From assembly GCA_035999765.1 (NCBI GenBank), contig CP108521.1:4774001-4838000 (forward strand): 64,000 nucleotides of DNA. Reading direction: 5' to 3'. The notes beneath the pieces were generated by a model. That model did no database searches and was not told the DNA's origin. It saw only the letters and a program-made list of their open reading frames with translations. This stretch comes from Streptomyces sp. NBC_01231. Lineage in GTDB: Bacteria; Actinomycetota; Actinomycetes; Streptomycetales; Streptomycetaceae. Made by a program: the position numbers and the translations under genes. The stretch's first letter is position 1. Every line of letters starts with the position of its first letter. Shown one piece after another: positions 1 through 64,000 of the stretch.

Positions 1-221
1 CCGCCCACGTCCACGGCAACCCCACCGGCGCCGGCGACTCGGCGGTCGCGGGCCTGCTGTCGGGACTCGTGGAACAACTGCCCTGGCCGGACCGGCTGGC
101 CCGCGCGGTCGCCCTGTCGGCGGCGACGGTCCTGGCACCGGTGGCGGGCGAGTTCGACCGGGCGGCGTACGAGGAACTGGTGGGGCGGGTGGCGGTGACG
201 GAGGAGGTCAGCGCGGCGTAG
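1..221 (+). CDS. PfkB-family sugar kinase, C-terminal end (partial)
   Basis: The window opens inside this gene; the frame starts at base 3 and ends with TAG at 219-221, giving 72 residues. The visible part contains NPTGAGDSAVAGL, the second signature of PfkB/ribokinase kinases, in which the Asp of GAGD is the catalytic base. The product would phosphorylate a sugar or sugar phosphate such as fructose-1-P, tagatose-6-P or an amino-sugar derivative, but the specificity part lies outside the window. From memory, a pfkB gene occupies this place beside the N-acetylglucosamine genes nagA/nagK in S. coelicolor, which would suggest amino-sugar metabolism; that is inference. The next gene is convergent. 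Confidence 0.85.
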   Translation, partial: AHVHGNPTGAGDSAVAGLLSGLVEQLPWPDRLARAVALSAATVLAPVAGEFDRAAYEELVGRVAVTEEVSAA

Positions 222-265
222 CCGGGGATGGGGCGGAAGCCGACCCGCTCCTCAGCCCAGTTCAG

Positions 266-1207
266 TCACTTGTCCGCGAGGTACACCTGATCCAGGACTG
301 CGTCGCACTGGTTGCCGTCGTTGCAGGCGATCACGATCGTGTTCGTGCCCTTGGTCAGGTTCACGTTGGCCCAGGTGTTCTGCCAGCCGTGCTCCCAGTC
401 GCCCTTGGGCAGTCCACCGAAGTTCTTCATGCCCAGGGGCTGGCTGTTGGCCTTGCCGTTGACCACGAGCGTCGCATTGGCGTCCACACCCGGGATGCCG
501 TAGTTCACGTAGAGCCGATAGGTGCCGGCCTTCTCGATGCCGTTGACGGCCCAGGTGACCTTGGCACCGACCTTGTTGAAGCCCGTGACGTAGACCCCGC
601 CCTCCGCCTTGGCCCCCTTGATTTCAGAGGCCGTGGTGGTACCGCCCTCCAGGCGCAGCGTCTTCGCGTCGCTCTTCGGCAAATCCTGGCTCGCCGCGCT
701 CTCGCTGTTCGACGGGCTCGGCTCGCTGCTCTGCGAGGTCGTCGGTGTCGTGGACGCCTCGTTGCCGGCCTTGTTGTCGTCCTCGCCGCCGTCATTCATC
801 ATGGCCACGCCGATGCCGATGACGACCGCGGCGACCACCGCGATCGCGCCGATCAGCAGGCCCTTGGTGTTGGGACCGCGACGGCCACCGCCACCACCAC
901 CGCCGTACGACGACTGCTGGGTGGCCGCGGCGCCGCCGGGAAGGGTCTCGGGGGCCGCGTAGTGGCTGTTCGGCTGGGCGTAGGAGGCCTGGCCCTGCTG
1001 CGGGACCTGGCCGTAGGGCGCGGTCGCGGCTGCCTGGCCCTGCTGGCCGTACTGCCGCTGGCCCACCGCCCGCACTCGGTTGACGGAGTTCGGGTAGCCG
1101 TAGCCATTGGACGGCGGCTGGGCTCCGTTGGCCTGCCCGTCCGCGTACAGATAGCCGAACGGGTCCTCGTCCTCGGGCGTGCTCGCGCCGTTGTTGCCGG
1201 CCGTCAT
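266..1207 (-). CDS. Membrane-anchored protein with C-terminal carbohydrate-binding-like domain
   Basis: 313 residues in three parts. Residues 1-110 are a Gly/Gln/Tyr/Pro-rich cytoplasmic tail. One membrane segment follows a basic GRRGPNTKG stretch at about 117-137. After a Ser/Thr/Glu linker comes a beta-rich domain (about 180-313) with the features of CBM6/CBM35-type galactose-binding folds (GGVYVTGFNKVGAKVTW, YRLYVNYGIPG, ending DAVLDQVYL). A cell-surface role in binding wall or extracellular glycans is likely, but no catalytic domain is present. It starts at an ATG, is transcribed alone, and sits between the sugar kinase and cdgB. Confidence 0.7.
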   Translation of the reverse strand: MTAGNNGASTPEDEDPFGYLYADGQANGAQPPSNGYGYPNSVNRVRAVGQRQYGQQGQAAATAPYGQVPQQGQASYAQPNSHYAAPETLPGGAAATQQSSYGGGGGGGRRGPNTKGLLIGAIAVVAAVVIGIGVAMMNDGGEDDNKAGNEASTTPTTSQSSEPSPSNSESAASQDLPKSDAKTLRLEGGTTTASEIKGAKAEGGVYVTGFNKVGAKVTWAVNGIEKAGTYRLYVNYGIPGVDANATLVVNGKANSQPLGMKNFGGLPKGDWEHGWQNTWANVNLTKGTNTIVIACNDGNQCDAVLDQVYLADK

Positions 1208-1322
1208 CCCTTGGTCTCCTCAACAGGTGCGGATGCGATTCATACGGTGAGAAGGGCGAGCCTACCCGCTCCTGATGCCCCAAACGGGTGACTCGGATCG
1301 CATCAGCTCGCCGGCCTGGGGA

Positions 1323-2972
1323 TCAGCCCGCGCGTCTGTGTTGTTTGGGACGAGATCGTTTCTCGACGTACATCCGCTCGTCAGCGGATTTCAACACCTC
1401 GTCCGCCGTCATTCCGCAGTGGGCCCAGCCGATGCCGAAACTGCCGCCGACCCGCATCGCCCGTCCGTCGACCCGGATGGGCTGGATGATCTCGTTGCGC
1501 AGTCGTACGGCCAGGTCCTGGGCGTCGGCGCGGCCGAGCCCGTCGGCCAGCACGACGAACTCGTCGCCGCCGAGCCGGGCCACCGTGTCGCCGTCGCGGA
1601 CGGCCCGGGACAGCCGGCGCGCGACCTCGATGAGGACCGCGTCGCCCGCGTTGTGCCCGAACCGGTCGTTGATCGACTTGAAGCCGTCGAGGTCGCAGAA
1701 GAGAACCGCGAGCCCCTTGGTGCCGTCGTCGCGCTCACTCTCAGGAGTGACGGTGTGCACATGGTGGTCGTAGCCGTCGAAGGTCTGGGCGACCGGCCGG
1801 AAGTCGAAACCGTCGCCGCTCGCGGCGAAGGCGGGGTGGCCGTAGGCCGCGTCGACGGACTCCAGCTCGCCCGTGGGGCGCTGACACAGCCGCGAGGAGA
1901 GCCGGGCGCGCAGCTCGGCGGAGTTCGGCAGGCCGGTGAGGGAGTCGTGGGAGGCGCGGTGGGCGAGCTGCAGCTCGCGGCGCTTGCGCTCCTCTATGTC
2001 CTCGACGTGGGTGAGGAGGAAGCGGGGCCCGTCGGCGGCGTCGGCGACGACGGAGTTGCGCATCGACACCCACAGGTAGGTGCCGTCGCGGCGGCCGAGC
2101 CGGAGTTCCGCGCGACCGCCCTCGGCGGAGGTCCTCAGCAGGGTGCTGATGTCCTCGGGGTGGACGAGGTCGGAGAAGGAGTAGCGGCGCATCGCGGACG
2201 CGGGGCGGCCCAGCAGCCGGCACAACGCGTCGTTGGTGCGCAGGATCCGGCCGTGCTGGTCGCCGCCCATCTCGGCGATGGCCATGCCGGAGGGGGCGTA
2301 CTCGAAGGCCTGCCGGAAGCTTTCCTCGCTGGCGCGCAGGGCCTGCTGCTCCCTTTCGAGCCTGACCAGTGCGCGCTGCATGTTGGCGCGCAGACGCGCG
2401 TTGCTGATCGCTATGGCGGCCTGAAACGCGTACATCTGGAGCGCTTCGCGCCCCCATGCGCCCGGATGACGGCCGTTGCGCGGCCGGTCCACGGACAGCA
2501 CGCCTATCAGCTCGCCGCACGAGCCGCCGCCCGGCGCGGCGGGCGTGTACATCGGGGCGAAGAGCCGGTCGGAGGGGTGCCACTCGTCCTCGAAGCGGGG
2601 CGCGGGGCCGTCGGTGTACCACTGCGGTACGTCGTCGTCGTCGAGGACCCAGCCCTCGGTGTGCGGGATGAAGACCAGGTCGCCCCAGTGCTCGCCCATG
2701 CCGAGGCGGCGCTCCCAGGACTCGCGGGAACCGACCCGGCCGGTGATCAGCGCCTCGGCGGCGGGGTTGCCCGCGAAGGCGGCGACGACGAGGTCGCCGT
2801 CGGGGCGTACGAGGTTGACGCACGCCAGCTCGTACCCGAGAGCCTGGACCACGCCGTCGGCCACGGTCTGCAGTGTGTCCGCTAGGCTGCGGGCCGTGTT
2901 CATGTCGGCCATGACCTGGTGCAGCTGTCGCAGGGACGCAAGACGGACGTAGGGTTCCGACTCGGTCTCCAT
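1323..2972 (-). CDS. cdgB: Diguanylate cyclase CdgB (GAF-PAS-GGDEF)
   Basis: 549 residues. Order: GAF-like sensor (about 25-190), PAS/PAC (about 205-325, with SGMAIAEMGGDQHGRILRTND), GGDEF cyclase (about 340-545). The active site GGDEF is intact at residues 468-472, so it should make cyclic di-GMP from two GTP. Five residues upstream, RDGD (459-462) matches the RxxD inhibitory I-site, so product feedback inhibition is expected. No membrane segment is visible, so it is cytosolic. Length, domain order and place match CdgB of S. coelicolor, a developmental BldD-controlled cyclase, which is why the symbol is given. The ATG starts are MRQ/METESEP type; METESEP is used. A near-palindrome lies about 140 bp upstream (3115-3128). 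Confidence 0.9.
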   Translation of the reverse strand: METESEPYVRLASLRQLHQVMADMNTARSLADTLQTVADGVVQALGYELACVNLVRPDGDLVVAAFAGNPAAEALITGRVGSRESWERRLGMGEHWGDLVFIPHTEGWVLDDDDVPQWYTDGPAPRFEDEWHPSDRLFAPMYTPAAPGGGSCGELIGVLSVDRPRNGRHPGAWGREALQMYAFQAAIAISNARLRANMQRALVRLEREQQALRASEESFRQAFEYAPSGMAIAEMGGDQHGRILRTNDALCRLLGRPASAMRRYSFSDLVHPEDISTLLRTSAEGGRAELRLGRRDGTYLWVSMRNSVVADAADGPRFLLTHVEDIEERKRRELQLAHRASHDSLTGLPNSAELRARLSSRLCQRPTGELESVDAAYGHPAFAASGDGFDFRPVAQTFDGYDHHVHTVTPESERDDGTKGLAVLFCDLDGFKSINDRFGHNAGDAVLIEVARRLSRAVRDGDTVARLGGDEFVVLADGLGRADAQDLAVRLRNEIIQPIRVDGRAMRVGGSFGIGWAHCGMTADEVLKSADERMYVEKRSRPKQHRRAG

Positions 2973-3280
2973 GCTCGCCCTCCCCCCGAGACCTCGCAGT
3001 GAATCAAGGGTTCTCTTCGGCGCTTCTTATCAGTGATGCTCCTGCGTCTTCCCCAGCCACTGAATCACAGCGCGCTGCTCACTCGGTACACAGGGTCAAC
3101 AATTAGTCCCCCTTGTGACTCAAGTCACAGCTGAAGATGAACAATTGAGTGGGGTTTCTGCGGTTGTCCTGTGCGTTTACTGAACGCAAACGTGGTGCCG
3201 ATGTGGAGAACGGGCGGAAACTCGGCCGTGAGTCCTAGGACCGCGCTCCGTCCCGGGCCCGATGCGGTCCGCGTGGGTCG
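2973..3280. promoter_or_regulatory. Divergent intergenic region cdgB / flavin reductase
   Basis: 308 bp, noticeably more AT-rich than the flanks, expected to hold the cdgB promoter and that of the flavin reductase gene. It contains the near-perfect palindrome GTGACTCAAGTCAC at 3115-3128 (GTGACT, two bases, AGTCAC) and several TCA/TGA-rich half sites (for example 2996-3004 and 3057-3066). No TTGACA/TATAAT pair could be assigned with confidence. Confidence 0.4.
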
Positions 3281-3883
3281 GTGATTAGCGTTCCGGGTGT
3301 GCCGAACACTCCCCTCGCCCCCTCCGCCACCGTCCCGTCGCCCGCCTCCGGGCATGCTGTGGGGGTGAGCAACGACGAGTTCCGCGCCGCCATGTCCCGG
3401 CTGGCCGCCGGAGTGGTCCTGGTGACCGCGCGGGAGACGCCACTCGACCCGGACGATCCCGGGGCGCCGGCCGGCGAGGACGTCGGCATGACGGCGACGG
3501 CGTTCATGTCCGTCTCCCTGGATCCGCCCCTGGTGCTGGTCAGCGTGCGCGAGGGCTCCCGCATGGACGACCTGTTCGACGAGCAGCCCCTGTGGGCGGT
3601 GTCGGTGCTGTCCGAGAGCCAGCGGCACATCGCCGGCCGCTTCGCCATGAAGGGCCGCATCAGCGACCGCCTGCTCTTCGAGGACATCCCGTACGTCCGC
3701 GGCGAGGCGTCCGACGCTCCCCTGGTGGGCGGCGCCCTGGCCACCCTGGAGTGCCGAACGGAACAGCGCATGACGGCCGGCGACCACACCCTGGTCGTCG
3801 GCCGTGTCCTGACCGCGGCAGTACCGAGCGCCGACGGCGGCCCGCTGACGTATTTCCGGGGCCGGTACCGGCAGTTGGGCTGA
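3281..3883 (+). CDS. Flavin reductase-like domain protein
   Basis: Up to 200 residues from GTG 3281. A later in-frame GTG at 3365 gives a 172-residue product that begins just before FRAAMSRLAAGVVLVTA, the usual N-terminal edge of this family, so the shorter form may be the real one. Conserved features are GMTATAFMSVSLDPPLVLVSV and SRMDDLF, typical of the FMN-binding split barrel of small flavin reductases that supply reduced flavin to monooxygenases. The C-terminus TYFRGRYRQLG is also typical. No partner oxygenase lies next to it, so its physiological client is unknown. It is divergent from cdgB across a 308-bp gap. Confidence 0.8.
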   Translation: MISVPGVPNTPLAPSATVPSPASGHAVGVSNDEFRAAMSRLAAGVVLVTARETPLDPDDPGAPAGEDVGMTATAFMSVSLDPPLVLVSVREGSRMDDLFDEQPLWAVSVLSESQRHIAGRFAMKGRISDRLLFEDIPYVRGEASDAPLVGGALATLECRTEQRMTAGDHTLVVGRVLTAAVPSADGGPLTYFRGRYRQLG

Positions 3884-3950
3884 CTACCGGCAGTCGGGTC
3901 AACCGGGAATTCGCTCGCCCTTCGGCGATGCGCCTTCTTAGGGTGCCCCC

Positions 3951-4424
3951 ATGACGACGACTTCCGCGCTCCGCCTCGAAGAGGTCACACCCCGCAACTT
4001 CGAGGCGGCGACCGGCATAAAGGTCCGCCCCGAGCAGGAACGCGCGGTCGCACCGGTGATGAAGTCACTCGCCGAGGCGTACGTCCACCCCGCGGGCGTC
4101 GCCTGGCCCCGCCTGATCGTCGACGGCGACCGTCCCGTCGGCTTCCTCATGGCCTTCTTCGACATCGACTGGCGGGAGGACGGCACCCTTTTCCGCTCCG
4201 GCCTGTGGCGCCTGAACATCGCGGCCGGCGAACAGGGCCGGGGCTACGGCCGGTTCGCGGTGGAGTCCGTCGCGGCGGAGATCCGCCGTCGGGGCGGCCA
4301 GGAGCTGTACGTCACCTGGCACCCCGGTCCGGGCGGCCCGGAGAACTTCTACCTGGGGCTCGGCTTCCGCCCCAACGGAGAGACCAGCGGGGGCCAGACC
4401 GTCGGAGTGCTGAAGCTGTCCTGA
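3951..4424 (+). CDS. GNAT-family N-acetyltransferase
   Basis: 157 residues. The acetyl-CoA pyrophosphate loop reads EQGRGYGRFAVESV (Q/RxxGxG/A motif A), preceded by a beta strand WRLNIAA and followed by LYVTWHPGPGGPENFYLGLGF, the usual C-terminal motif B. The N-terminal part (VGFLMAFFDIDW) is the strand before motif A. The fold supports acetyl transfer from acetyl-CoA to an amine; it resembles spermidine/diamine acetyltransferases, but the substrate cannot be read from the sequence. Single gene; the arfB gene is convergent 25 bp downstream. Confidence 0.85.
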   Translation: MTTTSALRLEEVTPRNFEAATGIKVRPEQERAVAPVMKSLAEAYVHPAGVAWPRLIVDGDRPVGFLMAFFDIDWREDGTLFRSGLWRLNIAAGEQGRGYGRFAVESVAAEIRRRGGQELYVTWHPGPGGPENFYLGLGFRPNGETSGGQTVGVLKLS

Positions 4425-4449
4425 GGCGGCCCGGTCCGGGTGGGGCAGC

Positions 4450-4887
4450 TCAGCCCCAGTCGCGGCCGGTGCGGCCCCGTTTGGTGTCCGAGCGCTGCTT
4501 CTTCTCCCGCAGGCGGCGTTCGTTGATCCCCCGGGGGATCCGGGTGGCCCGGCGCGGCTTGGGCGGCGGGGCCGTCGCCTCGGCGAGGAGGGCGGCCAGG
4601 CGTACGGCGGCGGTCTCCCGGTTGCGCCACTGGGAGCGGTGCTCGGAGGCGCGGACGGTCACCACGCCGTCCACGAGCCGCCCGGCCAGCGCGGCCAGGG
4701 CCCGCTGCTTCCACACCTCGGGCAGGGCCTCGGTGCGCGCCACGTCGAAACGGAGCTCGACCTGCGTGTCGCTGGTGTTGACGTGCTGCCCGCCCGGCCC
4801 TGACGACCGCGAGAAACGCCACATCAGCTCGGCCTCGGGGAGCGAGACGGAGCCGCGGATGAGATAGGGACCGGACATGCCGTACAT
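4450..4887 (-). CDS. arfB: Peptidyl-tRNA hydrolase ArfB, alternative ribosome-rescue factor
   Basis: 145 residues. It has the release-factor GGQ motif at residues 32-34 in the context SSGPGGQHVNTSDTQVELRFD, the signature of the ArfB/YaeJ/ICT1 group that hydrolyses peptidyl-tRNA on ribosomes stalled without a stop codon. The C-terminal tail is strongly basic (RRATRIPRGINERRLREKKQ), which in this family inserts into the empty mRNA channel. No codon-recognition domain is present, which separates it from RF1/RF2. ATG 4887 is used; ATG 4878 is three codons further in and has no better ribosome site. Confidence 0.92.
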   Translation of the reverse strand: MYGMSGPYLIRGSVSLPEAELMWRFSRSSGPGGQHVNTSDTQVELRFDVARTEALPEVWKQRALAALAGRLVDGVVTVRASEHRSQWRNRETAAVRLAALLAEATAPPPKPRRATRIPRGINERRLREKKQRSDTKRGRTGRDWG

Positions 4888-5119
4888 GTTCCCGCGTCTG
4901 ACCCGTCCACGTCACCCCAATAACAACCGACGGTACCGGGAGGGCGGAAGAGTGCGCCGAAAGGGCGGCGCAAGCGCGGCGGAAGTGCCGCGGAAGTGCT
5001 CCGGAAGTGCTGCGGGTAAAGAAAGTAAAGACACGGGGAACCTTGGACACCCCGCGCGGCGTTCATAGGGGTAGCTGTAGCTTCGTGCCAATAGATAACG
5101 AGGGAAGGGACTCCCAACA
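4888..5119 (+). promoter_or_regulatory. terD upstream region with three tandem 11-bp repeats
   Basis: The 232-bp gap between divergent arfB and the TerD gene contains three head-to-tail 11-mers: GGAAGTGCCGC (4981-4991), GGAAGTGCTCC (4992-5002) and GGAAGTGCTGC (5003-5013). The first eight bases are identical in each. They end about 105 bp before the ATG. The 11-bp period puts each copy on the same DNA face, as expected for a cooperative activator or repressor site. Confidence 0.5.
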
Positions 5120-5695
5120 ATGGCTGTAAGCCTGTCCAAGGGTGGCAACGTCTCGCTCACCAAGGAGGCACCGGGCCTGACCGCCGTCACCGTGGGCCTC
5201 GGCTGGGACGTCCGCACCACCACCGGCACGGACTTCGACCTCGACGCCTCCGCGATCGCGGTCAACCCGCAGGGCAAGGTCTACTCGGACGGTCACTTCG
5301 TCTTCTTCAACAACAAGCAGACGCCGGACCAGACCATCGTCCACACCGGTGACAACCGCACCGGCGAAGGCGCGGGCGACGACGAGGCGATCAACGTCAA
5401 CCTCGCCGGCCTCCCGGCCGACGTCGACAAGATCGTCTTCCCGGTCTCGATCTACGACGCGGAGAACCGCTCGCAGAACTTCGGCCAGGTCCGCAACGCC
5501 TACATCCGCATCGTCAACCAGGCCGGCGGCGCCGAGATCGCCCGCTACGACCTGTCGGAGGACGCGGCCACCGAGACGGCCATGGTCTTCGGCGAGCTCT
5601 ACCGCAACGGCGCCGAGTGGAAGTTCCGCGCGGTCGGCCAGGGCTACGCCTCGGGCCTGGTCGGTATCGCCCAGGACTTCGGCGTCAGCGTCTGA
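5120..5695 (+). CDS. TerD-family tellurium-resistance/stress protein
   Basis: 191 residues, the standard length of TerD. It starts [20 protein letters not shown] and includes [21 protein letters not shown], the conserved TerD strand with acidic residues that bind calcium, then [28 protein letters not shown], the second acidic loop. The protein is cytosolic and calcium-binding; in Streptomyces, TerD proteins affect growth and differentiation as well as tellurite response. It is a single gene with its own leader carrying three 11-bp repeats and its own terminator. Other ter genes are not in the window. Confidence 0.93.
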
Positions 5696-5710
5696 CGAGC
5701 GCCTCGCTGC

Positions 5711-5743
5711 GCGGGACCCCTGGCTTCGGCCGGGGGTTCCCGC
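5711..5743 (+). terminator. Hairpin terminator after the TerD gene
   Basis: GCGGGACCCCTGGC (5711-5724) pairs with GCCGGGGGTTCCCGC (5729-5743) with one bulge and a short TTCG loop, 15 bp after the stop codon. Confidence 0.7.
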
Positions 5744-5766
5744 ATGTTTGCCAGTAGGTTGCCCCC

Positions 5767-6300
5767 GTGATCCTGACCCCCCTCGCTCTCTCCCCCGACC
5801 ACGACATTCCGGGCCCGCTCCTGACCGAACTCACCGCGCTCTACGCTGCCAACCGCGAGTTCCAGGCGCTCAGCGGTGACTTCCCGGATCCGGACGACAT
5901 CCGCCCGGAGCAGGTCGCGGCGGCCCTGGCGGAGGAGCTGGCCCACCCGGACGTCGAGGTACTGCTCGCACGCGGCTCGGGCCGACTGGTCGGCATCGCG
6001 ATCACCCTCGCGCGCCACCCCGACCCGGCCGACCCGGACCCGTGGATCGGCCTGCTGATGGTGGCCGCGGACGTCCACCGCCAGGGCTACGGCCGCCGAC
6101 TGGCGACCCTCGTCGAGGACCGTTTCCGCGACGCGGGCCGCACCGCCGTCCGCCTGGCCGTCCTCGACACCAACCCGAAGGCCCTCGCCTTCTGGACGTC
6201 CCTCGGCTACGAGCCGATCGCGCACCGCGCGGACCGTCAGAGGGCCCGCCCCTGCACGGTTTTGCGCAAGCCGCTGCCCGAATCTCCCGACCCCCGCTAG
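5767..6300 (+). CDS. GNAT-family N-acetyltransferase
   Basis: 177 residues from GTG 5767. Motif A is VHRQGYGRRLATLVEDRF, preceded by WIGLLMVAAD; the C-terminal part AVLDTNPKALAFWTSLGYEPI is the classic motif B. The long N-terminal helical segment (about 1-60) is where substrate selectivity usually lies. Substrate unknown. It overlaps the convergent M1 peptidase gene by a few bases at its stop, so the two share a 3-prime end and no separate terminator is visible. Confidence 0.85.
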   Translation: MILTPLALSPDHDIPGPLLTELTALYAANREFQALSGDFPDPDDIRPEQVAAALAEELAHPDVEVLLARGSGRLVGIAITLARHPDPADPDPWIGLLMVAADVHRQGYGRRLATLVEDRFRDAGRTAVRLAVLDTNPKALAFWTSLGYEPIAHRADRQRARPCTVLRKPLPESPDPR

Positions 6301-7694
6301 CTCTTCGCCGGCTTCCCGTCCCCGTACAGCCACTGCTCCCAGATCCCGCTGAAGTCCTCGCCGGGTGCCTTCTTCTCGACGTATGCGGTGAAGTCGGCGG
6401 TGTCCGCGTTCCCGTGACGGTGGGCGGCGGCCCAACCCTGGACGATGTCGTAGAAGGTGTCGTGGCCGACGGTCTGCCGGATCCGGTGCAGAACCATCGC
6501 GCCGCGCTCGTAGACCGGGCTGTCGGAGATGTGCGCGGCGCTCGTCGGCCGCGCGGGCGGGAAGGACCAGAGGCCCTCGTGGGTCTCGGCACCATGGTCG
6601 TAGAGGGCGTCGAAGGTCTCCTGGGCGCTGTCGCCGCCGTGGTCCTCGTCCCACAGCCATTCCGCGTACGTCGCGAAACCCTCGCTGAGCCACATGTCCC
6701 GCCAGGACCTCGGGGTGACGGAGTTCCCGTACCACTGGTGGGCGAGTTCGTGGACGAGGGTCGGGGTGTCGGGCGCGCCGGGGAAGACCGGCCGGTTCTG
6801 GGTCTCCAGGGCGTAGCCGGCGTCGGCGTCGCGGTCGACGATCGCTCCCGTCGAGGAGAAGGGGTAGGGGCCGAAGTTGTACTCGGCCCACTCCATGATC
6901 TCGGGAATCCCGGCGAGCACCTTCCGGCTCGCTTCCGCCTTCGTCGGGTCGACCGCCACATACACGGGCAGGCCGGAAGGGGTCGTGGAGCGGGTGATGG
7001 CGTAGTGGCCGACGGCGAGCGTGGCGGCGTGGCTCGCCATGGGCTCCGCGGTGTGCCAGGTGTAGGTCGTACGGCCCTTCTTGGTCCTCTCGCCCGTCAA
7101 CTCCCCGTTGGAGACGGCCTGCAGGCCCTCCGGAACGGTCACGGCGAGGTCGTACGACGCCTTGTCGGAGGGGTGGTGGTTGCCGGGGAACCAGGCCATG
7201 GAGCCGGTGGGCTCACCGAGGGCCAGCGCCCCGTCGGCCGTGCGCAGCCAGCCCTCCCGCGAGCCGTCCGGGTCGGTGATCGGCTCCGGGCTGCCGGAGT
7301 AGCGGACGGTCACCCGGAACGTCTCGCCGTCGTCGAGGCCGTCGCTCGGGTGGACCGTCAGCTCCTGTCCGGCGCGGTTCCAGCGGGCGCTCCGGTCCCC
7401 GACGGTGACGCTCTCGACGTCCAGGCCCCTGAGGTCCAGGTCGAATGCGGAGAGGTCCTGGGTGGCGCGTGCGGTGATCGCCGCCGTACCGGACAGACGG
7501 GCCGTGTCCGGGTCGTAGGCGAGGGTCAGGCCGTAGTGCGTGACGTCGTAGCCACCGTTGCCCGCCTTCGGGAAGTACGGGTCACGCACACCGGAATCGC
7601 CGGACCCGCCGTGATCCCCCGCGCCGCACGCGGTCATAGCGATGGCGAGGACGACGGCGGCACAGGTCGGGGCGACCGGTACGGATCGGGACAC
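6297..7694 (-). CDS. Secreted M1-family metallopeptidase lipoprotein
   Basis: 465 residues from GTG 7694. This start is chosen because it gives a proper lipoprotein signal (VSRSVPVAPTCAAVVLAIAMTAC, then GAGDHGG) with AGGATC upstream, and it avoids overlap with the divergent gene; an upstream in-frame start at 7745 exists. The zinc site HELAHQWYG lies at residues 315-323, with the second Glu in WLSEGFATYAEW, as in gluzincin aminopeptidases. A GSMAW-type variant of the GxMEN exopeptidase loop is seen (EPTGSMAWFPGN). The protein is about half the length of PepN, ending after the catalytic domain, as in short actinobacterial secreted M1 enzymes. It likely trims N-terminal residues from extracellular peptides. 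Confidence 0.88.
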   Translation of the reverse strand: MSRSVPVAPTCAAVVLAIAMTACGAGDHGGSGDSGVRDPYFPKAGNGGYDVTHYGLTLAYDPDTARLSGTAAITARATQDLSAFDLDLRGLDVESVTVGDRSARWNRAGQELTVHPSDGLDDGETFRVTVRYSGSPEPITDPDGSREGWLRTADGALALGEPTGSMAWFPGNHHPSDKASYDLAVTVPEGLQAVSNGELTGERTKKGRTTYTWHTAEPMASHAATLAVGHYAITRSTTPSGLPVYVAVDPTKAEASRKVLAGIPEIMEWAEYNFGPYPFSSTGAIVDRDADAGYALETQNRPVFPGAPDTPTLVHELAHQWYGNSVTPRSWRDMWLSEGFATYAEWLWDEDHGGDSAQETFDALYDHGAETHEGLWSFPPARPTSAAHISDSPVYERGAMVLHRIRQTVGHDTFYDIVQGWAAAHRHGNADTADFTAYVEKKAPGEDFSGIWEQWLYGDGKPAKS

Positions 7695-7734
7695 GCCAGT
7701 GATCCTATGAGGACCGCGTGGCACCATCTCGTAC

Positions 7735-8235
7735 GTGCTCGACATCGGCTACGCCCTCTCCAACCGTTTCCCCGACCCCCCGCAGACCGACTACCGCCGC
7801 GCGGACGTCCGCGCCCTGCGCCACGACCTGTTCTGCGGTGACGTCTACCTCGCCGACACCAAGGCGGACCGGGAACTGTCCACAGCCTGGGGATGGGTGC
7901 CCGTGCTCGACTTCGCGTGGGCGCTGTGCGACATCGTGGAACGGATCGACCGCGACCCGGCGGGCTCCCGAGCCGCCCGCCCCCAGCGCGCGGAACTGGA
8001 CTTCACCGAGTCGACCGACCGGATGCTGTTCGAGCGCCGCTTCGGCTGGGTGGACGTCGAGGCGGACTGGATGCCGGCGGAGGAGCCCCCACTGAGCTTC
8101 TCCCACACCGCACTGCGCCGCGAGGCCCGCGACTTCCTGCACGACCTGATCGCCGACCTGGTGGACCTCCACGACGACCTGGGCGAGAACCCGGCGATCT
8201 GGACACTGCAGGCCCGGTTCCCCAGAGTGCGGTGA
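7735..8235 (+). CDS. Conserved protein of unknown function, 166 aa
   Basis: 166 residues from GTG 7735, starting 40 bp from the divergent M1 peptidase start. Acidic and soluble, with no signal peptide or membrane segment. Two readable blocks: an N-terminal part with AWGWVPVLDFAWALCDIVERI and a C-terminal helix LRREARDFLHDLIADLVDLHDDLGENPAIWTLQ. I do not recognise a catalytic motif. The arrangement, with starts nearly back to back, suggests that the two genes share one promoter region, but no functional link is shown. Confidence 0.65.
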   Translation: MLDIGYALSNRFPDPPQTDYRRADVRALRHDLFCGDVYLADTKADRELSTAWGWVPVLDFAWALCDIVERIDRDPAGSRAARPQRAELDFTESTDRMLFERRFGWVDVEADWMPAEEPPLSFSHTALRREARDFLHDLIADLVDLHDDLGENPAIWTLQARFPRVR

Positions 8236-8289
8236 CCTCCGGTGGACGTACGGGGCCCGCGCTGGAAGTTCTTGTCACCCCCGGGCTCG

Positions 8290-8404
8290 CAGCCACCCCG
8301 TCGTCCCGGTCCCCCTGTCGCCCCCCCCGTCGTCCCGGCCCCCCGTCGGCCCGGCCCCCCGTCGCCGCTGCCACCCCGTCGCCCCCGTCGCCCCCCGTCA
8401 CCCC
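8290..8404. repeat. C-rich low-complexity repeat between convergent genes
   Basis: The 162-bp gap between two convergent genes is an array of degenerate CCCCGTCG(C/T)CCCGG units. The complementary strand therefore carries many G4-G6 runs separated by 4-8 bases, so G-quadruplex formation is possible. No coding sequence is visible. Confidence 0.7.
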
Positions 8405-9174
8405 TCCACGCGAATCCCCAGAGACCCCGCCAACACCGGTGCCAGATCCAGCAGTTGAGCCGGACTGATGACCGCCCCCGCCAGCCGCTCAACCCCTCGC
8501 GCGATCTCCAGTGACGCGGCCCCCCGCAGATCGACGTCCCGGAGGGTCGCCCCGGTGAGGTCCGCCCCCTTCAGCGCGCAGTCCACGAACTCCACCCGCT
8601 CCAGCCGGGCACTCCCGAAGTCCGGCTCGACCAGGACGCAGCTCTCGAAGACGACGTCTGTGAGCCGGGCCGTCCGCAGGTTCATATAGTCGATCTTGCC
8701 GCCGCGGATCAGGACCCGCTCCAGGACGGCTCCGTGCAACTGGACCCCGCCCATGCGGGCGTCGACCACCTCCACGTCCCGCAGGGTCGCCTCCGCGAGG
8801 TCGGTGCCCACACCCCGCGGGCCGGTGAGAACAGAGTCCAGGAACCGGGCGCGCGTCAGACGGGTCTCGTCCAGCGCGCACCCCGCCAGCGCGCAGTCCA
8901 TGAAGCGGGCGCCCCCTCCGTCCTGCCCGGCGAAGTCCGCCTCCCGGAACTCCAGCCCGTCATAGTCCCCGTCCGGCTCCAGCTCCCCGCCGTCGAACGG
9001 ATCCAGGGGCGGCAGCCGCACCTCCGGCCGCCGCGCCGCCTTCACCCCGGAACCCCCAGAACTTCCAGAACCCCTGGAGCCCCCGACACCCCTGGCACCG
9101 CCGACACCGCCCGACCCACCACTTCGACCACGCCCAGCACCCCCACCACTCCCAGCCGCCGCTCTCCTCGCCAT
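8398..9174 (-). CDS. Pentapeptide-repeat protein
   Basis: 258 residues from ATG 9174 (MARRAAAGSGG, preceded by a GGGGG ribosome site); an upstream start at 9237 would add 21 residues. Residues 1-65 are a Gly/Ser/Arg-rich tail with low complexity. From about residue 75 the protein is built of A(D/N)LxX pentads: ARFLDSVL, TDLAEATLRDV, VQLHGAVLERV, MNLRTARLTDVVFES, ARLERVEFVDCALKGADLTGATLRDVDLRGA, predicting a right-handed quadrilateral beta-helix. Such proteins act by shape, for example as DNA mimics or scaffolds; no enzymatic residues are expected. No toxin or gyrase neighbour is present. Confidence 0.85.
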   Translation of the reverse strand: MARRAAAGSGGGAGRGRSGGSGGVGGARGVGGSRGSGSSGGSGVKAARRPEVRLPPLDPFDGGELEPDGDYDGLEFREADFAGQDGGGARFMDCALAGCALDETRLTRARFLDSVLTGPRGVGTDLAEATLRDVEVVDARMGGVQLHGAVLERVLIRGGKIDYMNLRTARLTDVVFESCVLVEPDFGSARLERVEFVDCALKGADLTGATLRDVDLRGAASLEIARGVERLAGAVISPAQLLDLAPVLAGSLGIRVEG

Positions 9175-9315
9175 GCCCCCATGCTGCACCCCCGCACTGA
9201 CAATCGCCCCGACCTGCGAAAACGCCGCCCATGTCACATTCCAGGCCTCAGATCAGTCGTATCCACAGAACAGAAAACAAGAAAGGCGCCCCCCACCCCG
9301 AGGGAGACCACAGAC

Positions 9316-10476
9316 ATGCACCGCATCACCGTCATCGGCGGCGGCTTCGCCGGACTGACCGCGGCCATCACCGCAGCCGAGGCGGGCGCCAAGGTCACCA
9401 TCCATGAGGCCCATCACACCCTCGGCGGGCGGGCCCGGACCGCCGAGGGCCCGTACCGGACGAACGACGGGCCACACGCCCTCTACAACGGCGGCCCGCA
9501 CTGGGCCTGGCTCCGGCAGCGCGACCTGATCGGACCGCTCGCCCCCATCCCCCCACTCGAAGCGGCCCGACTGCGCCTGCGCCACAAGGGCGCACTGCGC
9601 CGCACCCCGCCCTTCGCCATGCTCAGACTGCTGCGCCCCGGTGCCCGGCAGGCACCCGTCGACGTCGACTTCCTGACCTGGGCCACCGAACAGGCCGGCA
9701 AGGAGGGCGCCCGGGCCGCCGCCAACTACTCCGCCGTCGCCCTCTTCCACCACGACCCGGGCGCCCTGTCCGCGGCGTTCGTACAGGAACGCCTGCGCCG
9801 CGCCACCAAGCTCCCGCCGGAGGCCCACTATCCGCGCGGCGGCTGGGGCACCCTCATCGACCGGATGGCCGCGCGGGCCTGGAACCTGGGGGTCCGCATG
9901 GAGACGCTCTCCCGCGTCGACACCCTCCCCACCGACACACCGGTCATCGTCGCCACCTCCCTCGACGCCGCCCGGCGCCTGTTCGGCGACGACTCGCTGA
10001 CCTGGACCAGCGGTCGCACGACACTCCTCGACCTCGCCGTGCGCAGCCGGCGCGGGGACGCGTTCGCCGTGTCCGACCTCGACTCCCCCGGCTGGATCGA
10101 ACGGTTCACCGCCCAGGACCCGTCCCTCGCCCCCGCCGGCGAGCAGCTCCTCCAAGGACAGATCCCCCTCGCCCCGCACGAGACGAAGACCGACGGCGTC
10201 ACGCGCGCGGAACAGCTGCTCGACCTCGCCTTCGAGGGCTGGCGCGAGCGCGTCACCTGGCGACGCGAAGCCATCGCGAACGGCCGCACCGGGGCCGTCG
10301 ACCTGCCCGGCACCAGCTGGCGCGACCGGCCGGCGATCGACCGCGGTGACGGCGTCTTCCTCGTGGGCGACCAGGTCGCCGCCCCCGGCGTGCTGTCCGA
10401 GGTGTCCTTCAACAGCGCCCTCACCGCGGTCTCACTCGCGCTCGGCCACCACACCCTTGACCTCAAGCATGCTTGA
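9316..10476 (+). CDS. FAD-dependent amine-oxidase/phytoene-desaturase-like oxidoreductase
   Basis: 386 residues. The ATG at 9316 follows AGGGAGA (9301-9307). The start MHRITVIGGGFAGLTAAITAAEAGAKVTIHEA is the GxGxxG dinucleotide-binding fold with the closing acidic residue, followed by LGGRART, the second FAD signature of phytoene dehydrogenase/amine oxidases. The C-terminal GDGVFLVGDQVAAPGVLSEVSFNSALTA is the third FAD contact. It should oxidise or isomerise a lipophilic substrate; no carotenoid genes lie nearby, so the pathway is unknown. The stop codon lies inside a 36-bp perfect palindrome. Confidence 0.85.
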   Translation: MHRITVIGGGFAGLTAAITAAEAGAKVTIHEAHHTLGGRARTAEGPYRTNDGPHALYNGGPHWAWLRQRDLIGPLAPIPPLEAARLRLRHKGALRRTPPFAMLRLLRPGARQAPVDVDFLTWATEQAGKEGARAAANYSAVALFHHDPGALSAAFVQERLRRATKLPPEAHYPRGGWGTLIDRMAARAWNLGVRMETLSRVDTLPTDTPVIVATSLDAARRLFGDDSLTWTSGRTTLLDLAVRSRRGDAFAVSDLDSPGWIERFTAQDPSLAPAGEQLLQGQIPLAPHETKTDGVTRAEQLLDLAFEGWRERVTWRREAIANGRTGAVDLPGTSWRDRPAIDRGDGVFLVGDQVAAPGVLSEVSFNSALTAVSLALGHHTLDLKHA

Positions 10477-10487
10477 GGTCAAGGGTG
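10452..10487. promoter_or_regulatory. 36-bp perfect palindrome with a SoxR-type core
   Basis: An unbroken inverted repeat centred between 10469 and 10470; each arm is 18 bp. The inner 18 bp, CCTCAAGCATGCTTGAGG, has the same CCTCAAG-N4-CTTGAGG half-sites and spacing as the SoxR operator, and TTGACC sits at its edge as in MerR-type promoters. However, it lies over the stop codon of the upstream gene and between convergent genes, where a bidirectional terminator (15-bp stem, GCATGC loop) is the simpler reading. No -10 element is visible on either side. Confidence 0.6.
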
Positions 10488-10604
10488 GGCGATGACCTAC
10501 ACCCTCACCTTCGGCGGCCTCCGCCTGCTCAAGACGGCCGCATCGCCGACCGGCCGTCGGCCGCCCCCGCCTTCCGCTCGGCCCACCGACGGGCAGCCCG
10601 GAGG

Positions 10605-13600
10605 TCAGCTCACGACCGCCCGCGTGGCACCGCTCACCGCCGACCCGTCCACATGACCGGTCCGGTGCGCGATCGCCTTCACGGTGATCTTCTTGGCCTT
10701 CTGCGCCGGCTTCAGCACCAGCGAGGACGTCGTCGCCCCGCTGATCGCCCGGCCGTCGGCGTACCACTGGTGCGCGTACGAGGTCGGCGCCGGACTCCAC
10801 GTCCCCTTGGACGCCTTGAGCGTCCTGCCGACCTTCGCCGTCCCGCTGATCACCGGCATCGTGGACGCCTTGGGCGCGGCGCCCTTGGCCACGGTCACCG
10901 CCGCCGAGGTCGCCGACCCGCTCTGCCAGCCGACCTTGACCGCGGTGACGGTCACGGTGAGCTTCTTGCCCGCCATCGACGCCGGGAGGGTGTACGCCGA
11001 CGCGGTCGCCCCGCCGATCGCCGTCCCGTTCGCCTTCCACTGGTACATGTAGGAGGACGGGGTCGCCGACCAACCACCGGGCGCCGCCGTCACCTTGGCG
11101 CCCACCTTGGCCGTGCCGGTCACCTTGGGGGCGGCCGTGTTCTCCAGCCTGGGCTGGGATGTCACGGTGAACGTGCCGCGCTGGTACTCCCAGCCGCGGG
11201 TGAGCACGCCGACGTTCCAGGCGCCGGTGGCCGCGCCCGTCAGGTCGAGGGTCGCGGTCACCGTCCGGTTGTCCGCGGAGACCGAGTCCGCCTGAGCCGT
11301 GATCGTCTTCCCGGCCTGGCTGAGCCGGACCGTGACATCCGGGCCGAGCGCGGTGCCGGTGACCGTGAGCCGCACCTTGCCGCCGGCTGCCCCGATGTCC
11401 GGGCTGACGGCGGTGACGGCCGTCCGCTCCGTGCCGCACGGCGCGGACGAGCAGGTCAGCTTGGCGCTGTAGGCCGTCCCGGACGCCTTCTCGGGCAGTC
11501 CCAGCAGGAACACCGTCGGCGTGCTCTGCGAAGACGAGCCGAGGGCGTCGCAGTCGTAGCCCTCGGGGATGTAGTGCGTACAGCCGTTGGTCCAGGTGGA
11601 CGTGTTGTACAGCACCGGTACCGCCGTACCGGTGGCGCCGGTGGTGTCCTTGATATCCAGCTCGAACCGGTCGAACCCGGCGGTCGGCAGCGCGGCGCAG
11701 ACCGCGGTGTGCGACTCGTCCAGCGTGCCGGTGACCGGCCCGTACCCGTACGCGACGGACGGCACCTTCACGCACTCGGGCGCCGGCCCGTCGGCGGTCG
11801 CGACCCGCAGGGCGTCCAGGCGGTACTCGGACGCCGCCTTCTGCGTGGCCGGGGTCTGCACGAGGACCTGGTGGGTGGTGGACCCGGTGACCGCGCAGGG
11901 GCTGTTTCGGAAGGAGCACTCCACGCGGCCGCCCCCGCCGACGACCGCGCTGTTCGCGGTGCCAAGGGCGTCCCGCACGTTGACGTGCACGACGTCGGTG
12001 GCCGCACCGGTGGTCACCTGATGGCAGTCGAGCCTGCCGGGGACGCCGTACCCGCTCTTCACCGACGGCCCGCCGACCTTCGCCGCCGCGGTCTTCACGC
12101 AGCCCGCCGAGGAGGCGCTCGCGGTGACGTCCCGCCGGGTCAGGGTGTACTTGGCGGCCTCGTCCCGTCCGGTCACCAGCACCGTGTGCGCCTTGCCCGG
12201 CGTCAGCGAGCAGAGGGTCCAGCCGTTGGTGGTGGCGTAGCGGTCACAGACCCGCTTGCCGTCGGAGTCGAGCACCGAGAACCCCGCGGCCGCGGCCCCT
12301 GAGGTGGCGATCAGCTGGAAGACCTCGGTGGCCGTGTGCGTGGCGGCCGGAATGCCCAGGCAGTGCGAGAAGACGCCGTCGCCCGTGATCAGGTCTGCCT
12401 TCGCGCCGCCCTCGGTGAAACTGCCGGCGGGCAGCACGGCGCAGCCCTCCGCGACGTCGGTGCGGTGCAGGGCCACCGCGTACCGGCCCGTCGCCGAGTC
12501 GCCGCTGTCCTCCGTGTGCACCAGTGCCCGGTAGGGAGCCGTGCCGGTGAGCGCGCAGTCGCCGCCCCGGAGCGCCTCCGCGTCGCACTGCTGCCTGCCG
12601 TCGCGGTCCAGGACCTCCACCTCCGGGGTCAGCCCGGCCGAGGAGTTCGAGGTGAGCGCGGCGATCCGGGCACCCTGCGGCGCGGACAGCGCCAGGCAGT
12701 CGTACTGCCCGACCGTGCTCAACTCCCCCTTGTGCAGGCCCGTCCCGGTCGCCACGCACCCGGCGTCCGAGGAGCGGTCGAACACGACCAGCCGGTCGCG
12801 CGACAGAGCGAAGGACGAGGAATCGAGGACGGCGGTGTAGGTGCCCGCCTCGGGGATCCGGCAGGGGTCGGTGCCGGACCGGCACACGGTCAGGCCGTCG
12901 GCGTCGTACACGGTGACCGCGCTGACGGACCGGTCCTCATCCACGGAGTGCACGGTGTACGGGCCCGCCTCACCAGCGGTGAACGTGTAGCAGCGGTCGC
13001 CGCTGAAGTCCTGCGGCTCCAGGGCGCCGTAGGGCCTCACGGCGGCGGTGGCACAACCCTGCGGGTCGTTGAGCCGACGCACCTGCAGCGCGTACTGGGC
13101 GGGGAAGCCGCTCTCCGCGTAGGAGACGCTGGACAGCACCCGGTAGGGGCCGTCGCCGGGCAGGACGCAGCTGTCCTCGCCGTCCTCCGGGAAGTGCTCG
13201 CAGATGCGGGCGCCGCTCGCGTCGGTGATCCAGGCGACCGAGCTGCCGTACACCTTGGTGCTCTGCGTCAGCCGGATCCGCTCGCCGGACCGGCCGTCGA
13301 ACCCCTGGCAGTCCACCGCCAGGGGGCTCGCCGAGCTACGGATGACCGCCGGCTGGTCCCAGCCGGTGCCGACCGGGTCCGCGCAGCCGACGGTCGCCGA
13401 GCCGAGGGGAACGACGGTGAGCTCCGTGTTCTCCTCGTCCACCCAGCCACTGTTGACGACCTTGACGGTGTACGTGCCGGCCGCGGGAACCTCGCACCAG
13501 CCCTCGGAGCGGTACTCGTCGTCGAAGCAGTCGATCTCGGTCCCGTCGACGGCGAACATCTGCGCGTACGCGTTGTTCTGGCTGTCGTCCAACGTCATCA

Positions 13601-13874
13601 GATGCAGACCCGCACCGGTGGCCGTCACCGTGAAGCAGGCGTTGCTCTGGGCCGCGACGGTCGCCTTGCCGACGGCGTCCCCCGGGTCACCGAACGGCGC
13701 GAGCGCGAGCGGCGCGCACTCCGGATCGTCGGCGGCCTGGGCGGGACCCGCCCCCGTCACGACGGTCAGCATTGAAGCGAGCAGTACCACGAAGGCGGCG
13801 AGGGCGGAGAGCGCGGCGAGCGGGACGGCCCGCCGCTCCGGTCTCGAATGCGGACAGGACTGGTCGTCGGACAT
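10605..13874 (-). CDS. Large secreted protein with C-terminal Ig-like repeats
   Basis: 1089 residues. Signal peptide with a long charged head (MSDDQSC...ERRAVPLAALSALAAFVVLLASM, cleavage near GPAQAADD). Residues 50-790 are about seven to eight repeats of a 90-residue beta module, each with a Cys pair and the phrase (C)xVPxAGTYTV/xCRIPEAGTYTAVL, resembling bacterial pre-peptidase or galactose-binding-like C-terminal domains. From about 810 there is an IPT/TIG-like domain (TAVSPDIGAAGGKVRLTVTGTAL), then two copies of a 90-residue Ig-like repeat (TGTAKVGAKVTAAPGGWS and SGTAKVGRTLKASKGTWS, each followed by YxYQW). No enzyme motif or LPxTG anchor is visible. It is probably an adhesive or structural surface protein, unlinked to neighbours. 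Confidence 0.75.
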   Translation of the reverse strand: MSDDQSCPHSRPERRAVPLAALSALAAFVVLLASMLTVVTGAGPAQAADDPECAPLALAPFGDPGDAVGKATVAAQSNACFTVTATGAGLHLMTLDDSQNNAYAQMFAVDGTEIDCFDDEYRSEGWCEVPAAGTYTVKVVNSGWVDEENTELTVVPLGSATVGCADPVGTGWDQPAVIRSSASPLAVDCQGFDGRSGERIRLTQSTKVYGSSVAWITDASGARICEHFPEDGEDSCVLPGDGPYRVLSSVSYAESGFPAQYALQVRRLNDPQGCATAAVRPYGALEPQDFSGDRCYTFTAGEAGPYTVHSVDEDRSVSAVTVYDADGLTVCRSGTDPCRIPEAGTYTAVLDSSSFALSRDRLVVFDRSSDAGCVATGTGLHKGELSTVGQYDCLALSAPQGARIAALTSNSSAGLTPEVEVLDRDGRQQCDAEALRGGDCALTGTAPYRALVHTEDSGDSATGRYAVALHRTDVAEGCAVLPAGSFTEGGAKADLITGDGVFSHCLGIPAATHTATEVFQLIATSGAAAAGFSVLDSDGKRVCDRYATTNGWTLCSLTPGKAHTVLVTGRDEAAKYTLTRRDVTASASSAGCVKTAAAKVGGPSVKSGYGVPGRLDCHQVTTGAATDVVHVNVRDALGTANSAVVGGGGRVECSFRNSPCAVTGSTTHQVLVQTPATQKAASEYRLDALRVATADGPAPECVKVPSVAYGYGPVTGTLDESHTAVCAALPTAGFDRFELDIKDTTGATGTAVPVLYNTSTWTNGCTHYIPEGYDCDALGSSSQSTPTVFLLGLPEKASGTAYSAKLTCSSAPCGTERTAVTAVSPDIGAAGGKVRLTVTGTALGPDVTVRLSQAGKTITAQADSVSADNRTVTATLDLTGAATGAWNVGVLTRGWEYQRGTFTVTSQPRLENTAAPKVTGTAKVGAKVTAAPGGWSATPSSYMYQWKANGTAIGGATASAYTLPASMAGKKLTVTVTAVKVGWQSGSATSAAVTVAKGAAPKASTMPVISGTAKVGRTLKASKGTWSPAPTSYAHQWYADGRAISGATTSSLVLKPAQKAKKITVKAIAHRTGHVDGSAVSGATRAVVS

Positions 13875-14124
13875 CGAATCCCCCCTGGATCATCGGTCGT
13901 TGGGCGATATTCGCACACAGGTGTGACACAGCACTCGCGAGTATCGGGGCTGCGGTGACCGGAGCGGCGAGATACCGCTCACCCGTCCCGACTGTGGGAA
14001 CTGCTGGTGGACCGGCTCGCCGTGGCTGACACACCATCCGGGCGGGCAGCCGGGGTCTTCCGGCCCGGCTGCCGGCCCGCGGCGTCGCTTCTGGTCTCAG
14101 CGCGTCCTCAGCGCCCCTCGCCCC
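13875..14124. other. Intergenic 250 bp
   Basis: Holds the promoter side of the 1089-residue secreted protein gene (minus strand), including a CACAC-AG-GTGTG inverted repeat at 13914-13925, and the terminator hairpin of the rhomboid-like gene. No gene is seen. Confidence 0.5.
14045..14073 (-). terminator. Hairpin terminator of the rhomboid-like gene
   Basis: GGCAGCCGGG (14045-14054) pairs with CCCGGCTGCC (14064-14073), loop 9 nt, about 50 bp past the stop of the minus-strand gene. Confidence 0.6.
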
Positions 14125-14766
14125 TCACCGAAGCCCCGGTCTCACACCGATTCCGACCGTCCGCCCGCTGACCAGCGGCCGGCACCCGAACCCGATCAAC
14201 ACGGAGACGAAGTGTCCGAGATCGGTGAAGGTGCGCCCGGTCACCAACGGCACCCCGTAGACGAGGAGTACGGCAACCGCGTACGGATACCGCCATGGCA
14301 CCGGAATCCGGTAGGTGAGCACGGCGACCACCCCCGCCAGCGCGTAACTCACCCCGATGTCCAGGGTGTCGACCGCCGACGCGGGCGCCATCCCGTGCCG
14401 GATCCCCCACAGCAGCGCCCCCTCACTGATCAGCGAGGCCCCCACATGGGCGGCCACACACACCACCAGCCAGCGCGCGGTCCCCAGCCACCGCTCGGCG
14501 GGCGCGTGGAACACGGAGTAGAGGACGGCGTACGGCAGCCAGAGCCCGCCGTCGATCCACATCGCGCTGGCGACCAGCACCCGTACCGGATTGTTCGACA
14601 GCTCATGGATGTTGGTCGACCGCTGCCGCAGGAACTCCAGCTCGAACTCCGGCGACATGGAATGCATCGCCGCCGTCGTCCCGAAGAGGACCAGCAGCCA
14701 GACATAGGTGCCGGGGGCGCTACGGACGTACGTCCACACCCTGTGGAAACCCCGCTTGAGGCGCAT
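14125..14766 (-). CDS. Rhomboid-like multispanning membrane protein
   Basis: 213 residues from ATG 14766; an upstream ATG at 14811 would overlap the divergent kinase start, so the shorter form is preferred. Five to six hydrophobic segments: YVWLLVLFGTTAAMHSM, VRVLVASAMWIDGGLWLPYAVLYSVF, ARWLVVCVAAHVGASLI, VDTLDIGVSYALAGVVAVLTY, YAVAVLLVYGVPLV, and the C-terminal helix. Glu-Gly (SEGALLWG), Asp and a conserved DIGVSYAL stand where active rhomboids have GxSG, so the serine position can be read as GVSYA, but the catalytic His is unclear. It is best called rhomboid-like with unknown protease activity. Confidence 0.7.
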   Translation of the reverse strand: MRLKRGFHRVWTYVRSAPGTYVWLLVLFGTTAAMHSMSPEFELEFLRQRSTNIHELSNNPVRVLVASAMWIDGGLWLPYAVLYSVFHAPAERWLGTARWLVVCVAAHVGASLISEGALLWGIRHGMAPASAVDTLDIGVSYALAGVVAVLTYRIPVPWRYPYAVAVLLVYGVPLVTGRTFTDLGHFVSVLIGFGCRPLVSGRTVGIGVRPGLR

Positions 14767-14800
14767 GAACTGATTCACCCACACGAGTAGAGTCCGCGCC

Positions 14801-15688
14801 GTGATTGACATTCCGGAGGAACTCGCTGCCTCTCAGGCGAAGTACAACGGAGAGGCAGGGCGGGCCTTCATCGCGCGCCTGCCAGAGCTGGCGGCTGATT
14901 TCCTGGACCGCTGGGAACTGAGGCGCGACGGCCGGCCCATGCACGGAGTCAGCGCCCTCATCCTGCCGGTCGTCCGCGCGGACGGCACCGACGCCGTGCT
15001 CAAGCTCCAGCTCCTGGACGAGGAGAGTGCCGGCGAACCAGTCGCCCTGCGCGTCTGGAACGGCGACGGAGCGGTACGCCTCCTCGACCACGACGAAATC
15101 ACCGGCACCATGCTCCTGGAACGCCTGGACCCGGCCCGCATGCTGTCGCGGCTCCCCGACTCCCGTGCGGCCGCCCTGGTCATCGCCCGGCTGCTGGCCC
15201 ACCTCACCGGGCACCCGGCACCACCGGGCCTGCGCCGCCTCGCCGACATCGCGCAGGGGATGCTCGACGAGACCCCGCGGGCCCTGACGCATGTCCCCGA
15301 TCCCGAGGCCCGCCACCTGCTCGCCGACTGCGCGGCAGCCGTACGCGAGGTGATCGACGACCCCGGCGACCGCCTCCTGCACTGGGACCTCCACTACGAG
15401 AACGTCCTCGCCGCCGACCGCGCCACCTGGCTCGCCATCGACCCAAAACCGCTGGCCGGCGACCCCGGCTTCGACCTCCTCCCCGCCCTCGACAACCGCT
15501 ACGACCCCGCCGAGATCCGCTGGCGCTTCGACGCGATGACGGAGGTCCTGGGCCTCGACCGCGACCGGGCCCGCGCCTGGACCCTGGGCCGCGTCCTGCA
15601 GAACTGCCTGTGGGAGATCGAGGACGGCCGCCTGCTGGAGCCGGAACAACTGGAAATCGCCAGCCGCCTGCGCGACCACACCACCTAG
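14801..15688 (+). CDS. APH(6)-family aminoglycoside/hydroxyurea phosphotransferase
   Basis: 295 residues from GTG 14801. The opening DIPEELAASQAKYNGEAGRAFIARLPEL is the typical start of the APH(6)/streptomycin kinase family. The catalytic loop reads LLHWDLHYENVLA (H-D-N triad of the kinase fold) and the metal-binding part LAIDPKPLAGDPGFDLLP. The family transfers phosphate from ATP to an aminoglycoside such as streptomycin; chromosomal copies are common in Streptomyces without known substrates. Its start is close to the divergent membrane protein. The GNAT gene follows after 10 bp, so they probably form one transcript. Confidence 0.85.
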   Translation: MIDIPEELAASQAKYNGEAGRAFIARLPELAADFLDRWELRRDGRPMHGVSALILPVVRADGTDAVLKLQLLDEESAGEPVALRVWNGDGAVRLLDHDEITGTMLLERLDPARMLSRLPDSRAAALVIARLLAHLTGHPAPPGLRRLADIAQGMLDETPRALTHVPDPEARHLLADCAAAVREVIDDPGDRLLHWDLHYENVLAADRATWLAIDPKPLAGDPGFDLLPALDNRYDPAEIRWRFDAMTEVLGLDRDRARAWTLGRVLQNCLWEIEDGRLLEPEQLEIASRLRDHTT

Positions 15689-15698
15689 CCTGACCCCC

Positions 15699-16184
15699 AT
15701 GATCCGCACCGCCACCCCCGCCGACGTCCCCGCCCTCCGCACCCTCATCCGTGAACTCGCCGACTACGAGCACGCCCTGGAGGAAGCCAAGGCCACCGAG
15801 CAACAACTCCACGACGCCCTCTTCGGCGACCACCCGACGACCCACGCCCTCATCGCCACCGACGACACCACGGACGAACCGATCGGCTACGCGATCTGGT
15901 TCCTGAACTTCTCCACCTGGCGCGGCGTCCACGGCATCTACCTGGAGGACCTCTACGTCCGCCCCACCGCCCGAGGCGCCGGCCACGGCAAGGCCCTCCT
16001 CACCGAACTGGCCCGCATCTGCGTCGACCGCGGCTACGCCCGCCTGGAATGGGCCGTTCTCAACTGGAACGCCCCCGCCATCGCCTTCTACGAGGCCCTG
16101 GGCGCCCGCCCCCAGGACGAGTGGACCGTGTACCGGCTCACAGACGAGTCGCTTGTGAAGGTGTCGCGCATGACATCTCACTGA
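15699..16184 (+). CDS. GNAT-family acetyltransferase, diamine-acetyltransferase type
   Basis: 161 residues. IRTATPADVPALRTLIRELADYEHA is the typical N-terminus of spermidine/spermine (SAT)-like acetyltransferases. Motif A is LYVRPTARGAGHGKALLTELARIC with LEDLYV immediately before it, and motif B is LEWAVLNWNAPAIAFYEALGARPQDEW, which closely follows the SAT1/thialysine acetyltransferase group. It should acetylate a small amine or a thialysine-like amino acid. Ten bases behind the APH-type kinase gene; the pair would modify small amino compounds by phosphorylation and acetylation, a tempting but unproved link. Confidence 0.88.
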   Translation: MIRTATPADVPALRTLIRELADYEHALEEAKATEQQLHDALFGDHPTTHALIATDDTTDEPIGYAIWFLNFSTWRGVHGIYLEDLYVRPTARGAGHGKALLTELARICVDRGYARLEWAVLNWNAPAIAFYEALGARPQDEWTVYRLTDESLVKVSRMTSH

Positions 16185-16203
16185 ACGGGCACGGCTCACT
16201 GGC

Positions 16204-17331
16204 GTGAGCATCACTGGAACGAGCCCCACGAACACGCCCCCCTTCATACCCGGCCTCGAACTCTCCCGCCGGTTCTACGCGGAAGCCGTACGCCCCTTAC
16301 TGGAGGAGGCCGCCCCCGGAATCCCCCACTCCGCCGCCCGCATCGGCAGCGGCTCCGAAGTGCTCGGCTTCGACACCGCCCGCTCGGCGGACCACGAATG
16401 GGGCCCCCGCCTCCAGCTGTTCCTCCGCCCCCGGGACGTCTCCCGGCACTCGGGCCGCATCAGACACATGCTCGCCGAACACCTCCCGAAGACCTTCCAC
16501 GGCTACCCCACCCACTTCGCCCCCACCGACGAGACCCGCGACATCCGCGTCATGCGGGCCACCGACGGCCCCGTCCACCACCGCGTCGAAGTCACCCACG
16601 TCTCCTCCTGGTTCACCGCCACCCTGGGATTCGACCCGACCTCTCCCCTCACCCCGGCCGACTGGCTCGCCACCCCCACCCAGCTCCTCGCCGAGGTCAC
16701 CGCCGGCGCCGTCTTCCACGACGGCCTCCACGTCCTGGCCCCCGCCCGAGCCGCCCTGCGCTGGTATCCCCGCGACCTCTGGCTCCACATCCTGGCCTGC
16801 CAGTGGCAACGCATCTCCCAGGAAGAAGCCTTCGTCGGCCGCTGCGGAGAGGTCGGCGACGCACTCGGCTCCGCCGTCGTCACCGCCCGCCTGACCCGGG
16901 ACCTGATGCGGCTGTGCCTCCTCATGGACCGCCGCTACCCGCCGTACAGCAAATGGCTCGGCAGCGCCTTCGCCCGAACCTCCGCGGCCGACCGCCTCAC
17001 CCCGTCGCTCGTCGCCGCCCTCGCCGCCACCGACTGGCACACCCGCGAGTCCCACCTCGCGACGGCCTACGAGACCGTCGCCGACCTCCACAACCAGCTG
17101 GGCCTCACCGACCGCGTGGACCCACACACCCGCCCGTACCACGCCCGCCCCTTCCAGGTCCTACAAGCGGAACGCTTCACCCACGCCCTCCGCGCCCGCA
17201 TCACGGACCCCGCCATCCGCTCCCTCCCCCTGACCGGCGCCGTCGACCAGTACATCGACAGCACGGAGGTACTGAGCCGGCCACAGACGGCCCGAGATGC
17301 CGCCGCGGGCATGCGAAAGCCCAGGCCATAA
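16204..17331 (+). CDS. DUF4037-domain protein (nucleotidyltransferase-like), with TTA codon
   Basis: 375 residues from GTG 16204. The opening block FIPGLELSRRFYAEAVRPLL and ARIGSGSEVLGFDTARSADHEWGPRLQLFL match the DUF4037 family, in which GSGSEVLGFDxxxSxDHxWGP resembles a nucleotidyltransferase GSxxxGxxxxxSDxD site; the substrate is unknown. C-terminal helices (about 160-370) include WLHILACQWQRISQEEAFVGRCGE. Codon 32 is TTA (16297-16299), the rare bldA-dependent leucine codon, so translation may be restricted to late growth. It follows the GNAT gene by 20 bp and may be the last gene of a three-gene operon. Confidence 0.8.
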   Translation: MSITGTSPTNTPPFIPGLELSRRFYAEAVRPLLEEAAPGIPHSAARIGSGSEVLGFDTARSADHEWGPRLQLFLRPRDVSRHSGRIRHMLAEHLPKTFHGYPTHFAPTDETRDIRVMRATDGPVHHRVEVTHVSSWFTATLGFDPTSPLTPADWLATPTQLLAEVTAGAVFHDGLHVLAPARAALRWYPRDLWLHILACQWQRISQEEAFVGRCGEVGDALGSAVVTARLTRDLMRLCLLMDRRYPPYSKWLGSAFARTSAADRLTPSLVAALAATDWHTRESHLATAYETVADLHNQLGLTDRVDPHTRPYHARPFQVLQAERFTHALRARITDPAIRSLPLTGAVDQYIDSTEVLSRPQTARDAAAGMRKPRP

Positions 17332-17354
17332 CAATCCTGACCTGGGCTTCTCGG

Positions 17355-17428
17355 AGCCCCCTGTCGGATTCGAACCGACGACCTACGCATTACAAGTGCG
17401 TTGCTCTGGCCAACTGAGCTAAGGAGGC
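17355..17428 (-). tRNA. tRNA-Thr (anticodon TGT)
   Basis: 74 nt, read on the minus strand. Acceptor GCCTCCT pairs with AGGGGGC (one G-U); D arm GCTC-GAGC; anticodon stem ACGCA/TGCGT with loop CTTGTAA, anticodon TGT; T arm GTCGG TTCGAAT CCGAC. CCA is not encoded. It decodes ACA/ACG threonine. Confidence 0.95.
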
Positions 17429-17670
17429 CCGTACGCGCCTCGCGCCTACGTGCCCACGCAGTGTACCCATCCCCCGGACCGGCCCTGTCGAAAATTTCCG
17501 CGAAGTTCACAGTCCTCCAGGTACTGACAGCCAGCCAAACGCCAGGTACCGTCCTGACCCAGTTCACGCGTGTGGACTACACCACCCTGGGCATGGCCCG
17601 GGGCGGCTCACCACCTTCCTACAACGGATCGTCCGGCACGTTCCTGCCGGTAGAAGGGGGCCCTGTCACC
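17429..17670 (+). promoter_or_regulatory. msiK upstream region with a DasR-like site
   Basis: 242 bp between the tRNA and msiK. TGTGGACTACACCA at 17571-17584 contains a match of 10 of 12 bases to the DasR core TGGTCTAGACCA (17573-17584), about 86 bp before the ATG. DasR represses amino-sugar and chitin genes, and MsiK energises chitobiose import, so regulation here is plausible; it is inference from the sequence. Confidence 0.45.
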
Positions 17671-18807
<1,137 letters not shown>

Positions 18808-18851
18808 GGCGAACAGAGCGACCAACCGGGGTGATTCACCCTGGTTGACCA

Positions 18852-18883
18852 AGAGGGCCCCGCAGCCTGCTGCGGGGCCCTCT
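18852..18883 (+). terminator. msiK terminator
   Basis: AGAGGGCCCCGCAG (18852-18865) and CTGCGGGGCCCTCT (18870-18883): perfect 14-bp stem, 4-nt loop, 45 bp past the msiK stop. Confidence 0.9.
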
Positions 18884-19022
18884 CCGTTGTCGACAAATAC
18901 CCCGGCAGACCGGTCATTTCGAGCAGCGTGCGTCAACATGGCGCCCAGAAACGGCACCAGTTCATCCCCCGAACCGGTGACTAAATGTCGCCGCATAATT
19001 ACCCCACGCTACCCTCACTCGC

Positions 19023-19475
19023 GTGAAGTACTCCACTAACCAACAGACGCGACGCGGCCAGGGCCCCGCCCGCCGGATCGGCCGCTCCCTCGCCCTCGTC
19101 CTGCCCGTCGTCCTGGTGCTCTCCGGGACTCTTGCGGTCACCCGAGTCAACTGGTCGGGGAATCCCTCGAACTCGGTGCTCATGGCATCGGACGCCACCC
19201 TGTCGGACGCCAAGCCGCGCGCCGCCCGGGCCCCGCAGGCCGTGCTGCGGGACCAGCTCCTGACCGAACTCCAGGAGAAGGACCCCGGCATCGCCCTCAC
19301 ACACCTCCAGGAGGCCGTCAACAGCCGTCCGTCGCTCGCCAAGCACTGTGTGTCCATCGCCCAGGCTCTGGGCCGCGCCGCGGTCCGTGTCTACGGGCCC
19401 ACGCGGGCGCAGTCGTACACCCGCCCGGTCTGCGACACGTCCTTCGCCACGGGCGTCGCGGCGGCGCGCGGCTGA
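19023..19475 (+). CDS. Small exported protein of unknown function
   Basis: 150 residues from GTG-rich upstream to start MKYSTNQQTRRGQGPARRIG. One hydrophobic segment, SLALVLPVVLVLSGTLAV (about 25-42), acts as an uncleaved anchor or a signal peptide. The rest is a small extracytoplasmic domain with helix AVLRDQLLTELQEKDPGIALTHLQEAV, and two Cys (HCVSIAQAL, RPVCDTSF) that could form a disulfide. No family recognised. It is a single gene with a strong terminator. Confidence 0.7.
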   Translation: MKYSTNQQTRRGQGPARRIGRSLALVLPVVLVLSGTLAVTRVNWSGNPSNSVLMASDATLSDAKPRAARAPQAVLRDQLLTELQEKDPGIALTHLQEAVNSRPSLAKHCVSIAQALGRAAVRVYGPTRAQSYTRPVCDTSFATGVAAARG

Positions 19476-19486
19476 GCGCCCGGAGT

Positions 19487-19527
19487 CCGTTACCGCCCGC
19501 CCGGCCGGGGAGGGCGGGCGATAACGG
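19487..19527 (+). terminator. Hairpin terminator
   Basis: CCGTTACCGCCCGCCC (19487-19502) pairs with GGGCGGGCGATAACGG (19512-19527), one mismatch, 9-nt loop, 12 bp after the upstream stop. Confidence 0.85.
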
Positions 19528-19587
19528 CTGATCAAGTATTGGTTACCGGACCCGGCCGGGAGCGGGGCGCCACGTACAGTTCGAATC

Positions 19588-20319
19588 ATGACCGATCCGA
19601 ACGCCGCGTCCCGCCCCGTTCAAGCCGTGATTTTGGCCGGTGGCCAGGGTTCCCGGTTGCGTCCCTACACGGACGACCGGCCCAAGCCGATGGTGGAGAT
19701 CCCCGGCACGGGGACTCCGATCATCGGCCATCAGCTCGTGTGGCTCGCGGAAGAGGGCGTGACGGACGTGGTGGTCAGCTGCGGCCATCTCGCGGACGTT
19801 CTGCAGCAGTGGCTGGACTCCGCGGATCTGCCGGTGAACGTGCAGACGGTCGTCGAGTCCGAGCCGCTGGGCCGTGGCGGCGGCCTCAAGTACGCCGCCG
19901 CGCATCTCCCCCACCCGGATCGTCCCTGGTACGCGACGAACGGCGACATCTGGACCCGTTTCTCGTTGCGGGACATGGCGGATTTCCACGCCGAGCGTGA
20001 CGCGGTCGCGACCCTCGCGCTGGCGCGTCCGCGGATTCCGTGGGGGGCGGTGCAGACGGACGGCTTCGGGCACATCACCGACTTCATCGAGGCTCCGCCG
20101 TCGACGTTCGAGATCAACGCGGGTGTCTATGTGTTCTCGCCTGAGTTCGTCGATCTGCTGCCCGAGCGGGGGGACCATGAGCGGACGACTTTCCCGCACC
20201 TGGCGCGGGAACTCCGGCTGGCCGGGTTCCCGATTCCGCAGGGGGCGTACTGGCGCGCCATCGACACCGCGAAGGATCTGACGGAGGCCGCGAAGGAGCT
20301 GGCCGCGATGGGGCGTTGA
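19588..20319 (+). CDS. NDP-sugar pyrophosphorylase-like nucleotidyltransferase
   Basis: 243 residues. The N-terminus VQAVILAGGQGSRLRPYTDDRPKPMVEI is the GGxGxRLxPxTxxxPKPM signature that binds the nucleoside triphosphate; a second active-site block is NGDIWTRFSLRDM, with the metal-binding Asp after the NGD. FEINAGVYVFSPEFVDLLP is the sugar-binding strand. It lacks a C-terminal left-handed beta-helix, so it is the short RmlA/ManC-like form making an NDP-hexose from sugar-1-phosphate and NTP; the nucleotide and sugar cannot be decided. Own terminator; no glycan genes adjacent. Confidence 0.88.
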   Translation: MTDPNAASRPVQAVILAGGQGSRLRPYTDDRPKPMVEIPGTGTPIIGHQLVWLAEEGVTDVVVSCGHLADVLQQWLDSADLPVNVQTVVESEPLGRGGGLKYAAAHLPHPDRPWYATNGDIWTRFSLRDMADFHAERDAVATLALARPRIPWGAVQTDGFGHITDFIEAPPSTFEINAGVYVFSPEFVDLLPERGDHERTTFPHLARELRLAGFPIPQGAYWRAIDTAKDLTEAAKELAAMGR

Positions 20320-20372
20320 GGCCGGACGTGACGTGAGTACCGCTTCGCGTGAGTACCACTGACGTACATGTC

Positions 20373-20409
20373 GAAGGGGTCCCGCACATCAATCGTGCGG
20401 GACCCCTTC
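20373..20409. terminator. Bidirectional terminator between convergent genes
   Basis: GAAGGGGTCCCGCAC (20373-20387) and GTGCGGGACCCCTTC (20395-20409): perfect 15-bp stem, 7-nt loop, between convergent genes. Confidence 0.9.
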
Positions 20410-20471
20410 GGCGTATGGGCGAGGTGGTGTTCAGCCGGCGGGCCCGCCCAGGACTCCGCCCACCGGCTGGG

Positions 20472-22226
20472 TTACCCCAACAGGCCGCCGACCAGGCCTG
20501 ATTGGCCGGATGTGGAGCCTGAGCCGCCGCTGCTGCCCGCGCCGCCCGTACCGCCTGAGCTGCTGGTACCGCCGGTCGAGCCGGCGCCTCCGGTGGCACT
20601 GCCGCCGGAGGTGGGGCCGGAGCTGGTGCTGGGGGCCTGTTGGACCGGGGGGGCCTGCTGGGGCGGTGCCTGGCCGGTGGTGCCCTGGGTCTGGCTGGGC
20701 GTGCCGCGGGTCGTGGTGCCGGTGTCCCGGGTGGCGCCCGGGGTGGTGGCGTCGGCGGTCGGGGTGCTGGCCGTTCCGGCGGTGGCGCCCTGGGTGGGCG
20801 AGCCGGAGGCGGACGGGGTCGCCTTGTGACGCTTGGCGGGGTCCCGTGGGAGCGGGGAGCCGGGGAGTTCGTTGCGCGGGGCCTCGCCGGGTCCGGGGAC
20901 GACCACGCGGTCGGCGTCGCGGACGGCACCGCCGAGCAGGGAGCCGATGAGGAGCGTGACCCCGGTGGTGACGGCGGTGATGAGGGCGCCGCGGCGCAGC
21001 ACGTACTGGCGCAGTTCCCAGATGTCGGCGAGGGGTCCGAGGCGGCGCCAGGCGCTGCCGGCGAGGCGGCCGTCAATGGAGTAGACGGGGGCGCCGGCGA
21101 TGATCAGTGGGGACCAGGCGGCGAGGTAGATGATGTCGGGGGTGTCGTAGGCGGGGACGCTCTTCCAGCTGACGGTGACGAGGAGCGCGGCGGACAGGCC
21201 GGCGCCGACCACCGCCGCGACCCGCTGCCAGCAGCCCAGGACCGTGAGGACGCCCACGATGACCTGGAGGAAGGCGATGACGAGCCCGGCGCCGACGGGG
21301 TGCTGGAGGGCGAACTGCCTGAGCGGCTCGGCCACTTCCCAGGGGTGCAGGGTGTTGAGCCACTTGACCATGGAGCCGCGTTCGCCGCCGTCGAAGTAGA
21401 CGGGGTCGCAGAGCTTGCCCATGCCGGCGTAGATGGAGATGCAGCCGAGGAAGACACGCAGCGGGAGGAGGACGACGCCGAGGTTCATGCGGCGGCCCGG
21501 GTAGTACGTGTGCCGGGCGGGGTCGTCGCCGTGGCGCCTGGCCCGGTGGTCGCGGTCGGCGCCCGCGCCGGTGTCCTCGTACTCCTCGAACTCCTCGCCC
21601 GTGTAGGCGGGTTCGTCGTAGGCGGGCTGGTCGTAGGCGGGTTCGTCGTAGGCGCTGCCGACGGTCCGCATGTTCGGCAGGAGTCGGGTGCCTTCGGATA
21701 CGGGGGTGCGCTGCGCGCCCACGACCGGGGTCTCGACGGTCTGGTCGATGTCGCCGTAACCGCCGTCGCCGTAGCCGCCGTCGCCGTAACTCTGGCCGCC
21801 GTAGCCGCCGTTGACGTCCACGCGAGGGATGACCTGGGTGGCTCCGGTGTCGGCGGACGGGGCCGGTTCCTCGCCGTGGCGGATGCTGCCCCGCACGGCC
21901 TGGAGAAGGCGGTGGGCGCCGGTGTCGTCGGGGGCGGACTTGCCGCTCCACACGACGGGGCGGCGGCGGGCGCCCGCGGCCGGTCTGCCGACCGCGCCGA
22001 CGGCGGGCATGCGCGCGGTGTCCTCGGCGGCGCTCAGATGCCGTGCGACCCGCGGCGATTGGGTACGCCGGGACGACGCGCCCAACTGCACGCGGAAGCT
22101 CGCATGGTTGACGATGATCTGCGCCGGATCGCTCGGCACCTTCACCATGCTCAGCGCGGGAGCGTCGTCGTATCCCGACGGGCCGTCCCCCGAGGGTGTG
22201 CGGGGTGTTCTGGTGTCCACACTCAT
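20472..22226 (-). CDS. DoxX-family membrane protein with long disordered tails
   Basis: 584 residues. Residues 1-245 are a low-complexity cytoplasmic region with YDEPAYDQPAYDEPAYTGEEFEEYE and GDGGYGDGGYGD repeats. The DoxX domain spans about 250-420: four hydrophobic helices starting MNLGVVLLPLRVFLGCISIYAGMGKLCDPVYF, VGAGLVIAFLQVIVGVLTVLGCW, VVGAGLSAALLVTVSW and IIYLAAWSPLIIAGAPVYSID. A fifth helix ITAVTTGVTLLIGSLLGG precedes a Thr/Pro/Gly-rich C-terminus of about 120 residues. DoxX proteins act in membrane redox complexes linked to thiol and sulfur metabolism; the exact partner is unknown here. It is transcribed towards the pyrophosphorylase and ends at a shared terminator. Confidence 0.8.
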   Translation of the reverse strand: MSVDTRTPRTPSGDGPSGYDDAPALSMVKVPSDPAQIIVNHASFRVQLGASSRRTQSPRVARHLSAAEDTARMPAVGAVGRPAAGARRRPVVWSGKSAPDDTGAHRLLQAVRGSIRHGEEPAPSADTGATQVIPRVDVNGGYGGQSYGDGGYGDGGYGDIDQTVETPVVGAQRTPVSEGTRLLPNMRTVGSAYDEPAYDQPAYDEPAYTGEEFEEYEDTGAGADRDHRARRHGDDPARHTYYPGRRMNLGVVLLPLRVFLGCISIYAGMGKLCDPVYFDGGERGSMVKWLNTLHPWEVAEPLRQFALQHPVGAGLVIAFLQVIVGVLTVLGCWQRVAAVVGAGLSAALLVTVSWKSVPAYDTPDIIYLAAWSPLIIAGAPVYSIDGRLAGSAWRRLGPLADIWELRQYVLRRGALITAVTTGVTLLIGSLLGGAVRDADRVVVPGPGEAPRNELPGSPLPRDPAKRHKATPSASGSPTQGATAGTASTPTADATTPGATRDTGTTTRGTPSQTQGTTGQAPPQQAPPVQQAPSTSSGPTSGGSATGGAGSTGGTSSSGGTGGAGSSGGSGSTSGQSGLVGGLLG

Positions 22227-22344
22227 CTAACCGAGTGACGGTTGTTTAGGACACTGCTTTGACCGGCCGGATGTGTCCGGACCCCGTCAAGCTTGTCCTG
22301 GACGCCAGGAACACCCCGTGTGGGTGACTATGTCGAACAATCGC

Positions 22345-23286
22345 TCAGGCGCGTCGGCGTGCGGCCTCGTACAGCACGATGCCCGCCGCGACACCGGCGT
22401 TGAGCGACTCGGCTCCGCCCGGCATCGGGATCCGCACCCGGAAGTCGCAGGTCTCCCCGACGAGCCGGGACAGGCCCTTGCCCTCGCTGCCGACGACGAT
22501 GACGACCGGGCCGTCCAGGGCGGGCAGGTCGCCGAGTTCGGACTCACCGTCGGCAGCGAGACCGACGACCGCGATACCGGCCTTCTTGTACGCCTCCAGG
22601 GCGCGCGTCAGGTTGGTGGCGCGGGCGACGGGCGTACGGGCGGCCGCACCGGCGGACGTCTTCCAGGCGCCGGCGGTCATGCCGGCCGCGCGCCGCTCGG
22701 GGACGACGACTCCGTGGCCGCCGAAAGCGGAGGCGGACCGGACGACGGCGCCGAGGTTGCGTGGGTCGGTGACGCCGTCGAGGACGACGATGAGCGGGTC
22801 CTCACCCTTGTCGTAGGCGGCGTTCGCGAGGTCCTCGGGGTGCGCGTACTCGTACGGCGGGACCTGGAGGACGAGGCCCTGGTGGTTGAGGCCGTTGGTC
22901 ATGCGGTCGAGCTCGGGGCGGGGGGCCTCCATGAGGTGGATTCCGCCGCGCTCGGCGACGAGCTGGAGCGCCTCGCGCACCCGCTCGTCGTTGTCGATGA
23001 ACTGCTGGACATAGAGCGTCACCGCGGGCACGCCCTCGCGCAGCGCCTCGACGACGGGGTTGCGGCCGACGACCATCTCGGACGTGCCCTTGCCGCCCCG
23101 GCCGCGCGCTGTGGGGCGGCGTACCGTCTGCTTCGCCTTGGCATTGGCGACGCGGTTCTTCTTGTGTCCCTTGCGCGCCTCGGCAGGCGGGGTCGGGCCC
23201 TTGCCCTCCAGGCCCTTGCGCCGCTGGCCGCCACTGCCGACCTGCGCGCCCTTCTTGCCGGACATGCGGCGGTTGTTGGCTGCCAT
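22345..23286 (-). CDS. rlmB: 23S rRNA 2'-O-ribose G2251 methyltransferase RlmB (TrmH/SpoU family)
   Basis: 313 residues. Residues 1-75 are a basic tail ([20 protein letters not shown]). [21 protein letters not shown] begins the substrate-binding domain. The knotted SpoU domain shows the three motifs: [35 protein letters not shown] and [25 protein letters not shown]. It methylates a conserved guanosine in the peptidyl-transferase region of 23S rRNA using SAM. It follows cysS on the same strand with 111 bp between, a common actinobacterial pairing. Confidence 0.93.
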
Positions 23287-23352
23287 GACCTACCTGTCTG
23301 TTCTCGGGGAAGCCTCAGGAAACCCGAGGCGTGCGTGTGTACGTATATGCAG

Positions 23353-23380
23353 TGTGCCGCCCGGACTGCCGGGCGGCACA
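23353..23380 (-). terminator. Hairpin between cysS and rlmB
   Basis: TGTGCCGCCCGG (23353-23364) and CCGGGCGGCACA (23369-23380): perfect 12-bp stem, 4-nt loop, 18 bp past the cysS stop on the minus strand. It would partly separate cysS from rlmB expression. Confidence 0.75.
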
Positions 23381-23397
23381 ATCGATCAAGAAAGAGC

Positions 23398-24798
23398 TCA
23401 GCGCGGGCCGAGGCTCCAACGTGGTCCCTGCGGTCCGTCCTCGATGACGAGGCCGGACTGGTTGAGCTGGTCGCGGATGGCGTCCGCGGTGGTCCAGTCC
23501 TTGCGGGCCCGCGCCGCCTCGCGCTGGTCGAGGACCAGGCGTACGAGGCTGTCGACGACCCCGTGCAGATCGTCGCCGCGGTCGGCCTCGCCGGCCCACT
23601 GCGGGTCGAGCGGGTCCAGGCCGAGGACGCCGAGCATGGCGCGGACCTCGGCGAGGCGGGCCACCGCGGCTTCCTTGTCGTCGGCGGCCAGCGCGGAGTT
23701 GCCCTGCCGGACGGTGGTGTGCACGACGGCGAGGGCCTGCGGGACGCCGAGGTCGTCGTCCATCGCCTCGGCGAAGGCGGGCGGCACGTCGGCGGCGGGC
23801 TCCACGACTCCCCCGGCCTTCTCCATCACGCGCTGCACGAAGCCCTCGATCCGCGCGAACGCGGACTCGGCCTCGCGCAGGGCCTCCTCGCTGTACTCGA
23901 TCATCGAGCGGTAGTGCGGGGTGCCGAGGTAGTAGCGCAGGACGATCGGGCGCCAGGCCTTGACCATCTCGGAGACGAGCACCGAGTTGCCGAGCGACTT
24001 CGACATCTTCTCGCCGCTCATGGTGACCCAGGCGTTGTGCACCCAGTACCGGGCGAACTCGTCGCCGTACGCCTTGGCCTGGGCGATCTCGTTCTCGTGG
24101 TGCGGGAAGATCAGGTCCAGGCCGCCGCCGTGGATGTCGAAGACGGTGCCCAGGTACTTGTGCGCCATCGCCGAGCACTCCAGGTGCCAGCCGGGGCGGC
24201 CGCGGCCCCACGGGGTCTCCCAGCTGGGCTCGCCGGGCTTGGCCGCCTTCCACATGGCGAAGTCGCGGGAGTCCCGCTTGCCGGTCTCGCCGTCGCCCGA
24301 GGGCTGGAGCAGGTTGTCCAGCTCCTGGTTGGACAGGCGCAGGTACTCCGGGAACGACTTCACGTCGAAGTAGACGTTGCCGTCGGCCTCGTAGGCATGG
24401 CCGCGCTCGATGAGGCCGCGCATCATCTCGACCATCTCGGTGACATGGCCGGTCGCGCGCGGTTCGTACGTCGGCGGCAGGCAACCGAGGACGGTGTAGC
24501 CGTCGTTGAACGCCCGCTCGTTCTCGTACCCGATCGACCACCAGGGGCGGCCCTGGTCGGCCGACTTGGTGATGATCTTGTCGTCGATGTCGGTGACGTT
24601 GCGGATGAACGTGACCTCGTAGCCGCGGTGGGCGAACCAGCGGCGCATGATGTCGAAGTTCAGGCCCGAGCGGATGTGCCCGATATGCGGTGCGGCCTGC
24701 ACGGTGGCACCACACAGGTAGATCGAGACACAACCCGGCTGGAGCGGGGCGAAGTCACGAATCTGCCGGGCACTGGTGTCGTACAGGCGAATAGTCAC
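23398..24798 (-). CDS. cysS: Cysteinyl-tRNA synthetase
   Basis: 466 residues, the usual length. Class I signature HIGH at 38-41 (APHIGHIRSG), zinc ligand Cys29 in YLCGATV, second zinc site GWHLECSAM and HHENEIAQ, and KMSKSLGNS for the second nucleotide motif. The C-terminal helical DALR domain carries AARARKDWTTADAIRDQLNQSGL. It charges tRNA-Cys in the cytosol. The related MshC enzyme (Cys:GlcN-Ins ligase of mycothiol synthesis) lacks this C-terminal part, so this is the tRNA synthetase. It is preceded by ispF with a 146-bp gap. Confidence 0.95.
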   Translation of the reverse strand: MTIRLYDTSARQIRDFAPLQPGCVSIYLCGATVQAAPHIGHIRSGLNFDIMRRWFAHRGYEVTFIRNVTDIDDKIITKSADQGRPWWSIGYENERAFNDGYTVLGCLPPTYEPRATGHVTEMVEMMRGLIERGHAYEADGNVYFDVKSFPEYLRLSNQELDNLLQPSGDGETGKRDSRDFAMWKAAKPGEPSWETPWGRGRPGWHLECSAMAHKYLGTVFDIHGGGLDLIFPHHENEIAQAKAYGDEFARYWVHNAWVTMSGEKMSKSLGNSVLVSEMVKAWRPIVLRYYLGTPHYRSMIEYSEEALREAESAFARIEGFVQRVMEKAGGVVEPAADVPPAFAEAMDDDLGVPQALAVVHTTVRQGNSALAADDKEAAVARLAEVRAMLGVLGLDPLDPQWAGEADRGDDLHGVVDSLVRLVLDQREAARARKDWTTADAIRDQLNQSGLVIEDGPQGPRWSLGPR

Positions 24799-24944
24799 GA
24801 GTCCAGGGTAGTAGGCCCCGGGTGATGCCTTGCGACCTTCGGCTCAAGCAGGGCGTATTCGTGACGTTCGTCCACGACCGGAACCGGGCTCGAGCCACGG
24901 GGCGGGTGCCGTCGCGCTCCGTCCGCACCACCCGTTCCGTCGTC

Positions 24945-25448
24945 TCAGACCCCGGTCCGCACCACCAGTGCCGTAGCCACCGCCATCAGTCCCTCGCCGC
25001 GCCCGGGGAAGCCGAGGCCGTCCGTGGTCGCGCCGGAGACCGAGACCGGGGCGCCGGCCGCCTCCGACAGGATCTTCTGGGCCTCGTCCCGCCGCTTGCC
25101 GATCTTCGGGCGCGGTCCGACGACCTGTACGGCGATGTTGCCGACGGTGAAGCCCGCCTCGCGGACGATCCGGGCGGCCTCCGTCAACAGCGTGACGCCT
25201 GAGGCACCCGCCCATTCGGGGCGCCCGGTGCCGAAGTGCTGTCCGAGGTCGCCGAGGCCGGCCGCCGAGAACAGCGCGTTGCAGGCGGCGTGCGCGACGA
25301 CGTCCGCGTCGGAGTGCCCGGCCAGGCCGGTGCCCTCGCCCTCCCACTTCAGGCCCGCGCACCACAGCTCGCGGCCCTCCTCGAAGGCGTGGATGTCGGT
25401 GCCGATGCCGACCTGGGGCAGCACGTACGGGGGAACCTCAGAAGCCAT
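24945..25448 (-). CDS. ispF: IspF, 2-C-methyl-D-erythritol 2,4-cyclodiphosphate synthase
   Basis: 167 residues. Metal-binding Asp18-x-His20 (GIGTDIHAF), conserved [13 protein letters not shown], then the CDP-binding and active-site blocks [14 protein letters not shown] and [18 protein letters not shown]. It closes CDP-methylerythritol-2-phosphate to the cyclodiphosphate and releases CMP, in the MEP route to isoprenoids. It overlaps the end of ispD by 11 bp, so the two are translationally coupled. Confidence 0.95.
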
Positions 25449-26214
25449 CGTTGAGCCTCCTGCGGGCCAGGACCGCCTCGGCGAGCACCAGGTCCAGCGG
25501 GCGCGTCACCTTGAAGGCCTCCTCGTGGCCGGGCACGGTCACGACCGTCTCGCCGAGCTGCTCGACCATGCTCGCGTCGTCGGTGACGTCCTCGGTGACC
25601 GTCTCGTGGGCGCGGATGAGGGTCACGCGGTCGAAGCCCTGCGGGGTCTGGACGGCACGGAGGCGGGCCCGGTCCAACGTGGCGACGACGGGCTCCGGTT
25701 CGCCCGGGGTCGCGGCGGGCTGGACTTCCTTGACGGTGTCCGCGAGGGGCAGCGCCGGGACGACGGCCACGGCTCCCTCTCGTACGGCCTCGATGACGGT
25801 GTCCACCGTGTCGACCGGGACGAGGGGCCGGGCTGCGTCGTGGACGAGGACGATGTCGTACTCGGGCGGCAGCGCGTCCAGGCCGAGATTCACGGACTCC
25901 TGGCGGCTCTCGCCGCCCGCGACGACCAGGAAGTCGGTCCGCTCGGGCAGCGCGTGCGCGTCGAGCAGCGACTTGACCTCGGGCGCGCCGTCGGGCGGTG
26001 CCACGACGACGACCAGGGAGACCGCGCGGGACGCGGCGAGTGCGCGTACCGCGTGGATGAGCATGGGCGTACCGTTCAGCGTGCGCAGCGCCTTGGGGGC
26101 CCCCGGGCCCAGGCGCACGCCGCGGCCGGCGGCCGGGATCACGGCGGCGGTCCGGGCGGTGGTTCGGGCGGCCGTCCGGGCTTCGGCGGGCGAGGGGCGC
26201 GAATCGTCAGACAT
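25438..26214 (-). CDS. ispD: IspD, 2-C-methyl-D-erythritol 4-phosphate cytidylyltransferase
   Basis: 258 residues. The start of the fold is [21 protein letters not shown], the CTP-binding loop of IspD; further family blocks are [35 protein letters not shown] and [15 protein letters not shown] with [15 protein letters not shown]. It forms CDP-methylerythritol from CTP and MEP. The N-terminal 25 residues are an Ala/Thr/Arg tail beyond the usual start. Upstream lies carD on the same strand with a 273-bp gap that should hold the ispDF promoter; carD-ispD-ispF linkage is widespread in actinobacteria. Confidence 0.95.
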
Positions 26215-26487
26215 CGGTTCCTGTCAGGTTTGTGTGCTCGGCATACGTGGGTATGGCCTCAGCGTGCCGGGTACGACAGCGTGACCAGAACCCTTCCGTG
26301 ACCCTGGTCGAGTCGACTGCCCGGGCCCGGCACGCACAGTATCGGGGGTGTTACTCCCGAGGTGAACACGCGTACGGCGCCGAACGCGAACATGCCGCAG
26401 CGCCCGGCGACATCACTACGTCATCGGGCACCGCGGCATTTCAGTGTGCTGAGCTGAGCGGGCTGCGTGATGCGGCCTGCGCCGGCG
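26215..26487. other. Intergenic 273 bp between carD and ispD
   Basis: No gene is seen. It presumably holds the ispDF promoter on the minus strand. No clear hairpin terminator for carD was found by eye. Confidence 0.45.
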
Positions 26488-26970
26488 TCAGGACGCCAGG
26501 ACCTCGTCGAGCAGGGCCTCCGCCTTGTCTTCGTTCGTGTTCTCCGCGAGCGCGAGCTCGCTCACCAGGATCTGGCGGGCCTTGGCGAGCATGCGCTTCT
26601 CACCGGCGGAGAGTCCGCGCTCGCGCTCACGACGCCACAGGTCACGTACGACTTCCGCGACCTTGATGACATCGCCGGAGGCGAGCTTCTCCAGGTTTGC
26701 CTTGTAACGACGCGACCAGTTCGTGGGCTCCTCGGCGTACGGCGCGCGCAGCACCTCGAAGACCCGGTCCAGTCCGTCCTGACCGACCACATCACGCACG
26801 CCGACGAACTCCGCATTGTCCGCTGGCACACGTACCGTCAGATCACCCTGGGCGACCTTCAGCACCAAGTAGGTCTTGTCCACGCCTTTGATCTGGCGAG
26901 TTTCGATAGCCTCGATCAGCGCGGCCCCGTGATGGGGATAGACCACGGTGTCGCCAACCTTGAACGTCAT
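26488..26970 (-). CDS. carD: CarD-family RNA polymerase-binding transcription regulator
   Basis: 160 residues. N-terminal Tudor-like RNA polymerase-interaction domain starts [29 protein letters not shown] with YLVLKV, the block that contacts the beta subunit. The C-terminal helical DNA-contact part includes [54 protein letters not shown], in which the Trp and basic residues bind upstream promoter DNA. It stabilises open complexes at many housekeeping promoters, including rRNA. It has a long upstream region and is transcribed toward ispD. Confidence 0.95.
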
Positions 26971-27604
26971 GTGACAGGTACCCCTTCCGTGGCTATCCAG
27001 AGTAACACGGAAACTGCGCGTTCTGAATGGCGTTTTCGCAGGTCAGGGCACATCTCGGGGCTTGACAACAGCAACAGGAACGTGCTGCGCGGGCCGAGCG
27101 GAAGAAAGTATTCGCAGGTGGGAGCGGCTCTCCGGGGGAGGTGAAACGCGTACGTTACACGCATCCGGAGGCTCTCCCAGGCGACTGAACATCCCCATAT
27201 GTCCGGTTGCAGGTGTGCGACTTCCGCTACTCCGTTCGATGACCGGAGTCGGGTACGAGACGAATCCGGAATTGATCACCAAGCTGCCCGACCACTCGAT
27301 CGGTGATCAATTCCGGGGTTCATGGATTCCTTCACGGAAAATCCCTGGGCCAAGCGGGGGACACTTATGTGAATGGCAGACGAGCACGGCCTCAATGTGA
27401 CCTGAGAGTCCCTTGTGACTCGTGGGACTACACGTGACCTACGCCTGGACTACACGTGGGACTACGCCTTGCCGTGGGAAGCGGACGTTCAAGGAGGGTC
27501 GGGTGCGGTGCGACGGGACCGGCTCGGTAACCTAAGGCCGCTGACAGACACTTAGCGCGGCTTCATCGGGCCGCCTCGCTCAAGCTCAAGGAGTTGCCGC
27601 CGCC
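26971..27604. promoter_or_regulatory. Divergent 634-bp region carD / lipoprotein
   Basis: No gene is seen. Contains a perfect 15-bp inverted repeat (CCGGAATTGATCACC at 27266-27280, GGTGATCAATTCCGG at 27302-27316, 21-bp spacer) and a 22-bp direct repeat headed by GGACTACACGTG at 27425 and 27447. The carD side is AT-richer, as expected of the strong carD promoter. Confidence 0.6.
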
Positions 27605-28282
27605 GTGAGCAGCAGCCTTCGACGCGGTGCCCTCGCCACCGCCGCCATCGCGTTCTCGATCGCCTCGCTCGCCGCGTGCGGCGCCGGCAACGACGCCCAG
27701 ACCCTGGAGGTCAAGCCGGACAACGCGGCCACCAGCCTCGGGGACATCAAGCTCCAGAACGTCATGGTCATCACCCAGCCCAACGACGAGTCCACGGGCC
27801 CGGCGGTGATCTCCGCCACGGTGTTCAACACGGGCAGCACCGCGCAGACCCTGGACTCCGTGAACGTCGACGGCGGCGGCGCCGCCGAGCTCACGCCCGC
27901 CAAGGGCAAGGGCGCGCTGACCGTCCCGGCCGGCGGCTCCGTCATCCTCGGTGGCAAGGGCAACGCCTCCGCCGCGCTGAACCAGATCGGCGCGTCCGTC
28001 AAGAACGGCAACGCCCAGAAGGTCACGTTCACCTTCAGCAAGACCGGCGACGTCAACCTGCGTGCCTTCGTCGTCCCGGCCAAGTACTACTTCACCAAGT
28101 GGGGCCCGACCGAGATGCCCGCCGCCCCGGGTGACACCACCAAGCCGGACTCGCGCACGGAACCGGGCGCCGGCACGGGCTCGCCCAACGCGTCCAACTC
28201 GGCGAACACCCCGGCCGACACGACGACCCCGACCGACGCGTCGTCCGCGAGCACCACGGAGTCGCCGGCCGCGGGTCACTGA
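27605..28282 (+). CDS. Lipoprotein with DUF461/CopC-like beta-sandwich domain
   Basis: 225 residues from GTG 27605. Lipoprotein signal ends at SIASLAAC (Cys 22-23), followed by a beta-rich domain of about 130 residues with GDIKLQNVMVITQPNDESTGPAVISATVFN and LTVPAGGSVILGG; this layout resembles the actinobacterial DUF461 lipoproteins and PCuAC copper chaperones, but the HxxM copper ligands of PCuAC are absent. The C-terminal 60 residues are a Thr/Ser/Pro-rich tail, likely a wall spanner. It lies beside phoP on the opposite strand; role unknown. Confidence 0.75.
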   Translation: MSSSLRRGALATAAIAFSIASLAACGAGNDAQTLEVKPDNAATSLGDIKLQNVMVITQPNDESTGPAVISATVFNTGSTAQTLDSVNVDGGGAAELTPAKGKGALTVPAGGSVILGGKGNASAALNQIGASVKNGNAQKVTFTFSKTGDVNLRAFVVPAKYYFTKWGPTEMPAAPGDTTKPDSRTEPGAGTGSPNASNSANTPADTTTPTDASSASTTESPAAGH

Positions 28283-28299
28283 GCCTGAGCCGGCGCAAA

Positions 28300-28336
28300 A
28301 GAAGGGCGGGACCTCATGGAGAGGTCCCGCCCTTCT
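28300..28336. terminator. Bidirectional terminator, lipoprotein / phoP
   Basis: AGAAGGGCGGGACCTC (28300-28315) and GAGGTCCCGCCCTTCT (28321-28336): perfect 16-bp stem, 5-nt loop, between convergent genes. Confidence 0.92.
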
Positions 28337-28363
28337 GCGTGGGCGTCAGCGTGAGCGGGCGGT

Positions 28364-29044
28364 TTACGGCTCGAACTTGTAGCCGAGCCCCCGGACCGTC
28401 ACCAGGTACCGCGGCGCTCCCGGGTCGGGCTCGATCTTGGCGCGCAGGCGCTTGACGTGGACGTCGAGGGTCTTGGTGTCGCCCACGTAGTCGGCGCCCC
28501 AGACCCGGTCGATGAGCTGCATACGGGTCAGGACGCGGCCGGCGTTGCGCAGCAGCATCTCCAGGAGGTCGAACTCCTTGAGGGGGAGGTCGACCTTGGA
28601 GCCGGAGACCGTCACCACGTGACGGTCCACGTCCATACGGACCGGTCCCGCCTCCAGCGCGGCCGGGGTGACCTCCTCCGGCTCGCCGCGGCGGCGCAGG
28701 ACCGCGCGGATGCGGGCGACCAGCTCGCGGGAGGAGAACGGCTTGGTCACGTAGTCGTCGGCTCCTATTTCCAGCCCGACGACCTTGTCGATCTCGCTGT
28801 CCTTGGCGGTCACCATGATGACGGGGACGTTGGAACGGCCGCGCAGCTGGCGGCACACCTCGGTGCCCGGCAGGCCGGGCAGCATCAGGTCGAGGAGGAC
28901 GAGGTCGGCGCCGTTGCGCTCGAACTCGTCGAGTCCGTCGGGCCCGGTGGTCGCGACGGCGACCTCGAAACCCTCTTTGCGGAGCATGTACGACAGGGCG
29001 TCGGAGAAGGACTCCTCGTCCTCGACGACGAGCACACGGGTCAC
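28364..29044 (-). CDS. phoP: PhoP, phosphate-starvation response regulator (OmpR family)
   Basis: 226 residues from GTG 29044, chosen because GGAGG precedes it and it opens directly with VTRVLVVEDEESFSDAL; an upstream frame extension has no family support. Receiver domain residues 2-118 with phospho-acceptor Asp52 (LVLLDLMLP). The winged-helix DNA-binding domain (about 130-226) carries LTRMQLIDRVWGADYVGDTKTLDVHVKRLRAKIE. When phosphorylated by PhoR it binds PHO boxes and controls phosphate uptake, and it represses antibiotic production when phosphate is scarce. Its GTG overlaps the phoR TGA (GTGA, 29041-29044), so translation is coupled. Confidence 0.95.
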   Translation of the reverse strand: MTRVLVVEDEESFSDALSYMLRKEGFEVAVATTGPDGLDEFERNGADLVLLDLMLPGLPGTEVCRQLRGRSNVPVIMVTAKDSEIDKVVGLEIGADDYVTKPFSSRELVARIRAVLRRRGEPEEVTPAALEAGPVRMDVDRHVVTVSGSKVDLPLKEFDLLEMLLRNAGRVLTRMQLIDRVWGADYVGDTKTLDVHVKRLRAKIEPDPGAPRYLVTVRGLGYKFEP

Positions 29045-30423
29045 GGAAGGACCTCCGGGGCGGGATGTGGTTCGTAAGAAGATGATGGGGGTGAGGGGCG
29101 TGATGCGGGGGTTGAGGCGCTGTGACGACCGGTCTCCTCGTTGGGACCGTCGCGACCGTTGAGACCGTCGCGGTCGTGGAGGCCCTCGGATCCGTCGAGA
29201 TCGTCGGAACCGTCGAAGTCGTCGGAATCCTCGAAGTCGTCGAGGTCGGGGTGCTGGTGCGCGCGGTCGCGGGCCACGCCGGCCTCCGGCAGACGCAGGG
29301 TGAAGGTGGAGCCCTGTCCCTCGGCGCTCCACACCGTGACCTCCCCGCCGTGCGAGGCGGCCACGTGTTTGACGATGGCGAGGCCGAGGCCCGTGCCGCC
29401 GGTGGCACGGGAGCGGGCCGGGTCGACCCGGTAGAAGCGCTCGAAGACGCGCTCCTTGTCCTTTTCGGAGATCCCGATGCCCTGGTCGGTGACGGCGACC
29501 TCGATCATGTCCCCGCCGGGCGCGTTGATCTTGCGGGCGGCTATGCCCACGCGGGTGCGGGCGGGCGAGTAGTTGACGGCGTTCTCGACGAGGTTGCCGA
29601 GGGCGGCGGCGAGCTGGCCGCGGTTGCCCCAGACGTGCAGGTCGGCGGTTCCGCCTGCGGCCATGGTGATGTTCTTGGCGCCGGCCTGGTGGCGGCAGCG
29701 GTCGATCGCCTCGGCGACCAGTTCGTCGACGCGTACCGGTTCGGCGTCCTCCAGGGGATCGTCGTTCTGTACCCGCGACAGGTCTATGAGCTCCTGCACC
29801 AGGTTGGTGAGCCGGGTCGCCTCGATCTGCATACGGCCGGCGAAGCGTTCCACCGCCTCCGGGTCGTCGGAAGCGCCCATCACTGCCTCGGACAGGAGGG
29901 AGAGCGCGCCGACGGGGGTCTTCAACTCGTGGCTGACGTTCGCGACGAAGTCACGTCGTACCGCTTCGATCCGCCGGGCCTCGGTGAGGTCCTCGACGAG
30001 CAGCAGCACCAGCCGGGATCCGAGCGGGGCGACCCGCGCGGAGACGGCGAGTGCCTCGCCCCGCCCGGTTCCCCGCCTCGGCAGATCCAGCTCGACCTGG
30101 CGTATCTCCCCGTCACGGCGGGTGTCCCGGGCCATCCGGAGCATGGGCTCCACCGAGAGCTTGCCGCCGCGGACCAGTCCCAGGGCGTAGGCCGCGGAGC
30201 TGGCCTTGACCACGGCGTCGGCCTCGTCGAGGACGACTGCGGAGGAGCGAAGCACCGACAGGACGGTGTCCACGCCCGGCGGAAGCACCGGGTCGGTGTG
30301 CAGGGAGGTACGGGTGGGGCGCTTCTGCTCCCGCTCGCTCCAGCGGAACGCCAGCACGGCGATGACACCGGTGAGTACACCGGCGATCGCTGCCGCTGCG
30401 GCAACCGCCGCGTTCACGTCCAT
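29041..30423 (-). CDS. phoR: PhoR, phosphate sensor histidine kinase, with unusual C-terminal tail
   Basis: 460 residues. One N-terminal membrane segment (about 5-27, IAGVLTGVIAVLAF). PAS-like region about 50-150, then the H box FVANVSHELKTP with phospho-accepting His165, N box (NLVENAVNYS), G boxes (DQGIGI, GTGLGLAIVKHVA). It autophosphorylates and passes phosphate to PhoP. After the ATPase domain (about residue 392) there is a 65-residue tail of DF/DG/DD/DL repeats (DDFEDSDDFDGSDDLDGSE) and Ser/Pro, which is not part of the family fold. It is divergent from phoU with a shared PHO box. Confidence 0.94.
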   Translation of the reverse strand: MDVNAAVAAAAAIAGVLTGVIAVLAFRWSEREQKRPTRTSLHTDPVLPPGVDTVLSVLRSSAVVLDEADAVVKASSAAYALGLVRGGKLSVEPMLRMARDTRRDGEIRQVELDLPRRGTGRGEALAVSARVAPLGSRLVLLLVEDLTEARRIEAVRRDFVANVSHELKTPVGALSLLSEAVMGASDDPEAVERFAGRMQIEATRLTNLVQELIDLSRVQNDDPLEDAEPVRVDELVAEAIDRCRHQAGAKNITMAAGGTADLHVWGNRGQLAAALGNLVENAVNYSPARTRVGIAARKINAPGGDMIEVAVTDQGIGISEKDKERVFERFYRVDPARSRATGGTGLGLAIVKHVAASHGGEVTVWSAEGQGSTFTLRLPEAGVARDRAHQHPDLDDFEDSDDFDGSDDLDGSEGLHDRDGLNGRDGPNEETGRHSASTPASRPSPPSSSYEPHPAPEVLP

Positions 30424-30496
30424 GCCCTCAGGTTAGGCACGGCATCGCTCCCGGCCACAGCCATCCGAGTGCGACCTCGAACACTCGTCGCCCAGA

Positions 30497-30529
30497 GTTC
30501 ACCTTGGAGCCAGGATTGGTTCATTTGGG
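30497..30529. promoter_or_regulatory. PHO box between phoR and phoU
   Basis: Three 11-bp direct-repeat units: GTTCACCTTGG (30497-30507), AGCCAGGATTG (30508-30518), GTTCATTTGGG (30519-30529). Units 1 and 3 match the PhoP consensus GTTCACC, 22 bp apart. The site is 74 bp above the phoR start and 128 bp above phoU, fitting autoregulated divergent expression. Confidence 0.85.
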
Positions 30530-30657
30530 GTGCCGGAAACGGACGCGTACAGGCCGGAACGTGGGAGCGTGGGGTGCGAAGCACCGGTTTCAAGACACTC
30601 GCGCCGGGCCCCGGCCCCCGGTGAACCCCCGATGACGACGTACGAGAGGGAACCCTG

Positions 30658-31359
30658 ATGCGGGACGCGTACCACGAGGAACTGGATTCGATCGGCGACG
30701 GTCTGGTGGAGATGGCCCGGCTGGTCGGCTCGGCGATCGGGCGCGCCACGACGGCGATCCTCGACTCCGACCTGAAGCTCGCCGAGAGCGTGATCGAGGC
30801 CGACCAGAGGGTCGACGAGCTCCAGCACGATCTTGAGGCCCGTGCGATAGCTCTGCTGGCCCGCCAGCAGCCGGTCGCCACGGACCTTCGTATCGTCGTG
30901 ACGTCGCTGCGGATGTCGGCGGACCTGGAGCGCTCGGGCGACCTGGCCCAGCATGTGGCGAAGCTGGCCCGGCTGCGCTTCCCGTCGCGCGCGGTCCCGC
31001 ACGACCTGCACGCGACGATCCTGGAGATGGGTCAGCTCGCGCAGCGCCTGATGGCGAAGGCGGCCGAGGTGATCATCACGAAGGACGTCGACCTGGCGCT
31101 CCAGCTGGAGCAGGACGACGACGAGATGGACCTCCTGCACCGCCACCTCTTCCAGCACCTGATCGACGACCGCTGGAAGCACGGCATCGAGACGGCCGTC
31201 GACGTGACCCTGCTGGGCCGCTACTACGAGCGGTTCGCCGACCACGCGGTGTCGGTGGCCAAGCGAGTGGTGTTCCTGGTGACGGGCGAGCACGCGGACG
31301 AGCTCCAGTCGGACGCGCAGCCCGAGATCCAGCCGGCACAGGGGGCGGAGGGGGCCTGA
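30658..31359 (+). CDS. phoU: PhoU, phosphate-signalling regulator
   Basis: 233 residues. Two tandem three-helix bundles (about 5-105 and 115-205), each with the conserved acidic motifs of PhoU (AHVIEADQRVDEL in the first, KDVDLALQLEQDDDEMDLLHRHLF in the second), and ends ERFADHAVSVAKRVVFLVTGEH. In the family it binds metal clusters and links the Pst phosphate transporter to PhoR, keeping the kinase quiet when phosphate is plentiful. The start ATG is preceded by GAGGGAAC. Divergent from phoR; the last 25 residues are a Glu/Gln-rich tail. Confidence 0.95.
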   Translation: MRDAYHEELDSIGDGLVEMARLVGSAIGRATTAILDSDLKLAESVIEADQRVDELQHDLEARAIALLARQQPVATDLRIVVTSLRMSADLERSGDLAQHVAKLARLRFPSRAVPHDLHATILEMGQLAQRLMAKAAEVIITKDVDLALQLEQDDDEMDLLHRHLFQHLIDDRWKHGIETAVDVTLLGRYYERFADHAVSVAKRVVFLVTGEHADELQSDAQPEIQPAQGAEGA

Positions 31360-31430
31360 TCCCTCCGCGGTTTTGTTGGGGAGGGGACCTGAACCCTCCG
31401 TGGGTCTTGTTTCGGGGCCCTGATCCGTCC

Positions 31431-31470
31431 GGCTGACGGTGCGGCGAATCGGCTGACGGTGCGGTGAATC
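31431..31470. repeat. 20-bp tandem repeat, two copies
   Basis: GGCTGACGGTGCGGCGAATC (31431-31450) is followed at once by the same 20-mer with one C-to-T change (31451-31470), just before the terminator. Confidence 0.85.
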
Positions 31471-31472
31471 TC

Positions 31473-31521
31473 GTACGACGGTGAGGGCCCCGGTGTGACA
31501 CCGGGGCCCTCACCGTCGTAC
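31473..31521 (+). terminator. Very long hairpin terminator after phoU
   Basis: Perfect 24-bp arms, GTACGACGGTGAGGGCCCCG... from 31473 to 31496 pairing to 31498-31521, with a single-base centre. Lies about 115 bp past the phoU stop. Confidence 0.85.
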
Positions 31522-31646
31522 ACGTCCTACGCGGAACTGGTGCCGACCGAGCGGTCGCCCGCGCCGCCGTACGGGCGCACCATGAGGGAAGAACAGGTGG
31601 GCACACCCGCACCCGCAGGACTCGGAAAGGCAAGGAGGTACGGACC

Positions 31647-31895
31647 ATGGCCAAGTTCATGGACATCCACCACGGCTTCGAGGGCATCACGCCCGACCAG
31701 CTGAGGGAGGCACACGCGGCCGACCTCGCCCTGGAGAAGGAAGAGGGCGTGCATTTCGAACATGCCTGGGCGGACCCGTCCTCCGGCACGATCTACTGCC
31801 TCGCCGAAGGCCCCTCGGCCGAGGCCGTCCAGCGCGTCCACGAACGCGCGGGCCACAAGGCCGCCGAGATCCACGAGGTCTCACTGTCGGTATGA
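31647..31895 (+). CDS. Small DUF4242 nickel-binding-type protein
   Basis: 82 residues from ATG 31647 with AGGAGG in front. The sequence MAKFMDIHHGFEGITPDQLREAHAADLALEKEEGVHFEHAWAD...GTIYCLAEGPSAEAVQRVHERAGHKAAEIHEV matches the ferredoxin-like DUF4242 family, whose S. coelicolor member (SCO4226, recalled) has been crystallised with nickel. His8-His9, His22 and Cys50 region are candidate ligands. In vivo role is unclear. Single gene downstream of phoU, behind a strong terminator. Confidence 0.88.
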   Translation: MAKFMDIHHGFEGITPDQLREAHAADLALEKEEGVHFEHAWADPSSGTIYCLAEGPSAEAVQRVHERAGHKAAEIHEVSLSV

Positions 31896-32004
31896 CGGCG
31901 CGGTCCGCGGCGCGCGGTGGGACAGTCCCCGCGCCCGCCCGTCTTCCCTGACGGCCTCCCTATCGGTCGCTGCCGCCGATAGAGTCCGCCACGGAGGACT
32001 GACC

Positions 32005-33012
32005 GTGACGCGAATACCCAGACCGGCCGTGGCGCTCATGGTGGCTGCCTCGATTGTGGCGGTGACGGCGCTCGCCGGGTGCGGGGAGCAGAAGTCCGCG
32101 CCGACGTCCAAGAGCCCGTCGGCGAGCGGGCCCGCACCCGCACCTCACCCGGTCATTCATCTCAGCGCGGACGCCAACACCCTGGTCCCCGGCGGCCCAC
32201 CCCTCCCCCTGCACCTCTCCGTCACGGGCCTCACCGCCGGACAGGCCGAGCGACGCCATGTGGCGCTCTACATCGGGATCGTCCCCGACGAACTCCAGAT
32301 CCGCGAGAACGGTTCCTGGCACGATGTGCCGTTGCAGTGGACCAACGAGCAGGACGACAACGGGGAGTTCGCCGCCATCGTGCCGCTGTCGTATCGCGGC
32401 AAGGCACGGACGGAACTCGAATTCCGGCTGTTCACCGCTGACCAGCGCAGCGACGACGTGGACGGCAAGGTTCCTGCCGTGACCACCACGGTGGCCGCGG
32501 AGATGGCCAAGGATGCCCGTTATGCGGATATCCACCCGGCAGCATCCGCGACGCGCCTGCGTTTTTCCGTCGACCCCACGCATCTCACCGTCAAGGTCCC
32601 GCAGATACTCCGGGCGACCGAGGGCGGGCCGCCGGTGGAGTGGTACGTGCGGGTGCGCAACGCCGCGGGCAAGCTCACTCGCTCCGACCTCCGCATCGCG
32701 ATCTCCCTCGCCCCCGGAGAGACCGGCCAGTCCATGCGAGACGTGCCCTGGTCGATCAACCGCGAGGGCCGCTGGGCCGACCTGACAGGCCAAACACACG
32801 TGGAGACGGACGAGTTCGAGCTCAAGCCCGGGGAATCACGGACCGTGCGGATCCGCCTCGCTCTGCCGGCCGACGCCAAGCCAAGCAGGTCCGCCGACGT
32901 CGGCGCCGCACTGTGGGCGGCGGTCGCGGCCCCTTGGTGGCCCTCCGACCCGGATCAGCCGTCGGGGGTCACGCACGACGCGGTGGCCACGAACATTCTC
33001 ATCCAACGCTGA
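32005..33012 (+). CDS. Secreted lipoprotein of unknown function, 335 aa
   Basis: 335 residues from GTG 32005, preceded by GGAGGA; this start gives a clean lipoprotein signal (MTRIPRPAVALMVAASIVAVTALAGC). The mature protein has a Ser/Pro spacer (GEQKSAPTSKSPSASGP), then two beta-rich blocks: IHLSADANTLVPGGPPLPLHLSVTGL and RFSVDPTHLTVKVPQILRATEGG...WYVRVRNAAGKLTR. The C-terminal third (FELKPGESRTVRIRLALP) resembles a Fn3/Ig-type extracellular beta-sandwich. I do not recognise the family. It is the last plus-strand gene before the mobile-element region. Confidence 0.75.
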   Translation: MTRIPRPAVALMVAASIVAVTALAGCGEQKSAPTSKSPSASGPAPAPHPVIHLSADANTLVPGGPPLPLHLSVTGLTAGQAERRHVALYIGIVPDELQIRENGSWHDVPLQWTNEQDDNGEFAAIVPLSYRGKARTELEFRLFTADQRSDDVDGKVPAVTTTVAAEMAKDARYADIHPAASATRLRFSVDPTHLTVKVPQILRATEGGPPVEWYVRVRNAAGKLTRSDLRIAISLAPGETGQSMRDVPWSINREGRWADLTGQTHVETDEFELKPGESRTVRIRLALPADAKPSRSADVGAALWAAVAAPWWPSDPDQPSGVTHDAVATNILIQR

Positions 33013-33021
33013 CCTGAGAAC

Positions 33022-33045
33022 GACAACCGTTCCCTAAAGACCGGG
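33022..33045 (-). mobile_element. Possible remnant of an IS200/IS605-type right end
   Basis: ACCGTTCCCTAAAGAC at 33026-33041 is, on the minus strand, GTCTTTAGGGAACGGT, which equals the end of the TnpB element at 50205-50219 (GTCTTTAGGAACGGT) with one extra G. It points toward lower coordinates, so the old element would have lain to the right of it. No tnpB is left here. Confidence 0.45.
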
Positions 33046-33063
33046 AGAAGCTCCTATAGATCG

Positions 33064-33731
33064 TCAAGCGGCGTGGATGAGCCGTTCGGTGGTGATGTGG
33101 GGGCAGGGCAGGTGTTGGTAGACCTCGCGGGCGACGAACCGTTTCAGGCAGCGGATGATGTCCTTCTTGGTCAGACCTTCGGTGGTGCGTCTGGCGACGT
33201 AGTCGCGGGTGCGCGGGTCATGGCGCATGCGGACCAGCACGATGGTGTGCACGGCACGGTTGGCTCGGCGGTCGCCACCTCGGTTGAGTCGGTGCCGGTT
33301 CGTGCGACCCGACGAGGCCGGGAATGGGGCGGCGTCGCACAGGTGGGCGAAGGACGCTTCCGAGCGCAGGCGGTCGGGGTTGTCGCCCGCGGTGGTCAGC
33401 AGCTGCCCTGCGGTCTCGGGTCCGACGCCGGGCAGGGCGACAAGCCGTGGGGCGGCTTGGGCCATCAGCGGGCCGAGATCCGCGTCCGCTTCGGCGATCT
33501 CCTCGCAGAGCCTTTGGTAGCGGCGGGCGAGCCGCCGCAATGCGGTCCTGACCGCGCAGACAGGGTCGGTGAGGTCACCGGCGGGCCGGGACCGGCTCAG
33601 GCTGTCGATCAGGTTCTTGGTGGCAAGGTCACGTAGTTTCTCGCGGACCGCAGCGGGAGCGCCGACGAAGAGGCATGAGCGGGTGTTAGTGACAGCCAGC
33701 GGCCGGCGCGAAGCGGAGTCCCGATCTCAGC
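33064..33731 (-). pseudogene. IS110-family transposase, N-terminally truncated
   Basis: The open frame covers about 220 residues, in frame from an upstream TGA near 33733 to the stop at 33064. It contains SCLFVGAPAAVREKLRDL, ADADLGPLMAQAAPRLVALPGVGPETAGQLL and AHLCDAAPFPASSGRTNRHRLNRGGDRRANRAVHTIVLVRMR, the C-terminal Transposase_20 domain with its serine (PASSGR) active-site region. The N-terminal DEDD RuvC-like domain is missing, so it cannot transpose. IS110 elements lack terminal inverted repeats, so the element boundaries cannot be read. The truncation point near 33730 marks a junction with unrelated DNA. Confidence 0.85.
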
Positions 33732-34135
33732 TAACCGGCCTCCGTGTCCTGCCGCGCCCGTAGACGGCTTCCGGGCGGTGCGGATCATGGAGAACAGCCG
33801 GGAAAGCTCGGGCTTCGATGTCCCTTGGCGGCGTACGAGCGTGCTCCAGCGCCGCGACGACGCTCCCTGTCTCCGACATGGAGACAGAGGTACATCGCCC
33901 GCCCGACCTGGCCCGACGACTGCGCGGAGAAGTCGACTTCGCCGGTGCGATGAGTCCTGAGCCGACGCCCGATGACGCTGCTTGCGGAGCGGTGTGCCGC
34001 CGGGCACGCAGCGGGTCTGCCCGGACCGCACCGGAAGCCGGGAGCGGGAACGCCACGGCCTGGTCGGGATGCTGCCGCCGCCGTGCTTTCGCTGGAGCTC
34101 CAGGGACCGCGATCGCTGGGTTCGCGGGCGGCGCC
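33732..34135. other. Unassigned 400 bp between IS110 fragment and GT39 gene
   Basis: Frames exist on both strands, but none looks like a known protein or carries a convincing start; codon use is mixed. It is likely old degenerate sequence beside the IS110 junction. Confidence 0.5.
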
Positions 34136-36214
34136 TCACCTCTGGGGGGCGCAGTCGTACAGGGTGAAGCTGCCGTCGGTGCGGAGGCCGTAGGCGGTGG
34201 GCCGGATACGGGTGCAGTGGGACTTCACCCAGGTGGTCGTGGGAGTGGTGGGACGCTCGGTGGTGAGCAGCGCATAGCGCAGCTGGTGGGCGGTGACGAG
34301 GCTGCCGAGCTGCTGGGCGGTCGGGAAGGGGGTGCTGCCGGTGAAGCCGCCCATGACGAGGATGGGCTCGGACTTCGCGCGCAGCAGGGGTTCGGCGGCG
34401 TAGGCGGCCTGGGCGGCGAGCAGGTACTTCTCGCCGCGGCGGTGGGTGGTGAGGTAGTCGAGCAGGGCGGCGTCGCGGGCGCTGGGCCGGTCGAGCCCTC
34501 TCCTCCGCGGAGCGCGATGGGGATGCTCGCTGTACGACTTGCCGACCGGACCGGCCATCGGCGAGGCGGTGGCGCCCGCGTAGAGCGGGTCGAGGCCGGA
34601 GACGGCCCAGCCGGCCGGTACGACCAGGGTGGCCGCGATCCCGGCGGCGAGGGCGGCGTGGACCATCCGCGGGGAAGTGCGCGGCCCGCGGCTCCACAGG
34701 CCCACCACGCCGCACAGCGCGAGCATCACAGCGACCGGCAGCAGCCAGGAGACGAATCGGGTCGGCCAGTCGAGCACCAGCGCCCACGCCGCCGTCAGCG
34801 CGATCGCCGCCGGCAGCGTCAGGTGTCGTCGGCCGGTCGCCGCGTGCTCCCCCGCCGGCTCGGCCTCCTGCTCCGGCTCGCCCCTCGGTTCCGGGTCGTA
34901 TCTCGGGTCCCACCCCAGCTGGTACCAGGTCTCCTGCTCGTACCCCGGTTCCGGCTCCTGAGCGTCCCTCGGCTCCTGCTTCGGCTTGTCCCCGGGCTCC
35001 AGCTCCGCCTCGTACTTCGCCTCGTACTCCGAGCGGAAGAGCGCGAGGCCGCCACCGGCCAGCGCGGCGAGCGCCGGGGCGATGACGGCCGTGTAGTAGG
35101 CGTGGTTGCCGTTGGAGACGCTGAACACCACGGTGTGCACGGCCAGCCAGCCACCCCAGATCAGAAATCCCGTGCGCGTCAGGTCGGTTCGCGGTCGCCC
35201 AGCGCGCCGGGCGACGCCCAGGACCGTGGCCAGCACGGCGAGCGGCAGGAACCAGGCGACCTGCGGGCCGACCGTGTCGTTGATCAGCATGTCCCAGCCG
35301 GTGTTGCCGGTGGTGCGGCTGGCGGCGGTGCCCGCGACGGCGCCGAACGCGGTGGAATCGCTGCTGAAGCGGCTCAGACCGTTGTAGCCGAAAACCAGGG
35401 CGAACGGATTGTTGTCGGACGTTCCGTCGAGGTACGGCCGGTTGGCGGCCGGTGTCGCCCAGGCGATCAGTATCCAGAAGCAGGAGACCGCCAGCGCGAC
35501 CGCCCCGCCCAGCAGGAGGCGCAGAGCCCGCTTCAACGGCGCGCCGGGCGCGACGAGTTGGTACACGGCGGCGAAGACCGGCAGCACCAGCCACGCCTGC
35601 AGCATCTTCGCCTGGAAGGCGAGCCCGACCCAGATCCCGCAGGTGATCAGCGGCAGCAGCCGCTCGGTGCGTACCGCCTTCTGCAGCGCTCCGGCGGCCG
35701 CCACCAGGAGCAGAGTGAGCGTGGTGTCCGGGATGGTGGCACGGTTGAGCGCCACGGTGACCGGGGTGAGGGTGAGCACCAGCGCGGCGATCAGCGCGGC
35801 GAACGGACCGGCCCAGGCCCGTACGATCCGGTGCAACAGCCATACGGTGAGCACGCCTTCGACGACCTGCGGAAGCGCGGCCGCCCAGGTGTGCGGGCCG
35901 AACAGCCAGACGGAGATCGCGTCGGGCCAGAAGGCGCCGGGCAGTTTGTCGATGCTGATCGAACCGCCGGCGTCGAGCCCGCCGAAGAAGAACGCCCGCC
36001 AGCTGCCCGCCATCGAGCGTATCGCCGCACCGTAGAAGGGGTGGAGCGCGGCGTGCCCGATGCCCCAGGAGTACAGCACCGTGGCGACGGCAAGCACCGC
36101 GGCGAGCGCCGGGCGCTCCCAGCGGGGGGCGTCTTCCGGCAGGCTGAAGCGGCGGTTCGCCGCCTGGCGGCCTCGGTGCGCGCCGGTGGGCTGGACGGCG
36201 GGGATGGCGGTCAT
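34136..36214 (-). CDS. GT39-type membrane glycosyltransferase (ArnT/PMT family)
   Basis: 692 residues. Residues 38-60 begin the first membrane helix (LAAVLAVATVLYSWGIG); then ALHPFYGAAIRSMAGSWRAFFFGGLDAGGSISIDKLPGAFWPDAISVWLFG is the conserved first external loop and acceptor region of this family. At least ten more helices run to about residue 530. About 375-430 is an unusual Glu/Pro-rich cytoplasmic insert (PKQEPRDAQEPEPGYEQETW). The C-terminal 130 residues form a soluble domain. These proteins move a sugar from a polyprenyl phosphate to an acceptor on the outer face of the membrane. Last gene of the pgs operon, 74 bp after the P60 gene. Confidence 0.85.
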   Translation of the reverse strand: MTAIPAVQPTGAHRGRQAANRRFSLPEDAPRWERPALAAVLAVATVLYSWGIGHAALHPFYGAAIRSMAGSWRAFFFGGLDAGGSISIDKLPGAFWPDAISVWLFGPHTWAAALPQVVEGVLTVWLLHRIVRAWAGPFAALIAALVLTLTPVTVALNRATIPDTTLTLLLVAAAGALQKAVRTERLLPLITCGIWVGLAFQAKMLQAWLVLPVFAAVYQLVAPGAPLKRALRLLLGGAVALAVSCFWILIAWATPAANRPYLDGTSDNNPFALVFGYNGLSRFSSDSTAFGAVAGTAASRTTGNTGWDMLINDTVGPQVAWFLPLAVLATVLGVARRAGRPRTDLTRTGFLIWGGWLAVHTVVFSVSNGNHAYYTAVIAPALAALAGGGLALFRSEYEAKYEAELEPGDKPKQEPRDAQEPEPGYEQETWYQLGWDPRYDPEPRGEPEQEAEPAGEHAATGRRHLTLPAAIALTAAWALVLDWPTRFVSWLLPVAVMLALCGVVGLWSRGPRTSPRMVHAALAAGIAATLVVPAGWAVSGLDPLYAGATASPMAGPVGKSYSEHPHRAPRRRGLDRPSARDAALLDYLTTHRRGEKYLLAAQAAYAAEPLLRAKSEPILVMGGFTGSTPFPTAQQLGSLVTAHQLRYALLTTERPTTPTTTWVKSHCTRIRPTAYGLRTDGSFTLYDCAPQR

Positions 36215-36288
36215 GGCGGTGGTCCTCGGATCAGCAGGTCAGGTCAAGCGGCGATGCGTCGGCGGTGGAGTCACATCGTGGAGTCACA

Positions 36289-37374
36289 TCACAGTCGGCG
36301 GGCCGCCCGGAAGCCGCGGGCGTAGAAGTCGGTGCCGTCCAGCAGCGCGTGGCCCGACAGGTCACCCAGGGTCGGGCCGTTGGCGGCGGAGCGGCTGGAG
36401 TAGAAGCGGTGCCGGCCCTTGTCGTCGAGGCCCATGTATATGCCGACGTGGTCGATGAAGTCCGGCCGGTCCTTGATGATGGCGAAGAAGACCAGATCGC
36501 CGGGTTGCAGGACGTCCAGGTCGGTGGCCTGCCGCGTGCCGGTGTGCGGGATCACCTGGCGGCCGGGACCGTGGGCGGCGATGGCGTAGGCGCGGCGCGG
36601 CAGACCGGTGCCCTTGGTGTTGGTGTTGTGCAGGGGGATGCCCATGCGGTAGCCCCACACCAGACGCTGGAAGCCGGAGCAGTCGACACAGCCGTAGCGG
36701 TCGTTCTCCGGCTGCACGCGCGTGCCGTCCGGGAAGTCCCAGTCGATGCCCAGATAGTCGTAGAAGTCGGACTTCTCGTCGTAGTAGGCGAAGTCCAACG
36801 GGTTTTTGACCGCGGCGTTGCGCGGGCCGAAGTGCGCGGTGCCCGCGTAGCGCACGTCGGCGGTGTTCCGCTTGTCGGGCGCCCCGGCACTGCTGTACTG
36901 GAACGCCACCGCGAAGACGTCCGGGCTCTTGTCGCCGAGTGTCTTGGGGAACCAGCTCTTGAACCACGCGGACTTCTCCATGCCCCGCTGCCACGCGTGC
37001 GGCAGCACGCGCACCCAGGCGTCCGTGGTCACCGTGGCCTCGGTGGTCCGCGGCTCGCTGAAGGTGCGGGCGGGCCCGGTCAGTACGGCCGTACGGGCGC
37101 CGTCGGTGAACGTGGCGAGCGTGCCGCCGTCGGCGGCACGGACCACGGTGCGGCCGGGGGCGGCCAGCCGCTCGTAGGTGTGGGGCCCGGCGGACCGGGA
37201 GTTCGGGCCGGAGCCCGTGCCGTCGGCGGTCGTACCGGCATCGTCGTCGCTGCCCCGCCCGAAGCGGTCCCAGGCGAACCCGCCCGCCGCCCCGGCTACC
37301 GCCACGCCGGCGATCGTACGGAACACGGCGCGGCGGGTCGGGTTGTTGCCTCTGCCGACTGGTGTGGAGTGCAT
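36289..37374 (-). CDS. Exported NlpC/P60 hydrolase in the pgs operon
   Basis: 361 residues from ATG 37374 (AGGAGG just upstream). The N-terminus NNPTRRAVFRTIAGVAVAGAAGGFAW is a Tat-like signal. An SH3b-like part follows (about 75-195, TYERLAAPGRTVVRAADGGT). The NlpC/P60 domain has Cys in RYGCVDCSGFQRLVWGYRMG, His in DFIDHVGIYMGLD, and LQPGDLVFFAI between. These cleave gamma-D-glutamyl bonds in peptidoglycan stems, and some members cut poly-gamma-glutamate, so release or trimming of the polymer made by PgsBC is an attractive role; this is inference from the position in the operon. Confidence 0.85.
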   Translation of the reverse strand: MHSTPVGRGNNPTRRAVFRTIAGVAVAGAAGGFAWDRFGRGSDDDAGTTADGTGSGPNSRSAGPHTYERLAAPGRTVVRAADGGTLATFTDGARTAVLTGPARTFSEPRTTEATVTTDAWVRVLPHAWQRGMEKSAWFKSWFPKTLGDKSPDVFAVAFQYSSAGAPDKRNTADVRYAGTAHFGPRNAAVKNPLDFAYYDEKSDFYDYLGIDWDFPDGTRVQPENDRYGCVDCSGFQRLVWGYRMGIPLHNTNTKGTGLPRRAYAIAAHGPGRQVIPHTGTRQATDLDVLQPGDLVFFAIIKDRPDFIDHVGIYMGLDDKGRHRFYSSRSAANGPTLGDLSGHALLDGTDFYARGFRAARRL

Positions 37375-37418
37375 GACCGATCCTCCTGGAAGTGTCAGGT
37401 GAGAGGGTGCTGGACAGG

Positions 37419-37901
37419 TCAGCCGGTGGGCAGGGCGCCCATCAACAGGCCGGAGACCAGCACGACGTACGTGGCCAGCGTCACCGCCGTGGTCGAGATG
37501 ACCGTGGCCGCCATGGGCTGGCGGACCATCTGGTAGGAGACCAGGCCGGGGACGATGAAGCCGAGGGTCTGTGACGTGTACAGCAGCGGAAACTCGTGAC
37601 TCAGGGCGAGCATCACGGTGGTCTGCGTCAGTACCGCGCACAGCACCACGGCGGCGAACAGCCGCTTGCCGTAGAGAATCACCGTGCGCTGCAACAGCTT
37701 CGTCATGAAGTACGTGAGCGCCGCTACACCGACCATCAGCCCGGCCAACCACACGTCGGTGACGAGTGTGAGGGCGATCCAGCCCGGGGTGATCATTCCC
37801 CCGGGCGAGAGGTTGGTGGTCAGGTAGCAGACGAGCGAGAAGACCAGCCCGAGGGCGATCCCGAGTGCGGCGGTCTGTGCGTTGAGGTCGGGGGGGATCA
37901 C
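37419..37901 (-). CDS. pgsC: PgsC/CapC, poly-gamma-glutamate synthase membrane subunit
   Basis: 160 residues from GTG 37901, whose first bases overlap the pgsB TGA (GTGA). The start IPPDLNAQTAALGIALGLVFSLVCYLTTNLSPGGMITPGWIALTL is typical of CapC/PgsC: the LSPGG(M)xxPG loop after the first helix is the family mark. About five membrane helices in total. In Bacillus, PgsC with PgsB forms the core enzyme that ligates glutamate through the gamma carboxyl and exports it. Translationally coupled with pgsB. Confidence 0.93.
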   Translation of the reverse strand: MIPPDLNAQTAALGIALGLVFSLVCYLTTNLSPGGMITPGWIALTLVTDVWLAGLMVGVAALTYFMTKLLQRTVILYGKRLFAAVVLCAVLTQTTVMLALSHEFPLLYTSQTLGFIVPGLVSYQMVRQPMAATVISTTAVTLATYVVLVSGLLMGALPTG

Positions 37902-39376
37902 GGGTTCCTCATGGACTGGGGCGGAACGTAGGAGTGGTACTGATCGTGGGTGTGTTTCGGTTCGCCCGCGGTGTTCCATTCGTCAGGCCGCTCCTGGCGG
38001 GCGGCGGACCGGCGGGCGAGGTCGCGTTGTTCCGGGATGCGGAAGGCGTACGTCGGTGTCTCCAGCGGTGCCACCCAGCTGTACGGCTCCGGCTCGGGCG
38101 GGCGGGCCACCGAGACACGCGGTCGGGGTACGGCTATCTGGATAGTCTCCTGGTCCAGGCCGTCGCCGGTGACGACGTCGAGCAGGTCCTCGGAGTCGTC
38201 CAGCGGCAGCTCGGCGAGGCATTCAAGGAACAGCTCGCCCTGGCCGTGGATGTTGCCGATCGCCACCAGCGAGGAATCCGGGCCGAGTTCGGCGAGGATC
38301 GCCGCGGTCAGTTCCTCTGGGTCCCGGCGGTCGCCGCCGAGATCCACCACCCGCCCGGTGAAGCCCGCCGGTATCGCGTCCCGGGCGCTCTTGGTCGGGT
38401 GGCCGATCAGGAACACCGTCTCGGCGGCGAGGTCGGGGACGATCGTGCCCATCTGGCCGTTGCGCTCCACTCGGTCCGGGCGGCAGTTGATGACCACGCC
38501 GATCGGCCCTCTGATCGCGCCCAGCTCCTCCAGCTGCTTGACGTTCATCAGCGTCGACTCGGGATCGTTGGCCGCGAAGACGTTGGCGAACCGCAGCCGC
38601 TTTCCGTCGGGGGTGACATAGCGCTCCACGGACAGCACGCCCGGGTCGGGCGGCGCGTCCCACATGCCCTGCATCGCGGTGTGCCGCTCCACGCCGAGCA
38701 GTTCGGCGACGGCGAGCGCGATCGCCACGTTCTCCTTGAAGGTGAACCAGCTGAAGCCCCGCAGTTCGGCGTCGGTCACCGACTCCGGATCGACCGCGAT
38801 CAGCCGGCAGTTCCGCTTGTCGGCCTCCTCCTGGAGGATGTGCAGCCGGTCCTTCTCCGCCGTCACGCACACCCCGCCCACAGGCATCGAGCGGGAGAGC
38901 GAGCGGGCGACGTCGTCCAGCGTCGGCCCCATCTCCTCCAGATGGTCCTCGCGGACATTGCACAGCACGCCGATCGTGGAACGGATCAGCTTCTCCTGGT
39001 TGATCTCCTGCAGCGCGGGCATCACCGCCATGCACTCGATCACCAGCGCGTCCGGCCGGTAGGTCGCCGCCCGCCGTACGATGCCGATCTGCTCGACGAT
39101 GTTGGCGATGTTGAGCTTGCGGTACACCGGCTCCTCGGTGGCATCCGGATGGATGAACCGGGCCGCGGTGCCGGTGGTCTTGGCCACCGTGACCAGGCCG
39201 CCGCCGCGCAGCGCGCCCGCGCACAGCCGGGTGATCGAACTCTTGCCGCGGATACCGTTGACCAGCACCCGCGTAGGTATCTGCTCCAGCGAGGCGAAGT
39301 GCCGCCGCTGCTCCAGGATTCCGGCGATCCACAGCGTGGCGCAGCACATCAGGACGATGACATAGAGGAAGAGCAC
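37898..39376 (-). CDS. pgsB: PgsB/CapB, poly-gamma-glutamate synthase ligase subunit
   Basis: 492 residues. An N-terminal membrane helix (about 1-20, MLFLYVIVLMCCATLWIAGI) is followed by the P-loop TRVLVNGIRGKSSITR (residues 35-50), the Mur-ligase-type ATP site. Further conserved blocks are KTTGTAARFIHPDATEEPV, ECMAVMPALQEINQEKLIRSTIGVLCNVREDHLEEMGPT and FAANDPESTLMN. The extra 80 C-terminal residues (Pro/Arg-rich, PRPRVSVARPPEPEPYSWVAPLE) are beyond the Bacillus length. It activates the gamma carboxyl of glutamate with ATP and forms the amide chain. Ends in overlap with pgsC. Confidence 0.94.
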   Translation of the reverse strand: MLFLYVIVLMCCATLWIAGILEQRRHFASLEQIPTRVLVNGIRGKSSITRLCAGALRGGGLVTVAKTTGTAARFIHPDATEEPVYRKLNIANIVEQIGIVRRAATYRPDALVIECMAVMPALQEINQEKLIRSTIGVLCNVREDHLEEMGPTLDDVARSLSRSMPVGGVCVTAEKDRLHILQEEADKRNCRLIAVDPESVTDAELRGFSWFTFKENVAIALAVAELLGVERHTAMQGMWDAPPDPGVLSVERYVTPDGKRLRFANVFAANDPESTLMNVKQLEELGAIRGPIGVVINCRPDRVERNGQMGTIVPDLAAETVFLIGHPTKSARDAIPAGFTGRVVDLGGDRRDPEELTAAILAELGPDSSLVAIGNIHGQGELFLECLAELPLDDSEDLLDVVTGDGLDQETIQIAVPRPRVSVARPPEPEPYSWVAPLETPTYAFRIPEQRDLARRSAARQERPDEWNTAGEPKHTHDQYHSYVPPQSMRNP

Positions 39377-39391
39377 GCCGATTCCGTCCTT

Positions 39392-41662
39392 CTACCGCTG
39401 GTGGGTGTTCGCACGCGGGGGCCGGGAGGGCCCGGCGGCGGGGCCGGATCTGGCCGCCCGGTCGCGTTCCGCCAGGACCTGGCGCACCAGCTCCAGGCTG
39501 CGGGTGACCGAGCCGATCTCGTCGTGGTTGACCGGATGCAGCACGGTGCGGCGGTCCCCGCCGGCGAGCCGCTCGACGAGCACGGCGACCGCACGCAGCG
39601 GCCGGATCACCACGACGTACAGCCAGCCCAGGCAGGCCGCGCTCACGGCGAGGCCCAGGATGCCGGCGAGCATGGTGCGCTGCTCGGCCTGCACCGCGGG
39701 GATCTGGAGCGCCGCCGCGGGCTCCGCGGTCACCACGTGCCAGCCGAGACGGGCCGTCGGGCCGCTCTGCGCCAGCGGCGCGGCGGCGTCGACCGATGGG
39801 CCGGAGGACGTGTTGTGCACCGCCGAGGTCGCGGTGCCCGCGGTCCCCGGGGCGCCCTGGGTGGCGCGGGCGAGACGGGTCAGGCCGGAGTCGGGCAGCG
39901 ACTGGAAGGCGCGGTAGCCCACGCTCGCCGCCAGCACCTTCTCGTCGCCGTCCGTCACCCAGACGCTGCCCAGCTTCGGCCTGGGCAGAATGGAGTTGAG
40001 CGCCTTCACGTCGATCTCGCCGAACAGGACCACCCCGGCCGCCGGGGCCTGGCCCTTGCCGGACCGGACCTGCGCGTAGGCGGCGATCGCCGGTATCCGG
40101 CCCGAGGTGTTGACGGTGGTGATCCCACCGCCGCCGGGCACGTGGACGAGGGTGCGCAGGGGTGTGTCGCCCACCCGCAGCGTGATGCCGCCTGAGCGGT
40201 TCAGGAGATATAACGAGCGGTACTGCTTGTGGTCGGCGAGGGACTGCCGCAGGACCTCGGTCTGGGCGGCCCGGCTCCTGCCCGACAGACTCGCGGCCGC
40301 TTCGCTCAGGTCGGTGTACGACTGGTCGAGGGACTGCCGGATCCGCTGCGTCGCGATCTCGGTGCGCGCCTGCTGGTCGGCGAGGACCGGAGCCGGAACC
40401 GCGGTCGCGGCGTCCGCCCGGTTCAGCAGGAAGATCATCGGCACCGCCCAGCAGGCCACCACCACCACGCCGACCACGGCCAGAGCCCGGTAGCCCGGCC
40501 CGCGCCGGGCCGGGAACTGCTGCGGGCCGCTCTCGCCGAGCAGTTGCCCGCGCAGTGAGTCCAGTGCCCGTCCGATCCGGGCCAGTTCACCGAATCCGTG
40601 CACCGGAACCGGCCGGGACAGCTCCGCCGCCGCGGTCGGCCCACCCCCGGTCACGCCTCGGGCCAGGCGGCCGGCGGACAGATACAGCCGCAGCAGTGGC
40701 TGCTGCACGGAGAAGTACAGCGCCAGCCCGAGCAACAGCGCGACCATGGCCAGCGTCCCGGCTGTCTCGAGTGCGAAGCGCGAGTAGTCGGCGGCGGGGG
40801 TCGTGGCGGGCGCCGCGCGGGAGGTGAGCACCACCAGGCCGAGGTCGTCGGTCGCGCCCGAACCTGTCGCCGAGGCGACCTGGGCCCAGCCGGCCACGGT
40901 GCGCCGGCTGCCGGTGGTGGTGCCCAGCAGGGTTCCCGAGGCGTCGGTCCCACTCCTCGACCCGTTCGCCGCGCGGGCCGCCACCGCGGACAGACCGCTG
41001 TGGGCGGCGGTTTCGGACGCCGTGCCACGGACTGCGGTGGCGAGCGCCTTGCCGCTCGCGTCCAGCACTTCGGCGGTGCGTCCCTCGCCGTACGCCGTGA
41101 GGGCGGGGAGCGCTTCGGAGACCACCAGCAGCAACTGCCGGTCGGTCCGGCTCGGGGCCTGGTACTGGTCCTGGTCGGGATCGTCCTGCTGCGCGGGCAG
41201 TGTGGCCTTCGCGAAGTACAGCAGTTGCCGGGTGCCGCCCGACGTCACCAGCCGGGGCGGGATCGCTTCGGGCCCGGACGCCGTCCTGGCGACGTCCACC
41301 CCGGTCAGCGGCACCGTCTTGCCGCCGGCCGCCAGCAGTTTGCCGTTGCGCTGGTCGAGCAGCGCACTGCCGAGGGCCGCCTTCCTGGCAGCGGTCAGCG
41401 CTTTGAGCGTGGTCGTGGGGGTCGATGCGCTCGTCGCCGGGTACGCGTCGGCCGTACGGCGTACCGCGCTCGCCTCGGCGTCGATCGCGGAGCGCATCGA
41501 CAGCGCGGTGTCCGCGGCGATCTGCTGTTCCCCGTTCAGCACGGCCTGGGGGACACCCGCGGTGTGGATGCCGTCGAGGCCGATCACGGTCAGGGCGGCG
41601 ACCATCAGCAGGAGTACGACGAGTGAGGCTATCGGCGGGCGGACCCCGCCAAGCATCGGCAT
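39392..41662 (-). CDS. Double-cache, double-HAMP membrane protein without output domain (TTA codon)
   Basis: 756 residues built as two similar halves: TM 11-30, extracellular cache-like domain about 35-290, TM 297-319, HAMP-like helix 320-375; then TM 393-414, second cache-like domain about 420-660, TM 665-686, HAMP 687-735. The protein stops there; no kinase, cyclase, phosphatase or methyl-accepting region follows. It is first in the operon, 15 bp before pgsB. It could sense an extracellular ligand and act on PgsBC directly, or be a scaffold in place of the CapA/PgsA subunit. Codon 484 is TTA (40211-40213), so its production may depend on bldA. Confidence 0.8.
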   Translation of the reverse strand: MPMLGGVRPPIASLVVLLLMVAALTVIGLDGIHTAGVPQAVLNGEQQIAADTALSMRSAIDAEASAVRRTADAYPATSASTPTTTLKALTAARKAALGSALLDQRNGKLLAAGGKTVPLTGVDVARTASGPEAIPPRLVTSGGTRQLLYFAKATLPAQQDDPDQDQYQAPSRTDRQLLLVVSEALPALTAYGEGRTAEVLDASGKALATAVRGTASETAAHSGLSAVAARAANGSRSGTDASGTLLGTTTGSRRTVAGWAQVASATGSGATDDLGLVVLTSRAAPATTPAADYSRFALETAGTLAMVALLLGLALYFSVQQPLLRLYLSAGRLARGVTGGGPTAAAELSRPVPVHGFGELARIGRALDSLRGQLLGESGPQQFPARRGPGYRALAVVGVVVVACWAVPMIFLLNRADAATAVPAPVLADQQARTEIATQRIRQSLDQSYTDLSEAAASLSGRSRAAQTEVLRQSLADHKQYRSLYLLNRSGGITLRVGDTPLRTLVHVPGGGGITTVNTSGRIPAIAAYAQVRSGKGQAPAAGVVLFGEIDVKALNSILPRPKLGSVWVTDGDEKVLAASVGYRAFQSLPDSGLTRLARATQGAPGTAGTATSAVHNTSSGPSVDAAAPLAQSGPTARLGWHVVTAEPAAALQIPAVQAEQRTMLAGILGLAVSAACLGWLYVVVIRPLRAVAVLVERLAGGDRRTVLHPVNHDEIGSVTRSLELVRQVLAERDRAARSGPAAGPSRPPRANTHQR

Positions 41663-41875
41663 ATCGGCGCGGCGGCGGATGCGGTGGCGTCGCGGCGCCC
41701 GAGGTGCGGAGGACAGGAGAGCTGATCCTTCCTCAACTGGCGCCGAGCGCCCAAATGTTCGACAAGGCGAACATTCTAGCGCCTCCCATCACATGGCTAT
41801 CACAGGTTCCCCCCATGTGTCGTACGAGACAACGGGACCCTGCCCGGCGGCGACACATACGAGCCACCACGCGCC
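41663..41875 (-). promoter_or_regulatory. pgs operon promoter region with palindrome
   Basis: Contains ATGTTCG-ACAAGG-CGAACAT (41754-41773), with a TAGAAT -10-like hexamer on the minus strand at 41772-41777 touching it, about 110 bp above the operon start. A regulator bound here would cover the transcription start. Confidence 0.5.
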
Positions 41876-41911
41876 GAAGGGCCGGACCCGCGAACAGGTC
41901 CGGCCCTTCGG
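41876..41911 (-). terminator. Hairpin terminator of the hydrolase gene
   Basis: CGAAGGGCCGGACC (41876-41889) and GGTCCGGCCCTTCG (41898-41911): perfect 14-bp stem, 8-nt loop, 8 bp beyond the stop of the minus-strand gene. Confidence 0.9.
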
Positions 41912-41919
41912 ATGTCCGG

Positions 41920-43263
41920 TCAGCGGACGAAAGAGATCTCCGGATACTTGGTGGAGGGCCCGTCGAGCAGGGTGCTGTGCTTCTTACGCACTTCCTGGTC
42001 GAAGAAGGCGGCGAGGTAGACGCGTTGGATCTGGACCGCCCGGTTCGGGGCGATCGTGCCGTACTGCTCCTGGATCGTGGCCTGGGAGGTCCCGGTCAGG
42101 CGCGCCCACTGGGGCACCAGATACTCGTTGTCGCTGAACGACAGGTGCGCCGCGCCCTTGAGCTTGATGTCGACCCGGTATCCCTTCAGATGCGACCACA
42201 TGGTCCGCCACGAACTGTCGTTGTTGCGGTTGTGCTTGCCGGAGCTGAAGAGCATGAAGGGCCGGTCCAGGTCCTTGCTCGGCGCCGTCCCGAAGAACTG
42301 GCCGTCCAGGTTGGCACCGGCATCGATCCGCTTGTCGAGCTGCATGGAGGTGGCGACCGCCCCGCCGCCCAGCGACCAGCCGAACATGCCGATACGGGAG
42401 GTGTCCACCGACTTCGACAGCCCGGAGGGCAGCGTCGCGCGGCCGGCGTCCGGGTTGCCGCCACTGCTGATCTTGCCGAGCGCGGTGATGACGAACTTGA
42501 TGTCGGCCGCGCGCACCTTGAGCGTGTCGGAGGAGTGGGCGGTCGACGGCATCGTTCTGACCTCGAGCCGGCTGGCCGGGAACTGCACCTCGTTGGCGTC
42601 GTGAGTGTGGTCGACGGTGACGACGAGGTAGCCGCGGCTGGCGAGATCCTGGGCGAGCGCGGTGCCCATCGCGCGGTCCGAGTGCAGCCCGCTCGAGTAC
42701 AGCAGGACGGGCAGCTTGCCGAGCGAGGTCTTCACCGGGGCGAGGACATGGCCCGCGGTTTTCGGCAGGGTCACCTGCTGCGGCGTCAGCCTGCGCGTGC
42801 CGAGGAAGTGGGCGCCGGAGATCGACGGCATCCACGGCGCCTGATAGTGCCCGGACGTGGCGGTGGCCGGATACCAGAGCGACACCATCAACTCGCGCGG
42901 CTTGTTGCCGGGCACGTACGGGTCCGTACGGGACTTGTCGACGAGGTGCAGGCCGACCATGCCCACGCTGTGTTGCCCGGTCGGCGCGGGCATGGTGAGC
43001 TGCTGGGCCGACGTGGCCGTGCGGGCGGACGCGAGCGCCTCAGGGTGTGCGGGCTTGAGCTGCTGCTCGTCGTTCTCGGGCGCCCAGGGCGTGTTCGGGT
43101 CGGGTTGGCCGACCGGGGCCCCGGTGGCCGCAGGCCTGTCGGACGTCTTCCCGGCGGCCATCGCCGGTGTCATCCCCACACCCAGCGCGAGGGCCAGCAC
43201 ACCCGCCGAGCCGACCGCTCTGGCGATCCCTCTTCGACGGTGGTGCGGGCGGCGGTACTTCAT
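41920..43263 (-). CDS. Secreted alpha/beta hydrolase, PAF-acetylhydrolase-like lipase
   Basis: 447 residues from ATG 43263. Signal peptide MKYRRPHHRRRGIARAVGSAGVLALALGVGMTPAMA. The mature protein has the nucleophile elbow MFGWSLGGGAVA (GxSxG with the catalytic Ser), the oxyanion region PVLLYSSGLHSDR, and a likely catalytic His in KGAAHLSFSDNEYL near the C-terminus; an Asp lies in NLDGQFFGTAP. The layout matches secreted actinobacterial dienelactone/PAF-AH type esterases. Substrate is unknown; ester-linked surface polymers or lipids are possible. It has its own terminator, so it is separate from the pgs operon, which starts 257 bp downstream on the same strand. Confidence 0.85.
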   Translation of the reverse strand: MKYRRPHHRRRGIARAVGSAGVLALALGVGMTPAMAAGKTSDRPAATGAPVGQPDPNTPWAPENDEQQLKPAHPEALASARTATSAQQLTMPAPTGQHSVGMVGLHLVDKSRTDPYVPGNKPRELMVSLWYPATATSGHYQAPWMPSISGAHFLGTRRLTPQQVTLPKTAGHVLAPVKTSLGKLPVLLYSSGLHSDRAMGTALAQDLASRGYLVVTVDHTHDANEVQFPASRLEVRTMPSTAHSSDTLKVRAADIKFVITALGKISSGGNPDAGRATLPSGLSKSVDTSRIGMFGWSLGGGAVATSMQLDKRIDAGANLDGQFFGTAPSKDLDRPFMLFSSGKHNRNNDSSWRTMWSHLKGYRVDIKLKGAAHLSFSDNEYLVPQWARLTGTSQATIQEQYGTIAPNRAVQIQRVYLAAFFDQEVRKKHSTLLDGPSTKYPEISFVR

Positions 43264-43748
43264 GAAACCCCCAATGTTGGTCAGCGATCGTAGAACGCGC
43301 GATCGACTGCCGCATACCGTACCGCCGCAGCGACGGCAGTACTCGCGCGTCCCCGATGTCGCCAACGCGACCTCACGTACCGGATGTTGCGCTGCCACGG
43401 CCCGATGACGCGTCGGCGTTCCACGGCACCGACCGGGGGAGGAGAAGCTCAGCGAGCCGGGTGCGACTCTCGGCGGCTTGGCGTCGGTCGTACTCGGCGT
43501 TGACCAGATCAAGAAGCAGCGCCACTGACAAGGAGCCTCACCCATGACGAGCACCAAAGCGCGCCTCACGGCACAGATCACACCAGTTGAGCAGGCGAGC
43601 CAGGACGAAGCCAAGGCGCTGGCGGACGAGGGCAGGACGAGCAAGGCGATCCGCCGACTGCGGAAGGACTCCGGTCTCGCACGGCACACGGCACACAGCA
43701 CACGGCACCGGCCGCTCGGGACCTGCTCGTGGCGATTGCCTCGGCCGG
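43264..43748. other. 485-bp gap with gene remnants
   Basis: Between the hydrolase and the kinase genes. Holds the ribosomal L7/L12-like fragment listed separately and a short CGGCACAC-type repeat at 43681-43712. Nothing else is supported. Confidence 0.5.
43544..43680 (+). pseudogene. Fragment resembling L7/L12 C-terminal-domain protein
   Basis: An ATG-started frame reads MTSTKARLTAQITPVEQASQDEAKALADEGRTSKAIRRLRKDSGL, in which the part after the acidic stretch resembles the EAIKLVREATGL helix of ribosomal L7/L12-type C-terminal domains. From about 43680 the frame runs into a CGGCACAC repeat and loses family likeness. It appears to be a 3-prime truncated gene. Confidence 0.35.
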
Positions 43749-45905
43749 TCAGGTGGGTCCGTCCGGGCTCCGGGAGAAGGCCGTGTCGCCGGCCGTCGCC
43801 ACGAGCGCGTCCTTGACGAGCAGCACTCGCGGCGGGTAGTTCTGCGCTTTGTCCCCGGGGGCGTCCAGCACGGAGGTGCGCCAGACCTCTGCTCCGGTGC
43901 GGCTGTCCAGTGCCAGCAGACGGCCGAAGCGGTTGGAGAAATAGACCCGCTTGTACGTCGCTGACACCGCGGGCGCGGACAGACTCTCCACATCCGTCAC
44001 CTTCTGCCAGAGTTGTTTGCCGCTGTCCGCCGACACCGCGGTGACCGACCCGTCGGACCGGACGAAGTAGACGACGCCGTCCACGAGGGTGGCCGCGCCG
44101 GTCAACGGATGTGCCAGCGGTATCCGTCTGACCTGCCCGGTGTCCGAGGCCACCCGCAGCAGCGCGTTGTACGGCCGTTCGTACCCGGCTTCGTACACGT
44201 CCTTCGCGGTCTGAGGGGCGAGGAACAGTGGCTGCCCGCCGACTGCGCCGAGCGCTTCCGCCTTCTTCGGCAGGGTGGCGATTTCGGTCAGGCTGCCGGG
44301 TCCGAGCTTCATCAGATCGACCGGGGCCTGGCCGGGCTCGGTGCCCGCCGAGCACAGGGCGTAGGGGGCGCCTCCCAGCGCAGACGGAGTGCAGACCTCG
44401 TCCAGCGAGGACGCCCGCCACAGTTCCTTTCCGGACGGCCCGTAGGTCACGAACGACGAGTAGTCGGGGGACATGGTCAGCAGTCCGCCGTCGTACAGGA
44501 CCGCGTCCTGGGACTTGTTGATGTCGCGTTGCCAGCGCCGGTGCCCGGTGGCGGCGTCGAGAGCCACCACGCGCCTGGTCCTGTCGTCCGGATCCTCGTA
44601 CGCATAGACCAGCCCGTTGCGGACGCCGATCGGCTGCACCCCCTGAGGGCGGGTGCCGGTCCGCCACAGGATGCGGCCGGAGGCCGCGTCGATCCTGGCG
44701 GCTGTGAAGCCCGTACCGCCACAGAACAGGGCATTTTCCTCCGTCACGCATCCAGGGTTGTTGTAATCGAGAGGAACACCCTTCACGTCGTACCGCAGCT
44801 TCGTGCGCCACGGCCGCCAGCCGCCGGGCAGTGAGGCGGCACGGCTGGTGGCCGTGGCGTCGGAGGCGGCGGTCTCGGAGGCGGCGGTGGTGTCCGGACC
44901 GGACACGAAGACACCCACCCCGATACCCAGGCCCGTGACGGCCAGCGCCGCGCCGAGGCCGGTGAGCAGCATCCGGGTTCGACGTCCCTTGCGGGTGCCG
45001 GTCGCGGCGCCCGCGGAGGTGGTGGCCGCGCTCGGAGAAGTGGGGTGGCGCCAGGAGTTCGCGGACTGCCCGGTCTTCGGAGACGCGATGGCGTCGGATT
45101 CCGGCAGCGTCTGGAGCATGCGGTGTATGTCCGTCAGTCCCGGCCGTGCGGCCGGGTCCTTGTCCAGGCAGCGCTCGACAATGCCCAGGAGCCCTTCGGG
45201 TACCCCGCCGAGGTCCGGGGTCCCGTGCACCACCTGATAGCCGGTTATGTACGGGCTGTCGGCGTCGAACGGTCCCGTGCCGACGGCCGCGAACACCAGC
45301 AGTGACCCCAGCGAGAACACGTCCGAGGCCGGGGTGACCCCTCGGGGCGAGGCCAGTTGTTCCGGCGACATGAAGGGCGGAGTGCCGATCATCCGCCCGG
45401 TCGTGGTGAGGCTCTGGCTGTCGGAAGCGCGCGATATGCCGAAGTCGATGACGCGCGGCCCGTTCTCGGTCATCAGGACGTTGCCCGGTTTGAGGTCCCG
45501 GTGCACCAGGCCCACCCGGTGGATGTCGCGCAGCGCCTCGATGAGCCCCAGCCCCAGCGCGCGCAGGTCCCGCTGGCTCAACGGGCCTTCCTTCTCCACG
45601 ACTTCGGAAAGGGTGAGCCCCGGCACGTAGAGCGTCGCCATCCACGGCCGGTCGGCGTCCGGGTCGGCGTCCACGACAGGGGCGGTGAAGGCGCCGCTCA
45701 CTCTGCGCGCCGCCGCGATCTCCTGTCGGAAGCGCGTCCGGAGCTCCTCCTCCTGGGAATACGGCCCGCGCACGAGCTTGACCGCGACCTGCCGTCCCGA
45801 AGCGGAGACTCCCAGATAGACGACTCCCATGCCGCCCGCCCCGAGCCGACCGAGAAGGGTGTACCCGCCTATGGACTCCGGGTCCCCGGTGCTCAGGGGC
45901 GTCAT
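43749..45905 (-). CDS. Membrane Ser/Thr protein kinase with PQQ-type beta-propeller sensor
   Basis: 718 residues. The kinase domain has glycine loop LGRLGAGGMGVVYLG, Lys43 (VAVKLV), catalytic HRDLKPGN (134-141), DFG 153-155 and activation-loop GTPPFMSPEQ. A juxtamembrane Thr/Gly-rich stretch precedes one membrane helix (about 305-330, MLLTGLGAALAVTGLGIGVGVFV). The extracellular part (about 350-718) is a PQQ-like beta-propeller: blades such as GRILWRTGTRPQGV, ALDAATGHRRWQRDI, VSADSGKQLWQKVTDV and LDSRTGAEVWRTSVLD. Such kinases would relay extracellular state to phosphorylation inside the cell. No substrate gene is obvious. Confidence 0.92.
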   Translation of the reverse strand: MTPLSTGDPESIGGYTLLGRLGAGGMGVVYLGVSASGRQVAVKLVRGPYSQEEELRTRFRQEIAAARRVSGAFTAPVVDADPDADRPWMATLYVPGLTLSEVVEKEGPLSQRDLRALGLGLIEALRDIHRVGLVHRDLKPGNVLMTENGPRVIDFGISRASDSQSLTTTGRMIGTPPFMSPEQLASPRGVTPASDVFSLGSLLVFAAVGTGPFDADSPYITGYQVVHGTPDLGGVPEGLLGIVERCLDKDPAARPGLTDIHRMLQTLPESDAIASPKTGQSANSWRHPTSPSAATTSAGAATGTRKGRRTRMLLTGLGAALAVTGLGIGVGVFVSGPDTTAASETAASDATATSRAASLPGGWRPWRTKLRYDVKGVPLDYNNPGCVTEENALFCGGTGFTAARIDAASGRILWRTGTRPQGVQPIGVRNGLVYAYEDPDDRTRRVVALDAATGHRRWQRDINKSQDAVLYDGGLLTMSPDYSSFVTYGPSGKELWRASSLDEVCTPSALGGAPYALCSAGTEPGQAPVDLMKLGPGSLTEIATLPKKAEALGAVGGQPLFLAPQTAKDVYEAGYERPYNALLRVASDTGQVRRIPLAHPLTGAATLVDGVVYFVRSDGSVTAVSADSGKQLWQKVTDVESLSAPAVSATYKRVYFSNRFGRLLALDSRTGAEVWRTSVLDAPGDKAQNYPPRVLLVKDALVATAGDTAFSRSPDGPT

Positions 45906-45989
45906 CGCCGATCATCCTTCCCAGCGCCAGGCCTGCCTCACGGGGATCAGAGTAGGGCCTGCCGCCCCACCACGACCCAGACACGACAT

Positions 45990-46032
45990 CAGGCCTCCCG
46001 TCAGCGGAAAAATCCCTGGTAGGAGGCCTGAC
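45990..46032 (-). terminator. Inverted repeat after gpmA
   Basis: TCAGGCCTCC (45990-45999) and GGAGGCCTGA (46023-46032): perfect 10-bp arms with a 23-nt loop, just past the gpmA stop on the minus strand. Weak as a classical terminator because of the loop. Confidence 0.5.
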
Positions 46033-46041
46033 GTATCGGCC

Positions 46042-46803
46042 TTACTTCTTCTTGCCCTGGTTCTTGACCGCCTCGATGGCCGCCGCTGCCGCCTCCGGGT
46101 CGAGGTACTTGCCGCCCGGTGTCACCGGGTTGAAGGACGCGTCGAGTTCGTAGTAGAGGGGGATGCCGGTCGGGATGTTGAGGCCCGCGATGTCGGCGTC
46201 GGAGACGCCGTCGAGGTGCTTGACGAGGGCGCGCAGGGAGTTGCCGTGGGCCGCGACCAAGACCGTGCGGCCGGTGAGGAGGTCGGGGACGATGCCGTCG
46301 TACCAGTACGGGAGCATGCGGATGACGACGTCCTTGAGGCACTCCGTGCGGGGGCGGAGCTCCGGGGGGATGGTCGCGTAGCGCGGGTCGTCGGACTGGG
46401 AGAACTCCGTGCCGTCCTCGAGCGCGGGCGGCGGGGTGTCGTAGGAGCGGCGCCACAGCATGAACTGCTCCTCGCCGAACTCGGCGAGGGTCTGGGCCTT
46501 GTCCTTGCCCTGGAGGGCGCCGTAGTGGCGCTCGTTCAGGCGCCAGGAGCGGTGGACGGGGATCCAGTGGCGGTCCGCGGACTCGAGGGAGAGCTGGGCG
46601 GTGCGGATGGCGCGCTTCTGGAGGGACGTGTGGACCACGTCGGGGAGCAGGCCGGCGTCCTTGAGCAGCTCACCGCCGCGGACTGCCTCCTTCTCACCCT
46701 TCTCGTTGAGGTTGACGTCCACCCAGCCGGTGAACAGGTTCTTCGCGTTCCATTCGCTCTCGCCGTGGCGGAGGAGGATCAGCTTGTACGGTGCGTCGGC
46801 CAT
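46042..46803 (-). CDS. gpmA: 2,3-bisphosphoglycerate-dependent phosphoglycerate mutase
   Basis: 253 residues from ATG 46803 ([19 protein letters not shown]); another ATG six bases upstream is in frame. Phospho-accepting His13 in LRHGESEWN, then [15 protein letters not shown], and the second active-site block [36 protein letters not shown], with the proton-donor Glu; C-terminal [19 protein letters not shown] carries the second catalytic His. It interconverts 3- and 2-phosphoglycerate in glycolysis and gluconeogenesis. Core gene, sitting inside the accessory stretch. Confidence 0.95.
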
Positions 46804-46966
46804 GCGCACGAGCGTAATCGAAGGCTCTGATCCGTTGTGTGTCCGCTCGCCAGGCGGACTGTGGAACAGACGGTTGACGGGATCTGTTAATTCAGTGGTC
46901 CCCGCGAACTCCCCCCTCGTAAGTTGTGCCTAGCGCTTCAGCCACTTACATCCGGGGGGATCTGCC

Positions 46967-48319
46967 ATGTCCGTCGCCGCCCTGAGGCGTGCCACCCGGG
47001 AGACCGTCTCAGGGTTCCCCCGTGAGTTCTGGTGGCTGTGGACCAGCACGCTCGTCAACCGCCTCGGCGCCTTCGTCGCCACGTTCATGGCGCTGTACCT
47101 CACGCTGGACCGCGGGTACTCCGCCTCGTACGCCGGACTGGTCGCCTCGCTGCACGGGTTGGGCGGAGTGGTCTCCTCCCTCGGCGGGGGTGTGATGACC
47201 GACCGGCTGGGGCGGCGGCCCACGCTGCTCATCGCCCAGGCGTCGACCGCCGCGTCGGTCGCGCTCCTCGGCTTCGTGCACCACCCGGTCGCCATCGCCG
47301 GCGTCGCCTTCCTGGTCGGGATGGCGTCCAATGCCTCACGACCGGCCGTGCAGGCGATGATGGCCGACATCGTGCGCCCCGAGGACCGGGTGCGTGCCTT
47401 CTCCCTCAACTACTGGGCCATCAACCTCGGTTTCGCCGTGTCCTCCATGGCCGCCGGGTTCATCGCCGAGTTCAGCTACCGCGCCGGCTTCCTGATCGAG
47501 GCGGGCATGACGGCCGTCTGCGCGGTCGTGGTGTTCCTGAAGCTGCCCGAGTCACGGCCCGTCGAGCACAAGGGCGAGGAAGCGCGCGACGATGTCGGTC
47601 TCGGTGCCGTCCTGCGCGACGGGCGATTCATGAGCGTCGTCGGGCTGTCCTTCCTGGTCGCGCTGATCTTCCAGCAGGGATCGGTCGGCCTGCCGGTCGC
47701 CATGGGCGAGGCCGGGTTCACACCCGCCGACTACGGCATCGCGATCGCCGTCAACGGCGTGCTGATCGTCGCGCTGCAGATCCCGGTCACCCGGTTCATC
47801 GAGCACCGGGACGCCAAGCGCCTGCTGGTCGTCTCGTCCCTCCTCGCGGGATACGGCTTCGGACTCACCGCCTTCGCCGGGTCGATCGGCCTGTTCGCCC
47901 TCACGGTCTGCGTGTGGACACTCGGCGAGATGATCAACGCGCCGACCCAGACCGGTCTCGTCGTCCGGCTCTCCCCGGTGCACGGTCGGGGGCGCTACCA
48001 AGGCATGTACACCCTGTCGTGGTCGGTCGCGGCCCTGGTGGCACCCCTGATGTCCGGCGTCGTCATCGACCGCTTCGGCGCGGAGTGGCTGTGGGGGACG
48101 TGCGCGGTCATCGGGACGGGGGCCGCGATCGGGTACGGCGCCCTGATGCGGCGGATGCCGAACGAGGAACCGGGCGAGGAACGTCACGAGGAACCTGCCG
48201 GGCAGCGGGCCGAGAAGCCGACGGTCACTGACACGACGGTCACTGAACCGACAGCCATCACACCGCCGGCCACCGAACAATCGCGGACCACGGTCAAGCC
48301 CGAGGTCCGCGCAGTCTAG
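46967..48319 (+). CDS. MFS drug/metabolite exporter
   Basis: 450 residues from ATG 46967. Twelve helices; motif A between helices 2 and 3 reads GGGVMTDRLGRRPTLL (GxxxDRxGRR), motif B-like and the half-repeat TGYG occur later. The N-terminus FWWLWTSTLVNRLGAFVATFMALYLT is typical of actinobacterial MFS exporters. The C-terminal about 50 residues are an Glu/Thr/Pro-rich tail (EEPGEERHEEPAGQRAEKPTVTD). Substrate unknown; divergent from gpmA. The TnpB element starts within 25 bp of its stop. Confidence 0.85.
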   Translation: MSVAALRRATRETVSGFPREFWWLWTSTLVNRLGAFVATFMALYLTLDRGYSASYAGLVASLHGLGGVVSSLGGGVMTDRLGRRPTLLIAQASTAASVALLGFVHHPVAIAGVAFLVGMASNASRPAVQAMMADIVRPEDRVRAFSLNYWAINLGFAVSSMAAGFIAEFSYRAGFLIEAGMTAVCAVVVFLKLPESRPVEHKGEEARDDVGLGAVLRDGRFMSVVGLSFLVALIFQQGSVGLPVAMGEAGFTPADYGIAIAVNGVLIVALQIPVTRFIEHRDAKRLLVVSSLLAGYGFGLTAFAGSIGLFALTVCVWTLGEMINAPTQTGLVVRLSPVHGRGRYQGMYTLSWSVAALVAPLMSGVVIDRFGAEWLWGTCAVIGTGAAIGYGALMRRMPNEEPGEERHEEPAGQRAEKPTVTDTTVTEPTAITPPATEQSRTTVKPEVRAV

Positions 48320-50219
48320 CAAGACTGGCATCAGGGGTTCGAAGCTGTTGGTGACGTGGTGAGCGCGTGTGAGTTCGGGTGGGTGTGGGTGAGTGCCGAT
48401 GGCGGATGTGTGGGTCCGGTCGTCCGCGGTGCGCCGGGTGTTCTCTGCTGCCAAGGGGTGTTCTGAGTTCACCCCTCTGTGGGGAACGGGAGTTCCTGGG
48501 TCGAATGGGTGACCTTCGCGGGTGGTGGTCGTTGACTGCGGTGACGGGGTCTTCGCATCGCGGTCGGGGATGAACGGGTGGGTGGGCTGCGGGAGTTGGC
48601 GGCGTCGTTCGTGGTGCCCGGTCCGGCCGGGGTGGCGATCAGGGACCGGCTGCGGGTGAGCGGGGCGGACGCGGCGGTGCTTGCCGAGGTGGGGATGTTC
48701 CTGGGTTCGCTGGCGGCCGGGGATCTCGCAGTACGGTCCCGGCAGGGTGTGGCGCATGATGCGGCCGGGTGGGCGGTGCGTAAGCGGGAGCTGACGGGGA
48801 GGTCGTCGGCGCGCTGGGCGGGCAGTATCACCAAGGCCAGCCACGACCAGTGGGCGCTGGCGAGGCGAGGGCAGGGCGCCCACATGGCCTGGCTGCGGGG
48901 ACAGATCGCGTCGGTCGAGGCGCGGCTGGCCCGGCCGCTGGGCGCCAAGGCCGACAAGCGGGCGGGGCTGATGCGCGGGTATGCCTCGCGTGGTGAGTGG
49001 CATGCCAAGTCCCGCCGCCTGCACAGCTTGAAGGACCGCCTCTCGGTGGTGGAGGCGGACTGGGTAGCGGGTCGGGTGCGGGTGGTGCGCGGCGGCAAGC
49101 GCCTCGCCCACGCCCGTCACCATCTGGAGGCGGCCGGGCTGGACGAGGCAGCGTGGCGACAGCGCTGGCGGGCGGCGCGGACGTTTTTGGCCGCCGACGG
49201 GGAGTCCGGCAAGCGCTTCGGCAACGAGACCATCCGCGTCACCGACACCGGACAGGTCTCGGTCAAGTTGCCGGCACCGCTGGCGCATCTGGCCAACGCG
49301 TCGCACGGCCAGTATCTGCTGGACGCGACCGTGGCGTTCAAGCACTGGGAGTAGGAGTGGCGGGACCGGATCACCGCCAACCGGGCGGTGGCCTACCGCA
49401 TCCACCACGATGTGGCACGCGGACGCTGGTATGTGACCGCTTCGTGGCAGCGTGCCGCCGCACCGGTGCTGTCGCTTGAGGCGGCGCTGGCACGGGGTGT
49501 GGTGGGGGTGGACATGAACGACGACCACCTCGCCTGCTGGCGTCTGGATGTGCACGGCAACCCGGTCGGCGAACCACGCCGCTACTTCTACGACCTCACC
49601 GGCAGCAGCGAGCACCGGGACGCGCAGATCCGGCACACCCTGACCCGGCTGCTGCACCACACCCGCCGCACCGGGGCCGCCGCGATCGCCATCGAGGACC
49701 TCGACTTCCGCGAGAGCACAAGCCGCGAGAAGCACGGCCGCAACAAACGCTTCCGCCGCCTCATCTCCCGCTTCCCCACCGCGAAACTCAAAGCCCGGCT
49801 GGTGTCGATGGCCGCCGAACAGGACATCGCCGTCGTCGCGGTTGACCCCGCCTACACGTCCCGGTGGGGTGCCCAGCACTGGCAGAAACCACTGACCACG
49901 TCACGACGTAAGCCGTCCCGTCACGATGCGGCGAGCATCGCGGTCGGGCGACGCGCCCTCGGATACCCGATCAGGCGACGGACGGCACCGCCCCCGCAGC
50001 ACCGGAGTGATGGTGCGGGGCATCGGACTGTCCAGGCCCGACCGGAGGCCCGACGGCGTGAGGGACCCCGCCCCCACATTCCCGGACCGCGCACCGGATG
50101 CGCGCCGCCGGACCGTGGAGCGAAAGCGGGCGACCAGGGTGCCCACCACCGTTCGGGACACCCGGCTGAGCACGAGTTCTGGCAACAGCACTCACACCCG
50201 CTCAGTCTTTAGGAACGGT
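48320..50219 (+). mobile_element. IS200/IS605-type element carrying only TnpB
   Basis: From just after the MFS stop to the conserved-looking right end CTCAGTCTTTAGGAACGGTG (50201-50220). No TnpA gene is present. The right end in such elements encodes the 3-prime part of the guide (omega) RNA; the first non-element bases, 50221 onward, are the end of the DUF2000 gene. The left boundary is uncertain within about 48320-48400. Confidence 0.6.
48578..50212 (+). pseudogene. tnpB: TnpB RNA-guided nuclease, interrupted by one in-frame TAG
   Basis: One reading frame from GTG 48578 to 50212, broken only by TAG 49352-49354 (context HWE-stop-EWRDRIT), so about 545 residues if read through. The first part (258 aa) holds the helical, RNA-contacting region; the second has the RuvC nuclease with all three acidic residues: Asp (49511-49513, VGVDMNDDH), Glu (49694-49696, IAIEDLDF), Asp (49925-49927, SRHDAASIAVGRRALG). 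A DPAYTSRWGAQHW block is kept; the CxxC zinc pairs of some TnpB proteins are not visible. A single C-to-T change of CAG would explain the stop. Confidence 0.8.
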
Positions 50220-50221
50220 GC
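50192..50221 (+). ncRNA. Candidate 3-prime end of TnpB guide RNA
   Basis: By analogy with studied TnpB systems the guide RNA covers the tnpB 3-prime end and the element right end, here GCTCAGTCTTTAGGAACGG, and its guide would begin at the flank (50220 on, reading CATCCGCGCC). The exact limits are inferred. Confidence 0.35.
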
Positions 50222-50727
50222 ATCCGCGCCCCCTTCAGCACCTTGTCCACACCGTTGCGCGGCCCGTACACCGCCAGCCCCACCAGATCCAGCTCACTCG
50301 TCGGCACGGCCCGTACCGCCGCCCGGTTGTCGCGGTCGTGGCCCGTGGTGAAGAGGTCGCTGGTGAAGAGTGCCCGGGGCAGGGCTCGGGACAGGGCCCG
50401 CGTGTGCGCCGCGCGCAGGGTCTCCTTGGTGGCCTCGAAGACCAGGACCGGCTGCCGGAACATCGGCAGATACGCCACCGAGTCCCCGTCCTCGTACGGC
50501 TCGCCGATCACCTCCGGGACCTGCGTGCCGAGCCCGCTGACCAGGAACGCCGTCACGTTCAGCCGCTGCCAGGCCTCCAGGTCCTCCCGCAGCAGCACGG
50601 CGATCTTGGTGTCGAAGCGCACAGGTGCGACAGGCGCGGGCTCGGCAGGCGCGGGCTCGGCAGGCAGGGCTTCGGCGGGCAAAGCTTCGGTAGGCAGGGG
50701 TTCGGTAGGCAGAGGTTCAGTGCTCAT
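50209..50727 (-). CDS. DUF2000-family protein; 3-prime end abuts the TnpB element
   Basis: 172 residues. Residues 1-35 are a TEPLP/TEALPAEALPAEPAPAEP repeat tail; then RFDTKIAVLLREDLEAWQRLNVTAFLVSGLGTQVPEVIGEPYEDGDSVAYLPMFRQPVLVFEAT matches the DUF2000 fold (peptidyl-tRNA hydrolase 2-like). Its stop TAA (50209-50211) lies in the right end of the TnpB element, so the last one or two residues may have been changed by insertion. It is divergent from an AraC regulator, a frequent DUF2000-AraC pairing, and is probably its target. Molecular role unknown. Confidence 0.82.
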   Translation of the reverse strand: MSTEPLPTEPLPTEALPAEALPAEPAPAEPAPVAPVRFDTKIAVLLREDLEAWQRLNVTAFLVSGLGTQVPEVIGEPYEDGDSVAYLPMFRQPVLVFEATKETLRAAHTRALSRALPRALFTSDLFTTGHDRDNRAAVRAVPTSELDLVGLAVYGPRNGVDKVLKGARMHRS

Positions 50728-50776
50728 GTGACGAGACTGCCGGGCGTCGTACGACAGCGTCTTGTACGTTCTTTGC

Positions 50777-51676
50777 GTGGCGGCGAAACCAGCGGTTCAG
50801 CAGGAGGTTGCCGCCTGGCGCCCGCGCATCCCCGGTGTCGTGGAGGTCTTCCACGCCCACTTCACCGAGTACGCGTACCCGATGCACGTCCACGACGCGT
50901 GGACGTTGCTCATCGTGGACGACGGGGCCGTACGGTACGACCTGGACCGGCATGAGCACGGCACCCCGCACGACACGGTGTCGTTGCTGCCGCCGCACGT
51001 CCCGCACAACGGCTCCCCCGCCACCCCGGACGGCTTCCGCAAGCGGGTGCTGTACCTCGACAGCAGTCGGCTCGGCGAGGATCTGATCGGGCCCGCCGTC
51101 GACGCACCCGATCTGCGCGATCCCTTGCTGCGGCTGCGCGTCGGGCAGGTGCACACCGCGCTCACCCGGCCCGGCGACGAACTGGAGGCCGAGAGCAGGC
51201 TGACGCTCGTCGGCGAGCGGCTGCGGACGCATCTGCGACCGGTGGACGGGAGCCGCACCCCACCTCGCACCTCACGCCCCGACCCCGCGCTCGCCCGCCG
51301 GCTGCGCGAACTCCTCGACGAGCGTGTCGTCGAGGGCCTCTCACTGGACGAGGCCGCGCGGCTGCTCCAGGCCCATCCCGCGCATCTCGTACGGGCGTTC
51401 AGCAGCGCGTACGGCATCGCACCGCACCAGTATCTGAACGCCCGGCGGGTCGATCGGGCACGCCGTCTGCTGCTCACGGACCACGGTCCGGCCGATGTCG
51501 CCGCGCTGACCGGCTTCCACGACCAGGCCCATCTCACACGCCACTTCAAGAAGCTGGTGGGAGTGACCCCCGGGCGCTACCGGAACAGCTACCGCAACGG
51601 CTCCGGTGTCTCCCACGTCTCCCGCGGCTCCCGCGGCTCCCGCGGCTCCCGCGAAGGCAAGCGGAAGGTCATGTGA
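50777..51676 (+). CDS. AraC-family transcriptional regulator
   Basis: 299 residues from GTG 50777 (VAAKPAVQQEVAAWRP). The N-terminal cupin (about 15-160) has the YAYPMHVHDAWTLLIVDDGAVRYDL strand with two His of the metal/ligand pocket and LLPPHVPHNG. The C-terminal double HTH (about 185-280) contains LSLDEAARLLQAHPAHLVRAFSSAYGIAPHQYLNARRVDRARRLLL and PADVAALTGFHDQAHLTRHFKKLVGVTPGRYR. The last 25 residues contain an SRGSRGSRGS repeat. It likely controls the divergent DUF2000 gene in the 49-bp gap, and itself. Confidence 0.92.
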   Translation: MAAKPAVQQEVAAWRPRIPGVVEVFHAHFTEYAYPMHVHDAWTLLIVDDGAVRYDLDRHEHGTPHDTVSLLPPHVPHNGSPATPDGFRKRVLYLDSSRLGEDLIGPAVDAPDLRDPLLRLRVGQVHTALTRPGDELEAESRLTLVGERLRTHLRPVDGSRTPPRTSRPDPALARRLRELLDERVVEGLSLDEAARLLQAHPAHLVRAFSSAYGIAPHQYLNARRVDRARRLLLTDHGPADVAALTGFHDQAHLTRHFKKLVGVTPGRYRNSYRNGSGVSHVSRGSRGSRGSREGKRKVM

Positions 51677-51765
51677 CGTCCGCCCGACAGCCAAGTACGG
51701 ACGTTCGTTCGAGAGATTCGGCGGAAGCCGTCCGTCCACCGGTCACGCCCGCTTAGCGTCGCCCC

Positions 51766-52410
51766 ATGGACGACTCACAGAACACCCAGAACCCCAAGAA
51801 CCCACCCAACCCGGAGAACCTGGAGAGCCCGCCGGACTCGCCGGGATCGCCGAACTCGCCGAACTCACCGAGATCGGCCGCCTCGACCACCCTGCGCACC
51901 CTGAGACTCAGCCGGGTCTCCACCGCCGTCGCGGGCGCCGCGGCCCTGGTGGCCTTAAGTGTCGGCGCGGCCCTCGCATCCGCCTCAGCCGACGGTCCCG
52001 CGTCTTCCCCGAGCCCGAGCCCGACCTCGACGTTCACCGAGCCGCCGCCGATCGAGGAACCCGGCGACGGAGACGGCGACGGCCCGGTCGGCGGCAGCGG
52101 CAGCGGCAGCGGCGGCAGCGACCCCGACGACCCCAACCCCAGCCCGACCACTCCGGTCGATCCCCCGATCCCCTCCGAGCCCCCGGCCACCCCGCCCGCG
52201 GAAACCGACCTGGAGGCGCTCAACCGGCGTATCGCGGAACTCGACCAGAAGGTCGACGAGCTGCCCACCAAGAAGGAACTGGCGGACGCCCTGCGCGCCT
52301 TCGCGAACGAACTCGACAAGCCCGACGGATCGTCCGGCGGCTCCGGTGACGACCCCGATCCCACCGACGGTCCGCAGCCGGACTCCTCCCTGCCGCCGGA
52401 CGGCGACTGA
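51766..52410 (+). CDS. Pro/Ser-rich membrane-anchored protein with TTA codon
   Basis: 214 residues. Residues 1-45 are NPxNPxN / SPxSPNSPNSP repeats. One membrane helix at about 53-72 (TAVAGAAALVALSVGAALA). Then a GDGDG / GSGSGSGG / PSPTT spacer, and a short coiled-coil block (about 148-185, DLEALNRRIAELDQKVDELPTKKELADALRAFANELD), then a Gly/Asp/Pro tail. Codon 64, in the membrane helix, is TTA (51955-51957), so translation is likely to need the bldA tRNA. No family recognised; surface or envelope role is likely. Confidence 0.75.
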   Translation: MDDSQNTQNPKNPPNPENLESPPDSPGSPNSPNSPRSAASTTLRTLRLSRVSTAVAGAAALVALSVGAALASASADGPASSPSPSPTSTFTEPPPIEEPGDGDGDGPVGGSGSGSGGSDPDDPNPSPTTPVDPPIPSEPPATPPAETDLEALNRRIAELDQKVDELPTKKELADALRAFANELDKPDGSSGGSGDDPDPTDGPQPDSSLPPDGD

Positions 52411-52431
52411 CCCGGCGTCGGCGTCCCGGGG

Positions 52432-52959
52432 TCAGTCGGCCGAGGGCCGTGTGAGGTGCGCGAACGCGTCCAGGTTGCGCGTCGACTCGCCCCGGGACAC
52501 CCGCCACTCGTACTCCTTGCGGATGGCGGAGGCGAACCCCAGCTCCAGAAGGGTGTTGAAGGCACCGTCGGCCGCCTCCAGGACCTGGCCGAGGAGGCGG
52601 TCGATCTCGTCGGCGGTCACGGTGGCCAGAGGCAGCTTGGAGGTGACATAGACGTCGCCGAGCGGGTCGACGGCGTAACTGATGCCGTACAGCTTGAGGT
52701 TGCGCTCCAGGAGCCAGCGGTGCACGCCGGGCTCGTTCTCGTCGGGGTGGCGGATGACGAAGGCGTTGAGGGACAGGGAGTGGCGGCCCAGCAGCAGGGA
52801 CACCGTCGTCGAGAGCTTGCGGGTCCCGGGGAGCTTCACCACGTAGGTTCCGGGTGCGGGGCTCTCCCATTCCAGTTCGGCGTCCTTGAGGGCACTTTCG
52901 AGGACCTGCGCCGTCTGCGCCGCCCGCGCGTCCCGGCCAGCCTTTCCGGTGTCAGCCAT
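52432..52959 (-). CDS. YbjN-domain protein
   Basis: 175 residues from ATG 52959. YbjN fold: [95 protein letters not shown], with family-typical [19 protein letters not shown]. It resembles type III secretion chaperone-like folds; the role in actinobacteria is not settled. Its start overlaps the mshA stop by 8 bp, so both are made from one transcript with coupled translation; a link to mycothiol metabolism is plausible only by position. Confidence 0.85.
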
Positions 52960-54292
52960 GGTGGGAGCGTACGCGACGGCGGTACGCCTGGGTCGCCGCC
53001 GTGTAGACGTCCGCCGTGGCGGCGGCCGCGGTGTCCCAGCCGAAGGACTGCGCGTGCCGGGCGGCTGCCTCGCCCATCCGTGCCGGGCGCGCGGGGTCGT
53101 CGGCGAAGTCGCGCAGCACGCGCGCGTAGTCGGCGGGATTGTGTCCTCGTACGAGCACACCCGTCTCTTCGTCGCGTACGGCCACCGGAAGTCCGCCGAC
53201 CGCGGCGGCGAGCACCGGCGTCCCGGCCGCCTGTGCCTCTATGGCGACCAGGCCGAAGGACTCGCTGTAGGACGGCACGACGAGCACGGACGCGGCGCGG
53301 AACCAGTCGGCGAGCTGCTCCTGGCCGACTGGCGGCTGGAACCGTACGACATCCGCGATGCCGAGCCGGGACGCCAGCTTCTGCAGGCCCTCGGGCTTGG
53401 CGAGGCCGCTGCCGCTGGGGCCGCCGACGACCGGGACGACGATCTGCGAGCGCAGGTCGGGACGCTCGTCGAGGAGGACGGCGACCGCGCGCAGCAGCAC
53501 GTCCGGCGCCTTCAGGGGCTGGATGCGGCCTGCGAAGACGGGGACCAGGGCGTCCTGCGGGAGGCCGAGTCGGGCGCGGGCGGCGGCGCGGCCGTCGGCG
53601 GGGCGGAAGCGTTCGAGGTTCACGCCGGGGTGGACCACGGCGACGTTGGCGGGATCGGCGGCGTAGTGCCGTACGAGTTCCTCGCGCTCCTCGGCCGTGT
53701 TCGCGATCAGACGGTCGGCGGCGGCGACGATCTGGGTCTCGCCGATGACGCGGGCGGCGGGCTCGGGGGTGTCGCCGTCGGCGAGGTTGGCGTTCTTGAC
53801 CTTGGCCATGGTGTGCATGGCGTGCACCAGGGGGGCGCCCCAGCGCTGGGCGGCGAGCCAGCCGACGTGGCCGGAGAGCCAGTAGTGGGAGTGCACGAGG
53901 TCGTAGTACCCGGGGCGGTGGCCGGCCCAGGCCTGCATCACGCCGTGCGTGAAGGCGCACAGCTGGGCGGGGAGCTCCTCCTTGGCGAGGCCCTCGTAGG
54001 GGCCCGCGTCGACGTGCCGGACGAGGACGCCGGGCGCGAGTTCGACAGCCGGCGGGAGAGCGGCGGTCGTCGCGCGCGTGAAGATCTCCACCTCGATGTT
54101 GATCGCGGCGAGGCGCTGCGCGAGCTCCACGATGTAGACGTTCATGCCGCCGGCGTCGCCGGTGCCCGGCTGGTGGAGCGGTGAGGTGTGCACGGAAAGC
54201 ATGGCGACGCGGCGGGGGCGACGGTGCGGCAGTCGCAGTCGCGGGGGCACCGCCACAGAGCGTCGCCCGAGCCTGCTGGCGTACTGGCTCAC
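52952..54292 (-). CDS. mshA: MshA, D-inositol-3-phosphate glycosyltransferase (mycothiol pathway)
   Basis: 446 residues from GTG 54292 ([12 protein letters not shown]). GT-B family 4 fold: [32 protein letters not shown] is the acceptor/UDP-GlcNAc loop with Gly-rich turn, and [28 protein letters not shown] and [22 protein letters not shown] (donor E-x7-E region) are the family blocks. It joins GlcNAc from UDP-GlcNAc to 1L-myo-inositol-1-phosphate, the first step of mycothiol synthesis. Transcribed with the YbjN gene. Confidence 0.95.
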
Positions 54293-54652
54293 GTGGCCCC
54301 TCCTAGCTGCGGGCAAGCCGGACGGAGGGTGCGGCGCGCCCTCCAAGGGAGGCAACACCGGAGTGGGGGCTTCCCATTCCGGGCGGGAGGGTTTTTGCCG
54401 AGGTATTACCAGGTTTCGCTCAACCGTTCGAGGGCGGGATGCGTGGACCTTGGAGCCACCTCCGAGTGATCGGCGTCGGGCGATCAGCGAACGGCGGATC
54501 GGCGCCCGGGTGACCGGCGGGCCGAGCGCCCAGGCCGGCGGTACGAACGCCCAGGCCGGCGGGCCGAGCGCCCAGGCGGCGGGGCGAGCGGCCCGACTCC
54601 TGGACCGATTGCCCGGCCAAGAGGACCAAGCGGCCCGCATACCCTCGTACCC
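54293..54652. repeat. 360-bp gap with three 21-bp tandem repeats
   Basis: Between divergent mshA and the methyltransferase gene. Three exact-length units CCGGCGGGCCGAGCGCCCAGG (54514-54534, 54535-54555 with four changes, 54556-54576), then a degenerate fourth. The rest should hold the mshA and methyltransferase promoters. No gene is seen. Confidence 0.8.
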
Positions 54653-55465
54653 ATGACATCCCGCGCAGCGACCCGCCCCGTGGGCACGGTCACGCGCGGG
54701 ACCACCAATCCCAATCGGCTCCGCCGTATGGATCGCTGGATCGCGGCGGTGCACGGGGCCGAGCTGCGCCGCGCCGTCGACCCCGTGGCCGTCGACCTCG
54801 GCTACGGTGCCGCCCCCTGGACGGCCGTCGAGCTCCTTGCCCGCCTTCGCACGGCGGCGCCACGCGCGCGCGTGGTCGGCGTCGAGATCGAACCGGCGCG
54901 GGTCGCGGCGGCGCGGCCGTACGAACGGGACGGGCTCGTCTTCCGGCATGGCGGCTTCGAGATCCCGGTCTCCGGGCGGCCGCTGCTCATCCGGGCCGCC
55001 AACGTACTGCGCCAGTACGACGAGGGTGAGGTCGCCGCCGTATGGGAGCGGCTGTGCGCCCGCCTCGCCCCGGCCGCCGGGAACTCCCGCGGCGGGCTGC
55101 TCGTCGAGGGGACCTGCGACGAGATCGGGCGCCGGCACGTATGGGTGGCACTCGGTCCGCGGGGGCCCCGCACGGTCACCTTCGCGACCCGGCTGGGTTC
55201 GCTGGAGCGGCCCTCGGACCTCGCGGAACGGCTGCCGAAGGCGCTCATCCACCGCAACATCCCCGGTGAACCGGTGCACACCTTCCTGCGCGACTTCGAC
55301 CGCGCCTGGGCGGCCGCCGCACCCTACGCCTCCTACGGCGCCCGCCAGCGCTGGCTCCGGACGGTGCGGGACCTCACGGCCGACTGGCCGGTGACCGACG
55401 GGCCGGCGCGGTGGCGGCAGGGTGAAGTGACGGTGGCGTGGGAGGCGTTGGCGCCGCGCACCTGA
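54653..55465 (+). CDS. Class I SAM-dependent methyltransferase-like protein
   Basis: 270 residues. [24 protein letters not shown] is motif I (E/DxGxG variant), [17 protein letters not shown] is motif II with the acidic residue that binds the SAM ribose. The middle part [21 protein letters not shown] and the C-terminal [20 protein letters not shown] follow the fold order. The C-terminal half carries a long W/R-rich helix region. Substrate is unknown. Divergent from mshA. Confidence 0.82.
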
Positions 55466-55671
55466 CCCGTCCGGCTTCCCGGCCCCGGGAACGATCTCCA
55501 TGAGTCGTTCGTCACACAGGCGGGGAGATCGCCATACGGGGGACGGGAAGGGGGGAAGGACTCGCTTTGCCGACGCGCGCAACGACCTCTGTCGTTTTGC
55601 ACGCCTACGTGACACGATCCCCAGACGTCCGTAAGTTACTGACGGTAAATCAGTTTTTTGGGGGCAGAGGT
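55466..55671 (+). promoter_or_regulatory. NlpC/P60 gene leader with TTAC-N5-GTAA site
   Basis: 206 bp. A TTAC-TGACG-GTAA inverted repeat occurs at 55636-55648, about 25 bp above the ATG, in an AT-rich patch; it may be an operator that overlaps the transcription start or leader. No ydaO-type riboswitch was recognised by eye. Confidence 0.45.
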
Positions 55672-56751
55672 ATGAGAGCGGGCAAGCGCGGGCTGATCAC
55701 AGCGGCCGTGACCGTCGTCTGCGCGGTCACCGTACTGGCGGCGCCAGGCACCGCGTTCGCGGCTCCGACCCCCACGCCGTCCCCGACCACGACCCCGTCC
55801 TTGGCAGCTCCGCCCGACAAGGACCTTGAGGCCGTACGCGAGAAACTGGACGCCCTCTATCACGACGCGGCGGTCGCCACGGACGCGTACAACGCCGCCG
55901 AGGAGAAGGCCGAGAAGCAGTCGGCCGACATCGTCGCCCTGGCCAAGAAGATCGTCGAGGGCAAGGAGAGGCTGGACCGGCTGAAGGACCGCGCGGGCGC
56001 CGCGGCCCGCTCCCAGTACCGCGGCGGCGGGCTGCCGGACGAGGCGCGGTTGATGCTCAGCGACAACCCTCAGCAATTTCTCGACGGTGCGGGCCGGGTG
56101 ATCCAGGGCCAGCGCGCGACCAAGGGCCTGATCGGGGAAATGTCCCGCACCCAGCAGGACTTGGAGCAGTACTCCAAGGACGCCTCCGCCCAGTGGAGGA
56201 AGCTGGAGGAGGGCCGCAAGGCCAAGGCGGCCGCCAAGAAGGAGATCAAGAAGCAGATCGCGGCGGCCGAGAAGCTCGAGTCCAAGCTGGAGAAGAAGGA
56301 GAAGGAACGCCTCGCCGAGCTGGAGAAGAAGGCCGCGCTCAAGGCCCAGACCGCCTGGCTCGGCTCCGGCATCCTCGACGAGATCAAGGGCGACGCCTCC
56401 GCGCAGGGCAGGAAGGCGGTGGAGTTCGCCACGGCCCAGATGGGCAAACCGTACGAATGGGGCGCCGAGGGCCCGGACACGTACGACTGCTCGGGCCTGA
56501 CCTCACAGGCCTGGGCGAGCGCCGGCAACACGATCCCACGCACCTCGCAGCAGCAGTGGCAGCAGTTGAAGCACGTGGCCGTCGAGGACATGCGCCCCGG
56601 AGACCTCATCATCTACTTCGCCGACGCCAGCCATGTCGCGATGTACGTGGGCGACGGCGCGATCGTGCACGCCCCGCGGCCGGGGCGGACGGTGACCGTC
56701 GCCGGGGCGGGGACGATGCCGATACTCGGGGTGGTGCGGCCGGGTGCGTGA
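55672..56751 (+). CDS. Secreted RipA-like NlpC/P60 peptidoglycan endopeptidase
   Basis: 359 residues from ATG 55672 (AGAGG upstream). Signal peptide [31 protein letters not shown] long coiled coil spans about 55-235 ([63 protein letters not shown]). The C-terminal NlpC/P60 domain has Cys in [13 protein letters not shown], His in [12 protein letters not shown] and [13 protein letters not shown] between. It cuts stem-peptide bonds during growth and division or sporulation. Architecture is that of RipA and Streptomyces Swl/NlpC hydrolases, whose coiled coil holds the enzyme inactive until bound by partners. Confidence 0.93.
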
Positions 56752-57106
56752 GCGTCCCTGGGGTGGTGCGGCCGGACGAGCTGGTGGCCACGGGGTGCGG
56801 CCGGGTATGTGAGCGGCCACGGAACCGTTCAGCCGAGTGCGTGAGCGGCCACGGGTGACAAGGGACACGTGACCTGGCGCACCTCAAACCTGTCGCCGAC
56901 GTGACGTTCGTCATCCCGACGCGGCAGTCGACCTGTCCAACTGCGGTAGGGAACGCGGCATATGACAGCGGCCAGCGTGCGGACAGCGTGCGGACAGCGT
57001 GCCGTACGCCATTCCGTTGCGGCGCCGACTACCGCTATGGTCCCCGTCGGTAGGTCGAGGTCCCTCGCCCTGCCATGCCCGCGGGGGGAGGGAAGGAACC
57101 AAGACG
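56752..57106. repeat. 355-bp gap with short tandem repeats
   Basis: Contains GTGAGCGGCCACGG-type repeats around 56808-56856 and 2.6 tandem copies of AGCGTGCGGAC (56974-57006). Otherwise promoter of the phosphatase gene is expected here. No gene is seen. Confidence 0.6.
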
Positions 57107-58717
57107 ATGCCCGTACCCGTACCGCGGCAGAGAGCGATCCCGGCCGTGGAGAGTGGTCAGGCGCAGGCCGCGTCCTCAGGCACCGGCCCTTCGAAGGAAG
57201 GGGCCCCGTACGAGTCGGCCCCCGCCCGGAACACCGCGGCCGTGCCCTCTGGCCGCACCACCACCACTGCCACAGCCATGACCGGCCCGGATGGCCCGGC
57301 CGGCACGCGTGGCTCCGCCGACGGCACAGGCCAGGTCGGCGACATCGGCGCGACCGGCCAGACCGGCTCATCCGGCTCGGCCGACGGCTCCAGCGGCTCT
57401 TGCGGCCCCAGCGGCTCCACCAGCACCGCAAGCACCACTGCCACCACCCCCAGCAGCACAGGCACCAACGCAGGCACCAACGCAGGTACCGGCACCGGCA
57501 CCGGCACCGGCACCACCAAAGCCACCGGCGTCATCGCCCCCACCGGCACCAACCTCACCCTGCTGGTGATCGAGGACGATCCCGGCGGCTCCACGGTCGT
57601 GCCCGAGTTGCTGGACTCGGCCGGCAGGCCGATCCGTGTGCGCACCGCCCGCAACCTCACCGAGGCGGCGCGGCTGCTCACCGACGACGTCCACTGCATC
57701 CTGCTGGACCTCGCGCTGCCCGCGGCCGGCCGGGCCCAGGCAGACGACGAGCTCGCCGTGCTCCGGCATGTGCTGGAGCTCGCGCCCCGGCACGCCGTCC
57801 TCGCGCTCACCGCGTCCGGCGACGCCGAGCGCGGCGCCGAGGCGGTGCGTGTGGGCGCCCAGGACTACCTGTTCCGGGACGAACTGGACGGTCGGCTGCT
57901 GAGCCGGGCGATCCGGTACGCGGTGGAGCGGAAGCGTTCCGACACGGCCGAGCGACGCCTCGCCGAGGGCCGGATGCGCGCCCAGGAGAACCGCCGCCTG
58001 GAACGCGGCCTGCTGCCCACCCCCCTCCTGGAGGGCTCCTCGCTCCGCTTCGCCGCCCGCTACCGTCCGGGCCGTTCGCGTGCCCTGCTCGGCGGCGACT
58101 TCTACGACACCGTCCGCACCCCGGACGGCACGGTCCACGCGATGATCGGTGACGTCAGCGGGCACGGCCCGGACGAGGCGGCGCTCGGTGTGGAGCTGCG
58201 TATCGCCTGGCGGGCGCTGACACTGGCGGGCCTGTGCGGCGACCAGCTGCTCGGCACGCTCCAGCAGGTCCTGGAGCACGAGCGCTCCGACGAGGAGATC
58301 TTCGCGACGCTGTGCACGGTGGACATCGCTCCCGACGGCCGCCGCGCGGGCCTGTGCCTCGCGGGCCACCCGGCCCCGCTGATCGCCCGCCCCGGCCGGC
58401 CCGCACGACTGCTCCCGCAAGAGAACAACGGCCCCGCCCTCGGCCTGCTCCCCGGCGCCCGCTGGCCGCGGATGCAGGTGGAGCTGGGTGCCGAGTGGAG
58501 CCTGATGCTCTACACCGACGGTCTGATCGAGGGCCATATCGGCCAGGGCCGGGAGCGGCTCGGCCAGGACGGCATGGTGGAGATGGTCCGCCGTCAGCTC
58601 TCCGCGGGGTTGCGCGGGGAGGAGTTGCTGCGGGCCACGGTGAACGAGGCGCGCGATCTCAACGGCGGCGAGCTCACCGATGACGTGGCGGTGCTGTTGC
58701 TCGACCGGACGGGCTGA
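57107..58717 (+). CDS. Receiver-domain PP2C phosphatase (RsbU/SpoIIE type)
   Basis: 536 residues from ATG 57107 behind GGGGGGAGGGAAGGA. Residues 1-165 are a Thr/Gly/Ser repeat linker (TNAGTNAGTGTGTGTGTT). Receiver domain about 170-290: LTLLVIEDDPGG with the acidic pair, and phospho-Asp in HCILLDLALP. A helix region (about 295-325) leads to the PP2C fold: ALLGGDFYD and MIGDVSGHGPDEAALGVELRIAW (metal Asp residues), ending LTDDVAVLLLDRTG. It would dephosphorylate an anti-sigma antagonist in answer to a histidine kinase; the kinase is not in the window. Confidence 0.92.
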   Translation: MPVPVPRQRAIPAVESGQAQAASSGTGPSKEGAPYESAPARNTAAVPSGRTTTTATAMTGPDGPAGTRGSADGTGQVGDIGATGQTGSSGSADGSSGSCGPSGSTSTASTTATTPSSTGTNAGTNAGTGTGTGTGTTKATGVIAPTGTNLTLLVIEDDPGGSTVVPELLDSAGRPIRVRTARNLTEAARLLTDDVHCILLDLALPAAGRAQADDELAVLRHVLELAPRHAVLALTASGDAERGAEAVRVGAQDYLFRDELDGRLLSRAIRYAVERKRSDTAERRLAEGRMRAQENRRLERGLLPTPLLEGSSLRFAARYRPGRSRALLGGDFYDTVRTPDGTVHAMIGDVSGHGPDEAALGVELRIAWRALTLAGLCGDQLLGTLQQVLEHERSDEEIFATLCTVDIAPDGRRAGLCLAGHPAPLIARPGRPARLLPQENNGPALGLLPGARWPRMQVELGAEWSLMLYTDGLIEGHIGQGRERLGQDGMVEMVRRQLSAGLRGEELLRATVNEARDLNGGELTDDVAVLLLDRTG

Positions 58718-58763
58718 ACGGAAACCCGCCTCTCAGGTCCCCGCGCTCCCCCTTCGGGACGCT

Positions 58764-59117
58764 TCAGCGGCCGCCGTTGTAAGGGCCGTACGGACCGTCG
58801 CTGCTGGAGCCACCGCGTCGGCTGCGGCCCCCGCCGGGCAGGCCGCGCAGGGCGGGTCGCACGTCGACCATGTACACGATCGTCGCGACGAGGCCGATGA
58901 TCGGCAGGAACGACAGGATGTTGAAGATCAGGTTCACCACGAACGCGAGCCCCAGGACGATCAGCCAGAAGGGCTTGGTCTTCTTGTCGGCCGCGCGGTA
59001 GGCGTCCTCGCGGCGCGTGGCGGCGTCGATCAGCGCGAAGCCGCTGAAAAGGATCAGGGCGACGCTCAGCAGCCACATGAACCCTGCGAAACCCTGCATC
59101 AGCACTACGTCCACCAC
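58764..59117 (-). CDS. DUF2516 membrane protein
   Basis: 117 residues. Two to three membrane helices: MVDVVLMQGFAGFMWLLSVALILFSGFALIDAATRRE (about 5-30), KPFWLIVLGLAFVVNLIFNILSFLPIIGLVATIVYMVDVRPALRGL (about 48-90), and a Gly/Arg/Ser tail. Matches the actinobacterial DUF2516 family; role unknown. Usually the last gene of a cluster with the HbhA-like and XRE genes, as here, but a hairpin lies between them. Confidence 0.9.
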   Translation of the reverse strand: MVDVVLMQGFAGFMWLLSVALILFSGFALIDAATRREDAYRAADKKTKPFWLIVLGLAFVVNLIFNILSFLPIIGLVATIVYMVDVRPALRGLPGGGRSRRGGSSSDGPYGPYNGGR

Positions 59118-59179
59118 CAGACTCGGCTTGTCTTCACGCGGTCACCGTACCCGTTCCCGGAATCCCGCTACCCGGAGAA

Positions 59180-59210
59180 CGGGCCGGGCACTCCGAGAGT
59201 GCCCGGCCCG
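59180..59210 (-). terminator. Hairpin terminator after the HbhA-like gene
   Basis: CGGGCCGGGCACTC (59180-59193) and GAGTGCCCGGCCCG (59197-59210): perfect 14-bp stem, 3-nt loop, 20 bp past the stop of the minus-strand HbhA-like gene. Confidence 0.9.
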
Positions 59211-59229
59211 TGATCCGTACCGCGGTGCC

Positions 59230-59967
59230 TCACTTGGCGGGCGGCGTGGTCTTCTTGGCGGTGCTGGTGGGGGTGGCCTTGCGGGCCGGGGTTGCCTTCT
59301 TCGCCTCTGGCTTCTTCGCCGGGGCGGGCACGGTCTTGGCCTCGGTGGGCTTCGGCACGGTCTTGACCGGGGCGGGCTTCGGCTCGGCCTTGACGGCGGA
59401 GGGCTTCGGCTCGGTCCTGACCGGGGTCGGCGCCGGCTTCGGCTGAGCGCTGGGCTCGGCGTTCGGCTCGACGGCGATCGCCAGGTCCTCGATCTCCTCG
59501 GCGGCCTCGCCGCGCCAGGTCCGCACGGTCTGCTCGCCGTGCTCGGCGACCTTCTCGTACGTCTCGCGGGCCTTGACGGCGTACTCGGCGGCGACGCCGA
59601 CGCCGCGCAGGGCGAAGTCCTGGGCGCTCTCGCCGAGCTTCTTCAGGTCGGAGTCGAGGGTGCTGCCGAGCTTCTTCAGGTCACCGTCGAGGGTGCCGAG
59701 GAACTCGCCGACCTTGGCCTGGATGCTCTCCTGCGCCTCCTTGGCCTTGGCACTGGCCTCCTTGGCGCGCGCCTGGGCCTTCTCCTGGACGGTCTTGGGG
59801 TCGGTGCCGCGCACGGCCTCGATCCGCGCAGGGGCCTCGGCGCGCAGCTGCTCGACCAGACCGGGCACCTTCTTGGCCTGCTGAAGGGCCAGGTCGGCGG
59901 TGCCGGCGGCGAAGTAGAGCGGAGTCGGGTCGCTGAGGGTCTTGCGCAGGTCGTCGGTGATGGCCAT
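59230..59967 (-). CDS. HbhA-like protein with Lys/Pro/Ala-rich C-terminus
   Basis: 245 residues. N-terminal 1-160 is a charged coiled coil (DDLRKTLSDPTPLYFAAGTADLALQQAKKVPGLVEQLRAEAP is the family start, then AKEASAKAKEAQESIQAKVGEF). The C-terminal about 85 residues are KPAPTPVRTEPKPSAVKAEPKPAPVKTVPKP and KKATPARKATPTSTAKKTTPPAK, a basic histone H1-like tail. In mycobacteria HbhA binds heparan sulfate and DNA; Streptomyces homologues have been linked with nucleoid association. Downstream of the XRE regulator on the same strand, 77 bp after it. Confidence 0.85.
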   Translation of the reverse strand: MAITDDLRKTLSDPTPLYFAAGTADLALQQAKKVPGLVEQLRAEAPARIEAVRGTDPKTVQEKAQARAKEASAKAKEAQESIQAKVGEFLGTLDGDLKKLGSTLDSDLKKLGESAQDFALRGVGVAAEYAVKARETYEKVAEHGEQTVRTWRGEAAEEIEDLAIAVEPNAEPSAQPKPAPTPVRTEPKPSAVKAEPKPAPVKTVPKPTEAKTVPAPAKKPEAKKATPARKATPTSTAKKTTPPAK

Positions 59968-60044
59968 GGTGATGGTCCTCCCGGATTCGCTTTCGGCTGA
60001 GGGTTTTGTGGTCCGCAGTCAGGCGGCCGGCGCCCTGGTCCGGC

Positions 60045-60605
60045 TCAACTGGCCGTCTGCTGCGGGTCGGCGTCATTGCCGCCGGTTGTACGGGTACGTC
60101 GGGTGGGCGTGCGCCCGCCCGCCGTGCGGGTCTCTCGTACGGCGAGGTCACCGTTGCGGACGGCCGGGTCGCCGTCACTCAGGGCATCGTCACCCGGAGC
60201 GCCGACCTTGACCCCTATGTCCGTCTCGTCGTCCTCCTGGCCCGCTTCGTCGATCCCGAACCCGTTCTCCTTGCGGAAGGACTCGTAGATCTGGAGCAGC
60301 ACCTGCTTCTGCCGCTCGTTCAGCGTGGGATCGGCGAGGAGGACCGCACGCGTCTCCACCTCGTCGCGGTCCCGCTCGGCGTCGAGAATGCCGGCCCGCA
60401 CGTACAACGTCTCGGCGGAGATCCGCAGGGCCTTGGCGACCTGCTGCAGCACCTCCGCGCTCGGCTTGCGCAGCCCGCGCTCGATCTGGCTCAGATAAGG
60501 ATTGGACACCCCGGCGGCGTCGGCGAGCTGCCTGAGCGAGAGCTGCGCGGTGCGCCGCTGCTCGCGCAGATAGTCACCGAGGTTGCCGACGTTGAGAGAT
60601 GCCAT
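60045..60605 (-). CDS. XRE-family helix-turn-helix regulator
   Basis: 186 residues from ATG 60605. HTH_3 domain about 8-65: LGDYLREQRRTAQLSLRQLADAAGVSNPYLSQIERGLRKPSAEVLQQVAKAL. The linker region (66-115) has VETRAVLLADPTLNERQKQVLLQIYESFRKENGF, typical of this conserved actinobacterial group. The last 65 residues are an Asp/Thr/Arg-rich unstructured tail. It lies upstream of the HbhA-like gene, probably in one transcript, and has its own palindromic operator candidate 26 bp above the start. Confidence 0.92.
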   Translation of the reverse strand: MASLNVGNLGDYLREQRRTAQLSLRQLADAAGVSNPYLSQIERGLRKPSAEVLQQVAKALRISAETLYVRAGILDAERDRDEVETRAVLLADPTLNERQKQVLLQIYESFRKENGFGIDEAGQEDDETDIGVKVGAPGDDALSDGDPAVRNGDLAVRETRTAGGRTPTRRTRTTGGNDADPQQTAS

Positions 60606-60631
60606 GCGTCCACCTTGCACCACCCGCGCTA

Positions 60632-60659
60632 ACTTTTGCAAGCACCCGCTTGCAAAAGT
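60632..60659 (-). promoter_or_regulatory. Palindromic operator candidate above the XRE gene
   Basis: ACTTTTGCAAGC (60632-60643), ACCC spacer, GCTTGCAAAAGT (60648-60659): perfect 12-bp arms in an AT-rich patch 27 bp from the start codon, over the expected promoter; autoregulation by the XRE protein is likely. Confidence 0.75.
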
Positions 60660-60801
60660 GCGCCACGCCACGCCGAGGTCCACCCGAGTGCCCCAATCTC
60701 ACCCACCGACGCACCCTCCCAGCCTCCGCACCGGCCCCTGCTCCACCCCCTGCGACACCCGGACGCCCGGCGGTGCGTCTCGGCGATCATGGCCCTCCGG
60801 C

Positions 60802-61536
60802 TCACTCCACGACCGGGTCCACGACCGGGGCGCCCGACGGCCGTAACACCCGCCAGTACTGCCGTCGCCTCTCGTCCCTCACCACGACACCGAGACGGGC
60901 AAGTTCCTCCCGAAGCTCCTGGACGTCGTCATCGCCGGGCCCCTTCTTCTCCAACGACTCCTGGCGGGCCCTGAGAACAGCGTTCGCGCCCTCCGGCAGG
61001 CCGGGAGTGCCCGGGACCCAACGCCGGAACGCGTCCTTGTGCGGATCGGCGTCCACCCACACGTACCCGTGCCTGGTGAAAGCGCCGGAGACGCGGCCGG
61101 CGCTCAGGTCGCATTCCTGGCGGGCGAGTTCACCCTCGTCGTGACCGAGCAGGACAAGATGCTTGCCGTCCCGGAACACGGCCGCGACGGCGTCGCGAGA
61201 GAACTCCCGCTCACGGCCCTTGCGGGTGAGGACGACACGGTCGCCCGACAGGCGGATCACCAACTGCTCGTACTGGGCGACAAGTCCGAGCGCCAGCCCC
61301 GCCACCGCGCCGACGGCGGGCAGCACCGGACCGGGAAGGGACTCGACGAGTCCGGCCGGTTCCCGCAGCGGCGCCACGGGCAGGGACACGAGCCAGCCGG
61401 CCAGGAGGTCGACCAGCAGTCCGAGGCCGGCCCCGAGCAGTACGAGAACGACGTAGACACAGACCGTGCTCCACACCGGATCGCGCAGCACGGTGCCACC
61501 CCCTGTACCGCGCTCGGATGCCACTTCCCTGTCCAT
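60802..61536 (-). CDS. Membrane protein (YqeB-like), with TTA codon
   Basis: 244 residues. Two membrane helices, VWSTVCVYVVLVLLGAGLGLLVDLLAGWLVSLP (about 20-52) and LPGPVLPAVGAVAGLALGLVAQY (about 66-88), followed by a soluble domain (about 90-244) with LSGDRVVLTRKGREREFSRDAVAAVFRDGKHLVLL, a PH-like beta sequence. This layout resembles the YqeB family of actinobacterial membrane proteins; role unknown. Codon 231 is TTA (60844-60846), near the C-terminus, so full-length protein may need bldA. Single gene; the TetR gene is divergent. Confidence 0.7.
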   Translation of the reverse strand: MDREVASERGTGGGTVLRDPVWSTVCVYVVLVLLGAGLGLLVDLLAGWLVSLPVAPLREPAGLVESLPGPVLPAVGAVAGLALGLVAQYEQLVIRLSGDRVVLTRKGREREFSRDAVAAVFRDGKHLVLLGHDEGELARQECDLSAGRVSGAFTRHGYVWVDADPHKDAFRRWVPGTPGLPEGANAVLRARQESLEKKGPGDDDVQELREELARLGVVVRDERRRQYWRVLRPSGAPVVDPVVE

Positions 61537-61623
61537 GCCCCTGCCCCCTTGGTCTTGATCTCTTGTTCCTGGCCCTCTGCGCCAGTCTGTCTCTGTCCGT
61601 TCCTGACGCTGCCGTAATAATAA

Positions 61624-61637
61624 ACCGAGTCCTCGGT
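61624..61637. promoter_or_regulatory. Small palindrome above the TetR gene
   Basis: ACCGAG-TC-CTCGGT at 61624-61637, in an AT-rich divergent region, 86 bp above the TetR start; size and place fit a TetR-type operator. Confidence 0.5.
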
Positions 61638-61722
61638 CTAGTATTGTTGTCGAAGACTATCGGGGATCGGTCGTGGACCGAAGGAACCGAGAACCGCAGG
61701 ATCAAGAAGGAGACAGGCCCCG

Positions 61723-62331
61723 ATGAGGACGGTCGACCCCGCCAAGCACCGGGCCCGGCGCCGGCACATCATCAACGTCGCGGCCGAACTCTTCGCCGCC
61801 AAGGGCTTCGAGCGCACCACCACCGCGGAAATCTGCAGGGCCGCCGGCATGAGCGCGGGCAACCTGTTCCACTACTTCCCCAACAAGCGCGCGATCTTCC
61901 ACGCCGTCTTCGAGGACGACGAACCGGACGGCGGCGCGACCAAGGCCGAGCGACTCGCCGCCGCCCGCGCCTCCGACGACCCGTGGAAAGCCCTCCTCGA
62001 CACCGTGGACCTGCTCGCCGCTCCCGCCACCGAGCCGCTGGTCCCCGCCCTGGTCATGGAGGCGATGGTGCAGGCCTATCGCGACCCCGAACTCGAGGCG
62101 CTGCTGAGCCGTGACAACGACGAGGAGCGGTCCACCGTCACCACTCTGCTGCGCGACGCAGGGGCGGCCGGGCAGATCGATCCCGCCCTGGACCCGGACG
62201 ACACGGCGGCGTGGGTCATGGCGCTCATCGCCGCCCTCTACACCAGCGCGGCCACCGACCCGTCCTTCCGCCCGGCCGACCAACTCCCCACCCTGCGCCT
62301 GATCCTCGAACGCTTCCTCCGGCGAACCTGA
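61723..62331 (+). CDS. TetR-family transcriptional regulator
   Basis: 202 residues. HTH about 14-60: HIINVAAELFAAKGFERTTTAEICRAAGMSAGNLFHYFPNKRAIF is the TetR signature. The ligand-binding domain (about 65-200) carries ATEPLVPALVMEAMVQAYRDPELEALLSRDNDEERSTVTTLL, resembling the TetR_C_6 type. It likely represses itself and perhaps the divergent YqeB-like gene through the small palindrome at 61624. A 13-bp tandem array starts exactly at its stop codon. Confidence 0.9.
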   Translation: MRTVDPAKHRARRRHIINVAAELFAAKGFERTTTAEICRAAGMSAGNLFHYFPNKRAIFHAVFEDDEPDGGATKAERLAAARASDDPWKALLDTVDLLAAPATEPLVPALVMEAMVQAYRDPELEALLSRDNDEERSTVTTLLRDAGAAGQIDPALDPDDTAAWVMALIAALYTSAATDPSFRPADQLPTLRLILERFLRRT

Positions 62332-62379
62332 CGCGAGGTCCTGACGCGAGGTCCTGACGCGAGGTCCCGACGCGAGGCG
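62328..62379. repeat. Four tandem 13-bp repeats, CTGACGCGAGGTC
   Basis: Units at 62328-62340, 62341-62353 and 62354-62366 are identical; the fourth (62367-62379) is CCGACGCGAGGCG. They begin in the TetR stop codon. Confidence 0.95.
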
Positions 62380-62385
62380 TCCACG

Positions 62386-62411
62386 AAGTACGTACTTTTT
62401 TGTAAGTACTT
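62386..62411. promoter_or_regulatory. AAGTA-type double palindrome above the imine-reductase-like gene
   Basis: AAGTACGTACTT (62386-62397) and AAGTACTT (62404-62411) with a T-run between. The spaced TACT...AGTA arms resemble HxlR/YodB-type operators. No hxlR gene is in the window. Confidence 0.55.
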
Positions 62412-62528
62412 GGCAGCTCCCGGCGCACGGCAGAAGCTGAGACCGTCACGCGGAAGCCAAAGCTGCCCACGAGGCATCAAAGGTTTCGGCTGTCGGCCAA
62501 TCCCCCTCCCCTGCACTGGAGTTGAAGC

Positions 62529-63416
62529 ATGCCCATGTCCACCGACCTGCCCGCCGTCACCGTTCTCGGCCTGGGCCCGATGGGTCGCGCGCTGGCCCAT
62601 GCGTTCCTGGAGGCGGGGCTGCGGACCACCGTCTGGAACCGCACCCCGGGCCGGGACCGGGCGTTACTCGAACGCGGGGCGGTCGGTGCCCCGTCGGCGG
62701 CCGAGGCGGTCGCCACGAGTCCGCTGACCGTCGTCTGTGTGGTCAACTACGACGCCGCCGACGCGATCCTGCGGGACGCACCGGTCGCCGACGCCCTCAA
62801 GGGCCGCACCGTCGTCAACCTCACCGCGGACACCCCGAACCGCGCCCGGGAAACAGCGAGTTGGGCGGAGGCCCACGGCGTCCGCTACCTGGACGGCGCG
62901 ATCATGACCCCGACCACGACCATCGGCACCCCCGCCGCGGTGTTCCTGCACAGCGGCCCCGAGGACCTCTACCGGGAACACCGGCCCGCACTGGACGCCC
63001 TCGGCGGCACCCACACCCACCTCGGCGAGGACATCGGGCGGGCCGCCGCGTACGACATCGCCCTGCTCGACCTCTTCTGGACGGCGACGGCGGGCTACGC
63101 CCACGCCCTCGCGGTGGCGCGGGCGGAAGGTGTCAGCGCCCGCGAGCTGGCCCCCTTCGCGCAGGGCATCGCCGCGATCCTGCCGCCGCTCATCGCGGAG
63201 TGGGCGGACGACGTCGACCACGGCACCTTCTCCGGCGAGGGCAACCCGATCACCTCGGCGGTCTCGTCGATGGCGCACATCGTCCAGGCCTCGGAGTCCC
63301 ACGGCATCGACGCGGGCGTGATGCGGGCGGCCGAGGGCCAGGCCCGCCGGGTCGTCGGACTCGGCCACGGCACGGACGGGTTCATGCGGGTCACGGAACT
63401 GCTGAGCCGCCGCTGA
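62529..63416 (+). CDS. Imine reductase-like NAD(P)-binding dehydrogenase, with TTA codon
   Basis: 295 residues from ATG 62529 (MPMSTDLPAVTVLGLGPMGRALAHAFLEAGL). Rossmann GLGPMGRAL loop, TVWNRTPGR with the NADP-preferring NRT-R, and VNLTADTPNRARETASWAEAHGVRYLDGAIMTP as in 3-hydroxyisobutyrate dehydrogenase / imine reductases. The mid part FWTATAGYAHALAVARAEG and C-terminal helices form the dimer. It should reduce an imine or beta-hydroxy acid with NADPH. Codon 46 is TTA (62664-62666), in the Rossmann fold, so full expression may depend on bldA. Confidence 0.85.
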   Translation: MPMSTDLPAVTVLGLGPMGRALAHAFLEAGLRTTVWNRTPGRDRALLERGAVGAPSAAEAVATSPLTVVCVVNYDAADAILRDAPVADALKGRTVVNLTADTPNRARETASWAEAHGVRYLDGAIMTPTTTIGTPAAVFLHSGPEDLYREHRPALDALGGTHTHLGEDIGRAAAYDIALLDLFWTATAGYAHALAVARAEGVSARELAPFAQGIAAILPPLIAEWADDVDHGTFSGEGNPITSAVSSMAHIVQASESHGIDAGVMRAAEGQARRVVGLGHGTDGFMRVTELLSRR

Positions 63417-63638
63417 GAAACTCCGTGGCTTCGACCACGACCAGGACGCTACCGTGCACCCATGACTGCCGGGTCGGCCTTGTGCCGTGAGCGAGTTGGG
63501 TGCCCGGCCTCTGAGTGAGGCCGACGGGGGTCCCCCAGCCCGAGCGAATTCGAGAGTGGGGGAGGGCCAGGAGCCCGCCTCTTTCTCTGCGCCGCCTTCG
63601 AAGTTCAGAAGACTCCAGCGACAGAGAAAGAAGAGAGA
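63417..63638. repeat. 222-bp gap with inverted repeats
   Basis: Contains a Streptomyces-type small inverted repeat, TCCCCCA (63531-63537) to TGGGGGA (63557-63563) around an AATTCGAG core, and a second hairpin, TCTTTCTCTG (63580-63589) with CAGAGAAAGA (63622-63631), whose right arm runs into the ribosome site of the next gene. No gene is supported here. Confidence 0.65.
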
Positions 63639-64000
63639 GTGCCCAATCCTTTCAATGACCAGGTCATCGAAGAGTTCCGCGCCAACAAGGGCCGTATGGG
63701 CGGCCACTTCGAGGGCGCCCGTCTGATCCTCCTCACCACCACCGGCGCCCGCACCGGCACCCCGCACACTGCCCCCGTCGGCTACCTCCCCGACGGCGGC
63801 GACCGCATCCTCGTCATCGCCTCGGCGGGTGGTGCGCCCCGGCACCCCGACTGGTACCGCAACCTCCTCGCGCACCCCGAAGTCACCGTGGAGAGCGGCG
63901 CGTTCACGTACCAGGCGCGGGCCGAGGCACTCACCGGCGAGGAGCGGGACCGGGCCTTCGCGCGGGCGGTGGAGGCGGAGCCGGGCTGGGCGGCGTATCA
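63639..64000 (+). CDS. Deazaflavin (F420)-dependent nitroreductase family protein (partial)
   Basis: Starts at GTG 63639 after AAGAGAGA and runs off the window after 120 codons. MPNPFNDQVIEEFRANKGRMGGHFEGARLILLTTTGARTGTPHTAPVGYLPDGGDRILVIASAGGAPRHPDWYRNLLAHPEVTVESG follows the Ddn/DUF385 family: split-barrel fold that binds F420 and reduces quinones or nitro compounds. The strand order and the HPDWYRNLLAHP block are typical. The end is missing. Confidence 0.92.
   Translation, partial: MPNPFNDQVIEEFRANKGRMGGHFEGARLILLTTTGARTGTPHTAPVGYLPDGGDRILVIASAGGAPRHPDWYRNLLAHPEVTVESGAFTYQARAEALTGEERDRAFARAVEAEPGWAAY

Follow-up and report, generated by a model that had tools for sequence, protein, structure and literature searches.

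A conserved PgsBC-type synthase module of Streptomycetaceae accompanied by a tandem dCache-HAMP protein that ends without an output domain

Why should the genes of a polyglutamate-type synthase be preceded by the gene of a receptor-like membrane protein? The question is raised by five genes on the minus strand of a 64,000-nucleotide stretch of Streptomyces sp. NBC_01231 (contig CP108521.1; hereafter the window), which is part of a one-contig genome of 11.3 Mb. The first gene of the run (39392..41662) encodes a 756-aa protein composed of two tandem TM-dCache-TM-HAMP units. It is followed by a PgsB/CapB-type amide ligase (37898..39376; 492 aa, GTG start), a PgsC/CapC-type membrane protein (37419..37901, GTG start), an exported NlpC/P60 (C40) enzyme (36289..37374) and, as last gene, a 692-aa GT39/YkcB-like glycosyltransferase (34136..36214). 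From the cache-HAMP gene to the GT39 gene the spacing is a 15-bp gap, a 4-bp overlap, a 44-bp gap and a 74-bp gap. Families and spacings had all been claimed in the original prediction; profile matches and coordinates confirm the former, and the latter are correct to the single base. A consensus scan of 33400-43800 found no promoter-like site and a single terminator-like site, which is at 33620 of the plus strand and outside the genes. Just upstream of the module lies a platelet-activating-factor-acetylhydrolase-like hydrolase (41920-43263, minus strand), a family that is found near the module, on either strand, in 28 of the best 80 of 354 related loci described below. A Ser/Thr kinase with a PQQ-type propeller lies at 43749-45905 on the minus strand; its top NCBIfam model is AfsK, with a score far below cut-off.

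The identity of the synthase core is the simplest part of the answer. PgsB is far above the NCBI equivalog cut-off (TIGR04012, 386.3 bits vs 222.7), its P-loop G[IT]RGKS is present in all 81 alignment rows, and it has a C-terminal extension of about 100 aa past the family model. The adjoining PgsC, whose GTG start overlaps the PgsB stop by 4 bp, matches PF14102 (2.8e-32; 112 bits, Pfam cut-off 27) but falls below its own NCBI equivalog cut-off (TIGR04011, 69.4 bits vs 96.45), and the product may therefore differ from plain gamma-polyglutamate. For neither protein did a search of solved structures, at the limits used, give a sequence match. With the PgsBCA/CapBCA synthase of Bacillus the locus shares the PgsB and PgsC families in adjacent genes, whereas it has no CapA and instead carries the upstream tandem dCache-HAMP gene, the NlpC/P60 gene and the GT39 gene. 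Since CapA is absent from the operon, we file the locus as a PgsBC-type core and not as a PgsBCA system. The cluster probably makes a polyglutamate-like surface polymer.

The protein that sets this locus apart resembles a receptor up to the point where a receptor would be expected to act. It was originally described as double-cache, and this holds more strongly than claimed, as the structure model shows two TM-sensor-TM-HAMP units in tandem. A fold search with the model matched the dCache fold for the second unit, and the top matches include ligand-binding domains of amino-acid chemoreceptors. A crude string test found R.WY, the core of the amino-acid dCache motif, in none of the 38 cache-protein rows. 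The HAMP domain was recognized by Pfam in two stretches (3.6e-11, cut-off passed), and Pfam and NCBIfam scans found no output domain after it; the protein stops 27 residues past the HAMP match (729 of 756). HAMP domains are known relays to kinases, cyclases and chemotaxis proteins. Compared with dCache-HAMP chemoreceptors and histidine kinases (PctA and relatives), the window protein has the same dCache-fold sensor, TM and HAMP in the same order, but it differs in having two tandem units and in lacking an output domain. Among the 120 matches listed of 174 database relatives, there were no receptor fusions to PgsB or to an output domain. In one metagenome protein (P0205), possibly an assembly artefact, CBS/MgtE_N sequence is fused to the C-terminal portion of the single-unit form of the cache-HAMP protein. 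Over 38 rows, conservation is highest in the cytoplasmic N-terminus (0.82), the second HAMP (0.78, with 16 invariant residues) and the last TM (0.76), and lower in the first HAMP (0.67) and in the two dCache domains (0.52 and 0.57). High conservation at the N-terminus, last TM and second HAMP would be expected if output were directed inward to a fixed partner while the sensor diverged.

Such a partner is suggested by the neighborhood of the gene. PgsB scored over the cut-off in 38 of 150 Streptomycetaceae genomes, 21 of a phylum sample of 396 and 14 of a class sample of 394, these samples sharing genomes. In the 38 Streptomycetaceae genomes there are 40 PgsB loci, and in all 40 the cache gene adjoins PgsB on the same strand. 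The cache-protein profile matches 40 of the 150 genomes, namely those 38 plus G023 and G028, where PgsB had no match. In these two genomes a contig ends no more than about 200 bp from each of the four cache copies, and for this reason their PgsB probably falls in an assembly gap. NlpC is located downstream in 39 of the 40 loci; the sole exception is G138, whose contig starts less than 600 bp from PgsB. Among named genomes a scan found 354 relatives, of which the best 80 by similarity to the window PgsB were kept, all of them Streptomycetaceae by name; this set favours near relatives and shares genomes with the 150-genome sample. A search for the same partners had been proposed with the original prediction, and in these best 80 of 354 it finds cache-HAMP, PgsB and PgsC in every locus and NlpC in 77, with L056, L062 and L100 having no detectable NlpC. 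In 77 of the 80 the order of the four genes is the same as in the window. A dCache-HAMP protein without output domain is thus the constant partner of this PgsB subtype. The cache protein had been listed as one of the five genes of an operon; the genes stand, while the cache protein turns out to be the defining part, and GT39 and CapA are lineage options.

The NlpC/P60 enzyme is almost as constant a partner. Alignment of 38 sequences placed its start at ATG 37374 rather than at GTG 37752. It matches PF00877 with 28.5 bits (cut-off 23), its structure model is confident for residues 66-362, and in Foldseek this model came closest to a C. difficile autolysin of the NlpC/P60 type, represented by its catalytic domain (7cfl, 3.7e-5); a profile search of solved structures returned NlpC/P60 enzymes as its named matches. 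The catalytic His is kept in 78 of 78 rows and the catalytic Cys in 73, the window copy included. In L079, L088, L097, L102 and L107 the Cys is replaced by Ser (four) or Ala (one), and these may be non-catalytic versions. A twin-arginine-like leader, present in the window copy, was found with a loose pattern in 28 of 28 loci having NlpC and a downstream GT39 gene, in 3 of 28 CapA loci and in 10 of 21 others. In the 150-genome sample the NlpC profile also matches eight genomes without PgsB or cache gene, at 71-208 bits, and the linked copies score at least 439 bits. PgdS and other NlpC/P60 gamma-glutamyl hydrolases resemble the window protein in the NlpC/P60 domain, with its catalytic Cys and His kept here; the window protein differs in having one catalytic domain, an N-terminal beta domain of its own and a position inside the synthase run. 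The linkage suggests that the enzyme acts on the PgsBC product. Family scores and conserved linkage thus give good support to the original proposal of a PgsBC-type synthase that has an NlpC/P60 enzyme as partner.

Outside Streptomycetaceae, the neighborhoods of PgsB in 19 genomes fall into two subtypes. Four loci (L124, L150, L158 and L159) have the cache gene beside PgsB and no adjoining CapA; the L124 record spans just 3.2 kb and contains only part of its cache gene. The remaining 15 have no cache gene, and in 14 of them a CapA match lies within about 2.5 kb of PgsB (partial in G285), the exception being G205, which has neither. PgsB is 65-70% identical to the window protein in the four remote cache-type loci and 35-43% identical in the 15 cache-less loci. 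The PgsB tree, in which the branch that separates the subtypes is implausibly long, was used only for the split and for grouping. The cache proteins of L150 and L158 have a single dCache-HAMP unit (395 and 374 aa), and that of L159 has two HAMP stretches and fits the tandem profile like the Streptomyces proteins. A database search with the single form listed 82 proteins; an organism is given for only a few of these, and it is an actinobacterium each time. In L159, too, the NlpC family is linked to PgsBC, and a divergent gene of the same family occurs in 3 of the 15 cache-less loci (L145, L146 and L151). The actinobacterial PgsB-PgsC-CapA loci thus share PgsB, PgsC and in some cases this NlpC with the window, but differ from it in PgsB sequence and in having no cache-HAMP gene. 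In L145, the one locus scanned downstream of CapA, a gamma-glutamyltranspeptidase (PF01019) follows CapA. The PgsB match of G285 (L157) contains one in-frame TAG. Corynebacterium glyciniphilum plasmid pCgly1 (L171) has annotated PgsB, PgsC and gamma-glutamyltransferase, and the stretch displayed contains no cache gene. The observation as a whole, a synthase variant that is conserved together with its own receptor, is real and stronger than first described.

What might the receptor do there? We give an even chance to a PgsBC-type polymer synthase that is gated or assembled by a dedicated receptor subunit and accompanied by an exported gamma-glutamyl hydrolase. By analogy with their families, PgsB would activate and join glutamate using ATP, with PgsC as its membrane partner. 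The tandem dCache-HAMP protein, in the same membrane, would use its dCache domains to bind a small molecule outside the cell. Its C-terminal HAMP and its conserved cytoplasmic N-terminus would pass its state directly to PgsB/PgsC, and in this way the protein, which itself lacks any kinase or second-messenger domain, could switch or license synthesis. The exported NlpC/P60 enzyme would cut or transfer gamma-glutamyl bonds in the product, and the GT39 protein co-encoded in this lineage may modify the product or its carrier. A more specific version, to which we attach somewhat less confidence, is that an extracellular ligand gates the synthase directly through the HAMP-ending receptor, with neither kinase nor second messenger and with the polymerase itself as the output, and that this receptor was once one dCache-HAMP unit and became doubled toward Streptomyces.

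The most serious alternative is that the cache-HAMP protein is no signal receptor at all but a structural or export subunit doing the extracellular job of Bacillus CapA/PgsA. The distribution of CapA is what makes this worth considering, as the 19 loci outside the family split into 14 with CapA only, four with the cache gene only and one with neither, and in 52 of the best 80 of 354 Streptomycetaceae loci the cache gene occurs without detected CapA. However, the other 28 of these 80 have both genes, with CapA, recognized by profile, upstream of the cache gene and on its strand. The two proteins also belong to families of unrelated fold (PF09587 vs HAMP with dCache), and CapA works outside the cell, whereas conservation of the cache protein lies on the cytoplasmic side. 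We reject the cache protein as a mere CapA replacement in this simple form and keep it for CapA-less loci; on the whole the structural role is unlikely, at about one chance in four. The original statement that CapA is missing was right for the locus, as PF09587 has no match inside the window, but it needs qualifying: the rest of the genome gives three PF09587 matches, of which one is marginal, and CapA is present in the sister loci just described. The CapA-like protein at 1518389 of the window genome shares 41% identity with the linked CapA of L068, to which the other linked CapAs are 61-87% identical. In 39 of the best 80 of 354 loci, 27 of these with CapA, the module is adjoined by a gene, usually on the opposite strand, of a family of about 320 aa (L072:3332-4297); the one member searched, from L072, had no Pfam or NCBIfam match and no significant match among solved structures.

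Gating of the synthase by the receptor leaves the nature of the product aside, and a second alternative concerns precisely this. The module could make some gamma-glutamyl product other than a free polyglutamate capsule, either a short oligomer attached to the wall or a copolymer of glutamate and sugar, the sugar being supplied in this lineage by GT39. The GT39 assignment itself is sound (PF13231 3.8e-19, PF24878 3.4e-20; PMT_2 69.9 bits with a cut-off of 26.1, YkcB_C 72.2 bits with a cut-off of 27). A further match, to Trypan_PARP, was rejected as a composition artefact, since it scored 31.4 against a cut-off of 100 and fell on an acidic proline-rich linker. Across the best 80 of 354 loci the gene is present in 37, directly downstream on the same strand in 31 and upstream in six, three of these on the opposite strand. 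S. natalensis ATCC 27448 carries a module of the GT39 version. In 27 of the 28 downstream-GT loci that have NlpC it begins 44-89 bp after NlpC by profile edges, and this tight placement, together with the sub-threshold PgsC and the 35-43% identity of PgsB to its 15 cache-less actinobacterial counterparts, speaks for a product of this kind. On the other side, PgsB is far above its equivalog cut-off, and 43 of the best 80 of 354 loci yielded no GT39 of this family; the records of two of the 80 (L057 and L086) break off shortly after NlpC. We hold this alternative to be slightly less probable than the structural one. The same 43 loci led us to reject GT39 as a core part. The sugar decoration put forward originally keeps its gene, but its link to the polymer comes from position, and that the GT39 protein adds sugar to the polymer is only a guess. 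CapA and GT39 occur together in none of the best 80 of 354 loci, and neither was found in 15; contig ends cut the expected CapA position in L039 and L069 and the downstream GT position in L057 and L086. On the PgsB tree, two changes are needed for the downstream-GT loci and eight for the CapA loci, and the exclusivity is thus at least partly inheritance. Several species have two modules (L042/L106, L043/L074, L036/L088 and L071/L079; also G035 and G048). The four named pairs are of different types, and the types may do different jobs.

It is improbable, in our estimate, that the cache-HAMP protein signals to some other, unlinked protein such as a kinase and is merely co-regulated with the synthase. 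A HAMP domain normally relays to a separate domain, and this would give it one. Yet no other pairing matches the constancy of that with PgsB, seen in 40 of 40 loci and in 80 of 80 (best 80 of 354), and apart from PgsC and NlpC no neighbor family occurs in more than 39 of those 80. Ordinary neighbors without functional link can practically be discounted: Streptomyces genomes are rich in such gene families, but the order is kept in 77 of the best 80 of 354 loci, across remote actinobacteria and on plasmids, and the adjacency in all 40 and all 80 loci leads us to reject the cache gene as a chance neighbor.

Nine plasmid records have a PgsB match, six of them from Streptomyces, and three of these six from S. 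clavuligerus. The public annotation of a Streptomyces sp. NBC_01454 plasmid lists the same five genes in the same order (HAMP domain-containing protein, pgsB, PgsC/CapC, NlpC/P60 and glycosyltransferase family 39). Plasmid pCLA1 of S. clavuligerus ATCC 27064 has CapA, the cache gene, PgsB, PgsC and NlpC, and in an S. finlayi plasmid record, which ends at PgsB, CapA and the cache gene precede it. The original prediction knew of no described Streptomyces system with this gene set; the set itself is not unique to the window genome. In the open-licence literature, judged mostly by titles and the beginnings of abstracts, we found no Streptomyces PgsBC system and no cache-HAMP partner of PgsB. The relevant passages of two papers combining capsule synthesis and Streptomyces mentioned only E. 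coli capsule regulation (PMC4125116, PMC13033682).

If the proposed reading is true, the module points to a glutamate-containing surface polymer in Streptomyces, of which we found no description. Its presence, together with CapA, on a plasmid of S. clavuligerus ATCC 27064 makes it testable in a laboratory strain. The pairing of a cache-HAMP protein with the synthase is also relevant to the question of how PgsBC could function when its operon lacks CapA. A HAMP-ending receptor that travels with a polymer synthase would, if true, be a new way of coupling the outside of the cell to the building of its wall or capsule.
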